The position numbers and the translations under genes were made by a program. Source: Bacillota bacterium (lineage in GTDB: Bacteria; Bacillota; Dethiobacteria; DTU022). From it: DNA of 64,000 nt. The notes beneath the pieces are model-generated. The model was not told where the DNA came from, did not search any database, and saw only the letters and a program-made list of their open reading frames with translations. Positions 1 to 64,000 of this stretch are shown here, one piece after another; within the stretch, counting starts at the first letter, position 1; each line of letters opens with the position of its first letter. Location: NCBI GenBank assembly GCA_033549065.1, contig JAWSUE010000007.1, positions 62,001 to 126,000 on the forward strand. The letters run 5' to 3'.

Positions 1-2
1 TT

Positions 3-497
3 ATTGACACCCGTGAAGTTCCTGAAGATTTTCATGCCCGGTTCAATGCCAGTCGGAAAACTTACAGCTACACCTTGGATCGCGCATTATTCCCCCAGGT
101 AATGCTCAGACTCTATAGCTGGCATCTTCCTGACGCTCTGGATCTTAACCTGATGGGCGAAACGGCTAAGCTTCTTGAAGGAACCCATGATTTTAAAGCT
201 TTCCAGGCGGTGGGGAGCCTGGTTGAAGATACTTTTCGGACTCTCTACAGGGTTGAAATAAATATTATCCCCGAAAAAGATCTATTGGTAATCCACTATG
301 AAGGAAGTGGATTTCTTTACCGCATGGCCAGACTCATAACCGGGACTCTCGTCCAGGTGGCCCAAAAAAGGCTGCCAGGCTCAGTTGTCAGTGAAGCCCT
401 TCTGACAGGTAATCCTGCATTAATCGGGCCTACCGCTCCGGCACGTGGTTTATGCCTGGAATGGATATCTTATGATGGGCTTGTTGAAGAGGTGTGA
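3..497 (+). CDS. truA: tRNA pseudouridine synthase A, C-terminal part (cut by window edge)
   Basis: TruA converts uridines 38-40 of the tRNA anticodon stem to pseudouridine. The reading frame is open from the first bases of the window: FHARFNASRKTYSYTL precedes the part shown by GTHDFKAFQAVGS and the GSGFLYRMARLITGTL helix, both typical of the TruA C-terminal half. The catalytic Asp region lies upstream, outside the window, so activity cannot be judged. A TTG at 75 could be mistaken for a start, but the frame clearly continues upstream of it. In Firmicutes truA commonly sits just before rplM-rpsI; here another gene lies between them. Confidence 0.93.
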   Translation: MDTREVPEDFHARFNASRKTYSYTLDRALFPQVMLRLYSWHLPDALDLNLMGETAKLLEGTHDFKAFQAVGSLVEDTFRTLYRVEINIIPEKDLLVIHYEGSGFLYRMARLITGTLVQVAQKRLPGSVVSEALLTGNPALIGPTAPARGLCLEWISYDGLVEEV

Positions 498-528
498 ATA
501 ATTAGCGGACATGGGGGTGGAAGAAAAG

Positions 529-1857
529 ATGACTTCTTTGCTTTTCAAAAATGCTCAAATTGTTACCATGGATTCATCCAGAAACGTGATTTTTGGTAAT
601 TTACTGATTGAAAACGACCAGATAAAAGCAATCGGAGACAGAACTTTTTTTGCCGACAAAGAGATCGATCTGAATGGCAAGATAATTATTCCCGGGCTTA
701 TCCAGACTCATGTCCATCTGGCCCAGACACTTTTCAGGGGGCAGGCCGATGACCTTGCCTTACTGGACTGGCTGAGTAAAAAGATTTGGCCGATGGAAGC
801 AGCACACGACGCATATACCTTGTATTACTCAGCGCTATTGGGAATCTGTGAACTTTTTCGAAACGGTACAACATCTATTGTAGATATGGCCACTGTCCAT
901 TATACTGACTCTGTTTTTCAGGCGATGACCGAAACAGGGATCCGGGCTATAGGTGGTAAATGCATGATGGATACCGGAAACGATGTTCCACCACGTATGA
1001 TGGAAAGTACCGGAAAATCAATTCAGGATAGTGTCGATCTGCTTGAAAAATGGCATGGTAGTTCCAATAACCGTATTCAATATGCATTTAACCCAAGGTT
1101 TGTGCTTTCCTGCAGCAAGGAAATGCTCCTTGAGATCAGAGATCTTTCTGAAAAAAATCAAGTCCTTATACACAGCCATGCTGCGGAGAATGAAGATGAA
1201 ACTAAGGCAGTTAAACAATCATTCGGAAAAGGCAACATTCATTATCTTGCCGATCTAGGTTTGACCGGAGAAAGGTTAATCCTGGCCCACTGTATCTGGG
1301 TCGATGATGAAGAACTGGAGATCTTGAAAGAAAGTGGTACGAAAGTAGTCCACTGCCCATCATCAAATCTGAAACTGGGTTCCGGAATTGCCCGGATAAC
1401 TACAATGCAGGAGATGGGAATAAGCATTTCACTGGGGGCTGACGGTGCACCCTGTAATAATAATATGGATCCCTTTATGGAGATGCGCCTGGCAGCCCTG
1501 CTGCAAAAACCATTCTTTGGCCCTACAGCTATGCCTGCAGAGAAAGCATTTGAGATGGTCACCCTTGGTGGGGCTAAAGCAATGGGCCTTGAAACTCAAA
1601 TTGGTTCAATCGAACCAGGCAAAAAAGCCGATCTGGCCATTTTGGATCTGGATCGTGCTCACAGCATACCGGCAACGGGAAGTAACATCTACAACAGGCT
1701 TGTTTATGAAGCTCAATCTTCAGATGTAGTGCTGACAATGGTTGACGGAAGGATCGTTTTTGAAAACGGTACAGTGCAGACAATCGACGAAAAAGAGGTA
1801 TATCGGGGGTCTGAGCGATTAATCAGGAAGATTCTCACCCGATTGGGTGCCATATAA
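529..1857 (+). CDS. amidohydrolase, MTA/SAH or 5'-deoxyadenosine deaminase type
   Basis: This is a metal-dependent cytosolic deaminase of the ATZ/TRZ branch of the amidohydrolase superfamily, of the kind that deaminates S-adenosylhomocysteine, methylthioadenosine or 5'-deoxyadenosine. Visible metal and catalytic motifs from the ATG at 529 are QTHVHLAQ (His61 and His63), LIHSHAAENE, LAHCIW and SLGADGAPCNNNMD, with a C-terminal IGSIEPGKKADLAILD segment that closes the composite beta domain. The length of 442 residues is normal. A second ATG at 511 would add six residues; 529 is preferred because the family motif (LLFKNAQIVTMD) starts there. It is placed between truA and rplM-rpsI, 31 bases after truA, so it may be co-transcribed with truA. 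Substrate is not certain from sequence. Confidence 0.85.
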   Translation: MTSLLFKNAQIVTMDSSRNVIFGNLLIENDQIKAIGDRTFFADKEIDLNGKIIIPGLIQTHVHLAQTLFRGQADDLALLDWLSKKIWPMEAAHDAYTLYYSALLGICELFRNGTTSIVDMATVHYTDSVFQAMTETGIRAIGGKCMMDTGNDVPPRMMESTGKSIQDSVDLLEKWHGSSNNRIQYAFNPRFVLSCSKEMLLEIRDLSEKNQVLIHSHAAENEDETKAVKQSFGKGNIHYLADLGLTGERLILAHCIWVDDEELEILKESGTKVVHCPSSNLKLGSGIARITTMQEMGISISLGADGAPCNNNMDPFMEMRLAALLQKPFFGPTAMPAEKAFEMVTLGGAKAMGLETQIGSIEPGKKADLAILDLDRAHSIPATGSNIYNRLVYEAQSSDVVLTMVDGRIVFENGTVQTIDEKEVYRGSERLIRKILTRLGAI

Positions 1858-1860
1858 AAA

Positions 1861-1900
1861 AAATAGCTAAAAATAGCTTGAAACAGCCTGTTATAGCTTG
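1861..1900 (+). repeat. four phased 10-bp direct repeats before the rplM promoter
   Basis: Four consecutive decamers read aaatagctaa, aaatagcttg, aaacagcctg and ttatagcttg. The core ATAGCT (once ACAGCC) starts at 1863, 1873, 1883 and 1893, so all copies face the same side of the helix, and the last runs into the -35 box of the rplM promoter. This looks like a protein-binding array or an upstream element; no factor is known to me. Confidence 0.6.
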
Positions 1901-1926
1901 ACAGGGCTAGCCCGGTATATTAGAAT
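1898..1926 (+). promoter_or_regulatory. sigma-A promoter for rplM-rpsI
   Basis: A perfect -35 box TTGACA (1898-1903) is followed by 17 bp and the -10 box TAGAAT (1921-1926). Transcription would start near 1933, giving a leader of about 38 nt that ends in the AAAGGAGAGGG ribosome site. I do not recognise an L13-type autoregulatory leader in so short a stretch. Confidence 0.8.
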
Positions 1927-1970
1927 GTAGGTTGTGGCTTTACTGGAAGAGGTAAAAGGAGAGGGTAGAA

Positions 1971-2438
1971 TTGCGTACTACATACATGGCTAAACCTCAT
2001 GAAATAAATCGGCGCTGGTATGTTATTGATGCTGCCGGACGGCCTTTGGGCAGAGTGGCAACAGAAGCAGCCCGTTTATTGAGAGGGAAGCATAAACCAG
2101 AATTTACTCCTCACCTGGATACAGGTGATCATGTCATTATTCTTAATGCCAGCCAGGTCGTGTTAACCGGGCGCAAGCTGGAACAAAAAAATTATTACAG
2201 GCATTCAGGTTATCCCGGCGGACTGAAGAAAATACCTTATGAAGTTTTGATGGCAACAAAACCTGAAAAAGCTGTTTATGAAGCAGTTCGGGGCATGCTT
2301 CCCCATAATCGCCTGGGTCGCGCAATGCTTAAAAAATTGCGTGTATACAGAGATGACCAGCACTCTCATCAGGCTCAACAGCCGGTAGTCTGGGGAGAAG
2401 GGCCGGAAGTTAAGACGGAAGGAGGCCCTAAATCTTGA
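1971..2438 (+). CDS. rplM: 50S ribosomal protein L13
   Basis: Ribosomal protein L13 of the large subunit. The start is TTG at 1971 after a strong AAAGGAGAGGG ribosome site, giving [20 protein letters not shown], the usual L13 opening. [18 protein letters not shown] and the [18 protein letters not shown] motif are diagnostic. At 155 residues it is slightly longer than the common 142-148, because of a charged tail ([17 protein letters not shown]). It overlaps rpsI by four bases (TTGA), which indicates translational coupling. Confidence 0.98.
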
Positions 2439-2827
2439 GCGAAGTTCAGTATATGGGCACCGGACGCCGTAAAAAATCGGTAGCCAGAGTAAGGCTTTTA
2501 CCGGGTAACGGCAAGATAGTCATTAACGGGAAAGAAATGGATCAGTATTTCGGTTTGGAAACTCTCAAGCTTATTGTCAGACAGCCGCTGGTTGCTACTG
2601 AAACTGAAAGTCGGTTCGATGTTATCGCCAAAGTTGAAGGTGGCGGGTTTTCCGGGCAGGCCGGTGCAATCAGGCACGGAATAGCCCGGGCTCTGCTGCA
2701 TGCAGATGGCGAATACAGACCGGTTCTGAAACGTAATGGTTATCTTACACGGGATCCGCGCATGACAGAACGTAAGAAATACGGCTTGAAAAAGGCACGT
2801 AAAGCGCCTCAATTCTCAAAACGTTAA
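2435..2827 (+). CDS. rpsI: 30S ribosomal protein S9
   Basis: Ribosomal protein S9 of the small subunit, 130 residues. It opens with [19 protein letters not shown] and ends in [12 protein letters not shown], the basic tail that reaches the P site. The TTG start overlaps the rplM stop and is preceded by GGAAGGAGG within the rplM tail. Gene order rplM-rpsI is conserved across bacteria. Confidence 0.98.
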
Positions 2828-2873
2828 AAGTTCCTTTAAAAGGCAGATTATTTATAGAATACTGGTTTTAATT

Positions 2874-2911
2874 GCCCGCAGAGGTGACCCGCAAGGACAC
2901 CGGATGTGGGC
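2874..2911 (+). terminator. hairpin after rpsI, possible terminator or leader structure
   Basis: GCCCGCA (2874-2880) can pair with TGTGGGC (2905-2911) through one wobble, enclosing an inner GGTG/CACC stem around a GCAA-containing loop. The downstream TTTGATTT is a weak T-tract. A second small hairpin AGCC-TTAT-GGCT follows. This could end the ribosomal operon or belong to the leader of the next gene; the two cannot be told apart by eye. Confidence 0.4.
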
Positions 2912-2963
2912 TTTGATTTAGCCTTATGGCTGTTCAAATGGGAATCAAGGAGACAGATGCTGG

Positions 2964-3833
2964 ATGAAAGAGATAGTTGACGGATTGTGGTTTATCGAAG
3001 GTGAAAATAAAGGCCGATATCCTCATGCCCATTCAATTTTTCTGGAAGGGGAGGAAAACATCCTGGTTGATACCGGGGCCGGTTCTGTATTAAAGGATTT
3101 GATTCCAAAAATCAGGCAGGTTTTTCTGACCCATTATCACCGGGATCATGTGGCTTTAAGCCATCTTTTTACCGGGGCAAAATTTTTAATGCACCCGGTT
3201 GATGCTCCCGGAGTAGAATCTCTTGAAGGGTTTTACCGTCTAACCGGTTTGGACCATGTCGATATTGATGCCTACTGGAAGATAGTCAGGCAGGTCAAAT
3301 TTGAACCGATAAAGATTGACTGCTACCTGCAGGAAGGCGATTATCTGGAAGGTGCCCGCCTTGATGTAAAAGTACTGCATTTCCCGGGGCACACAGCCGG
3401 CCACTGCGGTCTTTTGGTTGAGAAATGTGGATTGGTCTTTGCTACTGATATTGACCTGACCACCTTTGGCCCCTGGTATGGCAATCCCGCTTCTGACATC
3501 AAAAAATTCCGGCAATCTATTCGCCGGTTAAGAGCTATTAAGCCTGACATTCTTATAACCGGCCATACCGCACCGATAAATAAGCACCTGGATCAGAAAC
3601 TGGCAGAATATGAAGCGGTGATTGACCAGCGTGATGAAGCAATATTATCAGCTTTGAGGAAAGAGCCGCTGAACCTGGATCAACTGGTTGATAAGAAGAT
3701 TATTTACAAGCGCCATTACGGGCAGGAAGTGCTGCGCCATTTTGAGAAGTCTATCGTTGAAAAGCATCTACAGGACATGATTGAGTGCGGAAAAATTGCA
3801 ATAATGCCAGATAGCACAATTGAAGTATTGTAA
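2964..3833 (+). CDS. MBL-fold metallo-hydrolase with C-terminal helical domain
   Basis: A metallo-beta-lactamase-fold hydrolase of 289 residues, probably cytosolic. The metal-binding set is complete: LTHYHRDH (His57, His59, Asp61, His62), FPGHTAGHCG, FATDIDLT and LITGHTAP. Residues about 215-285 form a helical, winged-helix-like tail similar to that of LACTB2-type hydrolases, which act on thioesters or RNA; substrate here is unknown. The start has AAGGAG 11 bases upstream. A seven-codon frame beginning at 2957 overlaps the start and is probably chance. Confidence 0.85.
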   Translation: MKEIVDGLWFIEGENKGRYPHAHSIFLEGEENILVDTGAGSVLKDLIPKIRQVFLTHYHRDHVALSHLFTGAKFLMHPVDAPGVESLEGFYRLTGLDHVDIDAYWKIVRQVKFEPIKIDCYLQEGDYLEGARLDVKVLHFPGHTAGHCGLLVEKCGLVFATDIDLTTFGPWYGNPASDIKKFRQSIRRLRAIKPDILITGHTAPINKHLDQKLAEYEAVIDQRDEAILSALRKEPLNLDQLVDKKIIYKRHYGQEVLRHFEKSIVEKHLQDMIECGKIAIMPDSTIEVL

Positions 3834-3860
3834 TCTGTCTAAAATCTCACTGTTGTCAAG

Positions 3861-3889
3861 TTGTCAAACCCTCCAAACTGGACTATAAT
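3861..3889 (+). promoter_or_regulatory. promoter for the prenyltransferase-like gene
   Basis: TTGTCA (3861-3866), 17 bp and TATAAT (3884-3889) make a near-consensus sigma-A promoter. Transcription would start near 3896, about 100 nt before the ATG at 3996. Confidence 0.7.
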
Positions 3890-3995
3890 ATGCTTAAGAA
3901 TATGGAACAGGCGATACACCATTCTGGTCTTGGTCAGGGTGCTATAATCTTGTTTTGGGATGCCCCGGACAGGACTCAAGAAGAAGGTAAAACTG

Positions 3996-4730
3996 ATGAA
4001 AGTCCAACAATATATAGAAGAAAAACTCAGCCAGGGAGCAGTTCATATAACATTGATTGACCCATCGCGGCAGACCCCTGATGCTGCTGGAAGACTTGCA
4101 GAAACGGCCCAGGAAGTGGGCAGTGATCTTATTTTTGTTGGTGGCTCCTCGGGTGGAACACAGAGAATACTATCCGAAACTGCCGATGCTGTCAAGGAGA
4201 AAGTATCTATTCCCGTTCTTTATTTTCCCACCGGGACGGAATCGATCAGCTTAAATCTTGATGCCTTTCTTTTCCTCAGCCTGCTAAATTCACGAAATTC
4301 CCATTTTATCAGCGGCACTCAATCACGTCTGGCTCTCGTGTTAAAGCGTCTTGAGGTCGAAGTGCTTTCAATTGGATATATTCTAGTTGAACCCGGTATG
4401 AAACTGGGAGAAATCGGGGAAGCCGATCTGGTAGCTCGCGATAATTTCTGGGATGCCATTGGCTACGCCCTCACTGCTGAATTCATGGGTATGTCCTATG
4501 TTTACCTGGAGGCAGGAAACGGGGCGGCCCAGCCGGTACCAGCCGGAATGATCAGATCGGTGAAAAGGGAACTCTCCATTCCACTGATCGTTGGAGGCGG
4601 GATCAGAACGGCTATCGACGCCCGCAGGGTACGTCAGGCTGGGGCCGATATTGTTGTTACCGGAACCGTTATTGAAACAGCCGGTTATCGTGAACGCCTT
4701 CGTTCGATTTTAAGCGCACTGAAAGATTGA
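3996..4730 (+). CDS. geranylgeranylglyceryl phosphate synthase (PcrB/GGGPS) family protein
   Basis: A TIM-barrel prenyltransferase-like protein of the GGGPS/PcrB family, which joins a polyprenyl diphosphate to sn-glycerol-1-phosphate to make an ether lipid precursor. Diagnostic motifs are HITLIDPSRQ, LIFVGGSSGG, FLFLSLLNSRN, GYILVEPGMKLGEIGEA, GMSYVYLEAGNGA, PVPAGMI and the phosphate-binding LIVGGGIR...ADIVVTGT. These match the archaeal-like group more closely, as I recall it, than the shorter Bacillus PcrB type. The ATG at 3996 is chosen because the family alignment begins there; an in-frame ATG at 3960 would add 12 basic residues. It stands alone behind its own promoter. The length of 244 residues is normal. 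Confidence 0.85.
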   Translation: MKVQQYIEEKLSQGAVHITLIDPSRQTPDAAGRLAETAQEVGSDLIFVGGSSGGTQRILSETADAVKEKVSIPVLYFPTGTESISLNLDAFLFLSLLNSRNSHFISGTQSRLALVLKRLEVEVLSIGYILVEPGMKLGEIGEADLVARDNFWDAIGYALTAEFMGMSYVYLEAGNGAAQPVPAGMIRSVKRELSIPLIVGGGIRTAIDARRVRQAGADIVVTGTVIETAGYRERLRSILSALKD

Positions 4731-4765
4731 TTTACTTAAAATAAATACTATTTATCAAGGTTATG

Positions 4766-4791
4766 TTGCCCGGGTTTTCAATCCCGGGCAA
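4766..4791. terminator. bidirectional hairpin terminator
   Basis: TTGCCCGGG (4766-4774) pairs perfectly with CCCGGGCAA (4783-4791) across an 8-nt loop. T-rich sequence follows on the plus side and the hairpin lies between convergent genes. Confidence 0.7.
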
Positions 4792-4853
4792 TAATTGATT
4801 TAGTTTATTTTCTTATATTAGTCGAAGTGTTAAATGTGGATGTTATTTTGACC

Positions 4854-5147
4854 TTATATCTTTTCCCTGTAGCCTTCGGCTAACTTCAAAACTAGCTCAT
4901 TAAGAAATGCACTGAATGCTTCTTCGTCATTCATTACAAGATATTTTTTATCTTCAATTAGTTTTCTTGCTTCAACTAAATCCTTATTTACTGATCCCGC
5001 TTCTTCAAGAATATCGATAAGGCGACTGGAAGCATCGACCAATCGAAAAGGGCCATACAGTGGCGGTTCACCAATAAGATTACAAGCACTTGTTGCCATA
5101 TAACATATCAGTTTGTATGAATTCATTAGCAACTTATCATTTTCCAT
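4854..5147 (-). CDS. small conserved protein, possibly DUF6092 family
   Basis: A predicted 97-residue soluble, mostly helical protein with the central sequence LIGEPPLYGPFRLVDASSRL. I associate this pattern with a family of unknown function (DUF6092), but recall is uncertain. The ATG at 5147 is preferred over an in-frame upstream start at 5186, since it gives an 11-base overlap with the nitroreductase stop, a sign of coupling. It is the second gene of a two-gene minus-strand unit. No catalytic motif is visible. Confidence 0.65.
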   Translation of the reverse strand: MENDKLLMNSYKLICYMATSACNLIGEPPLYGPFRLVDASSRLIDILEEAGSVNKDLVEARKLIEDKKYLVMNDEEAFSAFLNELVLKLAEGYREKI

Positions 5148-5673
5148 TACACACACCTCTGCAGTAATATTCCCTATAATAAACATCTTCTAAGGCAGGC
5201 CTGATCCCTCTTGGTTGATCCCCTTCAGGGTAACCAAGTGCAACAAGAAGTTCTGGTACTATGTTTTCAGGCAATCCTATGAGTGTGCCGATGGCTTTTG
5301 CATGGAAAGAGCGTATTACGCATGCCCCAAGACCCAGAGCGTGAGCTGCCAGTAAAAGATTTTGAGCTGCCATTGCAACATCCATAATTGAGTATATATA
5401 ACCATTTGAACTGGCCTTTTCTTTGGCTTTTGCCTGATCGCCACAGAGGACCAAAACTGCTGCAGGTTTTCCAAACATTCCCGGAGATAAAGATTTAATA
5501 GCTTCCACTGTATTAGCTTCCTTAACCGACAGAAATATCCTGGGATTTATATTCCCCGCACTGGGAGCCCAATGAGCAGCTTCAACGAGAGTTTGCAGGG
5601 TGTCATCAGGTATTTCTTGTTCCCGATATCTTCTAATGCTTCGTCTGCTCTTTATAGATTCAAAGATTTCCAA
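5137..5673 (-). CDS. nitroreductase family protein (FMN-dependent)
   Basis: A flavin-dependent NAD(P)H oxidoreductase of the nitroreductase fold, 178 residues. The N-terminus IKSRRSIRRYREQEIP is the FMN-phosphate-binding Arg motif; AAHWAPSAGNINP and a C-terminal LLVALGYPEGDQP segment are typical. The TTG at 5673 is chosen because AGGAG lies eight bases upstream; the GTG at 5682 overlaps that ribosome site. It is coupled to the small downstream gene. The physiological substrate cannot be inferred; such proteins reduce nitroaromatics, quinones or flavins. Confidence 0.88.
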   Translation of the reverse strand: MEIFESIKSRRSIRRYREQEIPDDTLQTLVEAAHWAPSAGNINPRIFLSVKEANTVEAIKSLSPGMFGKPAAVLVLCGDQAKAKEKASSNGYIYSIMDVAMAAQNLLLAAHALGLGACVIRSFHAKAIGTLIGLPENIVPELLVALGYPEGDQPRGIRPALEDVYYREYYCRGVCNGK

Positions 5674-5682
5674 ATTGTTCAC

Positions 5683-6146
5683 TCCTGTTAAAAGAGTTAA
5701 ATTAAGGTAATTATCAACATATTAACCAATACTGCATAAATAAGTTATCCGATTAAAGTATCCCTAATATTGTATGTTTGTGAAGGTTTGTAAATGCACA
5801 CTCAAATAAAATATGAAATTGTTTTTAAAGAAGACATGAAAGTGTACATAGGAAAATAATAAAATATTAGCAGTAATTTGGGCAAAACTGAAACATTTAC
5901 TTTATAACATTTTTTAATTGTTCCTGTCAACAGCGTGTTAATACTCTTTATCTTATGCTCTTTGAAGTTGTTATTTGTTTAAGCAGCCATCATAAAGGGG
6001 AAGGATTCCTCTTTGAGCTGTAGAATTATGGTAAGACTACACTATAAGGTCCAATAGTAATCAATAATGAAAAATACACTCTAAACATTTTTTATGCATA
6101 ACGCTTCACCTTGGTTTATTTTTAATACTGTGAAAGGAACTCGATA
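5683..6146. other. AT-rich divergent intergenic region
   Basis: This 464-base stretch between the minus-strand nitroreductase and the plus-strand pucR-like gene holds no convincing gene. It is AT-rich. An imperfect inverted repeat at 5994-6014 (AAAGGGGAAGGA facing TTCCTCTTT) could be an operator. AAAGGAA just before 6147 is the ribosome site of the regulator. I could not identify clear -35/-10 pairs. Confidence 0.5.
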
Positions 6147-7805
6147 ATGCCGTTTATTACAGTCAGAGAAGTTCTGGAACTGCCGGAATTGCAAAGTTTG
6201 GAAATAATTGCCGGTGAGACAGGCCTGGATCGGGAGGTAAGAGATGTAACGGTTCTTGAAGTGCCTGATCCTTTTCAATGGCTGAAAGGCGGTGAACTGG
6301 TTCTTACAGCTTTTTATGGTGTACGTGAAAACTATGATGCTCAGGTAAAGATTATTGAAGAATTTGCGAAAGTGATAGCAGGAATCTGTTTTAATCCGGG
6401 ACCGGGTGTATTATTTGATCCAAAGATTATTAAAATTGCTGATCGATTAGCATTACCAATACTTAGAATGCCTGGTGATATGCCGTATACAAAGGTAATA
6501 ACCGAGGTTATGCAGGCTATTTTAAACCGAAGAGCATATCTCCTTGGTCGCTCTTCAGAAATTAATTCAATGATGATAAAAGCAATATTAAATGGAGCAG
6601 AGTTAGGAGAAATTATATCTACACTTGCACAATTGGTACAGAATCCAGTTGCATTTCTCGACACTTCATTAAATCTTGTTGCCGATGATCCATATTATGA
6701 TGGAGGCAGAGAATTTCTGCAGGCTGGGTTAGAGAAATTGCACGATTTTAATATATTTTTTAAGGATAACCAGAAATGTGAATTTCCTCTTTTTACAACC
6801 ATAAATATTTCTAATAAAGATTTTCGCATTGGTCTGCAAGCAGTTATGATTAAGTCAACAACTTATGGTTATTTAACGGTTTGGGAGATTTTGAAAAAAT
6901 TTGATGAAATTGATTTTCATGCCATAGCTCATGCATCTTCAGCTATAGCGCTTGACTTTGTAAGAAGTATTAACCTGGCTGAACAAAGGCAGAAAATGAT
7001 AAATGATATTTCTGAAGATTTATTATCAGGCAATTATGTTTCCGAGGATTCAATTGTGAAGCAAGGAGAAGTTCTAGGTCTAAATATACCTATGCTAAAT
7101 CAGGTTATGGTAATCCAAACAGGGAACATTAAGATAAAACAGATAATGCAAAATAAAAAAAGGAAAGTAACTTTCGATTTTAATGAGCTAATGTCAGAAA
7201 TCAGGATTATAGTAGAAGGTTCTTTTTCTAACTCTCTTGTATCAGGCCGGAGAGGGGAAATTGTTGTTATTCTTAACACTGGGGCGGATAGTAAACGAAA
7301 AGAAGAGTTGGATAATTTGGCACAGGATATTGAGCTTAAATGTAAAAAATTAATTGGCAAGTCGGAAGTGATGATTGGGATCGGAGCTTGTGGAAAGTCT
7401 CTTAACTCACTTCCCTTGAGCTACTCGCAAGCGAAGGCTTCTATAACTATTGTTAATAGGTTGTTTGATGGCAGGACTATAATTTCATATGAAGATTTAG
7501 GTATATACCGATTATTAAATGAAATTCCTGATACACCGGAAGTAAGAAGATTTATAGAGATGATTCTTCCTGAAGTTGATAAGTGTGATCAAAATGTTTT
7601 GAAAACACTCGAAGTATTTATAGAAACACAGAAAAGCCCTGTTAAAGCAGGTAAGTATCTATATGTTCATCCAAATACAGTGAAGTATCGAGTAAGAAAA
7701 GCTAAAGAGCTCTGGGGGGAACATATATTATCAGATGAGAGATGTATCGATACACTTATAGCTATAAAATTAAAAAGGATCTTTACACATTCACTTCAAG
7801 ATTAA
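6147..7805 (+). CDS. PucR-family transcriptional regulator
   Basis: A 552-residue regulator of the PucR/CdaR class. The N-terminal PucR domain (about residues 5-125) has REVLELPELQSLEIIAGETG and the conserved DPFQWLKGGELVLTAFYG. The middle region resembles the GGDEF-like sensor of this family (IGIGACGKSLNSLPLSYSQA). The C-terminal HTH_30 reads KAGKYLYVHPNTVKYRVRKA. PucR proteins typically sense purine-degradation or similar nitrogen metabolites and activate catabolic genes. Its position directly ahead of the ABC/hydantoinase cassette on the same strand makes it the likely regulator of that cassette. Inducer unknown. Confidence 0.9.
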   Translation: MPFITVREVLELPELQSLEIIAGETGLDREVRDVTVLEVPDPFQWLKGGELVLTAFYGVRENYDAQVKIIEEFAKVIAGICFNPGPGVLFDPKIIKIADRLALPILRMPGDMPYTKVITEVMQAILNRRAYLLGRSSEINSMMIKAILNGAELGEIISTLAQLVQNPVAFLDTSLNLVADDPYYDGGREFLQAGLEKLHDFNIFFKDNQKCEFPLFTTINISNKDFRIGLQAVMIKSTTYGYLTVWEILKKFDEIDFHAIAHASSAIALDFVRSINLAEQRQKMINDISEDLLSGNYVSEDSIVKQGEVLGLNIPMLNQVMVIQTGNIKIKQIMQNKKRKVTFDFNELMSEIRIIVEGSFSNSLVSGRRGEIVVILNTGADSKRKEELDNLAQDIELKCKKLIGKSEVMIGIGACGKSLNSLPLSYSQAKASITIVNRLFDGRTIISYEDLGIYRLLNEIPDTPEVRRFIEMILPEVDKCDQNVLKTLEVFIETQKSPVKAGKYLYVHPNTVKYRVRKAKELWGEHILSDERCIDTLIAIKLKRIFTHSLQD

Positions 7806-8211
7806 TAATATCATAACAGTAACGCTTAATTTTGAAGAAAAACTGCGAGATTCTTGAAGATAGATTTTTAACTGCCGCAGTTCCACATTATTCTAAATTG
7901 TCAGTCTACGCTAAGAATATTCTGGTTTTTTGTCCTCAAAAAACAAAGGATTAATTCCATTATAAAAGAACATTCTTAAATTAAATCTCTTTTTACATGA
8001 AACTGAATTGATCAGTTGTTACAGGTTATTTTATTAATTAGCTTCTGCAGATAAAAATAATTCTTGCTGGCTTATCTATTCCTTAAAACAGGGTTAATTG
8101 CAGAATGATGTGGGGAGGTGTTTTTATAGAAGGTCGTATTTGCACGATTATATTAGCAGTACAGGGCAAATAGTTTACTGTGTGTTTTATCAATTAGGGG
8201 GTGTAAGTAAA
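7806..8211 (+). other. intergenic leader before the ABC operon
   Basis: These 406 AT-rich bases separate the regulator from the substrate-binding protein. No gene with coding character was found. An open frame runs from 8098 into the lipoprotein gene, but its first 38 codons look non-coding. AGGGGGTG just before 8212 is the ribosome site. The operon promoter and regulator operator should be here, but no consensus boxes stand out. Confidence 0.45.
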
Positions 8212-9879
8212 ATGTTAAGAAGGCAATTACTTGCCTTACTGATTGTGCTTTTACTGATTTCTGCATTTAGTTTCGGCTGTGGACCGAGTGAGCCGGTTGT
8301 TGAACCAGATGAGGAAACACCTGAACCTTCTGTTGAAGGACCGGTATATTTAAGGAAGACATTTTCCTGGCCGACCTATATCGATCCGGCAATTGGCTCT
8401 GACTTTTCAAGTTCTACAGCGATGACCAACCTTTATGACACTTTGATCTATCCTAAATCTGATGGGTCTTTTGATCCACATCTTGCAAGGGATTGGGAAG
8501 TATCGGAGGACAACCTTACTTACAGATTCTTTTTAAATGAAGGGGTAATGTTTCATGACGGTTCAGAACTTACAGCAGAAGATGTAAAATTTAGTTTTGA
8601 TCGTCTAGTTGCAATCGGAGAGGGCTTTGCATATATTTTCGGGGGTAGAGTTGAATCTGTTGAAGTTATTGATGACTATACAGTAGATTTTCACCTTCCG
8701 GTGCCATTTGGTCCTTTTTTGACTACACTTACCAGGTTATACATTGTAAATAAGGACTTAGTAATGGATAACCTGCAGGAAGGGCCATATGGAGATTTTG
8801 GAGACTATGGGAAAGAATTTCTTAACACTAATGATGCAGGTTCAGGGGCATACAAAGTTAAGGAATTTGATGTAGCAACCACCCTGGTGCTTGAAAAATT
8901 TGATGACTATTTTGCATTTATTGATCCAATGGCACCTGATATTTTTGAACTGATTGGAACAACTGAAGCGGCTACAGTAAGAACCGGTATGATGAGACGT
9001 GAAATTGAGATTTCCGATCAATGGCAGACATTGGAAGCCTTTAATTCTCTTGAGGCAACAGATGGTGTGGAAATCGCCAGGTGGCCGGATGGTGGACAGC
9101 TTTATTTGATGATGAATACACAGAATCCACCTCTGGATGATATTCATGTGCGTAGGGCGTTATCATGGGCTTTCAACTATGATGCATTAGTCCAGAATAT
9201 ATATCCGGGCACAGAGCAGGCTAAAGGTCCTGTCTCCAGCGTACTGCCAGGTTGGAACCCGAATGTAATGCAATACAGCTATGATCTTGAAAAAGCCGAA
9301 CAAGAGCTTGCTTTATCAAAATACGCAGGGCAATTCGATCAATACCCGATTGAATATGCCTGGACGGCTGAAGTGGCTGATCTGGAGAAAATTGCTTTAA
9401 TGACTCAAGCTGAGGCTCAGAAGATTGGCCTAACTGTAGAAATAGTTAAAACTCCCTGGATGACGATGATTGACCGGGCTGGGAGTGAAGATACCACCCC
9501 ACATATCATGAGTATCTGGGTTTCCCCTCACTATGGTGAAGCAGGTTCAATCCTTGAAGCCAAATACCATTCTTCTAATACCGGCAGTTGGGAACAGACA
9601 GAGTGGCTAAATAATGCTGAAGTTGATGCTTTGATTGAACAGGCTATGGCTACAGTAGATCGCGAAGAGAGATTTGCTATATACATGCAAATTCAGGATC
9701 TGATAGTTGATCTTGCACCTACGATCTTTGCCTATGATAATATGGAGCGCCATGCTTATCAGTCATATTATATTGAGTGGCCGCAGGCAAATGATCCGAT
9801 TCCGGTTATGGGTTACAATTTAGCTGCACGTTTTATCAGGGTTGATCCTGTCAAACGTGCTGAATTATTAGGCAATTAA
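8212..9879 (+). CDS. ABC transporter substrate-binding lipoprotein, peptide/nickel type
   Basis: An extracytoplasmic solute receptor of the SBP_bac_5 family, 555 residues from the ATG at 8212. It has a signal of the lipoprotein kind (LRRQLLALLIVLLLISAFSF then Gly-Cys) and an acidic linker (VVEPDEETPEPS). Family motifs include YDTLIYPK, YRFFLNEGVMFHDGSELT, AEDVKFSFDR and PLDDIHVRRALSWAFNY. It is the first gene of a dpp/opp-like operon, followed by a hairpin and then two permeases and two ATPases. Given the hydantoinase genes downstream, the ligand may be a cyclic amide, ureide or modified peptide rather than a simple peptide; this is inference. Confidence 0.92.
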   Translation: MLRRQLLALLIVLLLISAFSFGCGPSEPVVEPDEETPEPSVEGPVYLRKTFSWPTYIDPAIGSDFSSSTAMTNLYDTLIYPKSDGSFDPHLARDWEVSEDNLTYRFFLNEGVMFHDGSELTAEDVKFSFDRLVAIGEGFAYIFGGRVESVEVIDDYTVDFHLPVPFGPFLTTLTRLYIVNKDLVMDNLQEGPYGDFGDYGKEFLNTNDAGSGAYKVKEFDVATTLVLEKFDDYFAFIDPMAPDIFELIGTTEAATVRTGMMRREIEISDQWQTLEAFNSLEATDGVEIARWPDGGQLYLMMNTQNPPLDDIHVRRALSWAFNYDALVQNIYPGTEQAKGPVSSVLPGWNPNVMQYSYDLEKAEQELALSKYAGQFDQYPIEYAWTAEVADLEKIALMTQAEAQKIGLTVEIVKTPWMTMIDRAGSEDTTPHIMSIWVSPHYGEAGSILEAKYHSSNTGSWEQTEWLNNAEVDALIEQAMATVDREERFAIYMQIQDLIVDLAPTIFAYDNMERHAYQSYYIEWPQANDPIPVMGYNLAARFIRVDPVKRAELLGN

Positions 9880-9887
9880 GCAATCAC

Positions 9888-9917
9888 GTAAGGAGAGTCC
9901 GAAAGGACTCTCCTTAC
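9888..9917 (+). terminator. perfect hairpin after the substrate-binding gene
   Basis: A 13-bp perfect stem (9888-9900 with 9905-9917) is closed by a GAAA tetraloop, eight bases after the stop codon. No strong T-tract follows, so it probably acts as a partial terminator or as a 3' stabilising structure that keeps the binding protein more abundant than the permeases. Confidence 0.7.
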
Positions 9918-9949
9918 ACTTGTTTTATTAGCTGTGCGGAGGTTTAAGG

Positions 9950-10981
9950 ATGAAGCTCTCAACATTTATTCTAAAACGACTTATCCTCTCAATAGGAGTA
10001 TTAATAGGTCTTTCCATACTGATCTTCGTAATAGCCCGGGTTGTCCCCGGCGATCCGGTCAGGTTAGCTCTTGGCGCCCGTGCACCACAGGAAGTTGTTG
10101 AAAAGGTAAGCAGTGAGATGCATCTTGATAAGCCTTATCCGATACAATATGTTTTATGGTTAAAAGGTGTGGTGCAGGGTGATTTTGGAATGTCTCTTTA
10201 TACCCGAAGAAATATTAGCGAAGATATTAAAGCATTTCTACCAGCGACACTTGAGCTTGCATTATTTTCCGGCATTATAATGACGATATTTGGTATTTTG
10301 CTAGGTGTCCTATCCGTAATGAAAAGAAACACCTGGCTTGATCATGTCGTACGTGTAATTTCATATCTGGGAGTGGTTACGCCGGCATTCGTTTTTGCTA
10401 TCTTTTTTGTACTTTTCTTTGGTTATGTAATGCAAGCATTTCCAATATCGGGCCGTTTGGCTGCCCACATTACTCCTCCTCCTATTATTACAGGGATGAT
10501 AACAGTTGATAGTTTGTTAACAGGTAATATCAAGGCATTTTTAAGTGCGCTTACCCATCTTTTTCTTCCAGCGCTTGCACTTTCTATGGCAGGTTTATCG
10601 CAGCAGGCAAGGATTGCCCGGTCAAGTATGAGCGATAATTTACAAAAAGACTATATATTAGCCCATAGGGCATGTGGTATTAGTGAACAGAGGATTATGT
10701 TTAAATATCTTCTAAAACCATCTCTAATTCCAACAGTTTCCATACTTGGGCTTGATTTTGCTGCACTACTCAGTAATGCATTTTTGGTAGAGCTCGTATT
10801 TAACTGGCCGGGTATTTCAAGATATGGCATTAATGCGATTCTCCGAAAAGATCTAAATGCGGTTGCTGCTGTTGTGATGATTCTTGGAATAACTTTTGTT
10901 CTTGTAAATATAATAGTTGATATAGTAGTTGCTTATTTGGATCCAAGGATTCGCATGAGGAGGGATCGTACTGGTGCCTGA
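9950..10981 (+). CDS. ABC transporter permease, DppB type
   Basis: An inner-membrane permease of 343 residues with about six transmembrane segments. The N-terminal LKRLILSIGVLIGLSILIFVI followed by RVVPGDPVRLALG is the hallmark of DppB/OppB proteins. The coupling loop that meets the ATPases is visible as DYILAHRACGISEQRIMFKY. GGAGG lies before the ATG. It overlaps the next permease by eight bases. Confidence 0.93.
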   Translation: MKLSTFILKRLILSIGVLIGLSILIFVIARVVPGDPVRLALGARAPQEVVEKVSSEMHLDKPYPIQYVLWLKGVVQGDFGMSLYTRRNISEDIKAFLPATLELALFSGIIMTIFGILLGVLSVMKRNTWLDHVVRVISYLGVVTPAFVFAIFFVLFFGYVMQAFPISGRLAAHITPPPIITGMITVDSLLTGNIKAFLSALTHLFLPALALSMAGLSQQARIARSSMSDNLQKDYILAHRACGISEQRIMFKYLLKPSLIPTVSILGLDFAALLSNAFLVELVFNWPGISRYGINAILRKDLNAVAAVVMILGITFVLVNIIVDIVVAYLDPRIRMRRDRTGA

Positions 10982-11870
10982 GATAAATAATGGTATAAAA
11001 GAAAATAAATGGGAAGTGTATAAGGATAATATTAAAAGGTCATGGTATAAATTCACCGGAAACAGGCTTTCCGTTATTGGCTTGGCAATTGTTATCATTG
11101 TTATCTTTTTAGCGTTATTTGCACCATGGGTTACTCCTTACCCTGAACATAGAGATGCGTTTGTAGATTTTGGCAATGCCATGCAATCACCAAGTGTAAA
11201 CCATTTAATGGGTACAGATGCAGTTGGCAGAGATATTTTAACACGGGTTATATTTGGATTTCGCTTTTCATTAATGATGGGTTTTGTTGTTATTGGCCTG
11301 GCAGCGCCTCCCGGTATTATTTCGGGATTGGTTGCAGGTTATTTTCGCGATACATGGATTGATACGATAATTATGCGTATTACTGATGTCTTTCTTTCTG
11401 TTCCTCCTCTGATATTAGCTTTGGCAATCACTGCTGTACTACCGCCGAATGTTTTTTTTGCAATGCTGGCAGTAACCCTAATGTGGTGGCCGTGGTATGC
11501 ACGTTTGGTCTATGGTATAGCATCTTCATTACAAAATGAATTCTTTGTTCAGGCAGCTCAGGTTACCGGAGCGTCAAGATCATATATTATATTCAGGGAA
11601 ATCCTTCCGAACTGTGTTTCATCAATATTCACAAAAATGACCCTTGACTTAGGTTTTGTGATTATTATTGCCTCCAGCCTTAGTTTTGTCGGTTTAGGGG
11701 CTCAACCTCCTACACCTGATTTGGGCACTATGGTTGCAGATGGAGCAAAATATATGCCCGATCAATGGTGGATGACTGTTTTTCCTGCTCTGGCAATAGT
11801 TATAGTAGTTCTGGGATTTAATTTATTAGGTGACGGGCTTCGTGATATGCTCGCAGTCGAGGAGGTATAA
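10974..11870 (+). CDS. ABC transporter permease, DppC type
   Basis: The second permease of the importer, 298 residues, GTG start at 10974 inside the end of the previous gene with GAGGAGG upstream. DppC features are NRLSVIGLAIVIIVIFLALF, LMGTDAVGRDILTRVIFGFR and the coupling loop FFVQAAQVTGASRSYIIFRE, then SLSFVGLGAQPPTPDLGTM near the end. The stop overlaps the ATPase start by one base. Confidence 0.93.
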   Translation: MPEINNGIKENKWEVYKDNIKRSWYKFTGNRLSVIGLAIVIIVIFLALFAPWVTPYPEHRDAFVDFGNAMQSPSVNHLMGTDAVGRDILTRVIFGFRFSLMMGFVVIGLAAPPGIISGLVAGYFRDTWIDTIIMRITDVFLSVPPLILALAITAVLPPNVFFAMLAVTLMWWPWYARLVYGIASSLQNEFFVQAAQVTGASRSYIIFREILPNCVSSIFTKMTLDLGFVIIIASSLSFVGLGAQPPTPDLGTMVADGAKYMPDQWWMTVFPALAIVIVVLGFNLLGDGLRDMLAVEEV

Positions 11871-12865
11871 TGGTGAGTGAAAAGCTGCTTGAAGTTCGTA
11901 ACCTTTGTGTAAGTTATAAAACCTATGAAGGAAATTTGCGAGTAGTTGATGGGTTAAATTTAGAGGTGAGACAGGATGAAAAGGTAGGTCTTGTCGGGGA
12001 AACCGGTTGCGGGAAAACTACAACTATGAGAGCTATTATGGGTATATTACCAAAGCCGGTAGGAAAAGTAGATAGCGGAGAAATAATCTATAAAGGGCAG
12101 GACTTGCTTAAAAAAACCAATAAGGAAATGCAATGTATCCGGGGTGTTGAAATTGCAGTAATATTTCAGAATCCGACTGCTGCCTTGAATCCTGTTTTTA
12201 CAATTGGACAGCAGTTGCAGCAGGCTATAAAAAGCCAGGTTCCGAAAAAAACTGGTAAGAAAATATCTTCTTCAGAAGCAAGGGAAAGAGCAATAAAAGC
12301 TTTAAAGGAAGCTGCTCTTCCTGATCCAGAAAGACTTTTGTCGAATTACCCTGTTCAATTAAGTGGAGGAATGAAACAGAGAGTATGCATTGCATTGGCG
12401 TTGGTATCTGATGCTAATCTGTTAATTGCAGATGAACCAGGTACGGCATTAGATGTGACCATTCAAGATCAAATTTTGCGATTGTTAATGTCCTCCGTAG
12501 AAAAACGGCAAACCGCAACCCTTTATATTGAACATTCTTTGGGAGTAATCAGAGAATGGATGGATAGGGTTTATGTTATGTATGCCGGAAGGACTGTAGA
12601 AGTAGCTAAAACCAAAGATCTATTTGATAATCCACGGCATCCTTATACCCGCGGCCTGATGCAGGCAGTTCCGAGACTTACAGGTGGAGGTATAGCCCAG
12701 GGGATTCCGGGAAGAGTGCCTGAATATGTTAATCCACCTAGTGGATGTCGATTTCATCCACGCTGCCCTTATCAAATAGATATTTGTGTGAAAGAAAGGC
12801 CACCTTATTTTGAAATAGGGGAAGATCATAAAGTAGCTTGTTATAGGAGTGCAGAAATTGACTGA
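11870..12865 (+). CDS. ABC transporter ATP-binding protein, DppD type
   Basis: A 331-residue ATPase of the oligopeptide importer class. It has Walker A GETGCGKTT, a Q-loop IFQNP, signature LSGGMKQRV, Walker B LLIADEPG and a C-terminal oligopeptide-transporter extension with the Cys-containing SGCRFHPRCPYQIDIC. Two positions differ from the usual family pattern: DEPGTALDV instead of DEPTTALDV, and the H-loop reads IEHSLG rather than the common ITHDLG, though the His is kept. It pairs with the DppF-like protein downstream as a heterodimer. Confidence 0.92.
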   Translation: MVSEKLLEVRNLCVSYKTYEGNLRVVDGLNLEVRQDEKVGLVGETGCGKTTTMRAIMGILPKPVGKVDSGEIIYKGQDLLKKTNKEMQCIRGVEIAVIFQNPTAALNPVFTIGQQLQQAIKSQVPKKTGKKISSSEARERAIKALKEAALPDPERLLSNYPVQLSGGMKQRVCIALALVSDANLLIADEPGTALDVTIQDQILRLLMSSVEKRQTATLYIEHSLGVIREWMDRVYVMYAGRTVEVAKTKDLFDNPRHPYTRGLMQAVPRLTGGGIAQGIPGRVPEYVNPPSGCRFHPRCPYQIDICVKERPPYFEIGEDHKVACYRSAEID

Positions 12866-13823
12866 AATACTAAGAATTGATAACCTGAAAAAATATTTTC
12901 ATACAGCCCAGGGAGTAGTAAAGGCAGTTGATGGTGTTAACCTAACCCTGGATGAAGGTGAAACACTGGGTCTGGTAGGTGAATCGGGCTCAGGGAAAAG
13001 TACTGTTGCTTATACTGTGGTTGGTATCTATGGAGCTACATCCGGCAAAATTTTATTTCGCGGCAAGGATATTTCCATGGGAACTGTCCGTCGTCCAAAA
13101 TCATTGAAAAAAGATATACAAATTGTTTTTCAAGATCCCGGAACATCTTTAAATCCCCGGCATTATGTTCACGAAATTCTTGCCATGCCTTTGCGGGTTC
13201 ATAAAATCGTCCCGGAAAAAGAGATCACCAATAAAGTAAAAGAGCTTCTCGACAGAGTTCAGCTCCCAACCAGTTTTATATATAAGCACCCTCTCGAGTT
13301 GGGTGAAGGCGAAAAACAGTCGGTAGGTGTTGCCAGAGCATTGGCGGTGAATCCTTCACTAATTGTATTGGATGAACCTACATCAGCTTTAGATGTATCG
13401 ATGCAGGCAAAAGTAATAAACCTGCTGTTAGATTTACAGAAGAATTATGGATTTTCATATTTATTTATTACCCACGATCTTGGAGTCATGAGAAATGTGG
13501 CAGACAGGATTGCGATAATGTACCTGGGCAAGATCTGTGAAATAGCTCCGGCAGCTGATTTCTTTCATAATCCACTTCATCCTTATACCCGGATGCTTAT
13601 ATCATCTGTACCGGTTGTATCTGAGGAAGAGGAACAACTAAGGCCTGTCAAAGTTGCTTCTCGTGGTGAAATTCCGAGTCCGGTAAATGTACCTAGTGGG
13701 TGTGGATTTCACCCTCGCTGCTCAGATGTTATGAGCCTATGTAGTGAAGAGATTCCCGGTAAATGGGAAGTAGAACCTGGACACTATGTATTTTGCCACA
13801 AGTATATAAAAGATAAGAGATGA
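12858..13823 (+). CDS. ABC transporter ATP-binding protein, DppF type, with degenerate signature
   Basis: The second ATPase, 321 residues from the TTG at 12858, which has AGGAG eight bases upstream; the GTG at 12849 overlaps that site. Walker A GESGSGKST, Q-loop VFQDP, Walker B IVLDEPTSALD, H-loop ITHDLG and the C-terminal SGCGFHPRCSDV are intact. The signature, normally LSGGQRQRV, reads LGEGEKQSV. In a DppD/DppF pair this would leave one of the two composite ATP sites weakened, as in asymmetric ABC transporters. It overlaps the previous gene by eight bases. Confidence 0.9.
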   Translation: MTEILRIDNLKKYFHTAQGVVKAVDGVNLTLDEGETLGLVGESGSGKSTVAYTVVGIYGATSGKILFRGKDISMGTVRRPKSLKKDIQIVFQDPGTSLNPRHYVHEILAMPLRVHKIVPEKEITNKVKELLDRVQLPTSFIYKHPLELGEGEKQSVGVARALAVNPSLIVLDEPTSALDVSMQAKVINLLLDLQKNYGFSYLFITHDLGVMRNVADRIAIMYLGKICEIAPAADFFHNPLHPYTRMLISSVPVVSEEEEQLRPVKVASRGEIPSPVNVPSGCGFHPRCSDVMSLCSEEIPGKWEVEPGHYVFCHKYIKDKR

Positions 13824-13856
13824 ATGTAAGATCCTGATTATCATGAAATGTGAATA

Positions 13857-13915
13857 AAGACTATGAGTATAATTTTAAGGGGGTAAGAGGGCTAATTAAT
13901 ATTAACTATAGTCTT
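13857..13915 (+). promoter_or_regulatory. inverted repeat ahead of the hydantoinase genes
   Basis: AAGACTAT (13857-13864) and its exact complement ATAGTCTT (13908-13915) flank a 43-base AT-rich interval containing TATAAT (13869-13874). It lies in the 148-base gap between the ATPase and the hydantoinase A gene and could be an operator pair or a leader stem. Evidence is pattern only. Confidence 0.35.
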
Positions 13916-13971
13916 AATATTGTTTTTACCTGTAAGGGCTTTGAATTAAGCTGTTGAAGAAAGGAGAAAAA

Positions 13972-16029
13972 ATGTTAAGGGTAGCAACAGATATTGGCGG
14001 AACTTTTACTGACCTTGTTTATGTTAATCCGGAAGGTGAAGTTGTAAATGCAAAAAGCAATACAACTTCGGGAGAGTTTGAAAAAGGTGTTATGAATGTA
14101 ATAGAAACCAGCGAAATATCTCCAGTTGATTTCATTTCTTTTGTACACGGGACTACTATTGTGATTAATGCAATTACTGAAAGAAAAGGGGCAAAAACTG
14201 CTTTGATAACAACAAAAGGTTTCCGTGATGTGCTTGAAATTGGACGTGGAAACCGCCCGGATTTTTTCAATCTGGAATATAGAAAACCAAAACCCTTTGT
14301 TCCCCGTTATTTGCGCCGTGAAGTATCAGAAAGAGTTAATTACAAAGGTATAGTGAAAGAAACTCTGGATTCAAGCGACCTTCCTAAAATTCTTGAGGAT
14401 TTTCGATCAGATGGAGTTGAAGCTATTGCAATTTGTTTAATTAATTCCTATGCAAATCCGGTTCATGAAGTTCAAATTCTTGAAATGATTAACGAGCAAT
14501 GGCCAGAGGTGGCTGTAGTTGCTTCTCATCAAATCACCAGGGAATGGCGCGAGTACGAGCGTACAAACACTGCAGTCCTATCTGCATATGTGCAGCCAAT
14601 TGCCCATCGCTATTTGGATCAGCTAACAAATTCTTTAGATGATGCCGGAATGAAATGCACACCATATATTATGCAGTCCAATTGTGGAATTGACACTGTA
14701 AATAGCGCACGACAAATTCCAATTACGATGATTGAATCTGGACCGGCCAGTGGGATCTGGGGTGCAGCGGCACTTGGTAGAATAATAGGAGAACCAGAAA
14801 TTATTGCCATTGATATTGGTGGTACAACCGCTAAATGTGGCTTAATAACCAAAGGAGAAATTAAACTAAATACGGACTATAAGGTAGAGAGAAGTGAAAT
14901 TTATGCCGGCTATCCGGTTATGGTACCAGTGGTTGATTTAGTCGAGATTGGAAACGGTGGGGGATCGATTGCCTGGGTAGATGATTACCAAAGAATGCAT
15001 GTTGGCCCCCAAAGTGCAGGTGCTGTCCCCGGGCCGGTTTCTTATGGGATTGGCGGAACTGAACCCACCCATACAGATGCCTTTCTAGCACTGGGAATAA
15101 TCAACCCGGATTATTTCTGCGGAGGCACAATGGTTGCTGATATGGAAGCGGTAGAGCAAGCTATCAATAAACTGGCAGGTAAGCTCAATATCAGTAAGCA
15201 GGAAGCAGCACATGGCATTGTTAGAATTGCATCAAACAACATGGTCAATGCAATCAAGTTGATTTCAATTAACAGAGGTTTTGATCCACGTGATTTTACG
15301 CTGATGGCATTTGGCGGTGGAGGTGGATTAAACGCTTATGCTCTGGCGAAGGAATTGCAAATCAAAAAAATTATAATCCCGAAGCTATCCAGTGTTTTCT
15401 CTGCATGGGGCATGTTACTGAGCGATCTTAGGCGAGATTACTTGCTTACACAGATTGTAGAGTTAAAAGATGAAAGCAGTAAGCAAATTACAGCATCATT
15501 TAAAGACTTGGAAGAAAAAGCATTAGAACAATATGTTGAAGAAGGTATTGAAGAGTCCAGGATATCATTCCGCCGTTTTGCCAGATGCAGATATCAGAAT
15601 CAGGAACATACAGTTGAAATACCTTTTCCTGAAGGGATTATCTCTGCTGAAGAGATTAAAAATACCTGTGAACAATTTCATGTACACTATGAAAGAGAAT
15701 ACACTTACCGTCTTGATGCCCCAATTGAGTTAGTTTGTTACCATCTTATTGCTATAGCAGAAATGGATAAGTTAAAACCGGAGAAAGCCCCAAGATCCGG
15801 ACTTAAAGTTGAAGATACCATCAAAGGTAAACGTGATGTGGATTTTGTAGAACACGGTATTTATGAAGCAGTAATCTATGATGGTAATGTCTTCGAGCCC
15901 GGCATGAATTTAAATGGTCCGGCAATTATCGAAGAAGCGGGAACCACCATTATAATTCCGCCAAAATTTAACTGCAATATAGATGAATATGGGAATTACC
16001 GGATAAATCTTATTGAGGAAGGTGAATAA
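13972..16029 (+). CDS. hyuA: hydantoinase/oxoprolinase subunit A
   Basis: The ATP-using subunit of a HyuA/HyuB-type enzyme, a family that includes N-methylhydantoinase, 5-oxoprolinase, caprolactamase and acetone or acetophenone carboxylases. Residues 1-200 carry the Hydant_A_N domain with the ATPase motif VATDIGGTFTDLVYV; the central domain has IAIDIGGTTAKCGL and the FGGGGGLNAYALAKEL segment. The length of 685 residues from the ATG at 13972 fits the family; AAAGGAG precedes this ATG and the TTG at 13954 lies upstream of it. The B subunit starts two bases after its stop. The likely reaction is ATP-dependent opening of a cyclic amide; the exact substrate is open. Confidence 0.93.
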   Translation: MLRVATDIGGTFTDLVYVNPEGEVVNAKSNTTSGEFEKGVMNVIETSEISPVDFISFVHGTTIVINAITERKGAKTALITTKGFRDVLEIGRGNRPDFFNLEYRKPKPFVPRYLRREVSERVNYKGIVKETLDSSDLPKILEDFRSDGVEAIAICLINSYANPVHEVQILEMINEQWPEVAVVASHQITREWREYERTNTAVLSAYVQPIAHRYLDQLTNSLDDAGMKCTPYIMQSNCGIDTVNSARQIPITMIESGPASGIWGAAALGRIIGEPEIIAIDIGGTTAKCGLITKGEIKLNTDYKVERSEIYAGYPVMVPVVDLVEIGNGGGSIAWVDDYQRMHVGPQSAGAVPGPVSYGIGGTEPTHTDAFLALGIINPDYFCGGTMVADMEAVEQAINKLAGKLNISKQEAAHGIVRIASNNMVNAIKLISINRGFDPRDFTLMAFGGGGGLNAYALAKELQIKKIIIPKLSSVFSAWGMLLSDLRRDYLLTQIVELKDESSKQITASFKDLEEKALEQYVEEGIEESRISFRRFARCRYQNQEHTVEIPFPEGIISAEEIKNTCEQFHVHYEREYTYRLDAPIELVCYHLIAIAEMDKLKPEKAPRSGLKVEDTIKGKRDVDFVEHGIYEAVIYDGNVFEPGMNLNGPAIIEEAGTTIIIPPKFNCNIDEYGNYRINLIEEGE

Positions 16030-16031
16030 AT

Positions 16032-17711
16032 ATGATTATCCATCAGTATGATCCTATTACACTAAATATTATTCAAAACTCTATCCAGGCCGCAGCCGAT
16101 GAAATGTTTGCTGCATTTCGACATACCGCTATGAGTGCTATTATTTATGAAGTGCTTGATATGGGAGTTGGGATTACAGATAAAAACGGAGAACTGGCCA
16201 GCAGTGGAGCAGGAATACCTGCATTTGCCGGACTATTAGATAAGTCCGTATTTTGTATTCTTAAAAAGTTCAATAAACCAGATGATATAAAGCCGGGTGA
16301 TATCTTTATAACCAATGATCCTTATAATGGCGGAGTAACACATCTCAATGATGTTGTACTGGCTATGCCTGTATTTGTAGATGGTGAGCTTATTGCATGG
16401 ACTGCAAATATGGCTCATTACAACGATGTCGGCGGGGCAGTTCCAGGCAGTATGTCCAATGATGCAACGGAGATATTCCAGGAAGGTTTTATACTTTCAG
16501 CAATTAAACTTTTTTCTGAAGGAAAACCGATCCAATCTGTATTTGACATAATGACTTCCAACTGCCGCATGCCCGATTTCTTGACCGGAGATCTTTGGGC
16601 CGGCATTGCATCGCTGAGAGTGGGCGAAAATCGAATTATGGACATATGCAATAAGTATGGAAAAGATGTTTTTTTGCATGCCATAGAGGAATACCTGGAT
16701 TATGCTGAGCAGGTTAGCCTGGATGCGATGAAGGAGATTCCCAATGGCAAGTATTCACTGGTTGAAGAGCAGGATAATGGAATGTTCTATAAAGTTACAA
16801 TTGAAATAACTGATAATGAATTTATAGTTGATTTGCGGGAAAACCCCGATCAAGATAAAGGGCCTTTTAATACCAGCCGTGATGGCACGTTAACTATATG
16901 CCAGCTCGCTTTTAAAGGGGTAACATCATCCAATAAGATGTCAAACAGCGGAACATTCAGGCCTTTAAAAGTTTTAACTCGCCCGGGTTCAATCTTTGAT
17001 CCAGTCTATCCGGCTGCTCAGGGCATTTACTATGAGTTAACAGTAAGATTGTCGGATTTGATAGTAAGGTGTATGGCTGAGAAGCTTCCTGAGCGTTTAC
17101 CGGCAGGAAACTTTTCCTCAGTGTGTGGAACACTATTTGGAGGGATACATCCGGATACCGGAAGGACATACGTTGTTATTGAGCCTGAGCTTGGAGGCTG
17201 GGGTGGATCGGCAACATCAGACGGTAACTCCGGACAGTTCTGTATGATGCATGGAGAAACATATAATTGTCCCGCTGAAGTAGCTGAAGCACGTTACGGA
17301 GTGACTGTAGATTACCTGAGTTTTCATGATGAAGATGGCGGTGCCGGACAGTATAAAGGAGGTAAAGGGGTAAGAATAGATTATAGAATTAGATCGGATA
17401 ACGCATGGTTGACTGTTTCATATACTCGCTCAAAGTTTCCACCCTGGCCTTTGGAGGGTGGATGTGAAGGATCACCTAACTATATCTTGATTGTTCGCTC
17501 AGACGGCAGCACTGAAAGATATTCTGTAGTTAGCGGATTGACATTGAATACTGATGATGTAATCAGAATTATGACAGGAACAGGTGCCGGTTGGGGAGAT
17601 CCATTAAAACGTGAAATTGAAAAAATAAACGAAGATATAAAAAATGGTTATGTAACTTTAGAACAGGCAAATCGCTATTATGATTATGAAAACAGGTTAA
17701 AAAAACAATAG
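16032..17711 (+). CDS. hyuB: hydantoinase/oxoprolinase subunit B
   Basis: The B subunit that completes the HyuAB enzyme, 559 residues of the Hydantoinase_B family. Typical blocks are TNDPYNGGVTHLNDVV, GGTLFGGIHPD-like SSVCGTLFGGIHPDTGR, EPELGGWGGSATSDGN and AGQYKGGKGVRIDYRIRSD. It is cytosolic and coupled to the A subunit by a two-base gap; its GAAGGTG ribosome site lies in the A gene tail. The final part (GTGAGWGDPLKREIEKINED) is characteristic of the family. Confidence 0.94.
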   Translation: MIIHQYDPITLNIIQNSIQAAADEMFAAFRHTAMSAIIYEVLDMGVGITDKNGELASSGAGIPAFAGLLDKSVFCILKKFNKPDDIKPGDIFITNDPYNGGVTHLNDVVLAMPVFVDGELIAWTANMAHYNDVGGAVPGSMSNDATEIFQEGFILSAIKLFSEGKPIQSVFDIMTSNCRMPDFLTGDLWAGIASLRVGENRIMDICNKYGKDVFLHAIEEYLDYAEQVSLDAMKEIPNGKYSLVEEQDNGMFYKVTIEITDNEFIVDLRENPDQDKGPFNTSRDGTLTICQLAFKGVTSSNKMSNSGTFRPLKVLTRPGSIFDPVYPAAQGIYYELTVRLSDLIVRCMAEKLPERLPAGNFSSVCGTLFGGIHPDTGRTYVVIEPELGGWGGSATSDGNSGQFCMMHGETYNCPAEVAEARYGVTVDYLSFHDEDGGAGQYKGGKGVRIDYRIRSDNAWLTVSYTRSKFPPWPLEGGCEGSPNYILIVRSDGSTERYSVVSGLTLNTDDVIRIMTGTGAGWGDPLKREIEKINEDIKNGYVTLEQANRYYDYENRLKKQ

Positions 17712-17778
17712 CTAAAGTATTATGGTTTACATTAGTTTGCCTTATGAAAAGTAAGAATAGTTATGATAGGAGAGAAAA

Positions 17779-18099
17779 ATGGTTAAATTAACAGTGCTTT
17801 ACAATTTACCGCCTGATGCAGATCATGAAGAGTTTCTCAAATGGCGCACTACAACTCATCAGAAGAACAATATGGCCATGCCAGGAGTGATTAAGAGTGA
17901 TTTCTATGAAATCAAGAAAGCCTGGAAAAACGATTCTGCTCCATACCGCTATATGACGGAGGCATATTACCCGGACATGGCAACCTTTGAGAAAAGTTTT
18001 TTTGATCCTGACTATCAAGCAAGATTAGCGGTATCATTAGAACGCATCGCTGATCCGCTTTTCTTAATTTCAGAGGAAATAATTTCAGAGGAAAATTAG
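17779..18099 (+). CDS. EthD-like dimeric alpha/beta-barrel protein
   Basis: A 106-residue protein with the EthD pattern LTVLYNLPPDADHEEFLKWR, a central TEAYYPDMATFEKSF and a VSLERIADPLF segment. EthD-fold proteins form dimeric ferredoxin-like barrels and are often accessory or small catalytic partners in degradation gene clusters; no clear catalytic role is set. AGGAGAGAAAA precedes the ATG. It lies between the hydantoinase subunits and the racemase. The tail ends in a duplicated ISEE, from a 15-bp tandem repeat. Confidence 0.75.
   Translation: MVKLTVLYNLPPDADHEEFLKWRTTTHQKNNMAMPGVIKSDFYEIKKAWKNDSAPYRYMTEAYYPDMATFEKSFFDPDYQARLAVSLERIADPLFLISEEIISEEN
18067..18096 (+). repeat. 15-bp tandem duplication at the 3' end of the EthD-like gene
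   Basis: Two adjacent 15-base units (18067-18081 and 18082-18096) read ATTTCAGAGGAAATA and ATTTCAGAGGAAAAT, encoding ISEEI and ISEEN. In-frame slippage is the simplest origin. Confidence 0.8.
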
Positions 18100-18222
18100 T
18101 CAATTAGATTAACTATTCAAATCAATTTTGAGGGCATAGATTGGATTTACTATGCCGGAAAAGGTTTCATGACCGTAAAACGTTTTGCCGATCAATGAAT
18201 TGAATAATGAGGAGGGCTTAAA

Positions 18223-18996
18223 ATGTCGAGGCGGATTCTTTGGGTCAATCCTGTAGGCACTGATATTTTTGATGCTCCGATAAAAGAAATTTTTGATGCG
18301 GAGAAAATGCCTGATTCTGAAGTTGATGTAGTATCCTTGAAGCGTGGACCTCAGCACTTGGAGTACCATTATTATGAGATGATGGTGATTCTGGATATGC
18401 TTCATTTAATCAAACAGGGGGAAAAGGACGGCTATGATGCTGCTGTTATTGGCTGTTTCTATGATCCTGGATTAAGAGAAGCCAGGGAAATCACCGAGCG
18501 GATGGTAGTCACTGCACCGGCAGAAGCCTGCATGCATATCGCTACCACTCTTGGCGACAAATTTTCTGTAATAGTAGGCCGTCAGAAATGGGTTCCGGCA
18601 ATGAGAGAAAATGTTCATAAATATGGATTTGGCGATAGACTGGCTTCATTTAAACCAGTGGGCCTGGGAGTACATGATTTTCACAGGGATGAAAAAGAAA
18701 CAAAACGCCTGTTAAAAGAAGCGGCCAGAGAAGCTGTTGATATAGATAAAGCGGAAGTAATAATTCTTGGCTGCACGATTCAGTTCGGCTTTTACAAGGA
18801 ATTACAGGAGTATGCAGGTGTTCCTGTAATCGACGCAATTCTTGCTCCCTTGAAGTACGCAGAACTTCTAATCGAGATAAATCAAAAATTTGGCTGGTTC
18901 CATTCCAAGAAATACGGTTATGAAAGCCCACCTGCACCTGAAATTGAGGGTTGGGGCTTAGATGTCCAGTACGGTTTCGGTGATCTCTGGAGGTAA
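18223..18996 (+). CDS. Asp/Glu/hydantoin racemase family protein
   Basis: A 257-residue cofactor-independent racemase-like enzyme. The two catalytic cysteines are visible in AAVIGCFYDPGLREARE and VIILGCTIQFG, the arrangement of hydantoin racemases, which interconvert D- and L-5-substituted hydantoins. WVNPVGTDIF at the N-terminus also fits the family (usually INPNTS). The C-terminus is longer than typical, with an aromatic tail. It closes the PucR/ABC/HyuAB cassette and supports a hydantoin-like substrate. GAGGAGGGC precedes the ATG. Confidence 0.88.
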   Translation: MSRRILWVNPVGTDIFDAPIKEIFDAEKMPDSEVDVVSLKRGPQHLEYHYYEMMVILDMLHLIKQGEKDGYDAAVIGCFYDPGLREAREITERMVVTAPAEACMHIATTLGDKFSVIVGRQKWVPAMRENVHKYGFGDRLASFKPVGLGVHDFHRDEKETKRLLKEAAREAVDIDKAEVIILGCTIQFGFYKELQEYAGVPVIDAILAPLKYAELLIEINQKFGWFHSKKYGYESPPAPEIEGWGLDVQYGFGDLWR

Positions 18997-19041
18997 CCTG
19001 TCCTATAAATCAGGAGATATGGTTATTCAGGTAAAGTAATT

Positions 19042-19081
19042 TGATGATAAAGGCGTGCCATGCGGCATGCCTTTATCATCA
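19042..19081. terminator. long hairpin between convergent operons
   Basis: An 18-bp stem (19042-19059 with 19064-19081, one G-T wobble) with loop ATGC lies between the racemase gene and the converging molybdenum operon; the last bases overlap the stop of the latter. It can serve both directions, although no long T-tract follows. Confidence 0.75.
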
Positions 19082-19993
19082 TCTCGCGCATTCCCCGCCG
19101 CGTCCGGTAACAGTTTCAAGGGCATGCTCCAATACAGGAATCAATACATCCAGGCATTCAGCAACCGCTTTCGGGCTGCCCGGCAGGTTAACGATCAGTG
19201 TTGAACCGCTTATACCGGATATGCCCCGGGTGAGCATGGCTCTGGCTGTTACTGCAGCAGTTTCACGACGCATTGCTTCACCAATTCCGGGGATCTCGCG
19301 ATCGATTACTTCCAGCGTTGCTTCAGGTGTTACATCTCGCGGGCCGAGTCCCGTGCCGCCGGTGGTAAAAATTGCATCAATACCTCCGGCAATCATGTTG
19401 CGCATGGTTTTTGACAATATTGATTGATCATCGGGAACAATCAGGTAATCAATGGTATCGCCGTATGGCAGGAGCATTTCAGTCACAGTCGGTCCACTGG
19501 TATCTTCTCTTTCACCGCGGGAGCCCTTATCACTGGCGGTGATTATACCGAACCGGTAAGAATGGACAGCTTCCAGATGATTACCAACCTCAATTTCCCC
19601 TCCCCGGAGAACTTCGGTAAAAATTCCCTCACGCGGCATAACGCAGTCACCGGCCTGATAGTAAATAGCGCACCGATCATGGCACTCCTTGCCGATCTGG
19701 GTCACCCTTAACCTGGCCTCTTTCCCTGCTTTCAAACGGGTGCCGACCGGCAGGCTGACCAGATCTATGCCCCTGGTGGTCAGGTTTTCGGCAAAATCAC
19801 CACAGCCCACATCCAATCCCTTGGCAACCATCTTGGCAATACTCTCTTCGGCCAGCAAACTTACCTGGCGGTGGGCAAATCCGGCGTGAGCATCACCCTC
19901 AAGGCCTTCATTTTTTAACAACATGCTTTTACCGATGTTCGTTTTTCGCTGCCCTTTCTTCGGACTGGTACATACAGCGACAATTTCACCCAT
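19079..19993 (-). CDS. MOSC domain / MogA-MoaB fusion protein
   Basis: A two-domain protein of 304 residues. Residues 1-142 form a MOSC domain with LEGDAHAGFAHRQVSLLAEE and IGKECHDRCAIYYQ...MPREGIF, the Cys-rich pattern of MOSC sulfur carriers. Residues 146-304 form a MogA/MoaB domain with the molybdopterin-binding TTGGTGLGPRDVTPEA and the LVNLPGSP motif, which adenylates molybdopterin before metal insertion. It is the last gene of the cofactor operon and its ATG meets the stop of the mobB-moaC fusion. Fusions of this kind occur in other anaerobic Firmicutes, as I recall. Confidence 0.92.
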   Translation of the reverse strand: MGEIVAVCTSPKKGQRKTNIGKSMLLKNEGLEGDAHAGFAHRQVSLLAEESIAKMVAKGLDVGCGDFAENLTTRGIDLVSLPVGTRLKAGKEARLRVTQIGKECHDRCAIYYQAGDCVMPREGIFTEVLRGGEIEVGNHLEAVHSYRFGIITASDKGSRGEREDTSGPTVTEMLLPYGDTIDYLIVPDDQSILSKTMRNMIAGGIDAIFTTGGTGLGPRDVTPEATLEVIDREIPGIGEAMRRETAAVTARAMLTRGISGISGSTLIVNLPGSPKAVAECLDVLIPVLEHALETVTGRGGECAR

Positions 19994-20991
19994 TATTTCT
20001 GGTCCCGGCGATAATGACCGGAACGTCCTCCCTTCTTTTCGACCAGACGGATATTCTGGATCACCATATCTTTATCAACTGCCTTGCACATATCATATAT
20101 AGTAAGGGCTGCTACACTCACTCCGGTCAGCGCCTCCATTTCAACTCCCGTTTGTCCGGTTAATTTGACCCTGACCCCGATTTCGACTTTCGGATCAGGA
20201 GCAAAGACTGGAACAAAATCGACTTCTACACCTGATATGCCCAGTGGATGAGCCATCGGTATGAGACGGCCTGTATCCTTGACGGCCATAATAGCTGCTA
20301 CCTGGGCAACAGTTAGAACATCTCCCTTGGCCATTCCACCTTCCATAATTTTGGTCAGCGTATCGGCAGCCATAATGATCTCCCCCAGGGCATATGCTTC
20401 CCGTAAAGTTTCATCTTTTCCCGATACATCCACCATCTTTGGCCGGCCTGACCGGTCGAAATGAGTGAACTCTGCACCAGCGCTTTCATCACCGGTACGG
20501 TTTCTGAAATAAGTGTCAAAGATGAAGTTGGCCAGTCCGCTGCTGTCGTCAAGATGGAAAACGGGAATATGGAGATCAAAATCTTCCCGATCGGTGACAA
20601 CTGCTATGGTATTTTCTACTAATAGGGGTTCGCGGCTTATCGCGCTGCGGACAATTTCTATTTTCGGATTTGTACTGGTTTTATTACCTTCGATCAATAT
20701 CAAGTCAAAATCTTTTAACAACTCCGCTGCGGCATCCAGGCCGTTCATTCCACTTCTGGATCCGATCAGAATATAACTTCCCGGTGTGGTAATCCCGGAT
20801 ACTTCTGCTCCGGCTTCAGCAAAACGCCAGCTATCCTTGCCGGGAAGGTCCAGGTTATATTTATGTATTTTCCCTTTTAATGCAGCGACACGAAGGTCGC
20901 GTTCGATCAATTTTGGCAATAATTTTTCGAGCAGTGTTGTTTTACCGCTGTCCGAAAGTGCTGCAACCAGGTTAATCATTACCGGTGGCAC
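19993..20991 (-). CDS. MobB / MoaC fusion protein
   Basis: A 332-residue fusion. Residues 1-165 are MobB-like, a P-loop GTPase adapter of cofactor guanylylation, with VAALSDSGKTTLLEKL and DLILIEGNKTSTNPK. Residues 170-332 are MoaC, the cyclic pyranopterin monophosphate synthase, with KMVDVSGKDETLREA, MAHPLGISGVEVDF and GVEMEALTGVSVAALTIYDM. The MoaC block keeps the HPL, EMEAL and DMCKAVDK residues, with AHPL in place of the common CHPL and GGRSG instead of GGKSG. GTG start at 20991 has AGGAGG eight bases upstream. It lies directly after moaA, so both enzymes of the first pathway step are adjacent. Confidence 0.9.
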   Translation of the reverse strand: MPPVMINLVAALSDSGKTTLLEKLLPKLIERDLRVAALKGKIHKYNLDLPGKDSWRFAEAGAEVSGITTPGSYILIGSRSGMNGLDAAAELLKDFDLILIEGNKTSTNPKIEIVRSAISREPLLVENTIAVVTDREDFDLHIPVFHLDDSSGLANFIFDTYFRNRTGDESAGAEFTHFDRSGRPKMVDVSGKDETLREAYALGEIIMAADTLTKIMEGGMAKGDVLTVAQVAAIMAVKDTGRLIPMAHPLGISGVEVDFVPVFAPDPKVEIGVRVKLTGQTGVEMEALTGVSVAALTIYDMCKAVDKDMVIQNIRLVEKKGGRSGHYRRDQK

Positions 20992-21004
20992 CTATACCAC
21001 CTCC

Positions 21005-22000
21005 TTATCCTCCCGTTTTAGACATGCCGCGCATTTGACCCGGAAGAACAGATCCGCAGTGACCATTGGAAGACATTTTATGTTCGACCGGTTTTATACT
21101 GAGCACTTCGATAATTAATTTTTTTAGAGCCTCTTTATCATCTATAACCGGATGGACTGGCTGTTCGTCCTGCCAGTAGAGACAGGCTTTCAGGTTACCA
21201 TCTGCAGTAAGCCGTAAGCGGTTGCAGCTGTCACAAAAGTGTTTACTTATCGGGTGTATCAACCCGACAGTTCCTTTACCGTCCGGTATGGTGTAAGACT
21301 CTGCCGGTCCTGCTCCCCCGGGTAAGGGAATCGGAGTAAGCGGAAGACCTGCTTTACCCGCGGTTTCTTCGACGAAACTTAAAGGCAGGTAATGATCGTT
21401 ATAGCTCTGGTCATGATCGCCGATAGGCATATATTCGATAAAGCGGACATGCAGTGACCTTTCACGGACCATCTGCAGAAAGTTAAGCACTTCACTTTCA
21501 TTGATACCTTTCATTAAAACCACGTTTAGTTTGACCGGTTTAAGATCATATTCCAGGGCGGCATCGATCCCCTTTAACACCTGCCGGAGATCACCACAGC
21601 GTGTTATCCGGTTATAAACTTCTTCCCGCAGAGAATCAAGGCTGATGTTAACTCTTCGCAGACCGGCTTCTTTAAGTTCCCTGGCATAACGGGAAAGAAG
21701 TATGCCATTTGTTGTCATAGCAAGATCGACTATCCCCGGTACTGCCGCTATTTTTTCGATTAGACCGATAACGCCTTTGCGAACGAGCGGTTCGCCTCCG
21801 GTTATTCTAATCTTGCTGATTCCCAACTCGGCGCCGGCAGTAACAACCTTCAGGATATCTTCATAGCTTAATATATCCCGGTGAGAAATCTGTTCAATTC
21901 CTTCTTCACCCATGCAATAAACGCATCGCAGGTTACAGCGGTCGGTTACAGAAATTCTGAGATAATCATGATATCTTCCATGTCCGTCTATGAGCGGCAT
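21005..22000 (-). CDS. moaA: GTP 3',8-cyclase (MoaA)
   Basis: The radical SAM enzyme that starts molybdopterin synthesis from GTP, 331 residues. The N-terminal cluster motif is RCNLRCVYC (Cys22, Cys26, Cys29), followed by IRITGGEPLVRKGV. The second cluster is formed by HFCDSCNRLRLTADGNLKAC. The protein ends in Gly-Gly, the C-terminal tail used in the MoaA reaction. It starts two bases after the stop of the preceding MoeA-type gene. Confidence 0.96.
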   Translation of the reverse strand: MPLIDGHGRYHDYLRISVTDRCNLRCVYCMGEEGIEQISHRDILSYEDILKVVTAGAELGISKIRITGGEPLVRKGVIGLIEKIAAVPGIVDLAMTTNGILLSRYARELKEAGLRRVNISLDSLREEVYNRITRCGDLRQVLKGIDAALEYDLKPVKLNVVLMKGINESEVLNFLQMVRERSLHVRFIEYMPIGDHDQSYNDHYLPLSFVEETAGKAGLPLTPIPLPGGAGPAESYTIPDGKGTVGLIHPISKHFCDSCNRLRLTADGNLKACLYWQDEQPVHPVIDDKEALKKLIIEVLSIKPVEHKMSSNGHCGSVLPGQMRGMSKTGG

Positions 22001-22002
22001 AA

Positions 22003-23901
22003 TTACATCTCCCTTTTGCCGGCATCCCGCATACTATACCCACCCAGTGCTTCAACCTCTTTCTGAAAGAGCGGATCTGTAATAATATCGAGGATCAGTT
22101 GGCCTTCTTTGCTTTTGTAGAACGACTCACTCATCAACAGGTCATAGCGTTCTTCAGTAAGTGGAACAAAATCGAGCTTAAAAGCTCTGGCTGCCGGCAG
22201 TATGCCCAATCCGGCCCGGGCAGTTCCGGCCGCTACAGCAGCTGCTACATTCAGGTGGGTATGCTCTTCCCGTTGGTATCCATAAATCTGATCGGGGTTG
22301 TATTTTGCTTCGGCCAGCAGGTGATCAAATAAAAGGCGGGTGCCTGCACCACGTTGGCGGTTGACAAAAGGTATTTTAAGTTCAGCCAGCTGCTTAACAG
22401 ATTCAATCCTGTCCGGGTTACCCTCGGGAACGATCCATCCCTGCATCCTGTATACAAGATTGATCAGGTGGAAATTCCCCTTCGGTAAAAACCTCTTGAG
22501 ATAAGGAATATTATATTGACCGGTTTCAGAATCAAAAAGGTGTATTCCGGCAAAATGAGCCTGGCCCTTTCCGATGGCAGCAATACCTCCCATACTGCCC
22601 AGGTGGGATGAAGAAAGATTGACAAGTGGGTCACGTTCCCGAAGCGCTGTGGATAAAATATCTAAAATCAGATCGTGGCTTCCGGCAGCCAGCAGGTTAT
22701 AGCGCAGTTGGTCACGTGATTTATATAGCTCTATTTCTACGGTTTCATCCTGTTCATTGCCGAGAGAATTTGCAGGTATTACCAGCAGCCCATCAGCCCT
22801 GACCAGCGACATGGTTACTCCGGCGCCCCTGGTCAGAGGATTGGCAATAAAGCGGTCTTCCACATAACCAACGGTCATCCTGACGAATTCTTCAACACCG
22901 ATCTCGGAGACAACCCTTCTGCCCAGTGTAACCTCCATCTTTTCTCTCACCGGTTCAGGAATCCCGAAATATCGGTAGATCAGGGGTCTGACAAACCATT
23001 CCAGGCTCATGTAGGCAGAAACCGGGTAACCGGGCAGACCGATAATCGGTTTGGAATGGATAGAACCGAGTATGGTCGGTTTGCCCGGTCTGGTGGCTAC
23101 TCCATGCAAAAAAACCTTGCCAAGATTTTCTATAATTGAGCTGGTATAATCTTTTTCACCGGCCGATGAACCGGCATTGATTATAACCAAATCGCTTTTT
23201 TCAATAGCCTTCAGTATTGAGTCCCTGATTTTGTCAGGTTTATCAGGCACAATCGGGAAAATTTCCGGTACTGCTCCCCATTCCTCAAGATACGATGCGA
23301 TAACCGTGCTGTTAAAGTCGGGGATACTTCCCTTTTTTCTATCAGCGGACGGGCTGATTACTTCAGAACCGCTGGGAATTACAGACACCTTCGGTTTGGC
23401 CATAACTTCAATTTCAGTAATTCCCCCTGCCAGCAGGGCACCAAGATCGGGAGGTTTCAAACAATGCAGGGCGGGAACAATCAGTTCTCCGGCGACCACA
23501 TCTTCACCGACAGCCCTGACATGCTGCCAGGGGGTAGCGGGTGCGAGAATTTCTACTTCATCACCTTTGATGAAATGGATATCCTCTATTTTAATAACCG
23601 CATCAAATCCGTTGGGAAGTGGGTCTCCGGTGTTTACATTGTCGTAATGATTGCCCCGCATAAGGAATACGGGAGTTTGGTCCGATGCCGTGAATGTTTT
23701 TTCTGCTGTGACTGCTATACCGTCCATGGCAGCAGCATGATACCCGGGCATAGAAAACCGGGCGATTACCGGTTTGGCGGTGACACGGCCAATCGAGCTT
23801 TTTACTTCTGAAGTTTCGACCTTCCTCGGAATGTTAGTCCTCTCCAAAAAAATCCTGAGAGCCTCAGACCGGGGAGTATTGCTCAAATAAACTTTTCTCA
23901 T
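22003..23901 (-). CDS. MoeA-like protein fused to a periplasmic-binding-like domain
   Basis: A 632-residue protein. Residues 1-410 are MoeA (molybdopterin molybdotransferase) with SMPGYHAAAMDGIAV, IINAGSSAGEKDY and PIIGLPGYPVSAYMS. Residues 415-632 look like the PBP-like domain found at the end of some MoeA or ModE proteins: LAAGSHDLILDIL, SSHLGSMGGIAAI, VNRQRGAGTRLLFDHLL and GTARAGLGILPAARAF. That domain type binds oxyanions or small ligands, so it may hold molybdate or tungstate near the active site. The operon contains a second, ordinary MoeA just upstream. Confidence 0.92.
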   Translation of the reverse strand: MRKVYLSNTPRSEALRIFLERTNIPRKVETSEVKSSIGRVTAKPVIARFSMPGYHAAAMDGIAVTAEKTFTASDQTPVFLMRGNHYDNVNTGDPLPNGFDAVIKIEDIHFIKGDEVEILAPATPWQHVRAVGEDVVAGELIVPALHCLKPPDLGALLAGGITEIEVMAKPKVSVIPSGSEVISPSADRKKGSIPDFNSTVIASYLEEWGAVPEIFPIVPDKPDKIRDSILKAIEKSDLVIINAGSSAGEKDYTSSIIENLGKVFLHGVATRPGKPTILGSIHSKPIIGLPGYPVSAYMSLEWFVRPLIYRYFGIPEPVREKMEVTLGRRVVSEIGVEEFVRMTVGYVEDRFIANPLTRGAGVTMSLVRADGLLVIPANSLGNEQDETVEIELYKSRDQLRYNLLAAGSHDLILDILSTALRERDPLVNLSSSHLGSMGGIAAIGKGQAHFAGIHLFDSETGQYNIPYLKRFLPKGNFHLINLVYRMQGWIVPEGNPDRIESVKQLAELKIPFVNRQRGAGTRLLFDHLLAEAKYNPDQIYGYQREEHTHLNVAAAVAAGTARAGLGILPAARAFKLDFVPLTEERYDLLMSESFYKSKEGQLILDIITDPLFQKEVEALGGYSMRDAGKREM

Positions 23902-23917
23902 CTGGTTCCTCCATTGG

Positions 23918-25144
23918 TTATTCCCAGATTGTTATTTCAACAACTTCTCCTTCTAATAAACCTTCTTTTTCTGCCGGTATGGTTAGCAGTCCGTCTGCTT
24001 CGGCCAGAGAGCGCAGAATGCCTGATCGGCCGAAAATCGGTACTGCTCTCAATGTATCATTTTCTTTTTCAAGCTTGATCCGGACATAATCGGTGCGCCC
24101 CGAACGTGAAGGGATATTTCGACCGAGTATAGCTTTGACTGTGGGTGCGAAAGGTTTTTCAATGCGGCCTGACAGCCTTTCGATTACAGCTCTGCCAAAA
24201 ATTGAAAATATATTAAGCGCTGAAACAGGATGACCGGGTAATCCGAGAATCGGTTTGCCTTCACAGTTTGCCAAAAGGGTTGGTTTGCCCGGTTGAATGG
24301 CAATACCTTCAACCAGTAAACCCGGTTTGCCGAGTGCATTCATAGTTCGGGCAGTGTAATCCCTGCTTCCTACTGAACTACCCCCCGAGAATACAAGAAA
24401 ATCTACCTTTTGAAGCATGGAGTTGCTTCTGTCCAGGAAAGTTTCGTATATATCGGGTAAAATCCCCCCGTATTGAGCGTCGGCGCCGAACTGTTTTGTT
24501 AGGTATAGTGTTGCCGGGGCATTGCTGTCACGGATTCGGGCAGTTTCGATGGTCGGTTGATGATAATCGACCAGTTCATCACCGCTGGAAAAGAAGCCAA
24601 TCAACGGTCTTTTATGTGCTTGAAATTTGGTAATACCGAGTGATGCCAGGAGCCCGATTTCAGGAGCACGCATCCGATGGCCTCCTGCCAGGGCAAGAGC
24701 TCCTTTCTTCAGGTCTTCACCGCGAAGAATTACATTTTCTCCCGGTGCAACCTGGCGGAAGCACTGGACCATCGTTCCAGTCACTTCGGTATCCTCTATC
24801 ATAACGACGGCATCGGCTCCCTCAGGGAGCATACCGCCGGTATGAACCAGGCAGCAATGGCCGCTGTTTATAGCGGGGGCAGGTTGCCCCATCAATACCT
24901 CTCCTACGGATTCAAGCATGGCCGGGATACCTTCGCCGGCTCCAAAAGTATCCCTGGCGTTGACGGCGTAACCGTCTACGGTAGATCGGTTAAACCCGGG
25001 AGAATCTTCTGCAGCGAAAATATCCTCGGACAGTATGCGTCCGCCTGCTTCAAGCAGGCCAACTTCTTCGCTTTCCAGCGGCTTAAATTGTTCGGCAATT
25101 AACTGCAAAACATCGGCCGGGTTACTTACCTTCATTAATTTCAT
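23918..25144 (-). CDS. moeA: molybdopterin molybdotransferase MoeA
   Basis: MoeA inserts molybdate into adenylated molybdopterin. From the ATG at 25144 the protein is 408 residues. Key segments are SPGFNRSTVDGYAVNARDTF, LPEGADAVVMIEDTEV, VFSGGSSVGSRDYTARTM and LGLPGHPVSALNIF. An upstream in-frame start at 25252 is rejected since it would translate the riboswitch-like leader. It is the first gene of the cofactor operon. Having two MoeA proteins is common in organisms that use both molybdenum and tungsten; whether that applies here cannot be read from sequence. Confidence 0.94.
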   Translation of the reverse strand: MKLMKVSNPADVLQLIAEQFKPLESEEVGLLEAGGRILSEDIFAAEDSPGFNRSTVDGYAVNARDTFGAGEGIPAMLESVGEVLMGQPAPAINSGHCCLVHTGGMLPEGADAVVMIEDTEVTGTMVQCFRQVAPGENVILRGEDLKKGALALAGGHRMRAPEIGLLASLGITKFQAHKRPLIGFFSSGDELVDYHQPTIETARIRDSNAPATLYLTKQFGADAQYGGILPDIYETFLDRSNSMLQKVDFLVFSGGSSVGSRDYTARTMNALGKPGLLVEGIAIQPGKPTLLANCEGKPILGLPGHPVSALNIFSIFGRAVIERLSGRIEKPFAPTVKAILGRNIPSRSGRTDYVRIKLEKENDTLRAVPIFGRSGILRSLAEADGLLTIPAEKEGLLEGEVVEITIWE

Positions 25145-25154
25145 CAGAGCACCC

Positions 25155-25326
25155 CGAAAAAATAACAAACCGCGCCTCCCAATCAAGAAAACGCGGCCTA
25201 ATGGCGATTGTCTCCTTTCCGAACACGGGAGGCTAAGGGATTTCTCCCTCAACCCAGGCCTTTTACCATACCCGCATTACGGCTGTAGGTAAAAAGGCTC
25301 GGAGTGGTTTATTTGGTTTTACCAAC
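25155..25326 (-). ncRNA. probable molybdenum cofactor (Moco) riboswitch with terminator
   Basis: The minus-strand leader of the cofactor operon is highly structured. ACTCCGAGCC (25305-25296) can pair with the TTCGGAAAGGAG segment (near 25222-25211). The stretch between holds a GAGGGA-GAAA-TCCCTT hairpin and GCCTCCCGTG, followed by CGCCATTAGGC. These blocks match my memory of the Moco RNA motif. A hairpin CCGCG/CGCGG (25196-25192 with 25174-25170) then runs into a T-rich tract (to 25155), a likely terminator. GGGAGGC in that hairpin (25180-25174) is the exact complement of aptamer GCCTCCC (25233-25227), which would allow switching. Confidence 0.72.
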
Positions 25327-25332
25327 AGCGCT

Positions 25333-25362
25333 ATTATACCATTAGTAAGGGAATAGAATCAA
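25333..25362 (-). promoter_or_regulatory. promoter of the molybdenum cofactor operon
   Basis: On the minus strand, TTGATT (25362-25357), 18 bp and TATAAT (25338-25333) form a sigma-A promoter. Transcription would begin near 25326, just before the riboswitch-like RNA. It overlaps the end of the chromate transporter gene, so the cofactor genes have their own start. Confidence 0.7.
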
Positions 25363-25872
25363 CCCGAGAAGTGCTCCCGCAGCAATGTAATAAAGCGGGC
25401 TGATCGGCCGCAGGATGCACGCTGAGAGAATTAAACCGAATATCAGTGCTGTGGAGAAATCGATCACTGCTGTTTGACCAAGGGTAAAAGAAGCAAGCAG
25501 AATCAGGGCGATCAGGGCTGAACGGAGACCGTTCAGGAAAGAGGCTGCTTTCTGGTTTTGAATTAGCTTGAATAAAATTCGCGAAAGTAACAGCAGGAGA
25601 ACCAGTGATGGTGTGATTACCCCAAGGGAAGCGGTGAGCGAGCCGATCACCCCGGCTAACCTGTATCCGATAAAAGTCGCTGCATTGATCGATACCGGAC
25701 CCGGAGTCATCTCTGCAACAGCGATTATGTCGAGAAATTCTGAGGCCGTGAGCCAGCCGTGAACATTGATCACTTCGGCTTCCATCAGGGGGATCATTGC
25801 ATAGCCGCCACCGATTGTAAATAAACCTACTTTAAGAAATGACCAGTAAAGGGAAAGTAATATAGTTGCCAT
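25342..25872 (-). CDS. chromate transporter, second half-size subunit
   Basis: A membrane protein of the CHR family, 176 residues from the ATG at 25872, which overlaps the stop of the first half by one base (TGATG). SFLKVGLFTIGGGYAMIPLM and AEMTPGPVSINAATFIGY are CHR hallmarks. Several hydrophobic helices follow. Short CHR proteins work as pairs of antiparallel halves, so this and the upstream gene likely form one transporter. The substrate is chromate or, more often in anaerobes, unknown. A longer frame from 25998 is rejected because it lies in the upstream gene. Confidence 0.88.
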   Translation of the reverse strand: MATILLSLYWSFLKVGLFTIGGGYAMIPLMEAEVINVHGWLTASEFLDIIAVAEMTPGPVSINAATFIGYRLAGVIGSLTASLGVITPSLVLLLLLSRILFKLIQNQKAASFLNGLRSALIALILLASFTLGQTAVIDFSTALIFGLILSACILRPISPLYYIAAGALLGLILFPY

Positions 25873-26459
25873 CAGTCGCATTCCCCCCTGCATACGAAAA
25901 GCCCGGCCACACCGCCGGCTACCAGAACCAGAATAGGGTGTATCCGGGTGATGATTGCGATTACAAGCAGAACAGCACAGAGTAATACTCCGCGCCAACC
26001 ATGAAGAATTCCTCGTCCCATTTTAATTGCAGCGTAAGCAATAAGGGCTACTACGGCCGGACGCAAACCGTAAAAGGCAGCCTGGACATAAATATTGTCC
26101 CTGACCAGGGGGTAAAGCCAGGCGGCAATGATCAGCAGAATGATAACCGATGGGGCGGTTACCCCAAGAGCTGCGACCAGACCGCCGATATTTCCACGCA
26201 GTCTGATCCCGATCTGAATGGCACTGTTCAAAGCCAGCTGGCCGGGCATACCCTGGGTTATGATCAAAATATCGGAGAAGGTGGAGTGACTAACCCACTT
26301 TCTGTTTTCCACGACTTCTCTCTGAATTACCGGCAGGATTGCATAACCGCCCCCGAAAGTAAAAGCGCCCACTTTAAAAAACGTGAGCAGGATTGTCCAT
26401 AAAGATTCCTGATTAGGTTTGGCTGGGATTTCAGACTGCAAAAGCTGTCTTCCTTTCAA
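25872..26459 (-). CDS. chromate transporter, first half-size subunit
   Basis: The first half of the split CHR transporter, 195 residues. TFFKVGAFTFGGGYAILPVI and ITQGMPGQLALNSAIQIGIR parallel the motifs of its partner. Hydrophobic segments fill the rest. It follows the MarR gene on the same strand, with a 39-base gap, suggesting a three-gene unit. Confidence 0.88.
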   Translation of the reverse strand: MKGRQLLQSEIPAKPNQESLWTILLTFFKVGAFTFGGGYAILPVIQREVVENRKWVSHSTFSDILIITQGMPGQLALNSAIQIGIRLRGNIGGLVAALGVTAPSVIILLIIAAWLYPLVRDNIYVQAAFYGLRPAVVALIAYAAIKMGRGILHGWRGVLLCAVLLVIAIITRIHPILVLVAGGVAGLFVCRGECD

Positions 26460-26498
26460 TGATGCTGAGATTTTTATTGATTAATTCAACTGATTCAA

Positions 26499-26987
26499 TT
26501 ATCGATTGTTACCGTCCTCCGGTTGTTCGGTTATGTTTTCCAATTCTTCGAAAACGCGCATCACAGATTGCAGAGAGACAATCAAATTTTCTCTCTCTTC
26601 AGGATTCAGATGTTGGGCTAGGTTGTTAAAACGGAATGAACGTCTTTCAAAAACCAACCGGGAAAGCTGGCGGCCGTATGATGTCAGCGCGACACGAACT
26701 ACCCTGCGATCGTTCTCGTCTCCCCGTCGTTTGACCAGGTTAAGATTTACCAGGCGGTTAACCAGACGGGTTGCCGCGCTCTCCGCAAGGTAGATTTCGG
26801 AGCTTAACTTACCCATGGTCAGATCATCATGAAAATAAAGAACCAATAATGCATTGATCTGGCTGGGGGTAATTCCTAATCCGGTTAGTTCCCTGTTCTC
26901 TTCAGCACTCAGATAGTGCATGAGTTTGGGGAATATAGCCTGGATGGCTGCAGTAAACTTTTCAGCATCACGATATTCACTGCTCAT
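26499..26987 (-). CDS. MarR-family transcriptional regulator
   Basis: A 162-residue winged-helix regulator. The recognition region reads LTMGKLSSEIYLAESAATRL and the wing carries KRRGDENDRRVVRVALTSYG, typical of MarR. It should bind DNA as a dimer, repressing its own promoter and the chromate transporter genes that follow it. AGGAGACGGGTAAT precedes the ATG. The ligand is unknown. Confidence 0.9.
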   Translation of the reverse strand: MSSEYRDAEKFTAAIQAIFPKLMHYLSAEENRELTGLGITPSQINALLVLYFHDDLTMGKLSSEIYLAESAATRLVNRLVNLNLVKRRGDENDRRVVRVALTSYGRQLSRLVFERRSFRFNNLAQHLNPEERENLIVSLQSVMRVFEELENITEQPEDGNNR

Positions 26988-27038
26988 ATTACCCGTCTCC
27001 TGTCCGGTTTACTTTGTTATTGGAGAAAACTTATTCAT

Positions 27039-27067
27039 AGGTTAGGCTATTTGCATAAATATGTCAA
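27039..27067 (-). promoter_or_regulatory. promoter of the marR-chromate transporter unit
   Basis: On the minus strand, TTGACA (27067-27062), 17 bp and TAACCT (27044-27039). The -35 box is perfect and the -10 box partial, about 50 bases before the MarR start codon. Confidence 0.6.
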
Positions 27068-27106
27068 GTTGGTAAGCCAGGTTTTCAAGTAAAACTATGG
27101 AATTAA

Positions 27107-27135
27107 TTGTTCACCAATAAACTATTTGGTATACT
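27107..27135 (+). promoter_or_regulatory. possible promoter of the AmmeMemoRadiSam genes
   Basis: TTGTTC (27107-27112), 17 bp and TATACT (27130-27135). The -10 is good and the -35 weak. A leader of about 80 bases would precede the TTG start at 27223. Confidence 0.45.
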
Positions 27136-27222
27136 TGCTTTAAGAGTTAACAGAAACGGCCGGAGCCCAGGCGGCCTGGAAAATATTTCGCTGAGCTTCC
27201 GGTCTGAAGGCAGGTGTTTTAA

Positions 27223-28605
27223 TTGTTGCAGGTGATCGGAATTGCTCCTCACCCTCCCATAATAATTCCGGAAATCGGCCGCAGTGAAATTACCAAAGCT
27301 CGTAAAACCGTTGATGGGATGTATCGCTTAGGTAAAATCTTTAATGAACTAAACCCCGAATTGATAATCATTATAACTCCACACGGGCAGATTATGCGTG
27401 AAGGTCCTGCAGTATTAACTGGAAAGAAACTGCAAGGTCACTTTGGTCACTTCGGTTTCCCCGGTATTCATGTTGAATTTGAAACCGATATGAAGCTGCT
27501 TGAACTCTTGAGAGAAAATGCTGACCGGGCCCCTTTGCGGCCGATATTCCTCGAAGACAGCGACAGGTTCTATGAAGGAAACATACTGGATCACGGGGCA
27601 ATGGTTCCCCTGTACTTCCTCCGGGAAGCAGGGGTAAATGCTCCGGGGCTGCATATAACTTTTGGCTTTAACTCCTTTCGTGATCTCTATAAGTTCGGTA
27701 CCTTTTTAAGGAAGCTTATCGAAGAAAGAGGCAAGCGGGTTGCCGTACTGGCCAGCGGAGATCTATCACACCGTTTGATTCCCGGTGCACCTGCAGGATA
27801 TGATAAAAGGGGCGCTAAATATGATCAGCGGCTTGTGGAGTTACTGCGCAGTAAAGAAATTGACCAAATAGTGAATTTTGATCCGGATCTTGTTGAAGCA
27901 GCCGGTGAATGCGGCCTTAGATCCTTTTTAATTGCACTTGGAATGCTCCATGGAGAAGTTTTTAATTCTGAAATCATCTCCTATGAAGGGCCTTTCGGGG
28001 TTGGCTACCTTGTAGCTGCTTTAATACCTTCAGAAATAAGTTCTGATTCAGATAGAAAAGAGGTTGAACAGCCTGCCGTTCAGAATGAAAAGGAAACACT
28101 AAACCCAGCACGCTTTGCGCGAATGGTTTTAAAAGAGTATTTAGCTGATGGAATAATTCCACAGCTGCCTGCTGTCCTTCCGGATGAATATAAAGTAAAA
28201 TCAGGCGTTTTTGTTTCCCTGAAAAAAGAAGGTCAGCTGCGTGGATGCATCGGGACTGTAGAGCCGGTGCGGGAAAACCTGGCATCCGAAATTATTGCCA
28301 ATGCCATTAGCGCTGCCTTGCGTGATCCCCGGTTTTCACCTGTCTGTAGAGAAGAGTTAGCTGATTTGGTTATTTCTGTGGATGTTCTCAGCCCGATGGA
28401 GCGAATAAAGAGCATATCCGAGCTCAACCCAAAAAAATATGGCGTCCTGGTCCGCAGCGGTATGAAAACAGGTTTGCTCCTTCCTGACCTGGAAGGTATT
28501 GATTCAGCAGAAGATCAAGTTGATATTGCCCGGCGTAAAGCAGGAATAACACGGGATGAGCCTGTAGAGCTATATCGGTTTACCGTTACCAGATACAAGG
28601 AGTAA
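27223..28605 (+). CDS. Memo-like / AMMECR1 fusion of the AmmeMemoRadiSam system
   Basis: A 460-residue fusion. Residues 1-265 belong to the LigB-like extradiol dioxygenase/Memo superfamily, opening with VIGIAPHPPIIIPEIG and keeping ITPHG, DHGAMVPLYFL and LASGDLSHRL. Residues 285-460 are an AMMECR1 domain with GVFVSLKKEGQLRGCIGTVE and ALRDPRFSPV. The next gene encodes the radical SAM partner, the classic three-part AmmeMemoRadiSam arrangement, whose biochemical role is not settled as far as I know. Two adjacent TTG codons (27223, 27226) are possible starts; AGGTG lies upstream. Confidence 0.9.
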   Translation: MLQVIGIAPHPPIIIPEIGRSEITKARKTVDGMYRLGKIFNELNPELIIIITPHGQIMREGPAVLTGKKLQGHFGHFGFPGIHVEFETDMKLLELLRENADRAPLRPIFLEDSDRFYEGNILDHGAMVPLYFLREAGVNAPGLHITFGFNSFRDLYKFGTFLRKLIEERGKRVAVLASGDLSHRLIPGAPAGYDKRGAKYDQRLVELLRSKEIDQIVNFDPDLVEAAGECGLRSFLIALGMLHGEVFNSEIISYEGPFGVGYLVAALIPSEISSDSDRKEVEQPAVQNEKETLNPARFARMVLKEYLADGIIPQLPAVLPDEYKVKSGVFVSLKKEGQLRGCIGTVEPVRENLASEIIANAISAALRDPRFSPVCREELADLVISVDVLSPMERIKSISELNPKKYGVLVRSGMKTGLLLPDLEGIDSAEDQVDIARRKAGITRDEPVELYRFTVTRYKE

Positions 28606-28608
28606 ACT

Positions 28609-29625
28609 ATGCAGCACAGGGCAAGGTTTTATGAAAAAAGAGTAGAAAAAATACGCTGCCTGCTGTGCCCTCACCGGTGTTTGCTGGGAGAAGGGGAAGT
28701 CGGGTTATGTGGTGTCCGGGAAGTTTCAGTGGGCGAGCTGTATACAAAAGTTTATAATTATGTTGCCGCCTTAAACTGGGATCCTATCGAAAAGAAGCCG
28801 CTCTATCATTTTCATCCAGAGAAAACAATCTTATCGGTTGGAACAGTCGGTTGTAATCTTGGTTGTTCATTTTGCCAGAACTGGACGCTGGCCCGGGGAC
28901 GCCCTGACCAGAAGAGCGATATTATTAAGCCGGAAGATCTTCTGGCAATGCTGGACAGGGAGGGCGGCAGGGCTAAAACAATCGGCCTTGCTTATACCTA
29001 CAATGAACCGACCGTCTGGTATGAATATGTTTTTGATACTGCCCGGCTGCTTCACGAAAGAGGGTATAAGAATGTTTTGGTTACCAATGGATACATTAAC
29101 CGTGAACCGCTCCTGGAGATACTGCCCTATATTGACGCAATGAATATTGATGTCAAGGGTTTTACAAATTCTTTTTACAAGGATTACTGCCAGGGTTCGA
29201 TGAAACCGGTTATTGAAACTGTCGAGACTGCTGTCAAGCACTGTCATGTCGAAATAACCTGCCTTTTGATACCTGGTCTTAACGATGATTTGAAGGAGCA
29301 GGAAGAACTGGCCAGTTGGCTGGGCAATTTAAGCAGGGATCTGGTTCTTCATTATTCTCGATATTTCCCCCAGTATAAACTGGATATACCTCCAACATCT
29401 CCGGAGACAATGATCGGCATCCGGGAGATGGCACGGAAATATTTACGTTATGTATACCTGGGAAATATTGACTTCCCTGGCACTTCCGATACCATTTGCC
29501 CCCACTGCGGAAACCTGCTTGTTAAGCGCAGTGGTTACCGGGTAAGAGTTGTCGGTCTGGATGGAGTTAATTGCAATAATTGCCGCAACCAAATCAGTGT
29601 TATCCTGTCAGATAATAATGAATAA
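28609..29625 (+). CDS. amrS: AmmeMemoRadiSam system radical SAM enzyme
   Basis: A PFL-activase-like radical SAM protein of 338 residues, starting three bases after the fusion gene with AAGGAG upstream. The cluster motif is GCNLGCSFCQNW (Cys82, Cys86, Cys89). An N-terminal Cys set (CLLCPHRCLLGEGEVGLCG) and C-terminal CPHCGNLL...CNNCRNQ add possible zinc or cluster sites. IGLAYTYNEPTVWYEYV is a family signature. The substrate is unknown; genomic pairing with AMMECR1/Memo is strong. Confidence 0.92.
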   Translation: MQHRARFYEKRVEKIRCLLCPHRCLLGEGEVGLCGVREVSVGELYTKVYNYVAALNWDPIEKKPLYHFHPEKTILSVGTVGCNLGCSFCQNWTLARGRPDQKSDIIKPEDLLAMLDREGGRAKTIGLAYTYNEPTVWYEYVFDTARLLHERGYKNVLVTNGYINREPLLEILPYIDAMNIDVKGFTNSFYKDYCQGSMKPVIETVETAVKHCHVEITCLLIPGLNDDLKEQEELASWLGNLSRDLVLHYSRYFPQYKLDIPPTSPETMIGIREMARKYLRYVYLGNIDFPGTSDTICPHCGNLLVKRSGYRVRVVGLDGVNCNNCRNQISVILSDNNE

Positions 29626-29764
29626 TTTTTGATATTAATTATGGTTAACTTTTTATGGGCGGGCAGGTATTTTCGGATAAGAAAGCGAATAATTACCAGT
29701 TAGGTAAAAAGAGAAATATTTCTTCGAGTTTACCTAAATTAAAACAAAGAGGGCTCAACTGATA

Positions 29765-30598
29765 GTGGCTATATGGGAAAGAATTCTTGCCGCAATTCTA
29801 CAACTAAATTTTGAATGGCGCGACGTAATTGATGTTGTTATCATGACCTACGTCTTTTACCGCCTGATTTTAATTATTCGCGGTACCAGAGCTGAACAGT
29901 TAGTTAAAGGCCTGGTACTCCTATTGTTGGCCATGGTCATCAGTGACCAATCCGGTCTTGATACTCTTCACTGGACCCTCCGACAGACAATGACTGTTGG
30001 TTTGATTGCTATTCCTATCGTATTCCAACCGGAACTCCGCAGGGCACTTGAACAATTGGGCAGGGGTAAAATTTTTAAATCCACTTATTTCAACTGGAAT
30101 ACTCAGGATTTCGAAAAGATGCTCGATGAACTGATCAAGGCTATTCCGGTTCTGGTTAAAAAAAGAATTGGCGCCCTGATTGTTATGGAACGTTCGACCG
30201 GATTGAAAGACTGGGTGGAAACCGGTATACCGGTAGAAGGTGTAGTAACTGCTGAATTACTGATCAACATCTTCTTTCCCCGGAGTCCTCTTCATGACGG
30301 GGCCGTAATAATCCAGGGGAACCAGATAGTTGCGGCGGGGTGTTACCTGCCTTTAACGGAAGATCCCAATCTTGGCAAGGAGTTGGGAACCAGGCACAGG
30401 GCGGGAATCGGTATCACTGAACAGTCTGATGCCCTGGCCATTATTATTTCTGAAGAAACCGGAATAATCTCTGTTGCTCATGATGGTGTTCTTACCCGTT
30501 ACCTGGACGAGAAAAAACTTCGAACGATGTTAACGGAGTTATGCTCACCAGAACGCGGTGAAGGGTTCAATCTATGGTCACGAAAGGGTAATAAATAA
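29765..30598 (+). CDS. cdaA: diadenylate cyclase CdaA
   Basis: The membrane-bound enzyme that makes c-di-AMP from two ATP, 277 residues. Three N-terminal membrane helices (about residues 15-80) are followed by the DAC domain with the catalytic SPLHDGAVIIQGN and LGTRHRAGIGITEQSDA motifs. The start is GTG at 29765. It begins the conserved cdaA-cdaR-glmM block, in which CdaR and GlmM modulate cyclase activity in other Firmicutes. Upstream, 139 AT-rich bases contain no gene and no clear promoter. Confidence 0.96.
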   Translation: MAIWERILAAILQLNFEWRDVIDVVIMTYVFYRLILIIRGTRAEQLVKGLVLLLLAMVISDQSGLDTLHWTLRQTMTVGLIAIPIVFQPELRRALEQLGRGKIFKSTYFNWNTQDFEKMLDELIKAIPVLVKKRIGALIVMERSTGLKDWVETGIPVEGVVTAELLINIFFPRSPLHDGAVIIQGNQIVAAGCYLPLTEDPNLGKELGTRHRAGIGITEQSDALAIIISEETGIISVAHDGVLTRYLDEKKLRTMLTELCSPERGEGFNLWSRKGNK

Positions 30599-30600
30599 CT

Positions 30601-31299
30601 ATGGAAAGGTTTTTACGAAGTAACAACTTTGCCAGGATTCTGGCTCTTTTCCTGGCCATCATCCTCTGGCTTTTTGTGACAGGTGACAAAATTACCCGCA
30701 GCACTCCGTCCCTTAAAGTATGGCAGGATGTGCCCCTGAGGGTAGAAAATTTAAACCAGGATTACGTAATTACCGATATACCCTCAGCGGTTAATATTAC
30801 ACTGGAAGGTCTGCCCGAGGCTTTTGAAGATCTGCCGGTACAGGAACTTGATGCGTACGTTGATCTTGCCGGGAAAGAACCGGGCAATCACCTGGTGAGA
30901 GTGCAGGGGCGCCCACCACGTGGCCTTAACCTGGTCCTGCTGGAACCGGAACAGGTTCGGGTGACAATTGAAGAATTCTTTTCAGAGGATTTTGAAATTG
31001 AAGTAGAGCTTAGCGGCGAACCGGCAGAGGGCTGGAGATTTGTTCAGTATACAATTGATCCGGGAGAAGTTTTAGTTGGCGCTCCGGAATCCATATTTGA
31101 AAGAATCGATAAGATTATTCTCAGGATTGATATTACCGACATGCGTTCAATAGAAAGGTTCGATCTAGTACCGATTGCCCTCGACGAAGACGGCAACCCG
31201 GTTCACGGACTGATAATAGATCCTTTTGTAATATCGGTTCGTGTTGAACTGGAAAGGATCCCGGAACCTGTAGTTGAAGAAAATGATATTATTGAGTAA
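30601..31299 (+). CDS. cdaR: YbbR-domain protein CdaR
   Basis: A 232-residue extracellular regulator of CdaA. The N-terminal anchor is ARILALFLAIILWLFVTGD, followed by YbbR-type beta repeats (VPLRVENLNQDYVITDIPSAV and the later VELSGEPAEGWRF). It is shorter than the Bacillus protein, so two repeats are likely. Its ATG follows the cdaA stop by two bases. It probably binds CdaA at the outer membrane face. Confidence 0.9.
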   Translation: MERFLRSNNFARILALFLAIILWLFVTGDKITRSTPSLKVWQDVPLRVENLNQDYVITDIPSAVNITLEGLPEAFEDLPVQELDAYVDLAGKEPGNHLVRVQGRPPRGLNLVLLEPEQVRVTIEEFFSEDFEIEVELSGEPAEGWRFVQYTIDPGEVLVGAPESIFERIDKIILRIDITDMRSIERFDLVPIALDEDGNPVHGLIIDPFVISVRVELERIPEPVVEENDIIE

Positions 31300-31347
31300 C
31301 AAACTGTAATAAAGTATAAACAATACTAGTATATACTCCAGGGAGGT

Positions 31348-32694
31348 ATGTTATTGGGAGAGCTATTTGGAACAGACGGAATCAGAGGAGTAGCCAATCG
31401 CGATTTGACACCGGAGTTAGCCTTTAAAATTGGAAGAATAGCAGCCTGGATTTTAGGCCGTGAACATAAAAACCCCATATTTGTCATCGGACGTGACACC
31501 CGCCTTTCCGGCCCCATGCTCGAGGGAGCGCTGACAGCCGGAATAGCCTCGGCTGGCGGTGGAGTTCATTTACTGGGTATCGTTTCAACGCCGGCGGTGG
31601 CATACCTGACAAAAAGGCTTAATGCCTCGGCTGGTGTAGTTATTTCCGCATCTCATAACCCCATAGAAGATAATGGTTTAAAAATTTTCAATGGCAGTGG
31701 CTATAAACTGCCTGATGCCCTGGAAGATGAAATTGAAAGAATTTATTTCCTGGGAAATGATGAGCTTCCCCGGCCAGTTGGTAATGCACTCGGTCAGGCC
31801 TTGAGCGATGGTGAAGCGGTTGAACTTTATCTTAACCATCTAAAAGAAAGCAGTGTACCACTTGAGGAAATCCGTTTGGTAATCGACTGTGCTCACGGTG
31901 CTGTCTGCAGAATTGCCGGCGAACTCTTCACATCACTTGGAGCAAAAGTGAAAATGCTCCATGATCAACCGGATGGCAGCAGAATAAATATAAAGTGTGG
32001 AGCAACCGATACTGCTGATCTCCGTCAGGCTGTAATTAGCAGCGGTGCTAATCTTGGTCTTGCTTTTGACGGTGATGCTGATCGATTGATTGCTGTTGAC
32101 GAAAAAGGTCGGGAAGTAGATGGGGATGCAATCATGTCGATTTGTGCCATTGATCTGCTCGCCAGGGGATTACTGAACAACAAGATGCTGGTTACAACCG
32201 TTATGAGTAACGGTGGGCTGGAAATTCTCGCAGAAAGATATGGTTTCAATGTAATCCGCACTTCCGTGGGAGATCGTTACGTCCTTGAAAAAATGATTGA
32301 GGGCAACTTTAATCTTGGAGGAGAACAGTCGGGTCATATCATTTTCGCTGATTTTGCCACGACAGGAGATGGTCTGCTGACAGCACTACAGCTTTTGAAA
32401 GTGGTGCAATCCAGTCAGAAAACGTTATCTGAACTTGCTGCCTGTCTCGAACGTTTGCCCCAGGTCCTGGTCAACCAGAAGGTTGGCACAAAGGACGGCT
32501 GGGGGGAGAACAGGAAAATAAGGGAAGCAATAAAGAACGTAGAAGAGAAACTTGGCAAGCATGGACGTGTCCTGGTCCGTCCATCAGGAACAGAACCGAA
32601 AATCAGGATTATGCTGGAAGCACCGCTGCCGGAAGATAAACTGAGAGATTTTGCGGAATCGGTCGCTCAAGTTATTGCCCGGGAGCAGTCTTAA
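31348..32694 (+). CDS. glmM: phosphoglucosamine mutase
   Basis: Converts glucosamine-6-phosphate to glucosamine-1-phosphate for cell-wall precursors, 448 residues. It opens with LFGTDGIRGVANRDLTPELA; the phosphoserine loop is GVVISASHNPIEDNG, the Mg site FDGDADRLIAVDEKG, and the phosphate-binding loop RPSGTEPKIRIM. AGGGAGGT precedes the ATG. It completes the cdaA-cdaR-glmM block. Confidence 0.97.
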   Translation: MLLGELFGTDGIRGVANRDLTPELAFKIGRIAAWILGREHKNPIFVIGRDTRLSGPMLEGALTAGIASAGGGVHLLGIVSTPAVAYLTKRLNASAGVVISASHNPIEDNGLKIFNGSGYKLPDALEDEIERIYFLGNDELPRPVGNALGQALSDGEAVELYLNHLKESSVPLEEIRLVIDCAHGAVCRIAGELFTSLGAKVKMLHDQPDGSRINIKCGATDTADLRQAVISSGANLGLAFDGDADRLIAVDEKGREVDGDAIMSICAIDLLARGLLNNKMLVTTVMSNGGLEILAERYGFNVIRTSVGDRYVLEKMIEGNFNLGGEQSGHIIFADFATTGDGLLTALQLLKVVQSSQKTLSELAACLERLPQVLVNQKVGTKDGWGENRKIREAIKNVEEKLGKHGRVLVRPSGTEPKIRIMLEAPLPEDKLRDFAESVAQVIAREQS

Positions 32695-32719
32695 CAGGCC
32701 CCTTTCTGCTGCAGGAAAT

Positions 32720-32773
32720 TTGACAGATTATACAAGAGGCAATATATTAATGGGGGCATAATCTGCCCCCATT
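32720..32773 (+). promoter_or_regulatory. glmS promoter with palindrome at the start site
   Basis: TTGACA (32720-32725), 17 bp and TATATT (32743-32748) make a strong promoter. Immediately after the -10 box lies a perfect inverted repeat, AATGGGGGCA and TGCCCCCATT (32749-32758 and 32764-32773) around TAATC. Transcription should start near 32755, inside the palindrome. It may be an operator for glmS or, if read from upstream, a terminator for glmM without a T-tract. Confidence 0.65.
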
Positions 32774-32829
32774 CAGGTTACAATAGTTAATGAAATATAT
32801 ATCACAGCGTAAATACTGGGGGTTTTACC

Positions 32830-34668
32830 ATGTGTGGCATTATCGGTTATACAGGGAGTAAATTCGTAAGCCCTATAATTATTGCAGGTTTAAAACAGCT
32901 TGAATATCGTGGTTATGATTCAGCCGGAATAGCATTCCAGGAGAATGGCAAACATTTTATTGCCAAGACAGCCGGTTCAGTCGCAGATCTGGAAAATAAA
33001 ATTGGCGACCACTTTCAGAAAGTTACGGTCGGGATCGGACATACCCGTTGGGCAACGCATGGCCGCCCTACTGATGAAAATGCACACCCGCACTGCGATT
33101 GTTCTGATGAAATTGCCATAATTCATAACGGTATTATTGAAAATTACCGGCCGATCCGCCAGCACTTGATTGAAGAAAGAGGCCATAAATTTCGTTCGGA
33201 GACTGATACAGAAGTTATAGCTCATCTAATTGAAGAATATTATGATGGCGATTTACTTGAAGCTGTTCGCCGGGCCATGGCTGATCTTAAAGGTTCATAT
33301 GGCCTGGTAGTTACTTCATGCCGGGAGCCGGGGCGAATTGTCTGCGCCCGACAGGATAGCCCTCTGGTTATCGGACTTGGTGATGGCGAAAACTTTGTTG
33401 CCTCAGATATACCCGCTTTTTTAGCGCATACCCGCCGGGCAAAAGTCCTGGAAGACGGTGAATTTGCCTCGTTAACTGCTGAAAAGGTAGATATATATGA
33501 TGCTGAAGGTCAGCTGGTCGAACGTGAAGTCTTTGAAGTGACCTGGGACATTGAAGCAGCAGAAAAAGGCGGCTATGATCATTTCATGCTAAAAGAGATA
33601 ATGGAGCAGCCGGGAGCAGTTCGCGAAACCATGCGACAGCGAATCGATTCTTCGTTGAAAAAGGTAGATTTAAGTGAACTTGAATTGAGCAGAGATGAAA
33701 TAGCAGCTTTAAACAAAATTTATATTATCGCCTGTGGAACAGCTTACCATGCCGGTATTCTCGGAAAATCGATTATTGAGAAGCTGGCCGGTATCTCTGT
33801 TGAAGTCGATGTTGCATCCGAATTCCGCTACCGTGAACCACTAATTGAGGAAAATCAGCTGGTGATCGTGATCAGCCAATCGGGAGAAACTGCCGATACG
33901 CTGGCTGCCCTGCGTTTGGCCCGTTCTAAAGGGGCCCAGGTCCTGGCTATTACCAACGTAGTCGGCAGCACAGTATCACGAGAAGCGGACAAACTGCTGT
34001 ATACCTGGGCAGGACCGGAGATTGCAGTAGCGTCAACCAAAGCATACCTGACCCAGTTAGTAGCGCTCTATATGATCGCTATATATATGGGTGAGATTCG
34101 CGGCTCACTGTCATCAGATTTGGCCGGCGAACTTACAGCAGATCTTTTAGAACTGCCCGGGCAGATTAAAACAGTCCTCTCTGAAGAGAGCATGGAAAAA
34201 CTAAAGGATTACTGCAAACACCTTGCCAGATGGGAAAGCGCTTTCTTTGTTGGCCGTGGTTTGGATTATCCCGTTGCAATGGAAGGAGCACTCAAACTAA
34301 AAGAGATCTCCTATATCCATGCTGAGGCTTACGCAGCAGGAGAACTGAAACATGGACCTCTGGCCTTAATCGTCGAGGGCATCCCGGTTATTGCCCTGGC
34401 TACCCAGAAAAAAGTACTGGACAAAGTACTAAGCAATATCCAGGAAGTGAAAGCCAGGGGAGGGGCAGTTTTTGCTATAACTCAGAAAGGTTTTGATGAT
34501 GTAGTCAGGCAAGTTGATACTGGTTTTTACCTGCCGCCGATCAATGATCTTTTGGCCCCGGTATTAAGTGTAATACCGACCCAGCTGATTGCCTATTATG
34601 CTGCCGTGGCCCGCGGGAGTTCGGTGGACAAACCACGCAACCTGGCCAAAAGTGTAACCGTTGAATAA
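32830..34668 (+). CDS. glmS: glutamine-fructose-6-phosphate aminotransferase
   Basis: Makes glucosamine-6-phosphate from fructose-6-phosphate and glutamine, 612 residues. The catalytic Cys2 follows the initiator Met (MCGIIGYTG). The amidase domain has HTRWATHGRPTDENAHPH; two SIS domains follow with VISQSGETADT and STKAYLTQ, and the tail is NLAKSVTVE. No glmS ribozyme core is visible upstream, so control is more likely at the palindromic promoter. Confidence 0.97.
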   Translation: MCGIIGYTGSKFVSPIIIAGLKQLEYRGYDSAGIAFQENGKHFIAKTAGSVADLENKIGDHFQKVTVGIGHTRWATHGRPTDENAHPHCDCSDEIAIIHNGIIENYRPIRQHLIEERGHKFRSETDTEVIAHLIEEYYDGDLLEAVRRAMADLKGSYGLVVTSCREPGRIVCARQDSPLVIGLGDGENFVASDIPAFLAHTRRAKVLEDGEFASLTAEKVDIYDAEGQLVEREVFEVTWDIEAAEKGGYDHFMLKEIMEQPGAVRETMRQRIDSSLKKVDLSELELSRDEIAALNKIYIIACGTAYHAGILGKSIIEKLAGISVEVDVASEFRYREPLIEENQLVIVISQSGETADTLAALRLARSKGAQVLAITNVVGSTVSREADKLLYTWAGPEIAVASTKAYLTQLVALYMIAIYMGEIRGSLSSDLAGELTADLLELPGQIKTVLSEESMEKLKDYCKHLARWESAFFVGRGLDYPVAMEGALKLKEISYIHAEAYAAGELKHGPLALIVEGIPVIALATQKKVLDKVLSNIQEVKARGGAVFAITQKGFDDVVRQVDTGFYLPPINDLLAPVLSVIPTQLIAYYAAVARGSSVDKPRNLAKSVTVE

Positions 34669-34675
34669 GACTAAG

Positions 34676-34816
34676 ATGATAGCCTGGCTGCTTTTCCTGG
34701 TTTGCGGAATAATCTATATTGCAGCAGCAATACGGGATCGAGATTTGTTAATGATTGCCGGAAGCGCTTGTTTTATTGTTGCTGTGATGATTTTCCTGTT
34801 ACCGGATAAGAAGTAA
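34676..34816 (+). CDS. small two-helix membrane protein
   Basis: A 46-residue frame lies between glmS and glnS. It predicts two membrane helices (IAWLLFLVCGIIYIAAAI and LMIAGSACFIVAVMIFLL) joined by a charged RDRD turn and ending in PDKK. It has no strong ribosome site and starts eight bases after the glmS stop, so coupling is likely if it is made. No family recognised. Confidence 0.5.
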   Translation: MIAWLLFLVCGIIYIAAAIRDRDLLMIAGSACFIVAVMIFLLPDKK

Positions 34817-34847
34817 TTACCTTTAATATCTTATAAAGGAGATCTAA

Positions 34848-36554
34848 ATGGCGGATAATAACGGAAATGAATTCAAGACAAACTTTATTTATACGATGAT
34901 CAGAGAGAATCTGGAAAAAGGTTTGCTGGAAAGTAACCAGGTGCATACCCGCTTCCCCCCCGAGCCTAACGGGTACCTGCATATAGGCCATGCCAAGGCT
35001 ATTTTGCTTAACTATTTCATAGCCAAAGACTTCAATGGAAAATTTAACCTTCGTTTTGACGACACCAATCCGATTCGTGAAGAGCAGGAGTTCGTCGATT
35101 CGATTATTGAAGATATCCGCTGGTTGGGCGCAGATTGGGAAGATCGTCTCTTTTTCAGTTCTGATTACTTTGAAGTTAAATATGAATTCGCCCTGCGGCT
35201 GATCAAGGCAGGAAGAGCCTATGTATGTGATTTGAACCAGGATGAGATGAGAGAATACCGGGGTACTTTGACCGAACCGGGAAAAGAGAGTCCCTATCGC
35301 AACCGTTCAATGGAAGAAAACATTGATCTCTTTGAACGGATGAAAAATGGAGAGTTTCCCAATGGCAGCAGGGTGCTCAGGGCAAAAATCGATATGGCTT
35401 CCGGCAATCTGAATATGCGGGACCCCGTTATTTACCGGATCCTCCATGCGACACACCATAATACAGGCGACAAGTGGTGTATCTATCCTATGTATGATTT
35501 CGATCATCCTTTCTCGGATGCCCTGGAAGGAATTACCCATTCGCTCTGTTCTATCGAGTATACAGATCACCGGCCCCTGTATGATTGGATCGTCGACAAT
35601 GCAGTTGAGCTCATACCTGAAGTTGTCAAGTTCAGGTCGAGGCAAACCGAATTTGCCCGACTTGATATGACTTATACCGTGATGAGCAAACGTAAACTGC
35701 GAAGGTTAGTTGAAGAAGGATATGTCGCCGGATGGGATGATCCCCGTATGCCAACTATCGCAGGTCTGCGCCGCCGGGGGGTAACTCCGGAGGCAATAGC
35801 TGATTTTCAGCAAAGAGTTGGTGTTTCCCGGGCGGATAGTAAAGTTGATATAGCACTTTTAGATCACTGCATACGGCAGGATCTTGAAACAAAAGCCCCT
35901 CGCCTCATGGCAGTAATTGAACCGCTAAAAGTAGTGATCACCAACTGGCCGGAAGGGCAGACAGAAATGGTTGAAATGGAGAATATGCCCGGTGACGACA
36001 GCGCCGGGACCAGGAAGGCCCCATTTAGCGGCGTAGTTTACATTGAATATGAAGATTTTATGGAAGATCCACCCAAAAAATTTTTCAGGCTTGCTCCAGG
36101 CAGGGAAGTTCGTTTGAAAGGCGCCTACATCATCTGCTGCGACAAGGTAATAAAAGATGCAGATGGTAATATAACAGAGCTGCACTGCAGTTATGATCCT
36201 CAAACAAAAAGCAGCCAGGACACAAGCGGCAAAAAGGTTAAGGGGGTTATTCACTGGGTATCGGCAGAACATGCAGCCAGCATAACGGTGAATCTTTATG
36301 ATAGACTTTTTACCGTTGAAAACCCTGAAGAAGACGATGAAAAAGATTTTGTTGCCCACATTAATGCCCAGTCTCTGGTTGTGTGCAAGAATGTTCCTGC
36401 CGAACCTGCCACAGCCGAAGCCTTACCGGGAAGCAGGTTTCAGTTCTTAAGAAAAGGCTATTTTTACCTGGATCCCCAGGAGGCAGAGAAGGGGAAGCCT
36501 GTTTTTAATCGAATTGTCCCCCTGCGGGACAGTTGGGCTAAAATAATGAAATAG
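34848..36554 (+). CDS. glnS: glutaminyl-tRNA synthetase
   Basis: Charges tRNA-Gln directly, 568 residues. The class I motif is [16 protein letters not shown] and the KMSKS equivalent is [10 protein letters not shown], the GlnRS-specific form; [17 protein letters not shown] follows the first motif. The C-terminal anticodon-binding beta-barrels are present. Many Firmicutes lack GlnRS and use GatCAB instead, so its presence is a lineage marker. AAAGGAGA precedes the ATG. Confidence 0.96.
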
Positions 36555-36759
36555 ACAATCCAGTGATATCTATTCCGGTGCCAATATAAAGTTAAAAACC
36601 GGGGCATATAATTCTAATACAATTCCGCTGGGCGGTCTTTTCGGAAGCCATATTGCTCTGGACAATTATGTATGCGCCAGCTGCGGTTACGTTGAAAGCT
36701 ATATAAATAATCCAAAAGATATTGAGAAAGTAAAGACCCGGTGGGGGAGAATCTGGTAA
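36550..36759 (+). pseudogene. zinc-ribbon-like protein remnant without a start codon
   Basis: A frame open from 36550 and ending at TAA 36757-36759 encodes a plausible protein tail: PLGGLFGSHIALDNYVCASC, then GYVESYINNPKDIEKVKTRW. The CxxC followed by GYVE resembles the second half of small zinc-ribbon proteins. No ATG, GTG or TTG lies in frame, and the usual first CxxC is missing. It is probably the 3' remnant of a decayed gene. It fills most of the 311-base gap between glnS and the metalloprotease gene; the rest shows nothing. Confidence 0.45.
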
Positions 36760-36865
36760 GATATTCTTCAGCGGAATGATCAGGAAATGTGCAGGTAACT
36801 GAAAAGGTGGCGGCGTTAAACTGGCATCAGTCGAACAAAAAATAATCAAAATCGACAAGCATACT

Positions 36866-37546
36866 TTGCAATTTGAGTTAATCAGGAAAAACGTGAAAAA
36901 TATAAACCTGCGGATCCGAAAAGATGCCACAGTTATGGTATCGGCGGGGGAGCATGTCCCTGATGAAATAATAGAAAAGTTTGTACGGAGCAAAGCATCC
37001 TGGATTCTGAAACATTTAAGGCATGTCGAAGAAAGAAAATCTGTAAAAGAACTTGATAATCTGGCAAATGACCATACAGTCTATTATCTCGGCATGCCTT
37101 ATAAATTGGAGGTAATTGAAACAGCAGGCAGGCAAACAGCCCTGTTCCAGGAAAATCAAATTATTCTGCTGGTTAAGGATCGGCATAACGTGGTAACCAA
37201 ACGAAATACATTTAATGCCTGGTTAAAAGAAAAAGGAAAAACAGAGTTCAAGCATTCTCTGGAAAGGATCCATCCCCTGGTTGCTGCCTACGATATCAAT
37301 AAGCCGAAAATTGTTATCAGAGCCATGAAGTCCAGGTGGGGCTCCTGTTCTTTTACCAATAATAAAATAACGCTCAATACTGAACTGCTAAAATATCCGG
37401 TTAAGTGTATTGATTATGTTGTATTACATGAACTGGCACATTTTAGATACAAGAAGCACGATCAGGCTTTTTATCAGTTTTTGACGAAAATAATGCCTGA
37501 TTGGAAAGAACGGAAAAAGATCTTAAAAGAAATTGCCGCATATTAA
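36866..37546 (+). CDS. YgjP-like M48-type metallopeptidase
   Basis: A zinc metalloprotease-like protein of the YgjP/DUF45 group, 226 residues from the TTG at 36866. The metal motif is VVLHELAHFRYKKHDQAFY, preceded by the family block MKSRWGSCSFTNNKITLNTE. The same frame continues upstream to 36803 and encodes SVEQKIIKIDKHT, which looks homologous to normal N-termini of the family; a rare start (CTG at 36821) or a lost ATG is possible. Function is uncertain. Confidence 0.82.
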   Translation: MQFELIRKNVKNINLRIRKDATVMVSAGEHVPDEIIEKFVRSKASWILKHLRHVEERKSVKELDNLANDHTVYYLGMPYKLEVIETAGRQTALFQENQIILLVKDRHNVVTKRNTFNAWLKEKGKTEFKHSLERIHPLVAAYDINKPKIVIRAMKSRWGSCSFTNNKITLNTELLKYPVKCIDYVVLHELAHFRYKKHDQAFYQFLTKIMPDWKERKKILKEIAAY

Positions 37547-37603
37547 TAAAATATAAAAAGCAGACTGACTATATTCAAGAGGTATATTAGAGATTTGCCT
37601 AAA

Positions 37604-37637
37604 ACACCGGGGCTTTAATTTAAGCTTACCCGGGTGT
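37604..37637. terminator. hairpin between convergent genes
   Basis: ACACCGGGG (37604-37612) faces CCCGGGTGT (37629-37637) with one bulge, around an inner GCTT/AAGC pairing. It lies between the metalloprotease gene and the opposing HAAS gene. Confidence 0.5.
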
Positions 37638-37657
37638 ATGTTGGCGTTGGTGATTTT

Positions 37658-38662
37658 TTATCTGGATAATTGGTATTTGAAGCCTTTAACCAGGTTAACA
37701 ATAGAATCGATCAGCAGGGCGAAGGCAACAACTATCGTTAAGCCAGTTAAAGCTGTGCCCCAGAGTGCAAATGGATCTGATTCAACCGGAATAATACCCA
37801 GACTCATCCAGAATTCAAAAAATGCATTATTCCATAATCCTTCACCACGGATGAAAATGACAAACAGCCCAAAGGATACTGCATTGAAAGCCAGGTTGGT
37901 TATAGCTAGAGTAGGAGTCCATTTTCCCGCTGCCAGTTTAAGTGATTCCTTAACAATTCCCAAAGCTACCATAATATTAAGTAGTGGTAGAAAAGTCCGG
38001 AAAACATCATGGCTGAACAGGGGTATTACCCTGGTAATGCCTTCATCCCCAAAAATATAAATACCAATCAGATGTTCGGCTGTATTCAGGATAATTATGG
38101 CGATTACTGCAAATAATATACCCAGGATAGATTCAACTGGTTTAATTTCCGTTTCCTTCGACGGCAGTTCAGGAAGATCTGCCGGAGTCCATTTGTCATC
38201 TTTAAATTCTTTTCCGATTGCCACACCCTGATATTCTAAAACTGCAAAAACGATCGTGACCCAGGCAAAGCCCTGGAAAAAAGCTCCGATCAGGTTTCCG
38301 AAATAACGACCGATCACACTGATCAGGCTGTCAGGAGGAGTAACAATATAACCTATTGTAGTTGCCAGGGTCATACCGAATGCGATAGCGGCAATTACAA
38401 TTTTAACCACTAATATATAGGTGTCAAAGTTATCTGGTCCAATCAAATACCTGCTCTTCGCCCTGTACTGATCTGCCAGTTTAACTGGATCGCCAAGTTC
38501 CATAAGAACCTGATCAACAGTTTGTGCCGTGTATTCTGGTTTGTCTGTTTTTCCGCTCAGCATATCCTCGATCAAACCTCTTAACTCTTTTTCTATATCT
38601 TTACGCTGGTTTTCGGGCAGTCTCCTGGTAACTGCATAAATGTATCTGTCTATCTTTTCCAT
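37658..38662 (-). CDS. HAAS-domain multi-pass membrane protein
   Basis: A 334-residue protein. The first 75 residues (AVTRRLPENQRKDIEKELRG and MELGDPVKLADQYR) form a HAAS/DUF1700-like helical domain, and about six hydrophobic segments follow. Such proteins sit beside PadR regulators, as here: the PadR gene ends two bases upstream. The role may be membrane stress or signal sensing; no catalytic residues are apparent. Confidence 0.8.
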   Translation of the reverse strand: MEKIDRYIYAVTRRLPENQRKDIEKELRGLIEDMLSGKTDKPEYTAQTVDQVLMELGDPVKLADQYRAKSRYLIGPDNFDTYILVVKIVIAAIAFGMTLATTIGYIVTPPDSLISVIGRYFGNLIGAFFQGFAWVTIVFAVLEYQGVAIGKEFKDDKWTPADLPELPSKETEIKPVESILGILFAVIAIIILNTAEHLIGIYIFGDEGITRVIPLFSHDVFRTFLPLLNIMVALGIVKESLKLAAGKWTPTLAITNLAFNAVSFGLFVIFIRGEGLWNNAFFEFWMSLGIIPVESDPFALWGTALTGLTIVVAFALLIDSIVNLVKGFKYQLSR

Positions 38663-38664
38663 TA

Positions 38665-39012
38665 CTAATCCACCTCTTCGGGATTGATAAGATTATGCAT
38701 ACTCATATTTATTAATTGCCATTCCTCTGTTAACTTTTTGTATATCTCATTTCCTTTTCTGCTCAGTTTGTAAAACTTTCGAGGTCGGTTTTCACTGGTA
38801 TCCCAGCTGCTTTCCAGTAATCCCTGTTTTTCCAGCCGCCTTAGCAGAGGGTAGAGTGTTCCCGGTTCAACGGGAAAACCTTTTTGCTCAAGGATTTGGA
38901 CCAGTGAGTAGCCGTACTGGGGGTCTGAAAGCTGGCTTAGGACAGCCAGAATCACTGCACCCCTGCGCAGTTCCATTAAAAAGCTGCTGATTAACTCTTC
39001 TATTTTCTCCAT
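38665..39012 (-). CDS. PadR-family transcriptional regulator
   Basis: A 115-residue winged-helix repressor with LRRGAVILAVLSQLSDPQYG, the QILEQKGFPVEPGTLYPLLR recognition region and the wing SSWDTSENRPRKFYKLSRKG. It is coupled to the HAAS membrane gene downstream and likely controls both. A palindrome overlaps its promoter. Confidence 0.92.
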   Translation of the reverse strand: MEKIEELISSFLMELRRGAVILAVLSQLSDPQYGYSLVQILEQKGFPVEPGTLYPLLRRLEKQGLLESSWDTSENRPRKFYKLSRKGNEIYKKLTEEWQLINMSMHNLINPEEVD

Positions 39013-39030
39013 ATGTAATCACCCGGTTAG

Positions 39031-39064
39031 ATTATACTGTGTGCTATACACTATTGTCAATAGT
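39031..39064 (-). promoter_or_regulatory. padR promoter with palindromic operator
   Basis: On the minus strand, TTGACA (39060-39055), 18 bp and TATAAT (39036-39031). A perfect palindrome ACTATTG-N-CAATAGT (39050-39064) covers the -35 box, a good place for autorepression by the PadR protein. Confidence 0.75.
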
Positions 39065-39115
39065 ATATTAAAAATTAATTTATAATAATGGGGGCTAAAG
39101 TGTTTGTTATTATTT

Positions 39116-40255
39116 CTACCGGTTCTCATCTTCAATTTCAATATTGATACCAGGCTGTGTGGGAAAACCATTGAGGGGGCCGATGTTTATCTGGTCTCTC
39201 GGGCAGGTGAGTTCTGTTTGTAGGTAAGCTGTCAACAATGAAGCAACTGCATTCAGTGAATTTATGTGAACCCGTTCATATCCGTGGGATGCGTCAACAC
39301 CGAAACCGACCAACGCTGTGCGCAGATCATTACCTGCCGCGAGAGCTGATGCGCTGTCACTGCTGTAATATTTAAATACTTCCCGGCTGTGTATAATTTT
39401 ATATTCCCTGCATAAACTGATCAGTCGATGGCTTAAATGATAATCAAAAGGTCCGGCGGAATCCATCATGCAGATCGTTGCACCCATCTCTGATGAATTC
39501 TGTCCTTCAGCAACGGTAGCATTGTCTACGGTAACCATTTCCGCCACTTTCTCCTGCAGACCGGTTGAAGCCCCTACACCAACTTCCTCTGCGATCGTAA
39601 ACAGCAGCTTGCAGGTGACAGGAAGATGAGCATTATTTTCCCAGAGTGCTTTCGCTGTTCCCAGAACTAATGCTACTCCAGCCTTGTTATCCAGATGTCG
39701 GGCGTTTATATAGCCACTTTCACTTGTTTCAGGGGAAGCATCAACAGCGATATAATCACCCACATTGACGCCCATTTTGTTGAGATCTGCTTCGGTTTGG
39801 CAATTTTCATCTATACGCACTTCAACGTTTTCCCAACTTATTTTCAACTGATCAATTTTTTTATCAAAAGTGTGCCCCGATGCCAGTATGGGCAGTATTG
39901 TTCCTCTGATCGTTTTTTCATCGGTAAACAAAGTAATTCTGGCTCCTTCTGCAAAACGGCTTGACCAATTTCCGATTGGAACAATTTCAATCCGACCGTT
40001 CCCTTTCAAACGTTTAACCATTGCGCCCAGTGTATCAAGGTGTGTGACAACAGCCCTGCTCGGGTTATCCTGACCACCCGGGAGAACAGCTCTGATTGCG
40101 CCCCTTCTGGTAAGCTGAAAGTTTATTCCCAGGCGGGATAGCTCTTCACCGACAAAATGGACTATCTGATCAGTATAGCCGGTTGGGCTGGGAATATTCA
40201 GTAATTTTATCAATATGTCGATCATGTAGTCCATATCAACCTTGAGCGGTTTCAT
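39116..40255 (-). CDS. M42-family aminopeptidase, NAGGN-system type
   Basis: A cytosolic metallo-aminopeptidase of 379 residues. Metal and catalytic residues are visible in VVTHLDTLGAMVK, INARHLDNKAG, FTIAEEVGVGAS and GVDASHGYER. The N-terminal LLNIPSPTGYTDQIV and LTRRGAIRAVLPG match the branch I know as the NAGGN osmoprotectant-associated peptidase. No NAGGN synthesis genes are in the window. It stands alone with its own AGGGAG ribosome site. Confidence 0.85.
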   Translation of the reverse strand: MKPLKVDMDYMIDILIKLLNIPSPTGYTDQIVHFVGEELSRLGINFQLTRRGAIRAVLPGGQDNPSRAVVTHLDTLGAMVKRLKGNGRIEIVPIGNWSSRFAEGARITLFTDEKTIRGTILPILASGHTFDKKIDQLKISWENVEVRIDENCQTEADLNKMGVNVGDYIAVDASPETSESGYINARHLDNKAGVALVLGTAKALWENNAHLPVTCKLLFTIAEEVGVGASTGLQEKVAEMVTVDNATVAEGQNSSEMGATICMMDSAGPFDYHLSHRLISLCREYKIIHSREVFKYYSSDSASALAAGNDLRTALVGFGVDASHGYERVHINSLNAVASLLTAYLQTELTCPRDQINIGPLNGFPTQPGINIEIEDENR

Positions 40256-40439
40256 TATTTAAACTCCCTTCAAAAATATAAAAGCCTGCCAACTATAAGC
40301 AGGTAAGATTACTGCTCTTATATTATATTCCTTCGTGGTTGATGTAATAATTTCCTTCTTCATCTTACTTTTTCGGATCACGATCCGGGCAACATTTCAG
40401 CTGTGATATAATTAGTTCTACTGAAAGGTGGATCATATT

Positions 40440-40880
40440 ATGAAATCAGCTGAAGGAAATATTGGTAGAATCTTTATGATCAGGCTTGAAGATGGAGATA
40501 TCATACCAGACTGCCTTGAAGATTTTGCATCAAAAAACAACATTAAAACCGGAATGGTTACATTGATCGGAGGAATGGGTAAGGGAAATATTGTTACCGG
40601 ACCACGGGATGGCAAACAGGTGCCCCCTGAACCGATAATTACACCCCTGGAGGGTGTTCATGAAGTATTAGCGTCAGGAATTATAGCTCCGGATGGATCA
40701 GGCAAACCTGTCCTGCATATACACGGTGCATTGGGTAGGGATGGCAGGATGCTCGGAGGCTGCTTACGCCCGGGTCTATCTACCTGGCTGGTCGGGGAAG
40801 TGATCGTAACCGAAATCCTGGGCTTAAGCAGCAAGCGTCTACCCGATGCAAAAAGTGGTTTTTCCTTACTCGAGCCTTAA
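40440..40880 (+). CDS. PCC/DUF296-domain protein
   Basis: A 146-residue single-domain protein of the PPC (DUF296) family, here from the ATG at 40440, eight bases after AAAGGTGG. Typical segments are RIFMIRLEDGDIIPDCLEDF, GMVTLIGGMGKG and PVLHIHGALGRDGRMLGGCL with the His-x-His metal pair. Bacterial members form trimers and bind a metal; plant relatives have AT-hooks, absent here. Role unknown. Confidence 0.82.
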   Translation: MKSAEGNIGRIFMIRLEDGDIIPDCLEDFASKNNIKTGMVTLIGGMGKGNIVTGPRDGKQVPPEPIITPLEGVHEVLASGIIAPDGSGKPVLHIHGALGRDGRMLGGCLRPGLSTWLVGEVIVTEILGLSSKRLPDAKSGFSLLEP

Positions 40881-40900
40881 AATACTTTCTTTGAAACAAA

Positions 40901-41038
40901 CTACTGAACATCCCTTTTTTTAAGCTGATTGATTTCTGCTTCCAATTCATATACTTCTTTTTTCAGCGTATTCAGTTGGGTCAATGCTGCGATAGCAAAA
41001 ACAAATGCGATCGGAGCCAGCAAACCAACAAATTCCAT
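40901..41038 (-). CDS. 45-residue membrane-anchored coiled-coil protein
   Basis: A short frame with a good AGGTGG ribosome site. It predicts one membrane helix (FVGLLAPIAFVFAIAALT) followed by an amphipathic heptad stretch (LNTLKKEVYELEAEINQLKK). It lies 87 bases after the ABC permease gene on the same strand and might be its small accessory protein. No family recognised. Confidence 0.7.
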   Translation of the reverse strand: MEFVGLLAPIAFVFAIAALTQLNTLKKEVYELEAEINQLKKRDVQ

Positions 41039-41125
41039 TATTATCACCACCTATTTATTTATTCTCTGCGGAAAGTTTTAGAATTTTAAAACTGGCGTTT
41101 TAGTTCTCTGTATTAGACAACTGAA

Positions 41126-42793
41126 TTAAACTTCTATATCCCTGTATCTTCGTGGAGCTATACGAACTAATAGTTTATAGAAAAGGAAGCCCAGAAGAAG
41201 CGCACTGCCCATGGTAGCCGGGTACAATAACACTTCACTGCTGCTTAACTGATATGTTATCCATCCGACAGCAAAGATAATTGCGTAGATAATGCCTCCG
41301 GCTGCCATCCCCAGGAGCACATTTACATTTTGTTTGATCGCTTTCTGGGGGTTATCCCAGTTGAGGTACGGCCGCAGCAGATCGATGAAGAGGTTGGCGA
41401 TTATTGCCGGAAAGCTGAATATCAAGCCGGCGATAATTGCCAGTATTAATTGATAAATGCTGAGCGGTAGAAAAACCAGGCTGACAATTACAACGAGCGG
41501 AACTGTCAGAAATGTGATCAGGTAGCAGTATAATAACTTACCCCATATTTGTTTGCCGGCCGATACAGGAATAGCCTGTGAAATCCAGAAAAGTTTTCCT
41601 TCCCTCGAAAAAGAGCTTGAGGAAGCCGGCGCAAATATAGCCATTATGGCAATAAATCCTGAAATAAACCCAATCTGGGCAAATAGAGGAATTTCATTTC
41701 TTAATGTAGCAATAATATCGGTAATAGCTCCTTCGCTGATCAGTGGAATGACCAAAAAGACGGGAACAATAATTAAGATCACCAGGGAGTTGAATAGATA
41801 GACCGGGGTTCGCAGCAGGTATTTGATCTCCCTCATGGCTATCGCCCGGGAAGGAGAAGCAACAGCAGTGATCTTCCTGGTAAACCTATCTTCTGAAATA
41901 ACTTTACCCCTGCTTATCTCGGTTCCACCGATCAGACCACGGTAAAAAAGCTTCTGTCCAACCAGGTATACAAAAATTAGTCCGGTCAGGTTAACTCCAA
42001 TAAAGTAAATAAAGTTCAACAATGAGATCACTCCGCCAACGGCAAGAGCGCGCGTTGCCAGGATGGCAGGAGGATAGAGGCGGGTTATATAGCTGAGGAT
42101 GCCTTCATTTCTCTGAAGCAGATCCTCAATATAGGCTATTTCTTCACCATCAGGAATTCCAGTCAGAAAATAGTTCAAGGCGAAGACTAGAAGCAGTAAA
42201 ACAACCATACCGATTATCCGGAATGTATCACGTCTTTTACTCAGGTTTGTCAGGCTCATCAGCAAAAGAACAAATAGTGAAGCGATTCCGAGGGGGACAA
42301 TCGGAACGAGAAAAAATATACCGAGGGAAATAATCCAGTAAAGAAAACCTGCATTTGTGCCGATACCGAAAACCCATATGGCTGGGAGCATAAATGGAGC
42401 GATTGTTATATATTCATAGGATATAATTACTGCAAATTTTGATCCTAGAATAGCCCCCGGCTGGAGAGGAAGGGGGACCAGCAGAGTAAGATCGTGTGAG
42501 AAGAAAAAGACAGACATGACATATGTGAGACCGAAAAAGAATACAAGCATGGAAGATATCATCAAGCCAGTGGCGAGGATAACTTCAGGCTGTCCCAATC
42601 TGACGGTAACATTAAAGGCACTTTGCAGCATTGTATAGTAGAGAACAATCAGGGGGCCAAGGCTGACAATAACAATTAAGGCCAGACCAATTGACCCGAA
42701 AAATTTTTTCTTGTTGTTTTTTAGATTCCAGTGTAGTGTTGAAAGACCAAAACTGATTCTTAACTGTACTTTTATCAGATCGATTAACTTCAT
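41126..42793 (-). CDS. ABC-2-like exporter permease
   Basis: A large multi-span membrane protein of 555 residues with about 12 hydrophobic segments, such as SLGPLIVLYYTMLQ and GIASLFVLLLMSLT. The cytosolic middle segment (RFTRKITAVASPSRAIAMRE) separates two halves. The start overlaps the ATPase stop by four bases, so both form one export system. Family is the large ABC-2 type of unknown substrate. Confidence 0.82.
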   Translation of the reverse strand: MKLIDLIKVQLRISFGLSTLHWNLKNNKKKFFGSIGLALIVIVSLGPLIVLYYTMLQSAFNVTVRLGQPEVILATGLMISSMLVFFFGLTYVMSVFFFSHDLTLLVPLPLQPGAILGSKFAVIISYEYITIAPFMLPAIWVFGIGTNAGFLYWIISLGIFFLVPIVPLGIASLFVLLLMSLTNLSKRRDTFRIIGMVVLLLLVFALNYFLTGIPDGEEIAYIEDLLQRNEGILSYITRLYPPAILATRALAVGGVISLLNFIYFIGVNLTGLIFVYLVGQKLFYRGLIGGTEISRGKVISEDRFTRKITAVASPSRAIAMREIKYLLRTPVYLFNSLVILIIVPVFLVIPLISEGAITDIIATLRNEIPLFAQIGFISGFIAIMAIFAPASSSSFSREGKLFWISQAIPVSAGKQIWGKLLYCYLITFLTVPLVVIVSLVFLPLSIYQLILAIIAGLIFSFPAIIANLFIDLLRPYLNWDNPQKAIKQNVNVLLGMAAGGIIYAIIFAVGWITYQLSSSEVLLYPATMGSALLLGFLFYKLLVRIAPRRYRDIEV

Positions 42794-43515
42794 TTTTCAG
42801 TCAGCTCCAGGAAAATATTTTCAAGGGTTTCGCGGTTGGCGGCCATATTCTTAAGTTCGTCCATGGTGCCGCAGGCAATTAATTTCCCATGATTGATGAT
42901 CCCGATCCTATCACATAATCTTTCGGCAACTTCGAGAATATGCGTGGAAAAGAATACTGTTTTACCTTTCTCGCAGTGCTCTCTCATGTAGTTTTTAAGA
43001 TTATTTGAAGAGCGGGGATCGAGGCCAACCATCGGTTCATCAAGAATAAACACCTCAGGTTCATGCAGCATGGCTCCAACCAGGACTATTTTCTGACGCA
43101 TGCCATGAGAGTAAGACTGGATCAGATCTCCCACCGAATCGCTAAGTGAAAATAGATCAAGCAGGTAGGGTATTCTTTTAAGGCGATCTTCTGCCGGTAC
43201 CTCATAGACATCACCCATAAAATTCAGATATTCGATACCGGTAAGCTTTTCATAAACTTCAGGACTGTCAGGAACAAAACTGATTATTTTTTTAACTTCT
43301 AAGGGTTCATTATTAATACTTTTACCGTTGATCGTAACTTCCCCGTTTTCCGGTTTCAGCAAACCAACCATCATCTTAATCGTTGTTGTTTTGCCAGCCC
43401 CGTTTGGTCCAAGAAACCCGAATATCTCACCGTGCTCAATATTAAGATTTAAGTCATCTACTGCTTTTACTGTACCCCTGTTGTAGCTTTTCGAGAGATT
43501 CATGATTTCAATCAA
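42790..43515 (-). CDS. ABC transporter ATP-binding protein
   Basis: A 241-residue ATPase with Walker A GPNGAGKTTTIKM, Q-loop region ISFVPDSPEVYEKL, signature YSHGMRQKIVL (a variant of LSGGQ common in ABC-2 exporters), Walker B VFILDEPMVGLD and H-loop FFSTHILEVAE. It partners with the permease downstream. It resembles CcmA/YxlF-type exporter ATPases. Confidence 0.93.
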   Translation of the reverse strand: MIEIMNLSKSYNRGTVKAVDDLNLNIEHGEIFGFLGPNGAGKTTTIKMMVGLLKPENGEVTINGKSINNEPLEVKKIISFVPDSPEVYEKLTGIEYLNFMGDVYEVPAEDRLKRIPYLLDLFSLSDSVGDLIQSYSHGMRQKIVLVGAMLHEPEVFILDEPMVGLDPRSSNNLKNYMREHCEKGKTVFFSTHILEVAERLCDRIGIINHGKLIACGTMDELKNMAANRETLENIFLELTEK

Positions 43516-43575
43516 CTTTTTTCCTCCTCACCAAAGGTTTCTTTTTTAATCCGTATCAGTGTATCGCTGAATTTA

Positions 43576-43930
43576 TCAGGCTCGGCCATCAATCACTTCA
43601 TAATATTTATTGACTAGTTCCAGGGGTGTATTACGATCTTTTACTCCTGAAATAAAATAAACTGGGATCGAGATTTTCTTTATATCCGTTAAGAGGGAAA
43701 AATCCTGTGTTTCTTCCCACATTGGTCCACTTCCCCTGGTCGCCCCCTGCAGCCAGGCAAGATAATCTTTTAGCTTATATTCAGGTGATTTCAGAGCAAT
43801 CCAGTTCGGCAATGATATCGCCCAGATCATTTTTGATCGATCTGGTTTTTCCCGAAGACAATTCTTTGTATGCTAATAAAATAATAGAAATCAGAAGTAA
43901 AAAAATGAATAATCTCAATAAAAATTTCAA
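43576..43930 (-). pseudogene. decayed alpha/beta hydrolase gene
   Basis: Two pieces of one gene are visible in different frames. From a TTG at 43930, with AGGAAG eight bases upstream, a membrane-anchored N-terminus reads LKFLLRLFIFLLLISIILLA. From 43830 another frame encodes the C-terminal portion: LKDYLAWLQGATRGSGPMWE, then IPVYFISGVKDRNTPLELVN, ending early at a TGA. The catalytic core is missing and the final His region is lost, so the gene has suffered a deletion, a frameshift and truncation. Confidence 0.7.
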
Positions 43931-43951
43931 ATCTACGCACTTCCTGTTTTC

Positions 43952-44362
43952 TTATTGACCATTTGTGCCTACAGATGTCAAAGCATTTTCAATTGCCTTA
44001 AGTATTATCTTACTGCTGGATGTTACCCCACTGATCAGATCAACCTGCAGAGACTGGGCTTCAATTACCCGCTGGGGTAATACTTCTGCTTCCTCACCCC
44101 GGCCATGCCTGTGCTCAAGCAGAATATTAGTTATCCGGTGTTCTTTAACAGTTACTTCAACTGCGGCGCCTACCCAAACCGACTCAGCTGATCCGGTATA
44201 TATACCGTCCTCTATTTGGCTTAAATCTACTTCTCCGATAGTTATCTCCTCAATGGTTTCCCTGTATTTTGCCAGATCAGAAAGATACTTTCCGCCGATT
44301 GCTCCGCCGACTACCAACGCTGCAGCAATCACTATAAATAAAATCTTAACTCTTTTTTTCAA
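43952..44362 (-). CDS. FMN-binding domain protein, membrane-anchored
   Basis: A 136-residue protein from the TTG at 44362, nine bases after AAAGGA. The N-terminus is basic then hydrophobic (KILFIVIAAALVVGGAIGG), placing the domain outside the membrane. The FMN_bind domain ends in VDLISGVTSSSKII, the site where a flavin transferase would attach FMN through the Thr. No ApbE-type transferase is in the window. Electron transfer role is inferred. Confidence 0.83.
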   Translation of the reverse strand: MKKRVKILFIVIAAALVVGGAIGGKYLSDLAKYRETIEEITIGEVDLSQIEDGIYTGSAESVWVGAAVEVTVKEHRITNILLEHRHGRGEEAEVLPQRVIEAQSLQVDLISGVTSSSKIILKAIENALTSVGTNGQ

Positions 44363-44471
44363 CTCATTCCGTCCTTTCAATCCATTTAAATGTGAACAAA
44401 TAAACTCATAAGCCAATTTTAACAGATAAGCTCAAGTAATTGTGTGCATTCCTGAACTCTAATTTTTATGA

Positions 44472-44873
44472 TCAGTAAACAAGAAAAGTAACCACAAGGA
44501 TTACCAGTCCGATGACCGAAACCCCGATATCGATCAATACTATTTTTCTGCCTTTTTCCTTTCTAAGCATCCCGGCAACGGCTTTCTGGAAACGATCGTA
44601 GTCAAAAATAAAGGTCAGCGCCTTAATAGCAGTCAGCGAGAATAGCACAGTGATATAAATGGAATGGGGGATATTTAATGTAAAATGCAGGTACCAGGTC
44701 AGGGCTACCAGGGCTAGACCAATTAATGCGATCGGGATAATCCATGGCGGACGTTTCTCTGAGTAGAATTTCTCCAGGAACTGGTTTTCGTCCCAGGGCA
44801 AGAGATGCATATAAACCGGTTTTAAAAGTGCAGCCAACCCGAAGATTATTCCCAGAAGTTTAAAATAGTTCAT
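44472..44873 (-). CDS. multi-pass membrane protein of unknown function
   Basis: A 133-residue protein with about four membrane helices (LLGIIFGLAALLKPVYMHLL, IPIALIGLALVALTWYL, ITVLFSLTAIKALTFIF, IGVSVIGLVILVVTFLV) and a conserved-looking WDENQFLEKFYSEKRPPW loop. AAGGAGG precedes the ATG, which overlaps the stop of the small upstream gene. I do not recognise the family. Confidence 0.7.
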   Translation of the reverse strand: MNYFKLLGIIFGLAALLKPVYMHLLPWDENQFLEKFYSEKRPPWIIPIALIGLALVALTWYLHFTLNIPHSIYITVLFSLTAIKALTFIFDYDRFQKAVAGMLRKEKGRKIVLIDIGVSVIGLVILVVTFLVY

Positions 44874-45010
44874 TGTAAGCCCTCCTTACTTGATATTTTC
44901 TGAAGCCCGTTCCTCAGGAATTGAACCAGGTAATCAATTTCCTGCCAGATTGCTTCGTTATCTTTTTTCATCAATTCCCTGTAGTCGGGAAATATTTCTG
45001 TGAAACGCAT
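44870..45010 (-). CDS. short protein cut at its 5' side by a repeat element
   Basis: A frame of 46 residues, MRFTEIFPDYRELMKKDNEA and then a helical end, overlapping the membrane protein start by four bases. Its ATG lies only three bases from the inverted-repeat element and has no ribosome site. The same frame runs on into the element, where it has no coding character. It may be the remains of a longer protein. Confidence 0.45.
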   Translation of the reverse strand: MRFTEIFPDYRELMKKDNEAIWQEIDYLVQFLRNGLQKISSKEGLQ

Positions 45011-45013
45011 CAA

Positions 45014-45134
45014 CGTGTCAAGGGGACGGTTCTCTTGACACGTTATTCTTGAGGGATAATTTTTCTGACACGCGAAAACAGTTAAAAAGTGTGTCAAGAG
45101 AACCGTCCCCTTGACACGCGTCCCCGTGACACGT
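45014..45134. repeat. inverted-repeat element with perfect 28-bp arms
   Basis: The arms at 45014-45041 and 45091-45118 are exact complements; each is itself bounded by GTGTCAAG and CTTGACAC and carries GGGGACGG. A partial extra copy (GTCCCCGTGACACG) follows at 45121-45134, and TTCTGACACG lies in the middle. No transposase is present. The GTGTCAAGGGGACGG pattern is one I recall as dispersed in genomes of anaerobic Firmicutes; it behaves like a MITE or REP-type element. Confidence 0.85.
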
Positions 45135-45135
45135 T

Positions 45136-45519
45136 TTAAGGCAGGGCGGCAATAGCCTCAACTTCAACCAGGTACTCTGGAAGGTAAAGTTCGGGAACAA
45201 CAATAAAGGTGCAGGCCGGATAACGATCTTTTAGAAAGTGGTCTCTGGCTTTCGCTGCTCCCGCCTTACTTTCTGATCCCACCGCAATGATAGTCAATTT
45301 AATCAGATCATCTAGTGTTGCCCCTTCCGAAGCCAGGCAGGCTTCAATATTTCTAAAAACTTGCATGGCCTGACTCTCAGCATCCTTATCAATACTGCCA
45401 TCAGGTTTAAAACCAACCTGCCCCGATAAAAAAATCATATTGTTATAACGAACAACATGGGTATAAGGACCGGGGGGGTGGATGGTACAAGGGTTACTTT
45501 TCTTAAGGTGATTACTCAA
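45136..45519 (-). CDS. RidA-family protein with altered active site
   Basis: A 127-residue RidA/YjgF-fold protein, trimeric in the family, which hydrolyses reactive enamines. SGQVGFKPDGSIDKD and the DDLIKLTI block fit. In active RidA the sequence YPARS or YPART carries the catalytic Arg; here it reads YPACTFIVV, with Cys103 in its place, while the final Glu (LVEVEAIAALP) remains. Imine deaminase activity is therefore doubtful. AAAGGAGG precedes the ATG. Confidence 0.88.
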   Translation of the reverse strand: MSNHLKKSNPCTIHPPGPYTHVVRYNNMIFLSGQVGFKPDGSIDKDAESQAMQVFRNIEACLASEGATLDDLIKLTIIAVGSESKAGAAKARDHFLKDRYPACTFIVVPELYLPEYLVEVEAIAALP

Positions 45520-45700
45520 TTTGAAATCCTCCTTTGGAAGCTAGTAGTCTAATAAACAGGTAATTTTGGATATCTATTTCGCGAGTAAACCCGTGATCAC
45601 CTGTTAAACCTGCAATTATTAATAACCGCCGCAGCCATTGCTTGACCGGTTTTGGTGGTCATGATATAACGCTAGCAGGTGTAACATTTTCGAGAAGGAT

Positions 45701-46738
45701 GTGTCTGATTTGGCGATAGCCTGGTTGCAGTTCTTCGCAGGGGCGATCCTGATTGTAATCGCCGGTGTAACCCTGACCAAGAGCGCCGACACGCTTGGAA
45801 GAGCTTTAGGTTTAACTACCGGCTGGGCAGGAGTAATAATTTTACCCTTTGCCACATCGCTTCCCGAGCTGGTCAGCAGCGTGCGGGCAGCTTTGATCCT
45901 GGCTCCCGATCTTGCTGTGGGCAACCTTTTCGGGAGCAACCTTTTTAACATAGCGATCATTGCTATAGTTGATCTGATGCAGGGCAAAGGTTCTCTGTTT
46001 ATCCGTTTAAAAGATGGTCACGCAATGTCTGCTTCTATCAGCGTTATACTGATATCAATCGCCGGACTTGGGCTGCTATTACCTTTCCCCACACTTTGGG
46101 GAACTCAGATCGGCTTCGATACTGTTCTTCTGTTGGGCAGTTACCTGCTTGCAGCCAGAATAATTACAGTTTACGAGAAAAAAGGGATGACCCTTGCTGA
46201 TCTGGACCCTCGGAGGAGAAAAGAGAAGGAAGAGAAGGAGCATGAAGAAGCTATATCAAGGGGGAAGACAAAGAAAGCGATTCTCAGTTTTGTCCTGGGA
46301 GCAGCCGTCATTCTCGTTGCCGGTACATACTTAACAGATGCTTCAGATGTTATAGCATTGGAAACTGGCCTTGGCAGGACTTTTGTAGGCTCAATCTTTT
46401 TGGCTATCGCCACCAGTTTGCCCGAAGTGGTTACCACATCAACCGCAGCCCGGTTGGGGAAACTGGATATGGCAGTTGGTAACGTGTTCGGGGCAAATAT
46501 GTATAATATGTTCATCCTGGCCATAGTTGACCTGGTTTATCTGCCGGGTCCGATTCTTAAGGCCAGCTCACAGGGACATTTGTTAACATTACTGATGTGT
46601 ACGATCTTAACTGCATTAGCGATCACCGGGCTGGTTAACCGTTCTAAGAGGGCGATAGGTTACCTTGGTATCGATTCTCTGGTAATTGTTGTAGTATATT
46701 TATCAGCAGTGGCAGCCCTGTTTTTTGTACGGTTATAA
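45701..46738 (+). CDS. sodium/calcium exchanger family protein
   Basis: A CaCA-family antiporter of 345 residues with two inverted repeats: ATSLPELVSSVRAALI with AVGNLFGSNLFNIAI, and ATSLPEVVTTSTAARLG with AVGNVFGANMYNMF. The conserved acidic residues of both alpha repeats are present. A charged cytosolic loop (RRRKEKEEKEHEE) joins the halves. The start may be the GTG at 45701 or the TTG at 45710; AGAAGGAT lies directly upstream. It is followed by a CorA gene, forming a cation transport pair. Confidence 0.9.
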   Translation: MSDLAIAWLQFFAGAILIVIAGVTLTKSADTLGRALGLTTGWAGVIILPFATSLPELVSSVRAALILAPDLAVGNLFGSNLFNIAIIAIVDLMQGKGSLFIRLKDGHAMSASISVILISIAGLGLLLPFPTLWGTQIGFDTVLLLGSYLLAARIITVYEKKGMTLADLDPRRRKEKEEKEHEEAISRGKTKKAILSFVLGAAVILVAGTYLTDASDVIALETGLGRTFVGSIFLAIATSLPEVVTTSTAARLGKLDMAVGNVFGANMYNMFILAIVDLVYLPGPILKASSQGHLLTLLMCTILTALAITGLVNRSKRAIGYLGIDSLVIVVVYLSAVAALFFVRL

Positions 46739-46771
46739 GGTTAATTTCGATAGATTTCGGGAGGAATCCTA

Positions 46772-47839
46772 ATGGATGAAATTACAAAGAAAATGCCGCA
46801 TACCCGGGATGTACCTCCAGGTGTGTTGGTCCATATCGGCAAATTAAAGAGCAATAAAACAATTGTTACTATCTGTGGGTATAGTGAAGATATCTATTGG
46901 GAAAAGAAAACTGAAGATGTTGAAGAATGCAGTTCTATTCTAAGAAATGAGCCTCCCATGCTCTGGGTAAACGTTGATGGCTTGGCCAACCTGGATATGC
47001 TGCGTGCAATCGGAGATTCTTTTAAGCTGCATCAACTCACCATTGAGGATGTTCTAAATACTGAACAACGACCTCGACAGGGAGCTTACGATAGCTACAC
47101 TCATATAGTAATGAAAGCCCTTGAACATAACCCTAACGATTACTCGATTGAAGAAGAACAGGTAAGCTTGGTTATTGGAAATAATTTTGTTGTTTCTTTT
47201 AGTGAACGAGAGTCGGATAACTATGCATTAATACGCAAAAGGATTGAAAGTGGGAAGGGGGGAGTCCGCAGCAGGGGTTCTGACTATCTGGGCTATTTAC
47301 TAATGGATATTGTTGTAGACAATTATTTTTCAGTTCTTGAAAAAGGCGGCGAACGTATTGAAATTTTGGAAGAAGAACTATTAGAAAAACCGGATGAAAA
47401 AACACTCCATTCGGTTCACAGCCTAAAACGGGAAATGCTTGGTATGCGTCAAATGGTATGGCCACTCCGGGAAGCCTTAGTGGGACTTGAACAATCGGAT
47501 TCAATATTTGTTCATACTGATACAGCTTTACATCTCAGGGATCTTTATTTTCATGTTGTTCAAATAATAGATACAATTGAGGTCCACCGTGAGATGCTGT
47601 CAGGGATGATTGAAATCTACCTTTCCAGCGTTAATAATAAATTGAATGAAGTGATGAAACTCCTCACCATGTTTGCAGCCATATTCATACCGTTAACTCT
47701 TATTTCAGGTATCTATGGCATGAATTTTTTATATATGCCCGAGCTCAAATGGTATTATGGTTATCCCTTTGCTCTGGGGCTAATGTTATTAGTGGTTGCA
47801 GTTATGCTGTTCTATTTCAGGCGGAAAAAATGGCTGTAA
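46772..47839 (+). CDS. CorA-family divalent cation transporter
   Basis: A magnesium or cobalt channel protein of 355 residues. The long N-terminal cytosolic domain contains LHQLTIEDVLNTEQRPR; the C-terminus has the two membrane helices around the hallmark YGMNFLYMPE. It ends in RRKKWL. CGGGAGGA precedes the ATG. It lies 33 bases after the CaCA exchanger and overlaps the next gene by ten bases. Confidence 0.93.
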   Translation: MDEITKKMPHTRDVPPGVLVHIGKLKSNKTIVTICGYSEDIYWEKKTEDVEECSSILRNEPPMLWVNVDGLANLDMLRAIGDSFKLHQLTIEDVLNTEQRPRQGAYDSYTHIVMKALEHNPNDYSIEEEQVSLVIGNNFVVSFSERESDNYALIRKRIESGKGGVRSRGSDYLGYLLMDIVVDNYFSVLEKGGERIEILEEELLEKPDEKTLHSVHSLKREMLGMRQMVWPLREALVGLEQSDSIFVHTDTALHLRDLYFHVVQIIDTIEVHREMLSGMIEIYLSSVNNKLNEVMKLLTMFAAIFIPLTLISGIYGMNFLYMPELKWYYGYPFALGLMLLVVAVMLFYFRRKKWL

Positions 47840-48597
47840 CCTACAATTTTCTCCAAAATTATCAAAAAGGTGTGTTAGAACAGTTGGGCTGGCTAAATGA
47901 AGAAGTAGAAGTTATTGAAAGAATAAACGGACGAGCCGGAGAACTGCAGCTTCAGCGCCGGGGAGATGAATTCGAAGTCATCTATAACGGGGTTTTCCTG
48001 ATGGCAACCTATAACGGCTTGTCTGAAAAAGCTGCGGTCAGTGACGCTCTAAAAATAATTACAAACAACCATGCAGAGCCGATCAGAGTATTGATGGGAG
48101 GCCTGGGTGTAGGTTATAGCCTGCAGGAGGCACTAAGTTGGGAACAGGTTGAAAAAGTTGTTGTAGCTGAAATTGAACCTGCAGTGATTAGATGGAGCCG
48201 GGATATCTTTGGGAGATATAACAACCATGCTCTTGAAGATATCCGTTGTGAGATGTTCTGTGGTGATTTTCGTGAATTCCTGGAAAATGAGCAGACGTTG
48301 AATCCAGATGATCCATTCGGAAGATGGGATTTGATCATGGTTGATACTGACAATGGAAACAGCTGGCTTAGCCTACCCGGGAACGCATTTTTCTATGGGC
48401 CTGACGGCCTGGATTTGATGAGAAGCTGCCTTGTCCCTGGCGGCATTACCTGTTTTTGGTGTTCAAGGCGTGAAGAAACATTTGAAAGCGTTTTGGGTGA
48501 AAAATTTTCTGAGATTTCATTTCACCGGGTAATGGAGAAAACAGGACAGGAAGGCTGTTACTACATGGCTTTCAAAACTGCCATAAACAACCGGTAG
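47830..48597 (+). CDS. spermidine-synthase-like protein
   Basis: A 255-residue Rossmann-fold protein starting at 47830 inside the corA tail, after AGGCGG. The SAM-like motif is VLMGGLGVGYSLQEAL, with VVVAEIEPAVIRWSRDIFG after it and WDLIMVDTDNGNSWL at the active-site region. Typical polyamine synthases have DxxD acidic residues that I cannot place with confidence, so it may be a methyltransferase or non-canonical aminopropyltransferase. Confidence 0.78.
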   Translation: MAVTYNFLQNYQKGVLEQLGWLNEEVEVIERINGRAGELQLQRRGDEFEVIYNGVFLMATYNGLSEKAAVSDALKIITNNHAEPIRVLMGGLGVGYSLQEALSWEQVEKVVVAEIEPAVIRWSRDIFGRYNNHALEDIRCEMFCGDFREFLENEQTLNPDDPFGRWDLIMVDTDNGNSWLSLPGNAFFYGPDGLDLMRSCLVPGGITCFWCSRREETFESVLGEKFSEISFHRVMEKTGQEGCYYMAFKTAINNR

Positions 48598-48631
48598 AAG
48601 ACATTAACCTCACCAGCAAGTATTAATAAGG

Positions 48632-48661
48632 TTGACAGGGTTTATTAATAATCGCTATAAT
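48632..48661 (+). promoter_or_regulatory. promoter of the molybdopterin-binding/modABC genes
   Basis: A consensus TTGACA (48632-48637), 18 bp and TATAAT (48656-48661). Transcription would start near 48668, giving a 120-nt leader. Confidence 0.75.
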
Positions 48662-48667
48662 TGAATT

Positions 48668-48789
48668 TGTGAGGATGCCCTTTCTCTAATAGGAGTGAGG
48701 GTTAAATTAGCAGAGCGTTATACTTATAAAAACATAACGATTAGCTATAACTCCAACCCTTATATTACTAAAAGAAGGTGCTGCATACG
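48668..48789 (+). promoter_or_regulatory. structured 5' leader of the molybdenum transport locus
   Basis: The leader can fold into nested stems: AGGGTT (near 48708) with AACCCT (near 48756), and an inner CGTTAT/ATAACG pair around an AT-rich loop. The AAGAAGGTG ribosome site follows at its end. It does not match a riboswitch I can name. The position ahead of molybdate genes suggests metal or cofactor sensing; this is inference. Confidence 0.4.
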
Positions 48790-49824
48790 ATGAAAATCAG
48801 CCAGATCAAGACTGAACAGGCGATTGGGCGTTTACTCTGCCATGACATCACAAGAATAGAAAAAGATTCCTTCAAAGGAGCGCAGTTTAAAAAAGGACAC
48901 CGTATTTGTCCCGAGGATGTTGAGGTCCTCCTTAATCTCGGTAAAAATTTTATATATGTTCTTGAGCTTGAAAAAGGCGATATTCATGAAGACGGCGCCG
49001 GCGAACGTATAGCCCAGGCTCTGGCTGGCCAGGGCCTGGAGATAACGCGTCCTTCAGAAGGTCGTGTTGATTTGGTTGCGCGGCACAGGGGATTACTTAA
49101 AGTAGATGCAGCAAGATTATTTCAGATTAATTCTATTCCCGAAGTAGTAGTATCGACCCTTCACACAAATTCTCCGGTGGATGCAGGTGAAAAAGTAACC
49201 GGCGCCAAGGTGATACCACTGGTTGTCAATGAATCAGTAATCACATCAGTAGAGGAGATATGTGCTTCCCATGGTCCGCTAATTCAGGTTTTGCCATATT
49301 TGAATTTTAAAATGGGTAGTGTCATTACCGGCAGAGAAGTATTTGAAGGGAGAATCAAGGACGGTTTTGGCCCAGTCCTCAAAAATAAAGCAGCTCATTA
49401 CGGTTTGGATGAACCGGTGATTAGGTACTGTTCGGATGATACTGCAAAAATAACTGCTTCAATAGATGAACTTATTGCGGAAGGGTGTAATATGATCGTC
49501 ATTACCGGCGGCATGTCTGTTGATCCCGATGATGTTACGCCAACCGGAATCAAGGATACCGGCGCAGAAATTATAAAGTACGGGGCCCCTGCCCTGCCCG
49601 GGGCCATGTTTCTTCTGGCCTATAAGGGTGGCATACCATTGATCGGCCTTCCGGCATGCGGCATGTATTATAAAAATACAGTATTCGATATCCTGATGCC
49701 CCGCCTGATGACCGGACAGAAAGTGAGCGCTGCGGAAATAGCTGCCCTTGGGCATGGTGGTTTGTGCAGGCAGTGTGAAATATGCATATTTCCGAATTGC
49801 TCTTTTGGGAAAGGTAACCTGTAA
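48790..49824 (+). CDS. molybdopterin-binding protein with C-terminal cysteine cluster
   Basis: A 344-residue protein of the MoeA/MogA molybdopterin-binding fold. The central block MIVITGGMSVDPDDVTPTGI and the later PLIGLPACGMYYKNTVFD are typical. It lacks the full MoeA layout and ends in GLCRQCEICIFPNCSFGKG, four cysteines that may bind a metal or iron-sulfur cluster. It directly precedes modA with a 3-base gap, so it may couple molybdate import to cofactor metabolism. The ATG at 48790 is favoured over GTG 48778, which lies in the ribosome site. Confidence 0.88.
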   Translation: MKISQIKTEQAIGRLLCHDITRIEKDSFKGAQFKKGHRICPEDVEVLLNLGKNFIYVLELEKGDIHEDGAGERIAQALAGQGLEITRPSEGRVDLVARHRGLLKVDAARLFQINSIPEVVVSTLHTNSPVDAGEKVTGAKVIPLVVNESVITSVEEICASHGPLIQVLPYLNFKMGSVITGREVFEGRIKDGFGPVLKNKAAHYGLDEPVIRYCSDDTAKITASIDELIAEGCNMIVITGGMSVDPDDVTPTGIKDTGAEIIKYGAPALPGAMFLLAYKGGIPLIGLPACGMYYKNTVFDILMPRLMTGQKVSAAEIAALGHGGLCRQCEICIFPNCSFGKGNL

Positions 49825-49827
49825 AAT

Positions 49828-50655
49828 ATGAAAGACAATTACAATTTTAATATTCAACATAACAAATCTTATAGATCCAAGGTGCTCGTTTTGTCGATTA
49901 TGATCATACTGGTTGTATTTATAAGTCTGGTTGGCTGTTCTGATCCGGAAAAAATAACACTGAATATATCAGCGGCCACCAGTCTGACCGATGCGATAAA
50001 TGAAGTCAATGTATATTATCTGCAAGAAAACAGCAATTTGGAGTTGTTAACCAACTTTGCTGCTTCAGGTGATCTGCAAACACAAATTGAAAACGGCGCT
50101 CCGGTTGATATTTTTATCTCGGCTTCCCCGATCCAGATGGATAATCTGGAAGCCAAAGATTTGATTTTAAACGACACCCGCCAGGATCTTATAAGTAACA
50201 GGATAGTTCTCATCACCCTGAAGGATAAAAATTTTGACTTTACAGGTTTCGAGAATCTAATGGATGACAAAATAACACTCATTGCCATGGGTGATCCCGA
50301 GTTTGTACCTGCTGGTTATTACGGGCGTCAAGTCTTTGATTTTCTCGATTTGCCCTTTGAAGAGATCCTCCATAAGTTTGTTTTAACCGGTAATGTTAGA
50401 CAGGTTGTCGGTTATGTTGAAAGTGGAAATGTTGATGCAGGGATACTATTTACTTCAGATGTTGTCAATTCTGATCGGGTAAGAATTGTTGCAATAGCGC
50501 CCGATGAGATAAATAATACAATACTTTACCCCGTTGCTATCATAGCTTCAAGTACGAGAACAGAAACTGCCCGGAGTTATGTAGAATTTCTTTTCACTAC
50601 GGTAGCACAGGAAATATTTGAAAAACACGGATTTTTATTAATCCAAAGCCGGTAA
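49828..50655 (+). CDS. modA: molybdate ABC transporter substrate-binding lipoprotein
   Basis: ModA captures molybdate or tungstate outside the cell, 275 residues. A membrane signal (VLVLSIMIILVVFISLVG then Cys) indicates a lipoprotein, after an unusually long 18-residue polar start. ISAATSLTDAINEV, NFAASGDLQTQIENGAPVDI and GNVDAGILFTSDVV are family motifs for oxyanion binding. It lies at the head of modABC. Confidence 0.94.
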   Translation: MKDNYNFNIQHNKSYRSKVLVLSIMIILVVFISLVGCSDPEKITLNISAATSLTDAINEVNVYYLQENSNLELLTNFAASGDLQTQIENGAPVDIFISASPIQMDNLEAKDLILNDTRQDLISNRIVLITLKDKNFDFTGFENLMDDKITLIAMGDPEFVPAGYYGRQVFDFLDLPFEEILHKFVLTGNVRQVVGYVESGNVDAGILFTSDVVNSDRVRIVAIAPDEINNTILYPVAIIASSTRTETARSYVEFLFTTVAQEIFEKHGFLLIQSR

Positions 50656-50682
50656 TACGGATTTTACTGGAAAGGCTGAAAA

Positions 50683-51378
50683 ATGTTCGAAACATTCTAT
50701 TCTCCTCTATATGTTTCCCTGAAAACAGTTTTGGTATCTACATTGATCACCTTTTCCCTCGGAATTGGCGCCGCACACTGGATGGCCAATTATTCCGGTA
50801 AGTTAAAAAGCTTGATCGATGGTCTATTTCTGCTTCCCCTTGTTTTACCTCCCACGGTTGTTGGATTCGGTCTTCTATTTCTATTTGGTAATAACGGTCC
50901 GTTGGGAAAACTATTTAATTTAATTGGAATTAATGTTGTATTTTCATGGCCGGCAACTGTGATTACAGCTGTTATCGTCTCGTTTCCCTTGATGTATATG
51001 TCTGCCCGTGGTGGGTTTGAACAGGTTGATATAAATATTGAAAATGCTGCCCGTACTTTGGGTGCAAGTGAATGGCGGATATTCTGGACAGTAACACTGC
51101 CTCTTTCCTGGCCTTCGGTGATGGCTGCAACTGTTCTGGCTTTTGCCCGTGCCCTGGGTGAGTTCGGTGCAACATTGATGCTGGCCGGAAATATTCCCGG
51201 CAGAACGACGACTATACCGGTTGCCATCTACTTTAAAATACAATCTGGCCGGATGGACGAGGCCCTTATTTTAACCTTAATAGTCCTGGCCTTTGCATTC
51301 ATATCGCTGGTTTTACTTGCCTACTGGAAAGGGAAAGCCAGGAATAACGGAAGGAGTAAGGCTCTTGCTGGAAATTAA
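50683..51378 (+). CDS. modB: molybdate ABC transporter permease
   Basis: The 231-residue membrane subunit, with LPLVLPPTVVGFGLLFLFG and the coupling loop AARTLGASEWRIFWTVTLPL, then ARALGEFGATLMLAGNIPGR, all typical of ModB. It overlaps modC by 14 bases. Confidence 0.95.
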   Translation: MFETFYSPLYVSLKTVLVSTLITFSLGIGAAHWMANYSGKLKSLIDGLFLLPLVLPPTVVGFGLLFLFGNNGPLGKLFNLIGINVVFSWPATVITAVIVSFPLMYMSARGGFEQVDINIENAARTLGASEWRIFWTVTLPLSWPSVMAATVLAFARALGEFGATLMLAGNIPGRTTTIPVAIYFKIQSGRMDEALILTLIVLAFAFISLVLLAYWKGKARNNGRSKALAGN

Positions 51379-52450
51379 GGTAAAAAGAAATTTAACTGAT
51401 TTCAATCTTGACGTCGAAATCAATGTAGACAAGGAAATCCTATCGATACTGGGACCTTCCGGATCAGGCAAGACTATGACACTTATGTGTATAGCCGGAT
51501 TACTCCACCCTGATGAAGGATTGATAAGGCTGAATGGTAAAGTCCTTTTTGACTCTAAGAAGGGGATATTTATGCCGCCTCAAAAAAGAAAAATCGGCTT
51601 TGTATTTCAGAACTATGCGCTTTTTCCTCACCTAACTGTTGCTGAGAATATAGCCTATGGTATACACGATAAACCGAAGAAATTTGCAAATGACAGGATT
51701 AAGGAACTGCTTGAAATTATTCATATACCAGGACTAATAAATCGATATCCCAATGAACTTTCATCAGGTCAACAGCAAAGGGTTGCCCTGGCGAGGGCTA
51801 TTGCCCCTGAACCGGAAGTTCTGTTACTCGACGAACCTTTCTCTGCACTTGATACATTCCGTCGCGAACGGCTTGAATATGAGCTGCTCAACCTCTACCA
51901 GTATTTCGAGGGTGATATCCTTTTTGTCACACATGATCTGGACCAGGGTTTTAAACTTGGGAATCGAATTGCCATTTTTGAAAATGGACGGGTCATTCAG
52001 TGCGAAGCAAAAGAAGAGGTTATTGCCAACCCGGAAAACATTACAGCTGCAAAAATGCTTGGAGTAAAGAATTTGCTGAGCGGCAGGATTACAGAGATAG
52101 ACGAGGGAGGAGTATCTGTTTTAATACCGGAGTTCGGAATGAAATTAAAAGCTGTCGGAACGATATCTGAAAAACTTTCCCCAGACCAGCCGGTCCTGGT
52201 CGGAATTAGGCCGGAACATATTGAACTAAAAGATTTTCCGGGAATTAACACTTTGTCCTGTATATCGGAACAGGTCCTGGACGGGGTAACCAACTTCCAC
52301 AGCTTTTATTACGCTGTCAACGATGCAGTTAAAAGATACAGGTTGGAAAGATGCTCACCGAGAAGTTCATCAATAGCTGTTCATCCGGAGGGTGAAAACT
52401 ACTGCTATCTTTACTTTCCTCCGGAACGTTTGATTGTCCTGGCTGAATAA
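51365..52450 (+). CDS. modC: molybdate ABC transporter ATP-binding protein
   Basis: A 361-residue ATPase with Walker A GPSGSGKTMTLM, Q-loop FVFQNYALFPHL, signature LSSGQQQRVALARAI, Walker B VLLLDEPFSALD and a C-terminal TOBE-like domain after residue 230 (LLSGRITEIDEGGVSVLIP) that can bind molybdate for feedback control. The TTG at 51365 is chosen because GGAAGGAG lies eight bases upstream; a longer frame from 51293 would translate the modB tail. Confidence 0.95.
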   Translation: MLEIKVKRNLTDFNLDVEINVDKEILSILGPSGSGKTMTLMCIAGLLHPDEGLIRLNGKVLFDSKKGIFMPPQKRKIGFVFQNYALFPHLTVAENIAYGIHDKPKKFANDRIKELLEIIHIPGLINRYPNELSSGQQQRVALARAIAPEPEVLLLDEPFSALDTFRRERLEYELLNLYQYFEGDILFVTHDLDQGFKLGNRIAIFENGRVIQCEAKEEVIANPENITAAKMLGVKNLLSGRITEIDEGGVSVLIPEFGMKLKAVGTISEKLSPDQPVLVGIRPEHIELKDFPGINTLSCISEQVLDGVTNFHSFYYAVNDAVKRYRLERCSPRSSSIAVHPEGENYCYLYFPPERLIVLAE

Positions 52451-52459
52451 TTATCCTGC

Positions 52460-52930
52460 TTATTCAGCCTGCAGGTGATCTAATATTGCCAGGATCTCTT
52501 TGTTTTCCGGAATATCGCTCATTGAATGCCCGTAATGGACATAGCGCAGGATGCCCTTCTTGTCGATAATCATCTGAGCGGGCTGCCTGCCCATTCTGAA
52601 GAGATTGACCTCCTGGCCATAAAGCTTCAATATCTGATGACTTTCATCAGGAATACCGATAAATGGCAGGCTGTTTTTCTTCCAGTATTCTTGAAAGCTT
52701 TCAGCATTTTCAGGTCCTACCGAAATGATAACAGTATCCCTTTCAGCATATTGCTCGTGTTTCCGACGCAGCCGCGCCAGGTGCCGTCGGCAAAACGGTC
52801 AGACAAAACCACGGTTTAATACCAGCAGGATATGATTTTTATCTTTGTAATCGGATAACCTGATGTTATTACCTTTAAAATCTTCCAGGCTAAAATCAGG
52901 AGCAACCATATTTAGTTCAACCTGCGGCAT
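52460..52930 (-). CDS. peroxiredoxin-like selenoprotein (AhpC/TSA fold), UxxC motif
   Basis: A 156-residue redoxin-domain protein read through one in-frame TGA (codon 44, 52801-52799). Before it lie MVAPDFSLEDFKG and LLVLNRGFV; after it PFCRRHLARLRRKHEQYAER, LPFIGIPDESHQILKLYGQE and ILRYVHYGHSMSDIPENKEI. Homologues I recall have RGFWCPFCRRH, so TGA replaces the first Cys of the CxxC pair, giving U44-P-F-C47. Coding similarity continues in frame on both sides, and a bSECIS-like hairpin lies directly downstream. The start ATG follows GGGAGGAAA. It is cytosolic, probably a thiol-dependent peroxide or disulfide reductase. A recent nonsense mutation is the alternative. Confidence 0.85.
52763..52790 (-). 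promoter_or_regulatory. candidate bacterial SECIS hairpin
   Basis: On the minus strand, eight bases after the TGA, CCGACG (52790-52785) pairs with CGTCGG (52768-52763) around a 16-base loop whose ends can also pair (GCA/TGC in the alternative register). The apical part, with a G-rich TGGCGCGG, lies about 20-25 bases after the TGA, the distance expected for recognition by SelB. Confidence 0.65.
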
Positions 52931-52958
52931 GGCACTTTCCTCCCGTATTAATAAATAA

Positions 52959-53105
52959 TCAGAATAGATTGCCTATTCCCAGATTCCAGTAGATCGAACC
53001 CGGAATAATCATTTCATTGATCAGAAAAAAGTTATTGATTGCCTGAAAAACATTCAGTGTACCGGTTCTTCGTACGGCAATAACCGCAACTCCAACTTTC
53101 ACCAT
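52959..53105 (-). pseudogene. truncated iron-sulfur flavoprotein / FMN reductase fragment
   Basis: A 48-residue frame with a strong AGGAGG ribosome site. [20 protein letters not shown] and [20 protein letters not shown] match the central part of NADPH-dependent FMN reductases of the iron-sulfur flavoprotein type, which is normally followed and preceded by about 80-100 more residues. Both ends are missing. It ends 28 bases before the selenoprotein gene. Either a gene remnant or, less likely, a small expressed flavodoxin-like fragment. Confidence 0.65.
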
Positions 53106-53130
53106 AGAGCCCTCCTACTATATAATATCA

Positions 53131-53175
53131 TTTTTTGGGGTGTCACCGGAAAATGTTTCCGGGACACCCCAAAAG
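53131..53175. repeat. long near-perfect hairpin element
   Basis: TTTTGGGGTGTC (53133-53144) and GACACCCCAAAA (53163-53174) enclose a further CCGGAAA/TTTCCGG stem (53146-53152 with 53156-53162), with one bulged A. It forms a stem of 19 bp. No T-tract follows on either strand, so it is more like a dispersed palindromic element than a terminator. It lies between cstA and the flavoprotein fragment. Confidence 0.7.
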
Positions 53176-53247
53176 AACAATTTGCTATAAATTTAAGTAC
53201 AGCTATCAAGTGTTACTAAATAAGAAATAGATTTATGCACTATCAAC

Positions 53248-54912
53248 TCAAGCTTCCAAACGAAAATCTTCTTCATCAGGTATAGAGCGCAGTTTATTTT
53301 TCCAGGTGTTGTAACCGATGATCAAGATGCCGACACCACATAGGAATGTTATTATTCCAATAGCTGCCAGCAGCCACTGGCCAGCTGGGATATATGAATT
53401 GACAATCATCCAGCCCTGTGCTGTCATTGAGGTGATGATCATAATGAAGAATGGGATTATATATGTTTTGGTCGGCCTACCCAGCATTTTAAGAAATACA
53501 GCTGAAGCCAGCAAGGCTAAGCCGGCTAGGATCTGGTTTGTTGCACCAAACAGCGGCCAGAGTATCATTCCATAACCAGAAAAACAGAGAATAGCGACAA
53601 CTACAAAACCAGGTATAATCGAAACAGTTCTGTCAGCAAAAATTTTCGGCATTCCAAAAGTCTGGGAACTTTCAGCGAATGCAATTCTTGTAAAACGCAT
53701 TGCTGAATCAAGTGTGGTCATAGCAAAACTCTTGACTACAACCGCCATAAAAGCTGTCCCGAGAATCAGTGGAAAACCAATTGGTTCAAGGAATGTAGCT
53801 CCACCTCTAGCCCAAACTGTAGTCCAGGCTGCTACACCCCATGCGGAGTACATTTCAGAGTAACCAGCAGCACCCAAACCGACTACAGCGCAGAGCAAGG
53901 CTATCAAACAAAGATAACCCTCACCAACCATTCCGCCGTAACCGACAAATGTAGCATCGGTTTCTTTTTTAATCTGCTTGGGCGTGGTCCCACTGCCAAC
54001 AATTGAGTGCCATCCGGAAGTAGCACCACAAGCTATTGTTATCATTACGAATGGCCAGATTGGAGGTGCACCTGGAGGATTGAGATTTACAGCCGGAGCA
54101 ACTACTTGGCCTCCACCAGTCAGGAAGAGGGCGATCACGCCAACAGAGATTACAGCCAGCATAATTACCAACTGATAAGCGTTGATAAAGTCCCTGGGTT
54201 GAACCAGGAGCCAGACAGGCAACCGAGTAGAAATGATAATATAGCCGAGCAGGATGTATACCCAGGTCCAGTAGTCGAGCTGTAATGGGTAAAGAGTTCC
54301 AACGTAGATCAGAGCATACATAATTACCAGGGCAATTCCGGTTGCAAGGTAGAGGTTTATCTTCCAGTTTTTCCGGATGCTAATGCCAATAATCATAGCC
54401 AGGGGAATTTCAACCCACACAGAATAAACTGCAGCGGGGAAAGCTGCTGCCAGAGTAGCAATTAAATGAACAAAAACCGCAGTGACAAGTACAAGAAGAA
54501 AGAAAACAACTATGTACATTAATGCAACTGCCTTTGTCCCTAAGAGTTCTTTTAAGTAATCAGCTATACCCCGACCATCATGGCGAAGCGATGTGACCAG
54601 TGCTCCTAAGTCATGGACGGCACCGATGAAAATAGTTCCCAGTACCAACCATAGCAGGGCAGGAAGCCAACCCCAAATAGCTGCTACTGAAGCGCCAACA
54701 ATTGGCGCAGCACCGGCAATAGATGTAAAATGATGGCCGAATACGACATATTTATCCGTTGGGACGTATTCGAAGCCATCATCCAATCGCACAGCCGGTG
54801 TTACAGTATTAGGATTTAATTTCCAGATTCTCTTAGATAAAAACGTGGCATAATACTTCATTGCGAGGTAGTAAAGGACCACCGCGAAAATAACAAAGTA
54901 TAATCCGTTCAT
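53248..54912 (-). CDS. cstA: carbon starvation protein CstA, pyruvate/peptide transporter family
   Basis: A 554-residue membrane protein with about 14 helices. CstA motifs are YVPTDKYVVFGHHFTSIAGA, PIVGASVAAIWGWLPALLW and GSGTTPKQIKKETDATFVGY, with TLDSAMRFTRIAF further on. Members carry pyruvate or act in peptide uptake during carbon limitation. The ATG follows AGGAGGA. A long leader with a palindrome lies upstream. Confidence 0.95.
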   Translation of the reverse strand: MNGLYFVIFAVVLYYLAMKYYATFLSKRIWKLNPNTVTPAVRLDDGFEYVPTDKYVVFGHHFTSIAGAAPIVGASVAAIWGWLPALLWLVLGTIFIGAVHDLGALVTSLRHDGRGIADYLKELLGTKAVALMYIVVFFLLVLVTAVFVHLIATLAAAFPAAVYSVWVEIPLAMIIGISIRKNWKINLYLATGIALVIMYALIYVGTLYPLQLDYWTWVYILLGYIIISTRLPVWLLVQPRDFINAYQLVIMLAVISVGVIALFLTGGGQVVAPAVNLNPPGAPPIWPFVMITIACGATSGWHSIVGSGTTPKQIKKETDATFVGYGGMVGEGYLCLIALLCAVVGLGAAGYSEMYSAWGVAAWTTVWARGGATFLEPIGFPLILGTAFMAVVVKSFAMTTLDSAMRFTRIAFAESSQTFGMPKIFADRTVSIIPGFVVVAILCFSGYGMILWPLFGATNQILAGLALLASAVFLKMLGRPTKTYIIPFFIMIITSMTAQGWMIVNSYIPAGQWLLAAIGIITFLCGVGILIIGYNTWKNKLRSIPDEEDFRLEA

Positions 54913-55120
54913 TGATGTCCTCCTATTTCTGTTAATAATGAACCTACGTTCCTCCTAAACAGCAAAGCAATAACCCTGTGATCTATATCATAGATCACCT
55001 CCTTGGTAAGTTTACTTGTAGATTAATTAATGATGAGAATAATGGTGATTGATTGGTTTATCTGCAGCTAAAGTTTATACAATTTTCTCACATGTTAGCA
55101 TAAGCAGAATAAACAGTCAA
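54913..55120 (-). promoter_or_regulatory. cstA promoter and long leader with palindrome and repeated ribosome-like sites
   Basis: On the minus strand, TTGACT (55120-55115), 17 bp and TAACAT (55097-55092) give a start near 55085 and a leader of about 170 nt. It contains a perfect palindrome GTGATCTAT-N3-ATAGATCAC (54978-54998), resembling a CRP/FNR-family half-site pair. Next to it AAGGAGGTGATC (55004-54993) equals the full Shine-Dalgarno sequence, followed by ATG ATA TAG. Two more AGGAGG sites follow (54955-54951 and before the real start). The remaining bases to 55222 are AT-rich, with TATAAT at 55184-55189 perhaps serving the divergent gene. Confidence 0.55.
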
Positions 55121-55222
55121 TAGATAATATTGGAAATATCGTGTTTATTAGACTCTTAATCTAGGCTCAAACAGGAAATAGGTTATAATACCGTTAAGCG
55201 GAAAGTCAAGGGAGGGAGCACG

Positions 55223-56065
55223 ATGATTCCCAGAAGAGCTCTTGGGAAAACCGGTTATGAGGTATCGATCTTCAGTCTTGGTGGTGAGTCAATCCTGGAA
55301 CAGACCGGCCACGCAGAAGAAGCAGAGAAAATAATTAACCGGGCAATCGACCTTGGAGTAAATTATATTGATACTGCGCCAACATATGGGGCAGGAGGTA
55401 GTGAAAAGAATATTGGCCGGGTGATGGCATACCGAAGGAATAAAGTTTTTCTGGCTACCAAAACAGGCGATCGCTCTTACGATGGAACGATGCGTAAGCT
55501 GGAGAGAAGCCTGAAAAAACTTCGCACTGACTATCTTGATCTTTACCAACTCCACGACATGCAAAATGAAGATGATTTGAAAAGGGCATTTTCAAATGAC
55601 GGGGCACTCAAAGCACTTGAAAAACTTCGTGAGCAAAAGGTGGTCCGGTTTATTGGCATAACAGGGCACAAAGATCCGGATTTGCTTTTAAAGGGAATCA
55701 AGGAATATCCCTTCGACTGCCTGCTGATCCCGATCAATGCCGGTGATATTCATGACATTCCCTTTCAAAATAAACTTTTACCCGAAGCAGTTGAAATGGG
55801 AATGGGCGTGATTGCGATGAAGGTTACAGCAGTGAAGCGTATCTTCCATTCCGGCGGTATTACTTCTATGAAACAGGCTTTAAGCTACACTCTTACCTTC
55901 CCTGTGAGTACAGCAATCGTGGGTATATCAAAAATTGAAGAGGTTGACGAAAATGCCCGCATCACTGCAGAATTTAACAATTTATCAGAAGATGAAATTA
56001 AACAGATCGAATCGATGACCAAACCTTACTCCTATGAAGCTAATTTTTTCAAACACGAGTGGTAA
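55223..56065 (+). CDS. aldo/keto reductase
   Basis: A 280-residue NAD(P)H-dependent oxidoreductase of the AKR barrel fold. The catalytic tetrad is visible: Asp50 and Tyr55 in YIDTAPTYG, Lys80 in LATKTGD and His111 in LYQLHDM. The C-terminal STAIVGISKIEEVDENARI supports nucleotide binding. GGAGGGAG precedes the ATG. No iron-sulfur extension is present. It is alone between divergent cstA and the next gene. Confidence 0.92.
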   Translation: MIPRRALGKTGYEVSIFSLGGESILEQTGHAEEAEKIINRAIDLGVNYIDTAPTYGAGGSEKNIGRVMAYRRNKVFLATKTGDRSYDGTMRKLERSLKKLRTDYLDLYQLHDMQNEDDLKRAFSNDGALKALEKLREQKVVRFIGITGHKDPDLLLKGIKEYPFDCLLIPINAGDIHDIPFQNKLLPEAVEMGMGVIAMKVTAVKRIFHSGGITSMKQALSYTLTFPVSTAIVGISKIEEVDENARITAEFNNLSEDEIKQIESMTKPYSYEANFFKHEW

Positions 56066-56176
56066 AATTTATCATGCTGCTGAAAAAAAAGGAAGCAAAA
56101 CTCCTTTGCAGAAAACCTTTTGTATATTTATATTATTGACGAGAACAGCTTGAAATAAGAAAAGGTGGCAGAAAAA

Positions 56177-57214
56177 ATGTCTTGGAAGGATCAGTTAAAG
56201 GGTGATACACTCTCCTGGCTTCTGGATGAGAACGAACCCGGTGTCCGTTATCTTGCCATGCGGGATCTGCTTGAACTACCATCGGGTGATTCCGATTTGA
56301 TCTCTGCCTGTGAAAAGGCCCATTCAGTTGGGCCGATTTCAATTATTTTAGAACAGATGAATAATGATGGTTACTGGGTAACACCGGGTCCGGGATATAA
56401 TCCAAAATACCGCAGCTCAGTCTGGTCACTAATCCTTTTGGCTCAGTTGGGAGCTTTAATTAGCTTTGATCAGCGTATTGAAAAAGCCTGTCGTTATTTA
56501 ATTGAGAATGCCCTCACAGAACATGGACAATTCAGCGCATCAGGAACCCCTTCAAGCACGGTAGACTGTCTGCAGGGAAATATGTGTGCATCCATGATAG
56601 ATCTGGGTTATAACGATCCTCGATTGGAAAACGCATTTGAGTGGATGGCCCGCAGTGTAACCGGAGAAGGGGTTGCGCCCATGGAAGATAAAAAAGCTGC
56701 ACTCAGATATTATTCGGGTAAATATGGCCCCGGTTTCCTTTGCGGAGCAAACAATAAAGAAGCCTGTGCCTGGGGCGCAGTAAAGGTAATGCTTGCCTTT
56801 GGTAAATTACCACTTAGCCAGCGGACACCTTTAATTGAAAGGGCAATTGAAAAAGGGATCGAGTTTCTCTTCAGCGTAGATCCGGTAGATTCCACCTACC
56901 CTTCCGGATGGAACGAAAAACCGAGCGGTAACTGGTGGAAATTCGGATTTCCTGTTTTCTATGTTACCGATCTTCTGCAAAATGTTGAAGCCCTGGTTAA
57001 CCTGGGATTTGGAAGGGACCAAAGATTAGCGAACGCATTAAAATACATTCGTGATAAACAGGATAATGAAGGCCGATGGGCTATAGATTATGATTACCCG
57101 GGTAAAACCTGGGTTGATTTCGGCCCGAAGAAGCAGCCAAACAAGTGGGTCACCCTGAGAGCGGCCCGGGTTATAAAGGACTCCTTTTCGAACAAAACCA
57201 AAAAAATATTTTGA
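56177..57214 (+). CDS. alpha/alpha-toroid (terpene-cyclase-like) protein
   Basis: A 345-residue soluble protein from the ATG at 56177, after AAAGGTGG. It is built of helical repeats of the prenyltransferase/squalene cyclase toroid kind: LLDENEPGVRYLAMRDLLEL, ILEQMNNDGYWVTPGPGYNP, and later LKYIRDKQDNEGRWAIDYDY. No DxDD or QW catalytic set typical of squalene-hopene cyclase is evident. Relatives are often labelled as nitrogen-fixation related without proof. Role unknown. Confidence 0.75.
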   Translation: MSWKDQLKGDTLSWLLDENEPGVRYLAMRDLLELPSGDSDLISACEKAHSVGPISIILEQMNNDGYWVTPGPGYNPKYRSSVWSLILLAQLGALISFDQRIEKACRYLIENALTEHGQFSASGTPSSTVDCLQGNMCASMIDLGYNDPRLENAFEWMARSVTGEGVAPMEDKKAALRYYSGKYGPGFLCGANNKEACAWGAVKVMLAFGKLPLSQRTPLIERAIEKGIEFLFSVDPVDSTYPSGWNEKPSGNWWKFGFPVFYVTDLLQNVEALVNLGFGRDQRLANALKYIRDKQDNEGRWAIDYDYPGKTWVDFGPKKQPNKWVTLRAARVIKDSFSNKTKKIF

Positions 57215-57301
57215 GAGGAAGTTGGACTGACTGGCGCATTGACAGAAAAGTAGAATCTTCAGTGTGACCATATGATGCCTTAGACCAGTTTTTATTAAAA
57301 T

Positions 57302-57332
57302 AAGAGGCTGCTCAAATAACCGGCAGCCTCTT
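57302..57332. terminator. bidirectional hairpin terminator
   Basis: AAGAGGCTGC (57302-57311) pairs with GCAGCCTCTT (57323-57332) around an 11-base loop, followed by TCC on the plus strand. It sits between convergent genes. Confidence 0.75.
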
Positions 57333-57367
57333 TCCTGTCTTGTGGGTAAAAGTGTCCAGTAAACAGC

Positions 57368-59038
57368 TTACTCCATTTTCAATGACTGGGAAAAGAACGG
57401 TGTGATCAGGCTGGTTACGGTCGGATCTGTTACTACGTTGACCACAGCAGGTTTCCCTGAGGCAAAAGCTCTCTCAATGGCCGGAATAATCTCAGCATCT
57501 TCGGTCACATATTCTCCGTGGCCTCCCAGTCCTTCCACAACTTTCTCGTAACGGCGCAGGCCAAGTTCGGCGCATTGCAGGCGGTCCGCGCCAATCGACA
57601 TTTCCTGGCCGTGCTTGATCATTCCCCAGGCGCAATCATTATTGATAATGCAAACTATGGGTATATTATGGCGGACCATGGTATCAAATTCCATGGCATT
57701 AAAGCCAAATGAACCATCCCCATTCAAAAGCAGGACCTTCTTGTCCGGATTAGCCAGTTTGGCGGCCATGGCAAAGGGGATTCCTGTACCCAGACAGCCG
57801 AACAACCCGGCGGCGGAGCCAATCACACCGGCTTTCAGTTTAGACATAAATCCGGTAAGCCCGAAATAAACGGTGTCTCCTCCATCGGCAATATAATAGG
57901 CATCTTTCCCTGCATATTCCTGAATTTTTGCTGCCAGGCGGACCGGGTGGATTGGATCAGATGGGGAACTGCGCATTTGAAGCTCGTAATCGAGCATAGC
58001 CTGACTGGACTCCCTGATCGACTGTAGCCAAGCGGTGTGGTCCTTTTTCTCAGTCAGGGGAATCAGTTCTTCCAAAGTTGCTGCAATATCTCCCATTAAT
58101 CCCACATCAGCCGAACGATTTCGATCAAGTTCGCTGGCTTCAATATCAATCCTGATGACCTTTGCAGAAGGTGGGATCAAATTGCCCGATTGAAGCAGCC
58201 AGTTAAACCTGATTCCGGCGGCAATAATAACATCTGCCTGGGGGGTAGCAGACATCATGCCGATATAACCGCAATCCCAGATTGACTGAGGATGGTCGTC
58301 GGCAAGTTCACCCCTGCCGTAATTAAGCAGCATAAAAGGTATTCCGCTTTGTTCAATGAACTTTTTCAATACAGGTGAACAGCTACTGAACCCGACTCCG
58401 CTGCCACCAATGAACAGGGGCTGTTTGGCGCTATTGATCATCTCTGCTGCCTTAGCCAGTGAATTTTTGTCCGGGCGCACTATATACCGGCCATCCGGTC
58501 TTGGAGGAAAGGGTGCTTCACTTTCATCAACAGAAATGTTCAATACATCCGGTGGTAGTTCGAGGAAAACAGGTCCGGGCCGCCCTTCTTTTGCTTTGCG
58601 GAAAGCAATCGATAGGTATTCCGGAATTCGTTTGGCATCGTAACAGGTCGCGCACCATTTGGTTACCGGTTTGATCATATCGATCTGGTTCATCTCCTGC
58701 AGGGCTCCTTTAAGCTCATCCCGCAGGGCATGTCTTCCACTGAGGATAACCAATGGTGTATTATCAAGGCTTGCATTTACGATTCCGGTTAACCCGTTTG
58801 TAAAACCGGGGCCGGCTGTCAGAAAACAGACACCGGTTTTTCCCGTGTATATGGACCAGGCTTCGGCCGCCATTACTGCTGCCTGTTCATGCCGGACATC
58901 GATTGTCCGGATCCCGTATTCGGTGAATCCATCCAGCAGGGATTCAATGTGACCTCCCGAGATACCGAAAACTATTTCAACATCTTCAACTTCCTTTAAA
59001 TATTTTACTGCCAGGTGTCCGCCATTAATACGTGCCAT
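57368..59038 (-). CDS. thiamine-pyrophosphate enzyme, acetolactate-synthase-like
   Basis: A 556-residue TPP-dependent enzyme. The catalytic Glu lies in DVRHEQAAVMAAEAW, followed by FLTAGPGFTNGLTGIVNAS. The cofactor motif is LNGDGSFGFNAMEFDTMVRH then INNDCAWGM. The overall pattern fits acetolactate synthase, oxalyl-CoA decarboxylase or related 2-hydroxyacyl lyases. No small regulatory subunit of acetolactate synthase is nearby, which argues for a catabolic role. It starts 14 bases after the zinc dehydrogenase stop on the same strand, so the two form one unit. Confidence 0.88.
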   Translation of the reverse strand: MARINGGHLAVKYLKEVEDVEIVFGISGGHIESLLDGFTEYGIRTIDVRHEQAAVMAAEAWSIYTGKTGVCFLTAGPGFTNGLTGIVNASLDNTPLVILSGRHALRDELKGALQEMNQIDMIKPVTKWCATCYDAKRIPEYLSIAFRKAKEGRPGPVFLELPPDVLNISVDESEAPFPPRPDGRYIVRPDKNSLAKAAEMINSAKQPLFIGGSGVGFSSCSPVLKKFIEQSGIPFMLLNYGRGELADDHPQSIWDCGYIGMMSATPQADVIIAAGIRFNWLLQSGNLIPPSAKVIRIDIEASELDRNRSADVGLMGDIAATLEELIPLTEKKDHTAWLQSIRESSQAMLDYELQMRSSPSDPIHPVRLAAKIQEYAGKDAYYIADGGDTVYFGLTGFMSKLKAGVIGSAAGLFGCLGTGIPFAMAAKLANPDKKVLLLNGDGSFGFNAMEFDTMVRHNIPIVCIINNDCAWGMIKHGQEMSIGADRLQCAELGLRRYEKVVEGLGGHGEYVTEDAEIIPAIERAFASGKPAVVNVVTDPTVTSLITPFFSQSLKME

Positions 59039-59052
59039 AATAATCCTCCTTA

Positions 59053-60081
59053 TTAATTTATTCTAACCAGTACTTTTATATCCGGGCAGCACTTATCGAA
59101 TAGAGGTTTAAACCCATCCTCAACCAGCTTCTCCAGATTTATAACTTTATTAACAAGCGGTTCCAACGCTCCCGGATCTGCTGCAATTATACTTAACGCT
59201 TCCCGGAACTCATCTGCTGTAGAGCCGTAAGAAGTCCTGATCTGTATTTCCCTGGTAACCAGGCCTAAGAAGAAGAGGTCTACCGGTATTTCACAGATGC
59301 CGAGCACAACAACCGAGCCGCCCTGGCGGGCCAGGTTTACTGTTTCTTTGATGGTGTCCGGAATTCCCACACACTCAAAAACCAATTCAGCACCTGTGCC
59401 CGAAGTTAGTTCATTTACTTTCTTCTCAAGAGATTCGATTCCCGGATTAATTGTTGCTGTTGCTCCCATTTCTTCAGCAGTCTTCAATCGTTCATCGTTA
59501 AGATCGATAACATAAATTTTCCCCAGGCCGCGCCTCTTCAGCTCGGCCAGCAGGCAAAGTCCGATCGCACCTGCCCCAAGGATAATAGCAGCCTGATCTG
59601 TAGAAGCTTTAATCAGTTTAACCGCATGCAGTGCTACACTGTACGGTTCAGCCAGGGCACCCATTTCAATGGGCATGGATTCAGGTATAACGACAATGCT
59701 CTCTTGCGGTGCCAGTAAATAGTCAGCCATGGCACCTTCCCTGGTAACTCCGACAATATTCATTGTTTCGCATATATTGTCCCGGCCTGACAGGCATGAA
59801 AAACAGCTGTTACAGGCAATTGAAGCTGTGCCGGTTACTTTTTGTCCCTGAACAAGATGATCCACGTCCGGTCCAACTTCTTCAATTATTCCGGCATATT
59901 CATGGCCAATAGTCATACCAAAAGGGAAAAGACCGCTCTTGTAAGCATGTAAATCTGAACCGCAGATACCGCAATACTCAACACGAACCAGCACTTCACC
60001 TGCAGCCGGGACAGGGCGTGGCTTATCGATGAGACATAGTTCTTCCACACCGTTAAGAATGGCTGCCCGCAATATATTCAC
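59053..60081 (-). CDS. zinc-dependent medium-chain alcohol dehydrogenase
   Basis: A 342-residue zinc dehydrogenase of the sorbitol/threonine dehydrogenase type. The catalytic zinc motif is YCGICGSDLHAY...IGHEYAGIIEEVG; the four structural cysteines lie in ACNSCFSCLSGRDNIC. Nucleotide binding is in AIILGAGAIGLCLLAELKRR and YVIDLNDERLK (an Asp that favours NAD). AAAGGTGG precedes the ATG. Coupled to the TPP enzyme; together they could process a hydroxy-ketone or polyol, which is inference. Confidence 0.9.
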   Translation of the reverse strand: MNILRAAILNGVEELCLIDKPRPVPAAGEVLVRVEYCGICGSDLHAYKSGLFPFGMTIGHEYAGIIEEVGPDVDHLVQGQKVTGTASIACNSCFSCLSGRDNICETMNIVGVTREGAMADYLLAPQESIVVIPESMPIEMGALAEPYSVALHAVKLIKASTDQAAIILGAGAIGLCLLAELKRRGLGKIYVIDLNDERLKTAEEMGATATINPGIESLEKKVNELTSGTGAELVFECVGIPDTIKETVNLARQGGSVVVLGICEIPVDLFFLGLVTREIQIRTSYGSTADEFREALSIIAADPGALEPLVNKVINLEKLVEDGFKPLFDKCCPDIKVLVRIN

Positions 60082-60137
60082 CCACCTTTATGTATAAAAT
60101 GGACTACATGGTTAACAAGGGAAAAGTAGTATTTGCA

Positions 60138-60167
60138 ATTATAAGATTATTTAAAAGCATATCACAA
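60138..60167 (-). promoter_or_regulatory. promoter of the dehydrogenase-TPP enzyme unit
   Basis: On the minus strand, TTGTGA (60167-60162), 18 bp and TATAAT (60143-60138), about 60 bases before the dehydrogenase start. Confidence 0.6.
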
Positions 60168-60293
60168 GTAATGCAAAATTTAAACAATTAGTTTGCTTTC
60201 TGAATCTTAAATTGCACACTCGTCAGTGGTGCCATATAATATTTCATATAAATAAAATATGGTTTCTGTTGACAGATTGGTGGTGGTTCTTAA

Positions 60294-60872
60294 ATGTCTA
60301 AAATTTTGCGCTGCCCCTGGTGTGGAGATGATCCACTTTATGTTAAGTATCACGATGAAGAATGGGGGGTGCCGGTTTATAGCGATCAACGTCACTTCGA
60401 GTTCCTGGTCCTTGAATCGGCGCAGGCCGGGTTAAGCTGGTTGACCATTCTTCGCCGTCGCGAGGATTATCGCCGGATTTATGAAGATTTTGATCCGTTT
60501 AAGGTTGCCCGGTTTGATGACACTAAAATTGAGGAGATGATGCAAGATAAAAGAATTATCCGGAACAGGCTAAAGATTGAATCATCTATTAATAATGCGC
60601 GGCGATACCTGGAAGTTTGTGATATGTTCGGCAGCTTTTCCAATTACCTGTGGAATTTTGTTGACGGCAAACCGCTAATTGGTCATTGGGAGGACATTTC
60701 TGAAATACCTGCGCAAACTTCCCTGTCCGAACAGATGAGCCGAGATCTCAAAAAAAGAGGTTTTAAATTTATAGGACCGACAATAATCTATTCACATCTT
60801 CAGGCGACAGGGCTGATCAACGATCACCTGGTTAGCTGTTTTCGTTACCAGGAACTTGTATCCCACAGGTAA
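60294..60872 (+). CDS. tag: DNA-3-methyladenine glycosylase I
   Basis: Removes 3-methyladenine from alkylated DNA, 192 residues. LRCPWCGDDPLYVKYHDEEW and FEFLVLESAQAGLSWLTILR are diagnostic. The zinc ligands of the family are present: a Cys near residue 7, His20 in the YHDEEWG motif, and the C-terminal His and Cys in NDHLVSCF. It stands alone, opposite to the neighbouring genes. Confidence 0.95.
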   Translation: MSKILRCPWCGDDPLYVKYHDEEWGVPVYSDQRHFEFLVLESAQAGLSWLTILRRREDYRRIYEDFDPFKVARFDDTKIEEMMQDKRIIRNRLKIESSINNARRYLEVCDMFGSFSNYLWNFVDGKPLIGHWEDISEIPAQTSLSEQMSRDLKKRGFKFIGPTIIYSHLQATGLINDHLVSCFRYQELVSHR

Positions 60873-60916
60873 GTGCCAAGAAAGTTAGTTATAGTTATTG
60901 AAGTAATGTCTCCGTA

Positions 60917-61381
60917 TTAGCTACAGGTTGTATCGGAGTCTCCTAATTCAAGAAGGTTCTCCACAATTTCAGCAGCGCTCCTTACTATATCATGGCAGAC
61001 TGATGTGAAGAGCTGTTTATCTTTTGCTTCCTGAAGTACTTCGGGATTGCTTATATCACATCCGAGTAAGTCTTTACACTGTACTGAGCCGTACTTTTCT
61101 TTGAATCTACGGGTGAATTCCTGAATCAATGCATAAGTTTCATCCTTGGCGTTGTTGTCGTCGGCAGCTATTTTGCCGTGCTTCAGCCCAATCAACATGT
61201 ATGCCCCGGTAACAGCGCCACAGGTTCCTGCAGTGTAACTCATCCCGCTGCCGAAGCCGCAGGCAATTTTCAAAGCCTTCTCAGGGTCCAGCCCAAGCTC
61301 TTCGCAGTAGGTGGAAAAAAGTGCCTGAGAACAGAGGAATCCATTTGCAAAACTTTGTACAGCAGCATCAGTCTTTTTCAT
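60917..61381 (-). CDS. C_GCAxxG_C_C family redox protein
   Basis: A 154-residue protein of the DVU_1555 family. The namesake motif is CGFGSGMSYTAGTCGAVTGA, followed by IGLKHGK and later VQCKDLLGCDIS and FTSVCHD, a set of conserved cysteines. Such proteins are common in anaerobes and are thought to be redox-active. AAGGAGATA precedes the ATG. Confidence 0.9.
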   Translation of the reverse strand: MKKTDAAVQSFANGFLCSQALFSTYCEELGLDPEKALKIACGFGSGMSYTAGTCGAVTGAYMLIGLKHGKIAADDNNAKDETYALIQEFTRRFKEKYGSVQCKDLLGCDISNPEVLQEAKDKQLFTSVCHDIVRSAAEIVENLLELGDSDTTCS

Positions 61382-61599
61382 AGTTTATCTCCTTTTGGCC
61401 TGGCGTTAAATATGATTTGGTTGACTTGACACAATTTCTTATAGGTACTATTGTAAATAATAAAGCTAGATAAGTATATCAAATATCATATCTATCTGGC
61501 TAACCAGGATTTTAGATATACTAGGCTTCATGTCGATGCTTATTTAGTTAAACTGTCAGAAATAAGTAACTCAGTCTGAGAATAAAGGATGAGACAAGC

Positions 61600-62127
61600 A
61601 TGAAGGGAACTCTGGTTGGTGTAAGCGTAGCTGCCGCCGTTGCAATTCTTATTGCCTATCTTACCGAAGGTTCTTATCTTGTTTCTGAAGGCCTGACTAT
61701 AAGCCGGCAAACCCTGATGAATGCACTGCCCATGATCATTATCGCTTTTATTCTGACCGGGCAAATCGGGGTTTTCTTGTCAAAGACGGATATCGGTGGC
61801 GTTTTTAAAAAGTTTTCAGGTATGAAAGGAATTATATCAGGGGCAATTATCGGGGGACTTTTCCCCGGTGGTCCTTATGTCTTCTACCCATTCATTTCGG
61901 GATTTAAGGGAAAAGCAATTCCCTTTTATCTTTTTAACTCATTTATCTTCGGCAAGATCATTTATGATGTTACGCGTTTGCCCATGGAAATTAGCCTGAT
62001 CAACCCTACAGTTGCCCTTATTCGTAACATCCTGACCTTTCCGCTGCCATTTATCGTGGGATACCTTTACTACAGGATTGATTCAAACCTGACTACTGCC
62101 GGCTACTTTCAAAAGGAGGAAGGCTAA
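61600..62127 (+). CDS. half-size ArsP/DUF318-like permease, first
   Basis: A 175-residue membrane protein with about five helices. LMNALPMIIIAFILTGQIGV and MKGIISGAIIGGLFPGGPYV fit the inverted-repeat unit of the ArsP_1/DUF318 permease family. Its last base is the first base of the next gene (TAATG), and both parts look like halves of one transporter. TTGACA (61426-61431), 17 bp and TATTGT (61449-61454) may be its promoter. Substrate unknown. Confidence 0.78.
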   Translation: MKGTLVGVSVAAAVAILIAYLTEGSYLVSEGLTISRQTLMNALPMIIIAFILTGQIGVFLSKTDIGGVFKKFSGMKGIISGAIIGGLFPGGPYVFYPFISGFKGKAIPFYLFNSFIFGKIIYDVTRLPMEISLINPTVALIRNILTFPLPFIVGYLYYRIDSNLTTAGYFQKEEG

Positions 62128-62615
62128 TGTTTACTGCTACGCTGGTCCTCGCCATTTTGGCTTTGGTTTTTTTCTTTCTTAACTTAAAAAGCGGCAAGCA
62201 TTTAGAGGGATTAATTCAGGGTGCGAAACAGTTCTTAGCTGTTTTGCCTGTACTCGTAGCGGCTTTTATTCTTGCCGGTATGCTTGAAGCGTTAATTCCG
62301 GAAGCGTTCGTCAGACAATGGCTGGCCAGCGAAGCCGGCGTCAGAGGCGTAATTCTTGGGACTATTGGCGGAATGATTTTAGCAATGGGCCCTTACGCCT
62401 CATTCCCGATTATCTCTTCCATTCAGGGTGCCGGAGCAGGTTTGGGTACAACCGTGGCCTTGGTTACCGGATGGATGCTCCTCGGATTGTCCCGCTTTCC
62501 TTTTGAAATGGGAGTGCTTGGATTACGTTTTACATTAACCAGGATGGCAATAAGCATTCCATTATGTTTACTAGTAGGCATACTGGCTCACCTTATTGAG
62601 GTGTTCCTTTTATAA
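62127..62615 (+). CDS. half-size ArsP/DUF318-like permease, second
   Basis: A 162-residue membrane protein with parallel features: IQGAKQFLAVLPVLVAAFIL, GVILGTIGGMILAMGPYASF and LLGLSRFPFEMGVLGLRF. AAAGGAGGAAGG precedes the ATG, which overlaps the stop of its partner. The pair likely assembles as an antiparallel heterodimer equivalent to a full-length permease. The Cys pair used by arsenic ArsP members is not evident. Confidence 0.78.
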   Translation: MFTATLVLAILALVFFFLNLKSGKHLEGLIQGAKQFLAVLPVLVAAFILAGMLEALIPEAFVRQWLASEAGVRGVILGTIGGMILAMGPYASFPIISSIQGAGAGLGTTVALVTGWMLLGLSRFPFEMGVLGLRFTLTRMAISIPLCLLVGILAHLIEVFLL

Positions 62616-62752
62616 GATTCAAACCAAGCTCTTGCATGTTTCACACTTTCCCCCGGCTTCTTAAATCATATATCCTCTGAAATCTCTGATAGTTACTTTA
62701 GCCCTATTTTGTGAATTACAGATAATTATTTTTGTAAAACATATAATATTTA

Positions 62753-62781
62753 TTGACTAACAATAAATATCGTGATATAGT
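62753..62781 (+). promoter_or_regulatory. promoter of the DUF2975-HTH pair
   Basis: TTGACT (62753-62758), 17 bp and TATAGT (62776-62781). A small palindrome ATATC-GT-GATAT (62767-62778) overlaps the -10 box and could bind the HTH protein encoded downstream. Confidence 0.65.
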
Positions 62782-62813
62782 TGTGTTGAAATAAATAGAT
62801 TGGAGTGATCATG

Positions 62814-63398
62814 ATGGTTAAATACACTGGAGAAAAATCAGCAGCCTCATTAATAAAATCATTGCTTGGAGCTGCCTGGTACCTGGGGATTATATTTACC
62901 ATAGTTCTATTTATCGGACAAATCTACTTGTTTTTTATAAATCCCCAGGTATTTGGAGAAAATGTAATGCTTAGAATCGAAACTCCGGGTATTGCATTCA
63001 GCTTTAATGAAGGGTTTACACAAACCGATGCCCAAAAGCTATTTATATACCAGTTTGCCCTGGTGTTACCGCTTTTGGCTATAGGGCTTCTGGTGATCTA
63101 TCAGTTGAGAAAAATTTTAGCAACCCTGGTTGATGAAACACCTTTCACAATTGATAATGCCAGAAGAATTGCCGTTATTGGATACTCGATCATTGCCGCT
63201 ACTATAATCAGGGCTGTATTAAATATGTTAATTGGCCTATACTTCAGCAGTACAGTCAACCTGCCAGGTCTTGAACTTTATGCCAATATTCGTCTCGAAG
63301 ATTTTAGCGGAATTCTAATCGGGGCTCTTGTTTTAATACTCGCCGAAGTATTTAAACATGGATCGAGGTTACAAGAGGAACAAGACCTGACGGTGTAA
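62814..63398 (+). CDS. DUF2975 membrane protein
   Basis: A 194-residue protein with four membrane helices (about residues 15-40, 80-102, 118-142 and 164-185), fitting the DUF2975 family. TGGAG lies eight bases before the ATG at 62814; another ATG at 62811 is possible. It is followed by a small Cro/CI-type regulator eight bases later, the usual partner of DUF2975. Its role is unknown. Confidence 0.85.
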   Translation: MVKYTGEKSAASLIKSLLGAAWYLGIIFTIVLFIGQIYLFFINPQVFGENVMLRIETPGIAFSFNEGFTQTDAQKLFIYQFALVLPLLAIGLLVIYQLRKILATLVDETPFTIDNARRIAVIGYSIIAATIIRAVLNMLIGLYFSSTVNLPGLELYANIRLEDFSGILIGALVLILAEVFKHGSRLQEEQDLTV

Positions 63399-63406
63399 AG
63401 GAGGAA

Positions 63407-63619
63407 ATGTCGGTGGCAATCATAGTTCGCCTTGATCGCATTATGGCCGATCGCAAGATTTCACTTACCGAACTGGCTGAAAAAGTAGGCATAACCTTGT
63501 CTAACCTTTCGCTACTCAAAACAGGGAAAGTGAGGGCTGTCCGGTTTTCAACCCTGGAAGCCCTCTGCCGTGAATTGAACTGCCAACCTGGCGATCTGTT
63601 GGAATATAAAGCAGATTGA
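63407..63619 (+). CDS. small helix-turn-helix regulator (YozG type)
   Basis: A 70-residue Cro/CI-type DNA-binding protein. The HTH is ISLTELAEKVGITLSNLSLL with the following KTGKVRAVRFSTLEALCREL; the tail reads CQPGDLLEYKAD. AAGGAGG precedes the ATG. It most likely regulates its own DUF2975 pair. Confidence 0.92.
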   Translation: MSVAIIVRLDRIMADRKISLTELAEKVGITLSNLSLLKTGKVRAVRFSTLEALCRELNCQPGDLLEYKAD

Positions 63620-63699
63620 CTATCCAAAAAACGATTAGCTAACTACCAGCGGGCGTAATGCTCTTCAGCCCAACCGACCATGTTGCTAATTCCTTTAGA

Positions 63700-63728
63700 T
63701 TGACATCAGAGTCAGCGGGTTTTATAAT
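63700..63728 (+). promoter_or_regulatory. consensus promoter for the tetR-type gene
   Basis: Perfect TTGACA (63700-63705), 17 bp and TATAAT (63723-63728). TGAC-N6-GTCA at 63701-63714 is a small palindrome over the -35 box that could be an operator. Leader of about 35 bases to the TTG start. Confidence 0.8.
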
Positions 63729-63768
63729 CAAGTTAAATAAATGGTTAGTCAGGAGGGTAACCGATACA

Positions 63769-64000
63769 TTGGAACCCGTGGTAAGAGATGAAGCGAAAGA
63801 AAGGATCATCAAAGCCTCCATTGCCCTGTTTTCTGAGAAAGGATACGATGGGACACGGGTTAATGAAATCTCCGAAGCAGCAAAAGTAAACAAGGCGCTG
63901 ATCTACTATTATTTTAAAAACAAGGAAGCTATACTGGATTACCTTCTGGAAAATCTTTTTAATGACATTAAAGAATTAGCCATGGGCTTTATTCGCAATA
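63769..64000 (+). CDS. TetR-family regulator, N-terminal part (cut by window edge)
   Basis: The start of a TetR-type repressor from the TTG at 63769 with AGGAGGG upstream. The HTH reads RIIKASIALFSEKGYDGTRV then AAKVNKALIYYYFKNKEAIL, with the classic YYYFKNKE end. The ligand domain is beyond the window. Confidence 0.92.
   Translation, partial: MEPVVRDEAKERIIKASIALFSEKGYDGTRVNEISEAAKVNKALIYYYFKNKEAILDYLLENLFNDIKELAMGFIRN

Follow-up and report, generated by a model that had tools for sequence, protein, structure and literature searches.

A predicted peroxiredoxin-like UxxC selenoprotein with a covarying bSECIS-type hairpin in a Bacillota genome

Among thioredoxin (Trx)-fold proteins, a CxxC motif with a cis-proline marks the thiol-disulfide type, and a PxxxTxxC motif with an arginine marks the peroxiredoxin (Prx) type. 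ResA is a membrane-anchored protein that faces outside. Selenoproteins of the Prx-like UxxC kind, which carry the AhpC-TSA domain PF00578, form a predicted family that is already established (PMC13188914 Table 1; PMC1794560; PMC1088965), published under the name "Prx-like thiol:disulfide oxidoreductase" (PMC13188914) with WP_010940744.1 listed as the representative (PMC13188914 Table 1). For the Prx-like 1 group of the GOS data, 225 homologues with selenocysteine (Sec) were reported versus 2,740 with Cys (PMC2398784). The rule for a bacterial SECIS element (bSECIS) calls for a loop of 3 to 9 nt with G in the first two loop positions, a stem of 4 to 16 bp, a distance of 16 to 37 nt from the UGA, and a minimum free energy of -7.5 kcal/mol or lower (PMC13188914).

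Here we analyzed a gene in a 64,000-nucleotide stretch of a Bacillota genome (the window) that resembles these selenoproteins. We propose, with a probability of roughly 95%, that it encodes a selenoprotein in which the TGA at 52801-52799 is read as Sec44.

Reading frame, TGA conservation and selenocysteine machinery

Minus-strand positions 52930 to 52460 form one frame with a lone TGA at 52801-52799, reading MPQVELNMVAPDFSLEDFKG...NRGFVUPFCRRHLARLRRKH...LQAE. The gene (52460-52930, minus strand) ends in TAA and would yield a 156-aa protein (MPQVELNMVAPDF...NRGFVUPFCRRHL...LQAE); a putative Shine-Dalgarno-like sequence, GGGAGGAAA, lies upstream of its ATG (52937-52945, minus strand). With C written for U, the protein matched Pfam AhpC-TSA (PF00578) at residues 9-131 (E = 8.3e-23; 81.1 bits against a cut-off of 26), with U44 inside the match, and it also matched Pfam Redoxin. 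The in-frame TGA thus aligns with a functional Cys, the first of the CxxC motif (UPFC here), and is flanked by homology on both sides, just as the first-pass annotation had read the frame. That annotation had also predicted that standard gene callers would miss the gene. A mechanical list of open reading frames contains no minus-strand frame of at least 60 aa at 52460-52930 but does contain a 97-aa antisense frame (52526-52819, plus strand), which bears out this prediction: standard annotation would lose the selenoprotein gene and put an antisense frame in its place.

The TGA was present in all eight of the best matches outside the source genome among 100 relatives, all from the same order and 49 to 67% identical. 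A TGY codon misread as TGA is not expected here, as independent assemblies of relatives have TGA as well. A scan of genome contigs recovered 76 related loci, 74 of them readable at codon 44, and this codon was TGA in 72 of the 74, far more often than chance would give. TGA loci span Bacillota, Thermodesulfobacteriota, Spirochaetota, Chloroflexota, KSB1 and Latescibacterota; the two exceptions, from Anaerolineae and 41 to 42% identical, carry Cys (L122, with TGC, and L123). One seed motif of the scan, GR[QM]PAQM, is blind to codon 44, and in the other, LV[LF]NRG[FL][VA]C, the Cys was back-translated to TGY, so the scan favors Cys, if anything. Seedless searches at the protein level gave a similar picture. 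Across 398 genomes of the same phylum, every match of at least 125 bits had an in-frame TGA, and the sole match without one was 31% identical; across 400 genomes of Chloroflexota, 47 matches exceeded 130 bits, 46 of them with an in-frame TGA, and in the 16 for which the codon position was read directly, the TGA stood at the UxxC position in every case. A third phylum search, centered on Desulfuromonas, took in four genomes only and carries little weight. The U44-x-x-C47 pair is invariant in the aligned relatives. A tree places the two Cys relatives on an outer branch that is long and has full support, indicating no Sec-to-Cys change within the sampled subfamily. Substitutions 3' of the TGA are mostly synonymous in five relatives (pN of 0.19 to 0.23 versus pS of 0.63 to 0.85), and the downstream part is therefore translated and under selection.

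The source genome (2.39 Mb, 97.8% complete) encodes the set expected for a bacterial selenoprotein, with selA, selB and selD side by side on contig C14 (591.6, 383.9 and 381.3 bits, respectively) and tRNA-Sec, or selC, with anticodon tca on contig C12, so that all four sel genes named by the first-pass annotation as a check are present. The selD gene itself has one in-frame TGA at the usual site, reading SSAGU. Among 48 TGA-bearing genomes tested, selA scored above its curated cut-off in 47 and was represented by a fragment in the remaining one. TGA otherwise acts as an ordinary stop, ending 6 of the 33 long open frames of the window.

Several related loci showed features of their own. The TGA is retained with the motif variants UAFC in an Acidaminobacter metagenome-assembled genome (L088) and URHC in a Chloroflexota genome (L150). 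Two copies may be broken: L134 has a TAG inside the hairpin region, and L116 (Anaeromonas frigoriresistens) has a frameshift ahead of the TGA. Two class-level relatives, L029 (genome G077) and L030 (G081), each have two adjacent Prx-like genes with an in-frame TGA in each gene (UASC and ULLC in L029), and these pairs are likely tandem selenoproteins. L043 (G049) is thioredoxin-like with an N-terminal signal- or lipoprotein-like segment and the motif STGUPAC, likely a further selenoprotein of the TlpA/ResA type. The genome of the Cys locus L122 (G148) also carries another TGA-containing relative, and its selA lies in two overlapping pieces (C6:30365-31518), either a broken gene or an assembly error.

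A conserved hairpin downstream of the TGA

A hairpin at 52780-52763 on the minus strand (CTGGCGC-GGCT-GCGTCGG) has a 7-bp stem and a 4-nt apical loop (52773-52770) that starts after 25 nt from the UGA. With its loop GGCU and an energy of -10.7 kcal/mol, it fits the bSECIS rule. Across 66 aligned sequences, its positions pair in 85.9% of cells, and four pairs changed on both sides, with 56 such cells versus 16 in shuffles. Covariation was 0.330 versus 0.204 in shuffled alignments and was reached in 0 of 500 shuffles, counts that are not to be read as probabilities because related sequences are not independent. A control in which the partner was slid also favored the true register. Conservation does not extend to the outermost pair (columns 22-39), which leaves a conserved stem of 6 bp. 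The AU/UA pairs of GAUGC/GCAUC switch jointly to GC in GGCGC/GCGCC, with Met-His in the protein becoming Ala-Arg. Synonymous codon choice is nearly frozen across 71 family members, with CAG in 70, TTG in 69, and, for Cys47, the partner Cys in UPFC (52790-52792, minus strand), TGC in all 71 and never TGT.

Relative to synonymous shuffles, the hairpin was more stable than expected (mean z of -2.15; control stretches taken from these genes averaged -0.08), and the hairpin of the present gene, folded in 24 nt, reached a z of -3.8. Over the 57 nt from the UGA, folding energy did not stand out from dinucleotide shuffles (z of -0.10); an energy signal is seen only when the short hairpin is compared with its synonymous shuffles, and the evidence otherwise comes from covariation. 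A search of the window with Rfam returned no SECIS-type family at the gene. The loop, stem and spacing rules fit 70 of 71 family members and all 16 Chloroflexota genes inspected, each of which has a hairpin with an AGUU loop. The present gene is the one member with the loop GGCU at the 25-nt spacing, where almost all relatives have AGUU, because its codon 53 reads CGG and not CAG.

The first-pass annotation had placed the SECIS element elsewhere, in a perfect 6-bp stem beginning 8 nt after the TGA (CCGACG...CGTCGG; arms at 52790-52785 and 52768-52763, minus strand). This stem exists in the window, and its role as the SECIS is very unlikely: in the 66 sequences it pairs in 37.6% of cells, its covariation was matched in 40 of 500 shuffles and is unconvincing, its 16-nt loop falls outside the 3- to 9-nt range unless inner pairs are added, and the minimum-energy fold contains the covarying 52780-52763 hairpin instead. 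Two other readings would deny selenocysteine altogether. If the TGA were a true stop or a pseudogene mutation, the frame beyond it would be a decaying remnant, and TGA does end some frames of the window in the ordinary way. This reading has next to no probability given the same TGA in dozens of genomes of several phyla, the strong purifying selection 3' of it, the conserved hairpin, and the invariance of Cys47 and the cis-Pro region after it. Equally improbable is a TGA misread or reassigned to Trp or Gly, which would account for the open frame and nothing beyond: other genes of the window are terminated by TGA, the Sec machinery is present in the source genome and selA in nearly all host genomes tested, and the position is that of the catalytic CxxC Cys, occupied by Cys in L122 and L123. 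The proposal of a likely selenoprotein made in the first-pass annotation is instead supported by the machinery, the retention of the TGA across phyla, the selection past it, and the covarying bSECIS-type hairpin.

We infer how Sec may be inserted in the cell, and the catalytic order, substrate and reductant, as follows. The 52780-52763 hairpin would recruit SelB carrying Sec-tRNA(UCA), which would decode the UGA as Sec44; the product would be a Prx-like oxidoreductase, small and cytoplasmic, with a thioredoxin fold. Sec44 would be the low-pKa attacking residue, Cys47 would close a selenenylsulfide with it, Pro117 would stand in for the Trx-type cis-proline, and thioredoxin or a similar reductant would recycle the enzyme.

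Active site, gene neighborhood and predicted role

The AlphaFold model of the protein (mean pLDDT of 89.5, pTM of 0.87) had Bcp1 (3drn) as its best PDB match (TM of 0.83), and AhpE and ResA were also matched. When the protein was aligned by profile to 3drn and 2ywn, U44 took the place of the Prx Thr and P117 that of the Prx Arg; Cys47 aligned with the peroxidatic Cys of 2ywn, and R40, four residues before U44, occupied the Pro position of PxxxTxxC. The PxxxTxxC motif and conserved Arg of canonical peroxiredoxins are thus absent from the protein in these alignments. Invariant residues include N39, R40, U44, P45, C47, H50, G114, R115, P117, A118 and Q119. With UxxC and a Pro in place of PxxxTxxC...R, the protein is Prx-like and not a canonical peroxiredoxin, and the lack of the Prx catalytic signature makes direct peroxidase activity uncertain. 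The earlier label "peroxiredoxin-like" therefore holds for the AhpC/TSA domain and fold, and for the best sequence matches to Bcp/AhpE peroxiredoxins, but not for the catalytic signature; judged from its motifs, the better name is Prx-like UxxC thiol/selenol oxidoreductase.

Upstream of the gene lies cstA (53248-54912, minus strand), and a molybdate-type ABC transporter (solute-binding SBP_bac_11, permease and ATPase; 49828-52450, plus strand) converges on it. Just upstream, at 52962-53105 (minus strand), a 48-codon frame with a good Shine-Dalgarno sequence ends in TGA; it had no Pfam match and by eye resembles a fragment of a flavoprotein/FMN reductase. Elsewhere in the window, a molybdenum/tungsten cofactor riboswitch (Rfam RF01055, 65.7 bits) occurs at 25196-25316 (minus strand). 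No neighbor was common to most loci, the commonest being an OhrR-like regulator (about nine loci) and a TM1586-type nitroreductase (six loci). An OhrR-type MarR regulator carrying the LENQxCF cysteine immediately precedes the gene, in the same orientation, at six loci (L056, L058, L059, L069, L091 and L099); at three others (L094, L101 and L116) it is located farther upstream, in a stretch that also contains a nitroreductase-like gene. These loci come from several Tissierellales/Clostridia and one genome labelled Neobacillus. The regulator's best match was the NCBIfam OhrR model, at 169 bits and thus below the cut-off of 200. The OhrR neighbor is absent from the window locus, so the link to the organic hydroperoxide response is drawn from relatives and would extend to the present gene only indirectly.

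Judging from the OhrR-like regulators that precede the gene in relatives, the family may have a role linked to hydroperoxides. We lean slightly toward a role, inferred by homology, in reducing (organic) hydroperoxides, or the thiols they oxidised, in anaerobes. It is also quite possible that the selenoprotein is only a general thiol:disulfide (protein) oxidoreductase of the ResA/TlpA type with no peroxide-linked role, as would fit the UxxC motif combined with a Pro where Trx has its cis-Pro, the missing Prx residues Pro, Thr and Arg, the ResA structures among the fold matches, and the published family name (PMC13188914). Against this reading stand the Bcp/AhpE peroxiredoxins as best sequence and structure matches, the OhrR-type peroxide sensors ahead of the gene in several relatives, and the absence of an apparent signal peptide in the protein sequence.

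Comparison with known families

The protein is an additional member of the already known Prx-like UxxC selenoprotein type, in a subfamily that is unusual in being almost purely Sec. We give even odds to the reading that this subfamily is a distinct, widespread, almost obligately selenocysteine-containing Prx-like branch over several phyla, in which the SECIS nucleotides are constrained tightly enough to dictate the protein sequence around the active site, which alternates between Met-Met-Gln-Leu-His and Met-Ala-Gln-Leu-Arg as the stem pairs change between AU and GC. If so, Cys replacement would be selected against, and the branch could serve to ask why Sec cannot give way to Cys in certain enzymes. 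The subfamily also offers clean natural data on how SECIS and protein constrain each other, and Soehngenia longivitae, Clostridium algidicarnis and Acidaminobacter hydrogenoformans are cultivable hosts for work on Sec insertion and function.

Our literature search found no paper with the UPFC motif and none tying selenocysteine, peroxiredoxin and OhrR together. The subfamily may already be counted under the "distant Prx-like" protein of Syntrophomonas wolfei or under WP_010940744.1; neither Geobacter nor S. wolfei is among the 76 loci of the contig scan. No NCBIfam model accepts the protein, leaving the subfamily without a dedicated model. Its best match, NF040769 (SelL-related redox protein), scored 72.9 bits over residues 9-105 against a curated cut-off of 120, and only part of the 173-position model was matched.

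The Prx-like thiol:disulfide oxidoreductase selenoproteins (UxxC/UxxU) are close in kind: they too have a PF00578 domain in which Sec takes the first CxxC position, have a bSECIS shortly after it, and occur in anaerobic Clostridia and Deltaproteobacteria. In contrast to GOS Prx-like 1, which is mostly Cys (PMC2398784), the present subfamily is nearly all Sec. Bcp/PrxQ and AhpE (3drn, 2ywn and 1xxu) have the same fold (TM of 0.83 to 0.85 for 3drn and 1xxu) and are the best sequence matches, whereas their PxxxTxxC...Arg is replaced here by RxxxUxxC...Pro. ResA/TlpA proteins share the CxxC-type redox pair and the Pro at the cis-Pro position, but they are less similar overall, and the present protein has no apparent N-terminal anchor.
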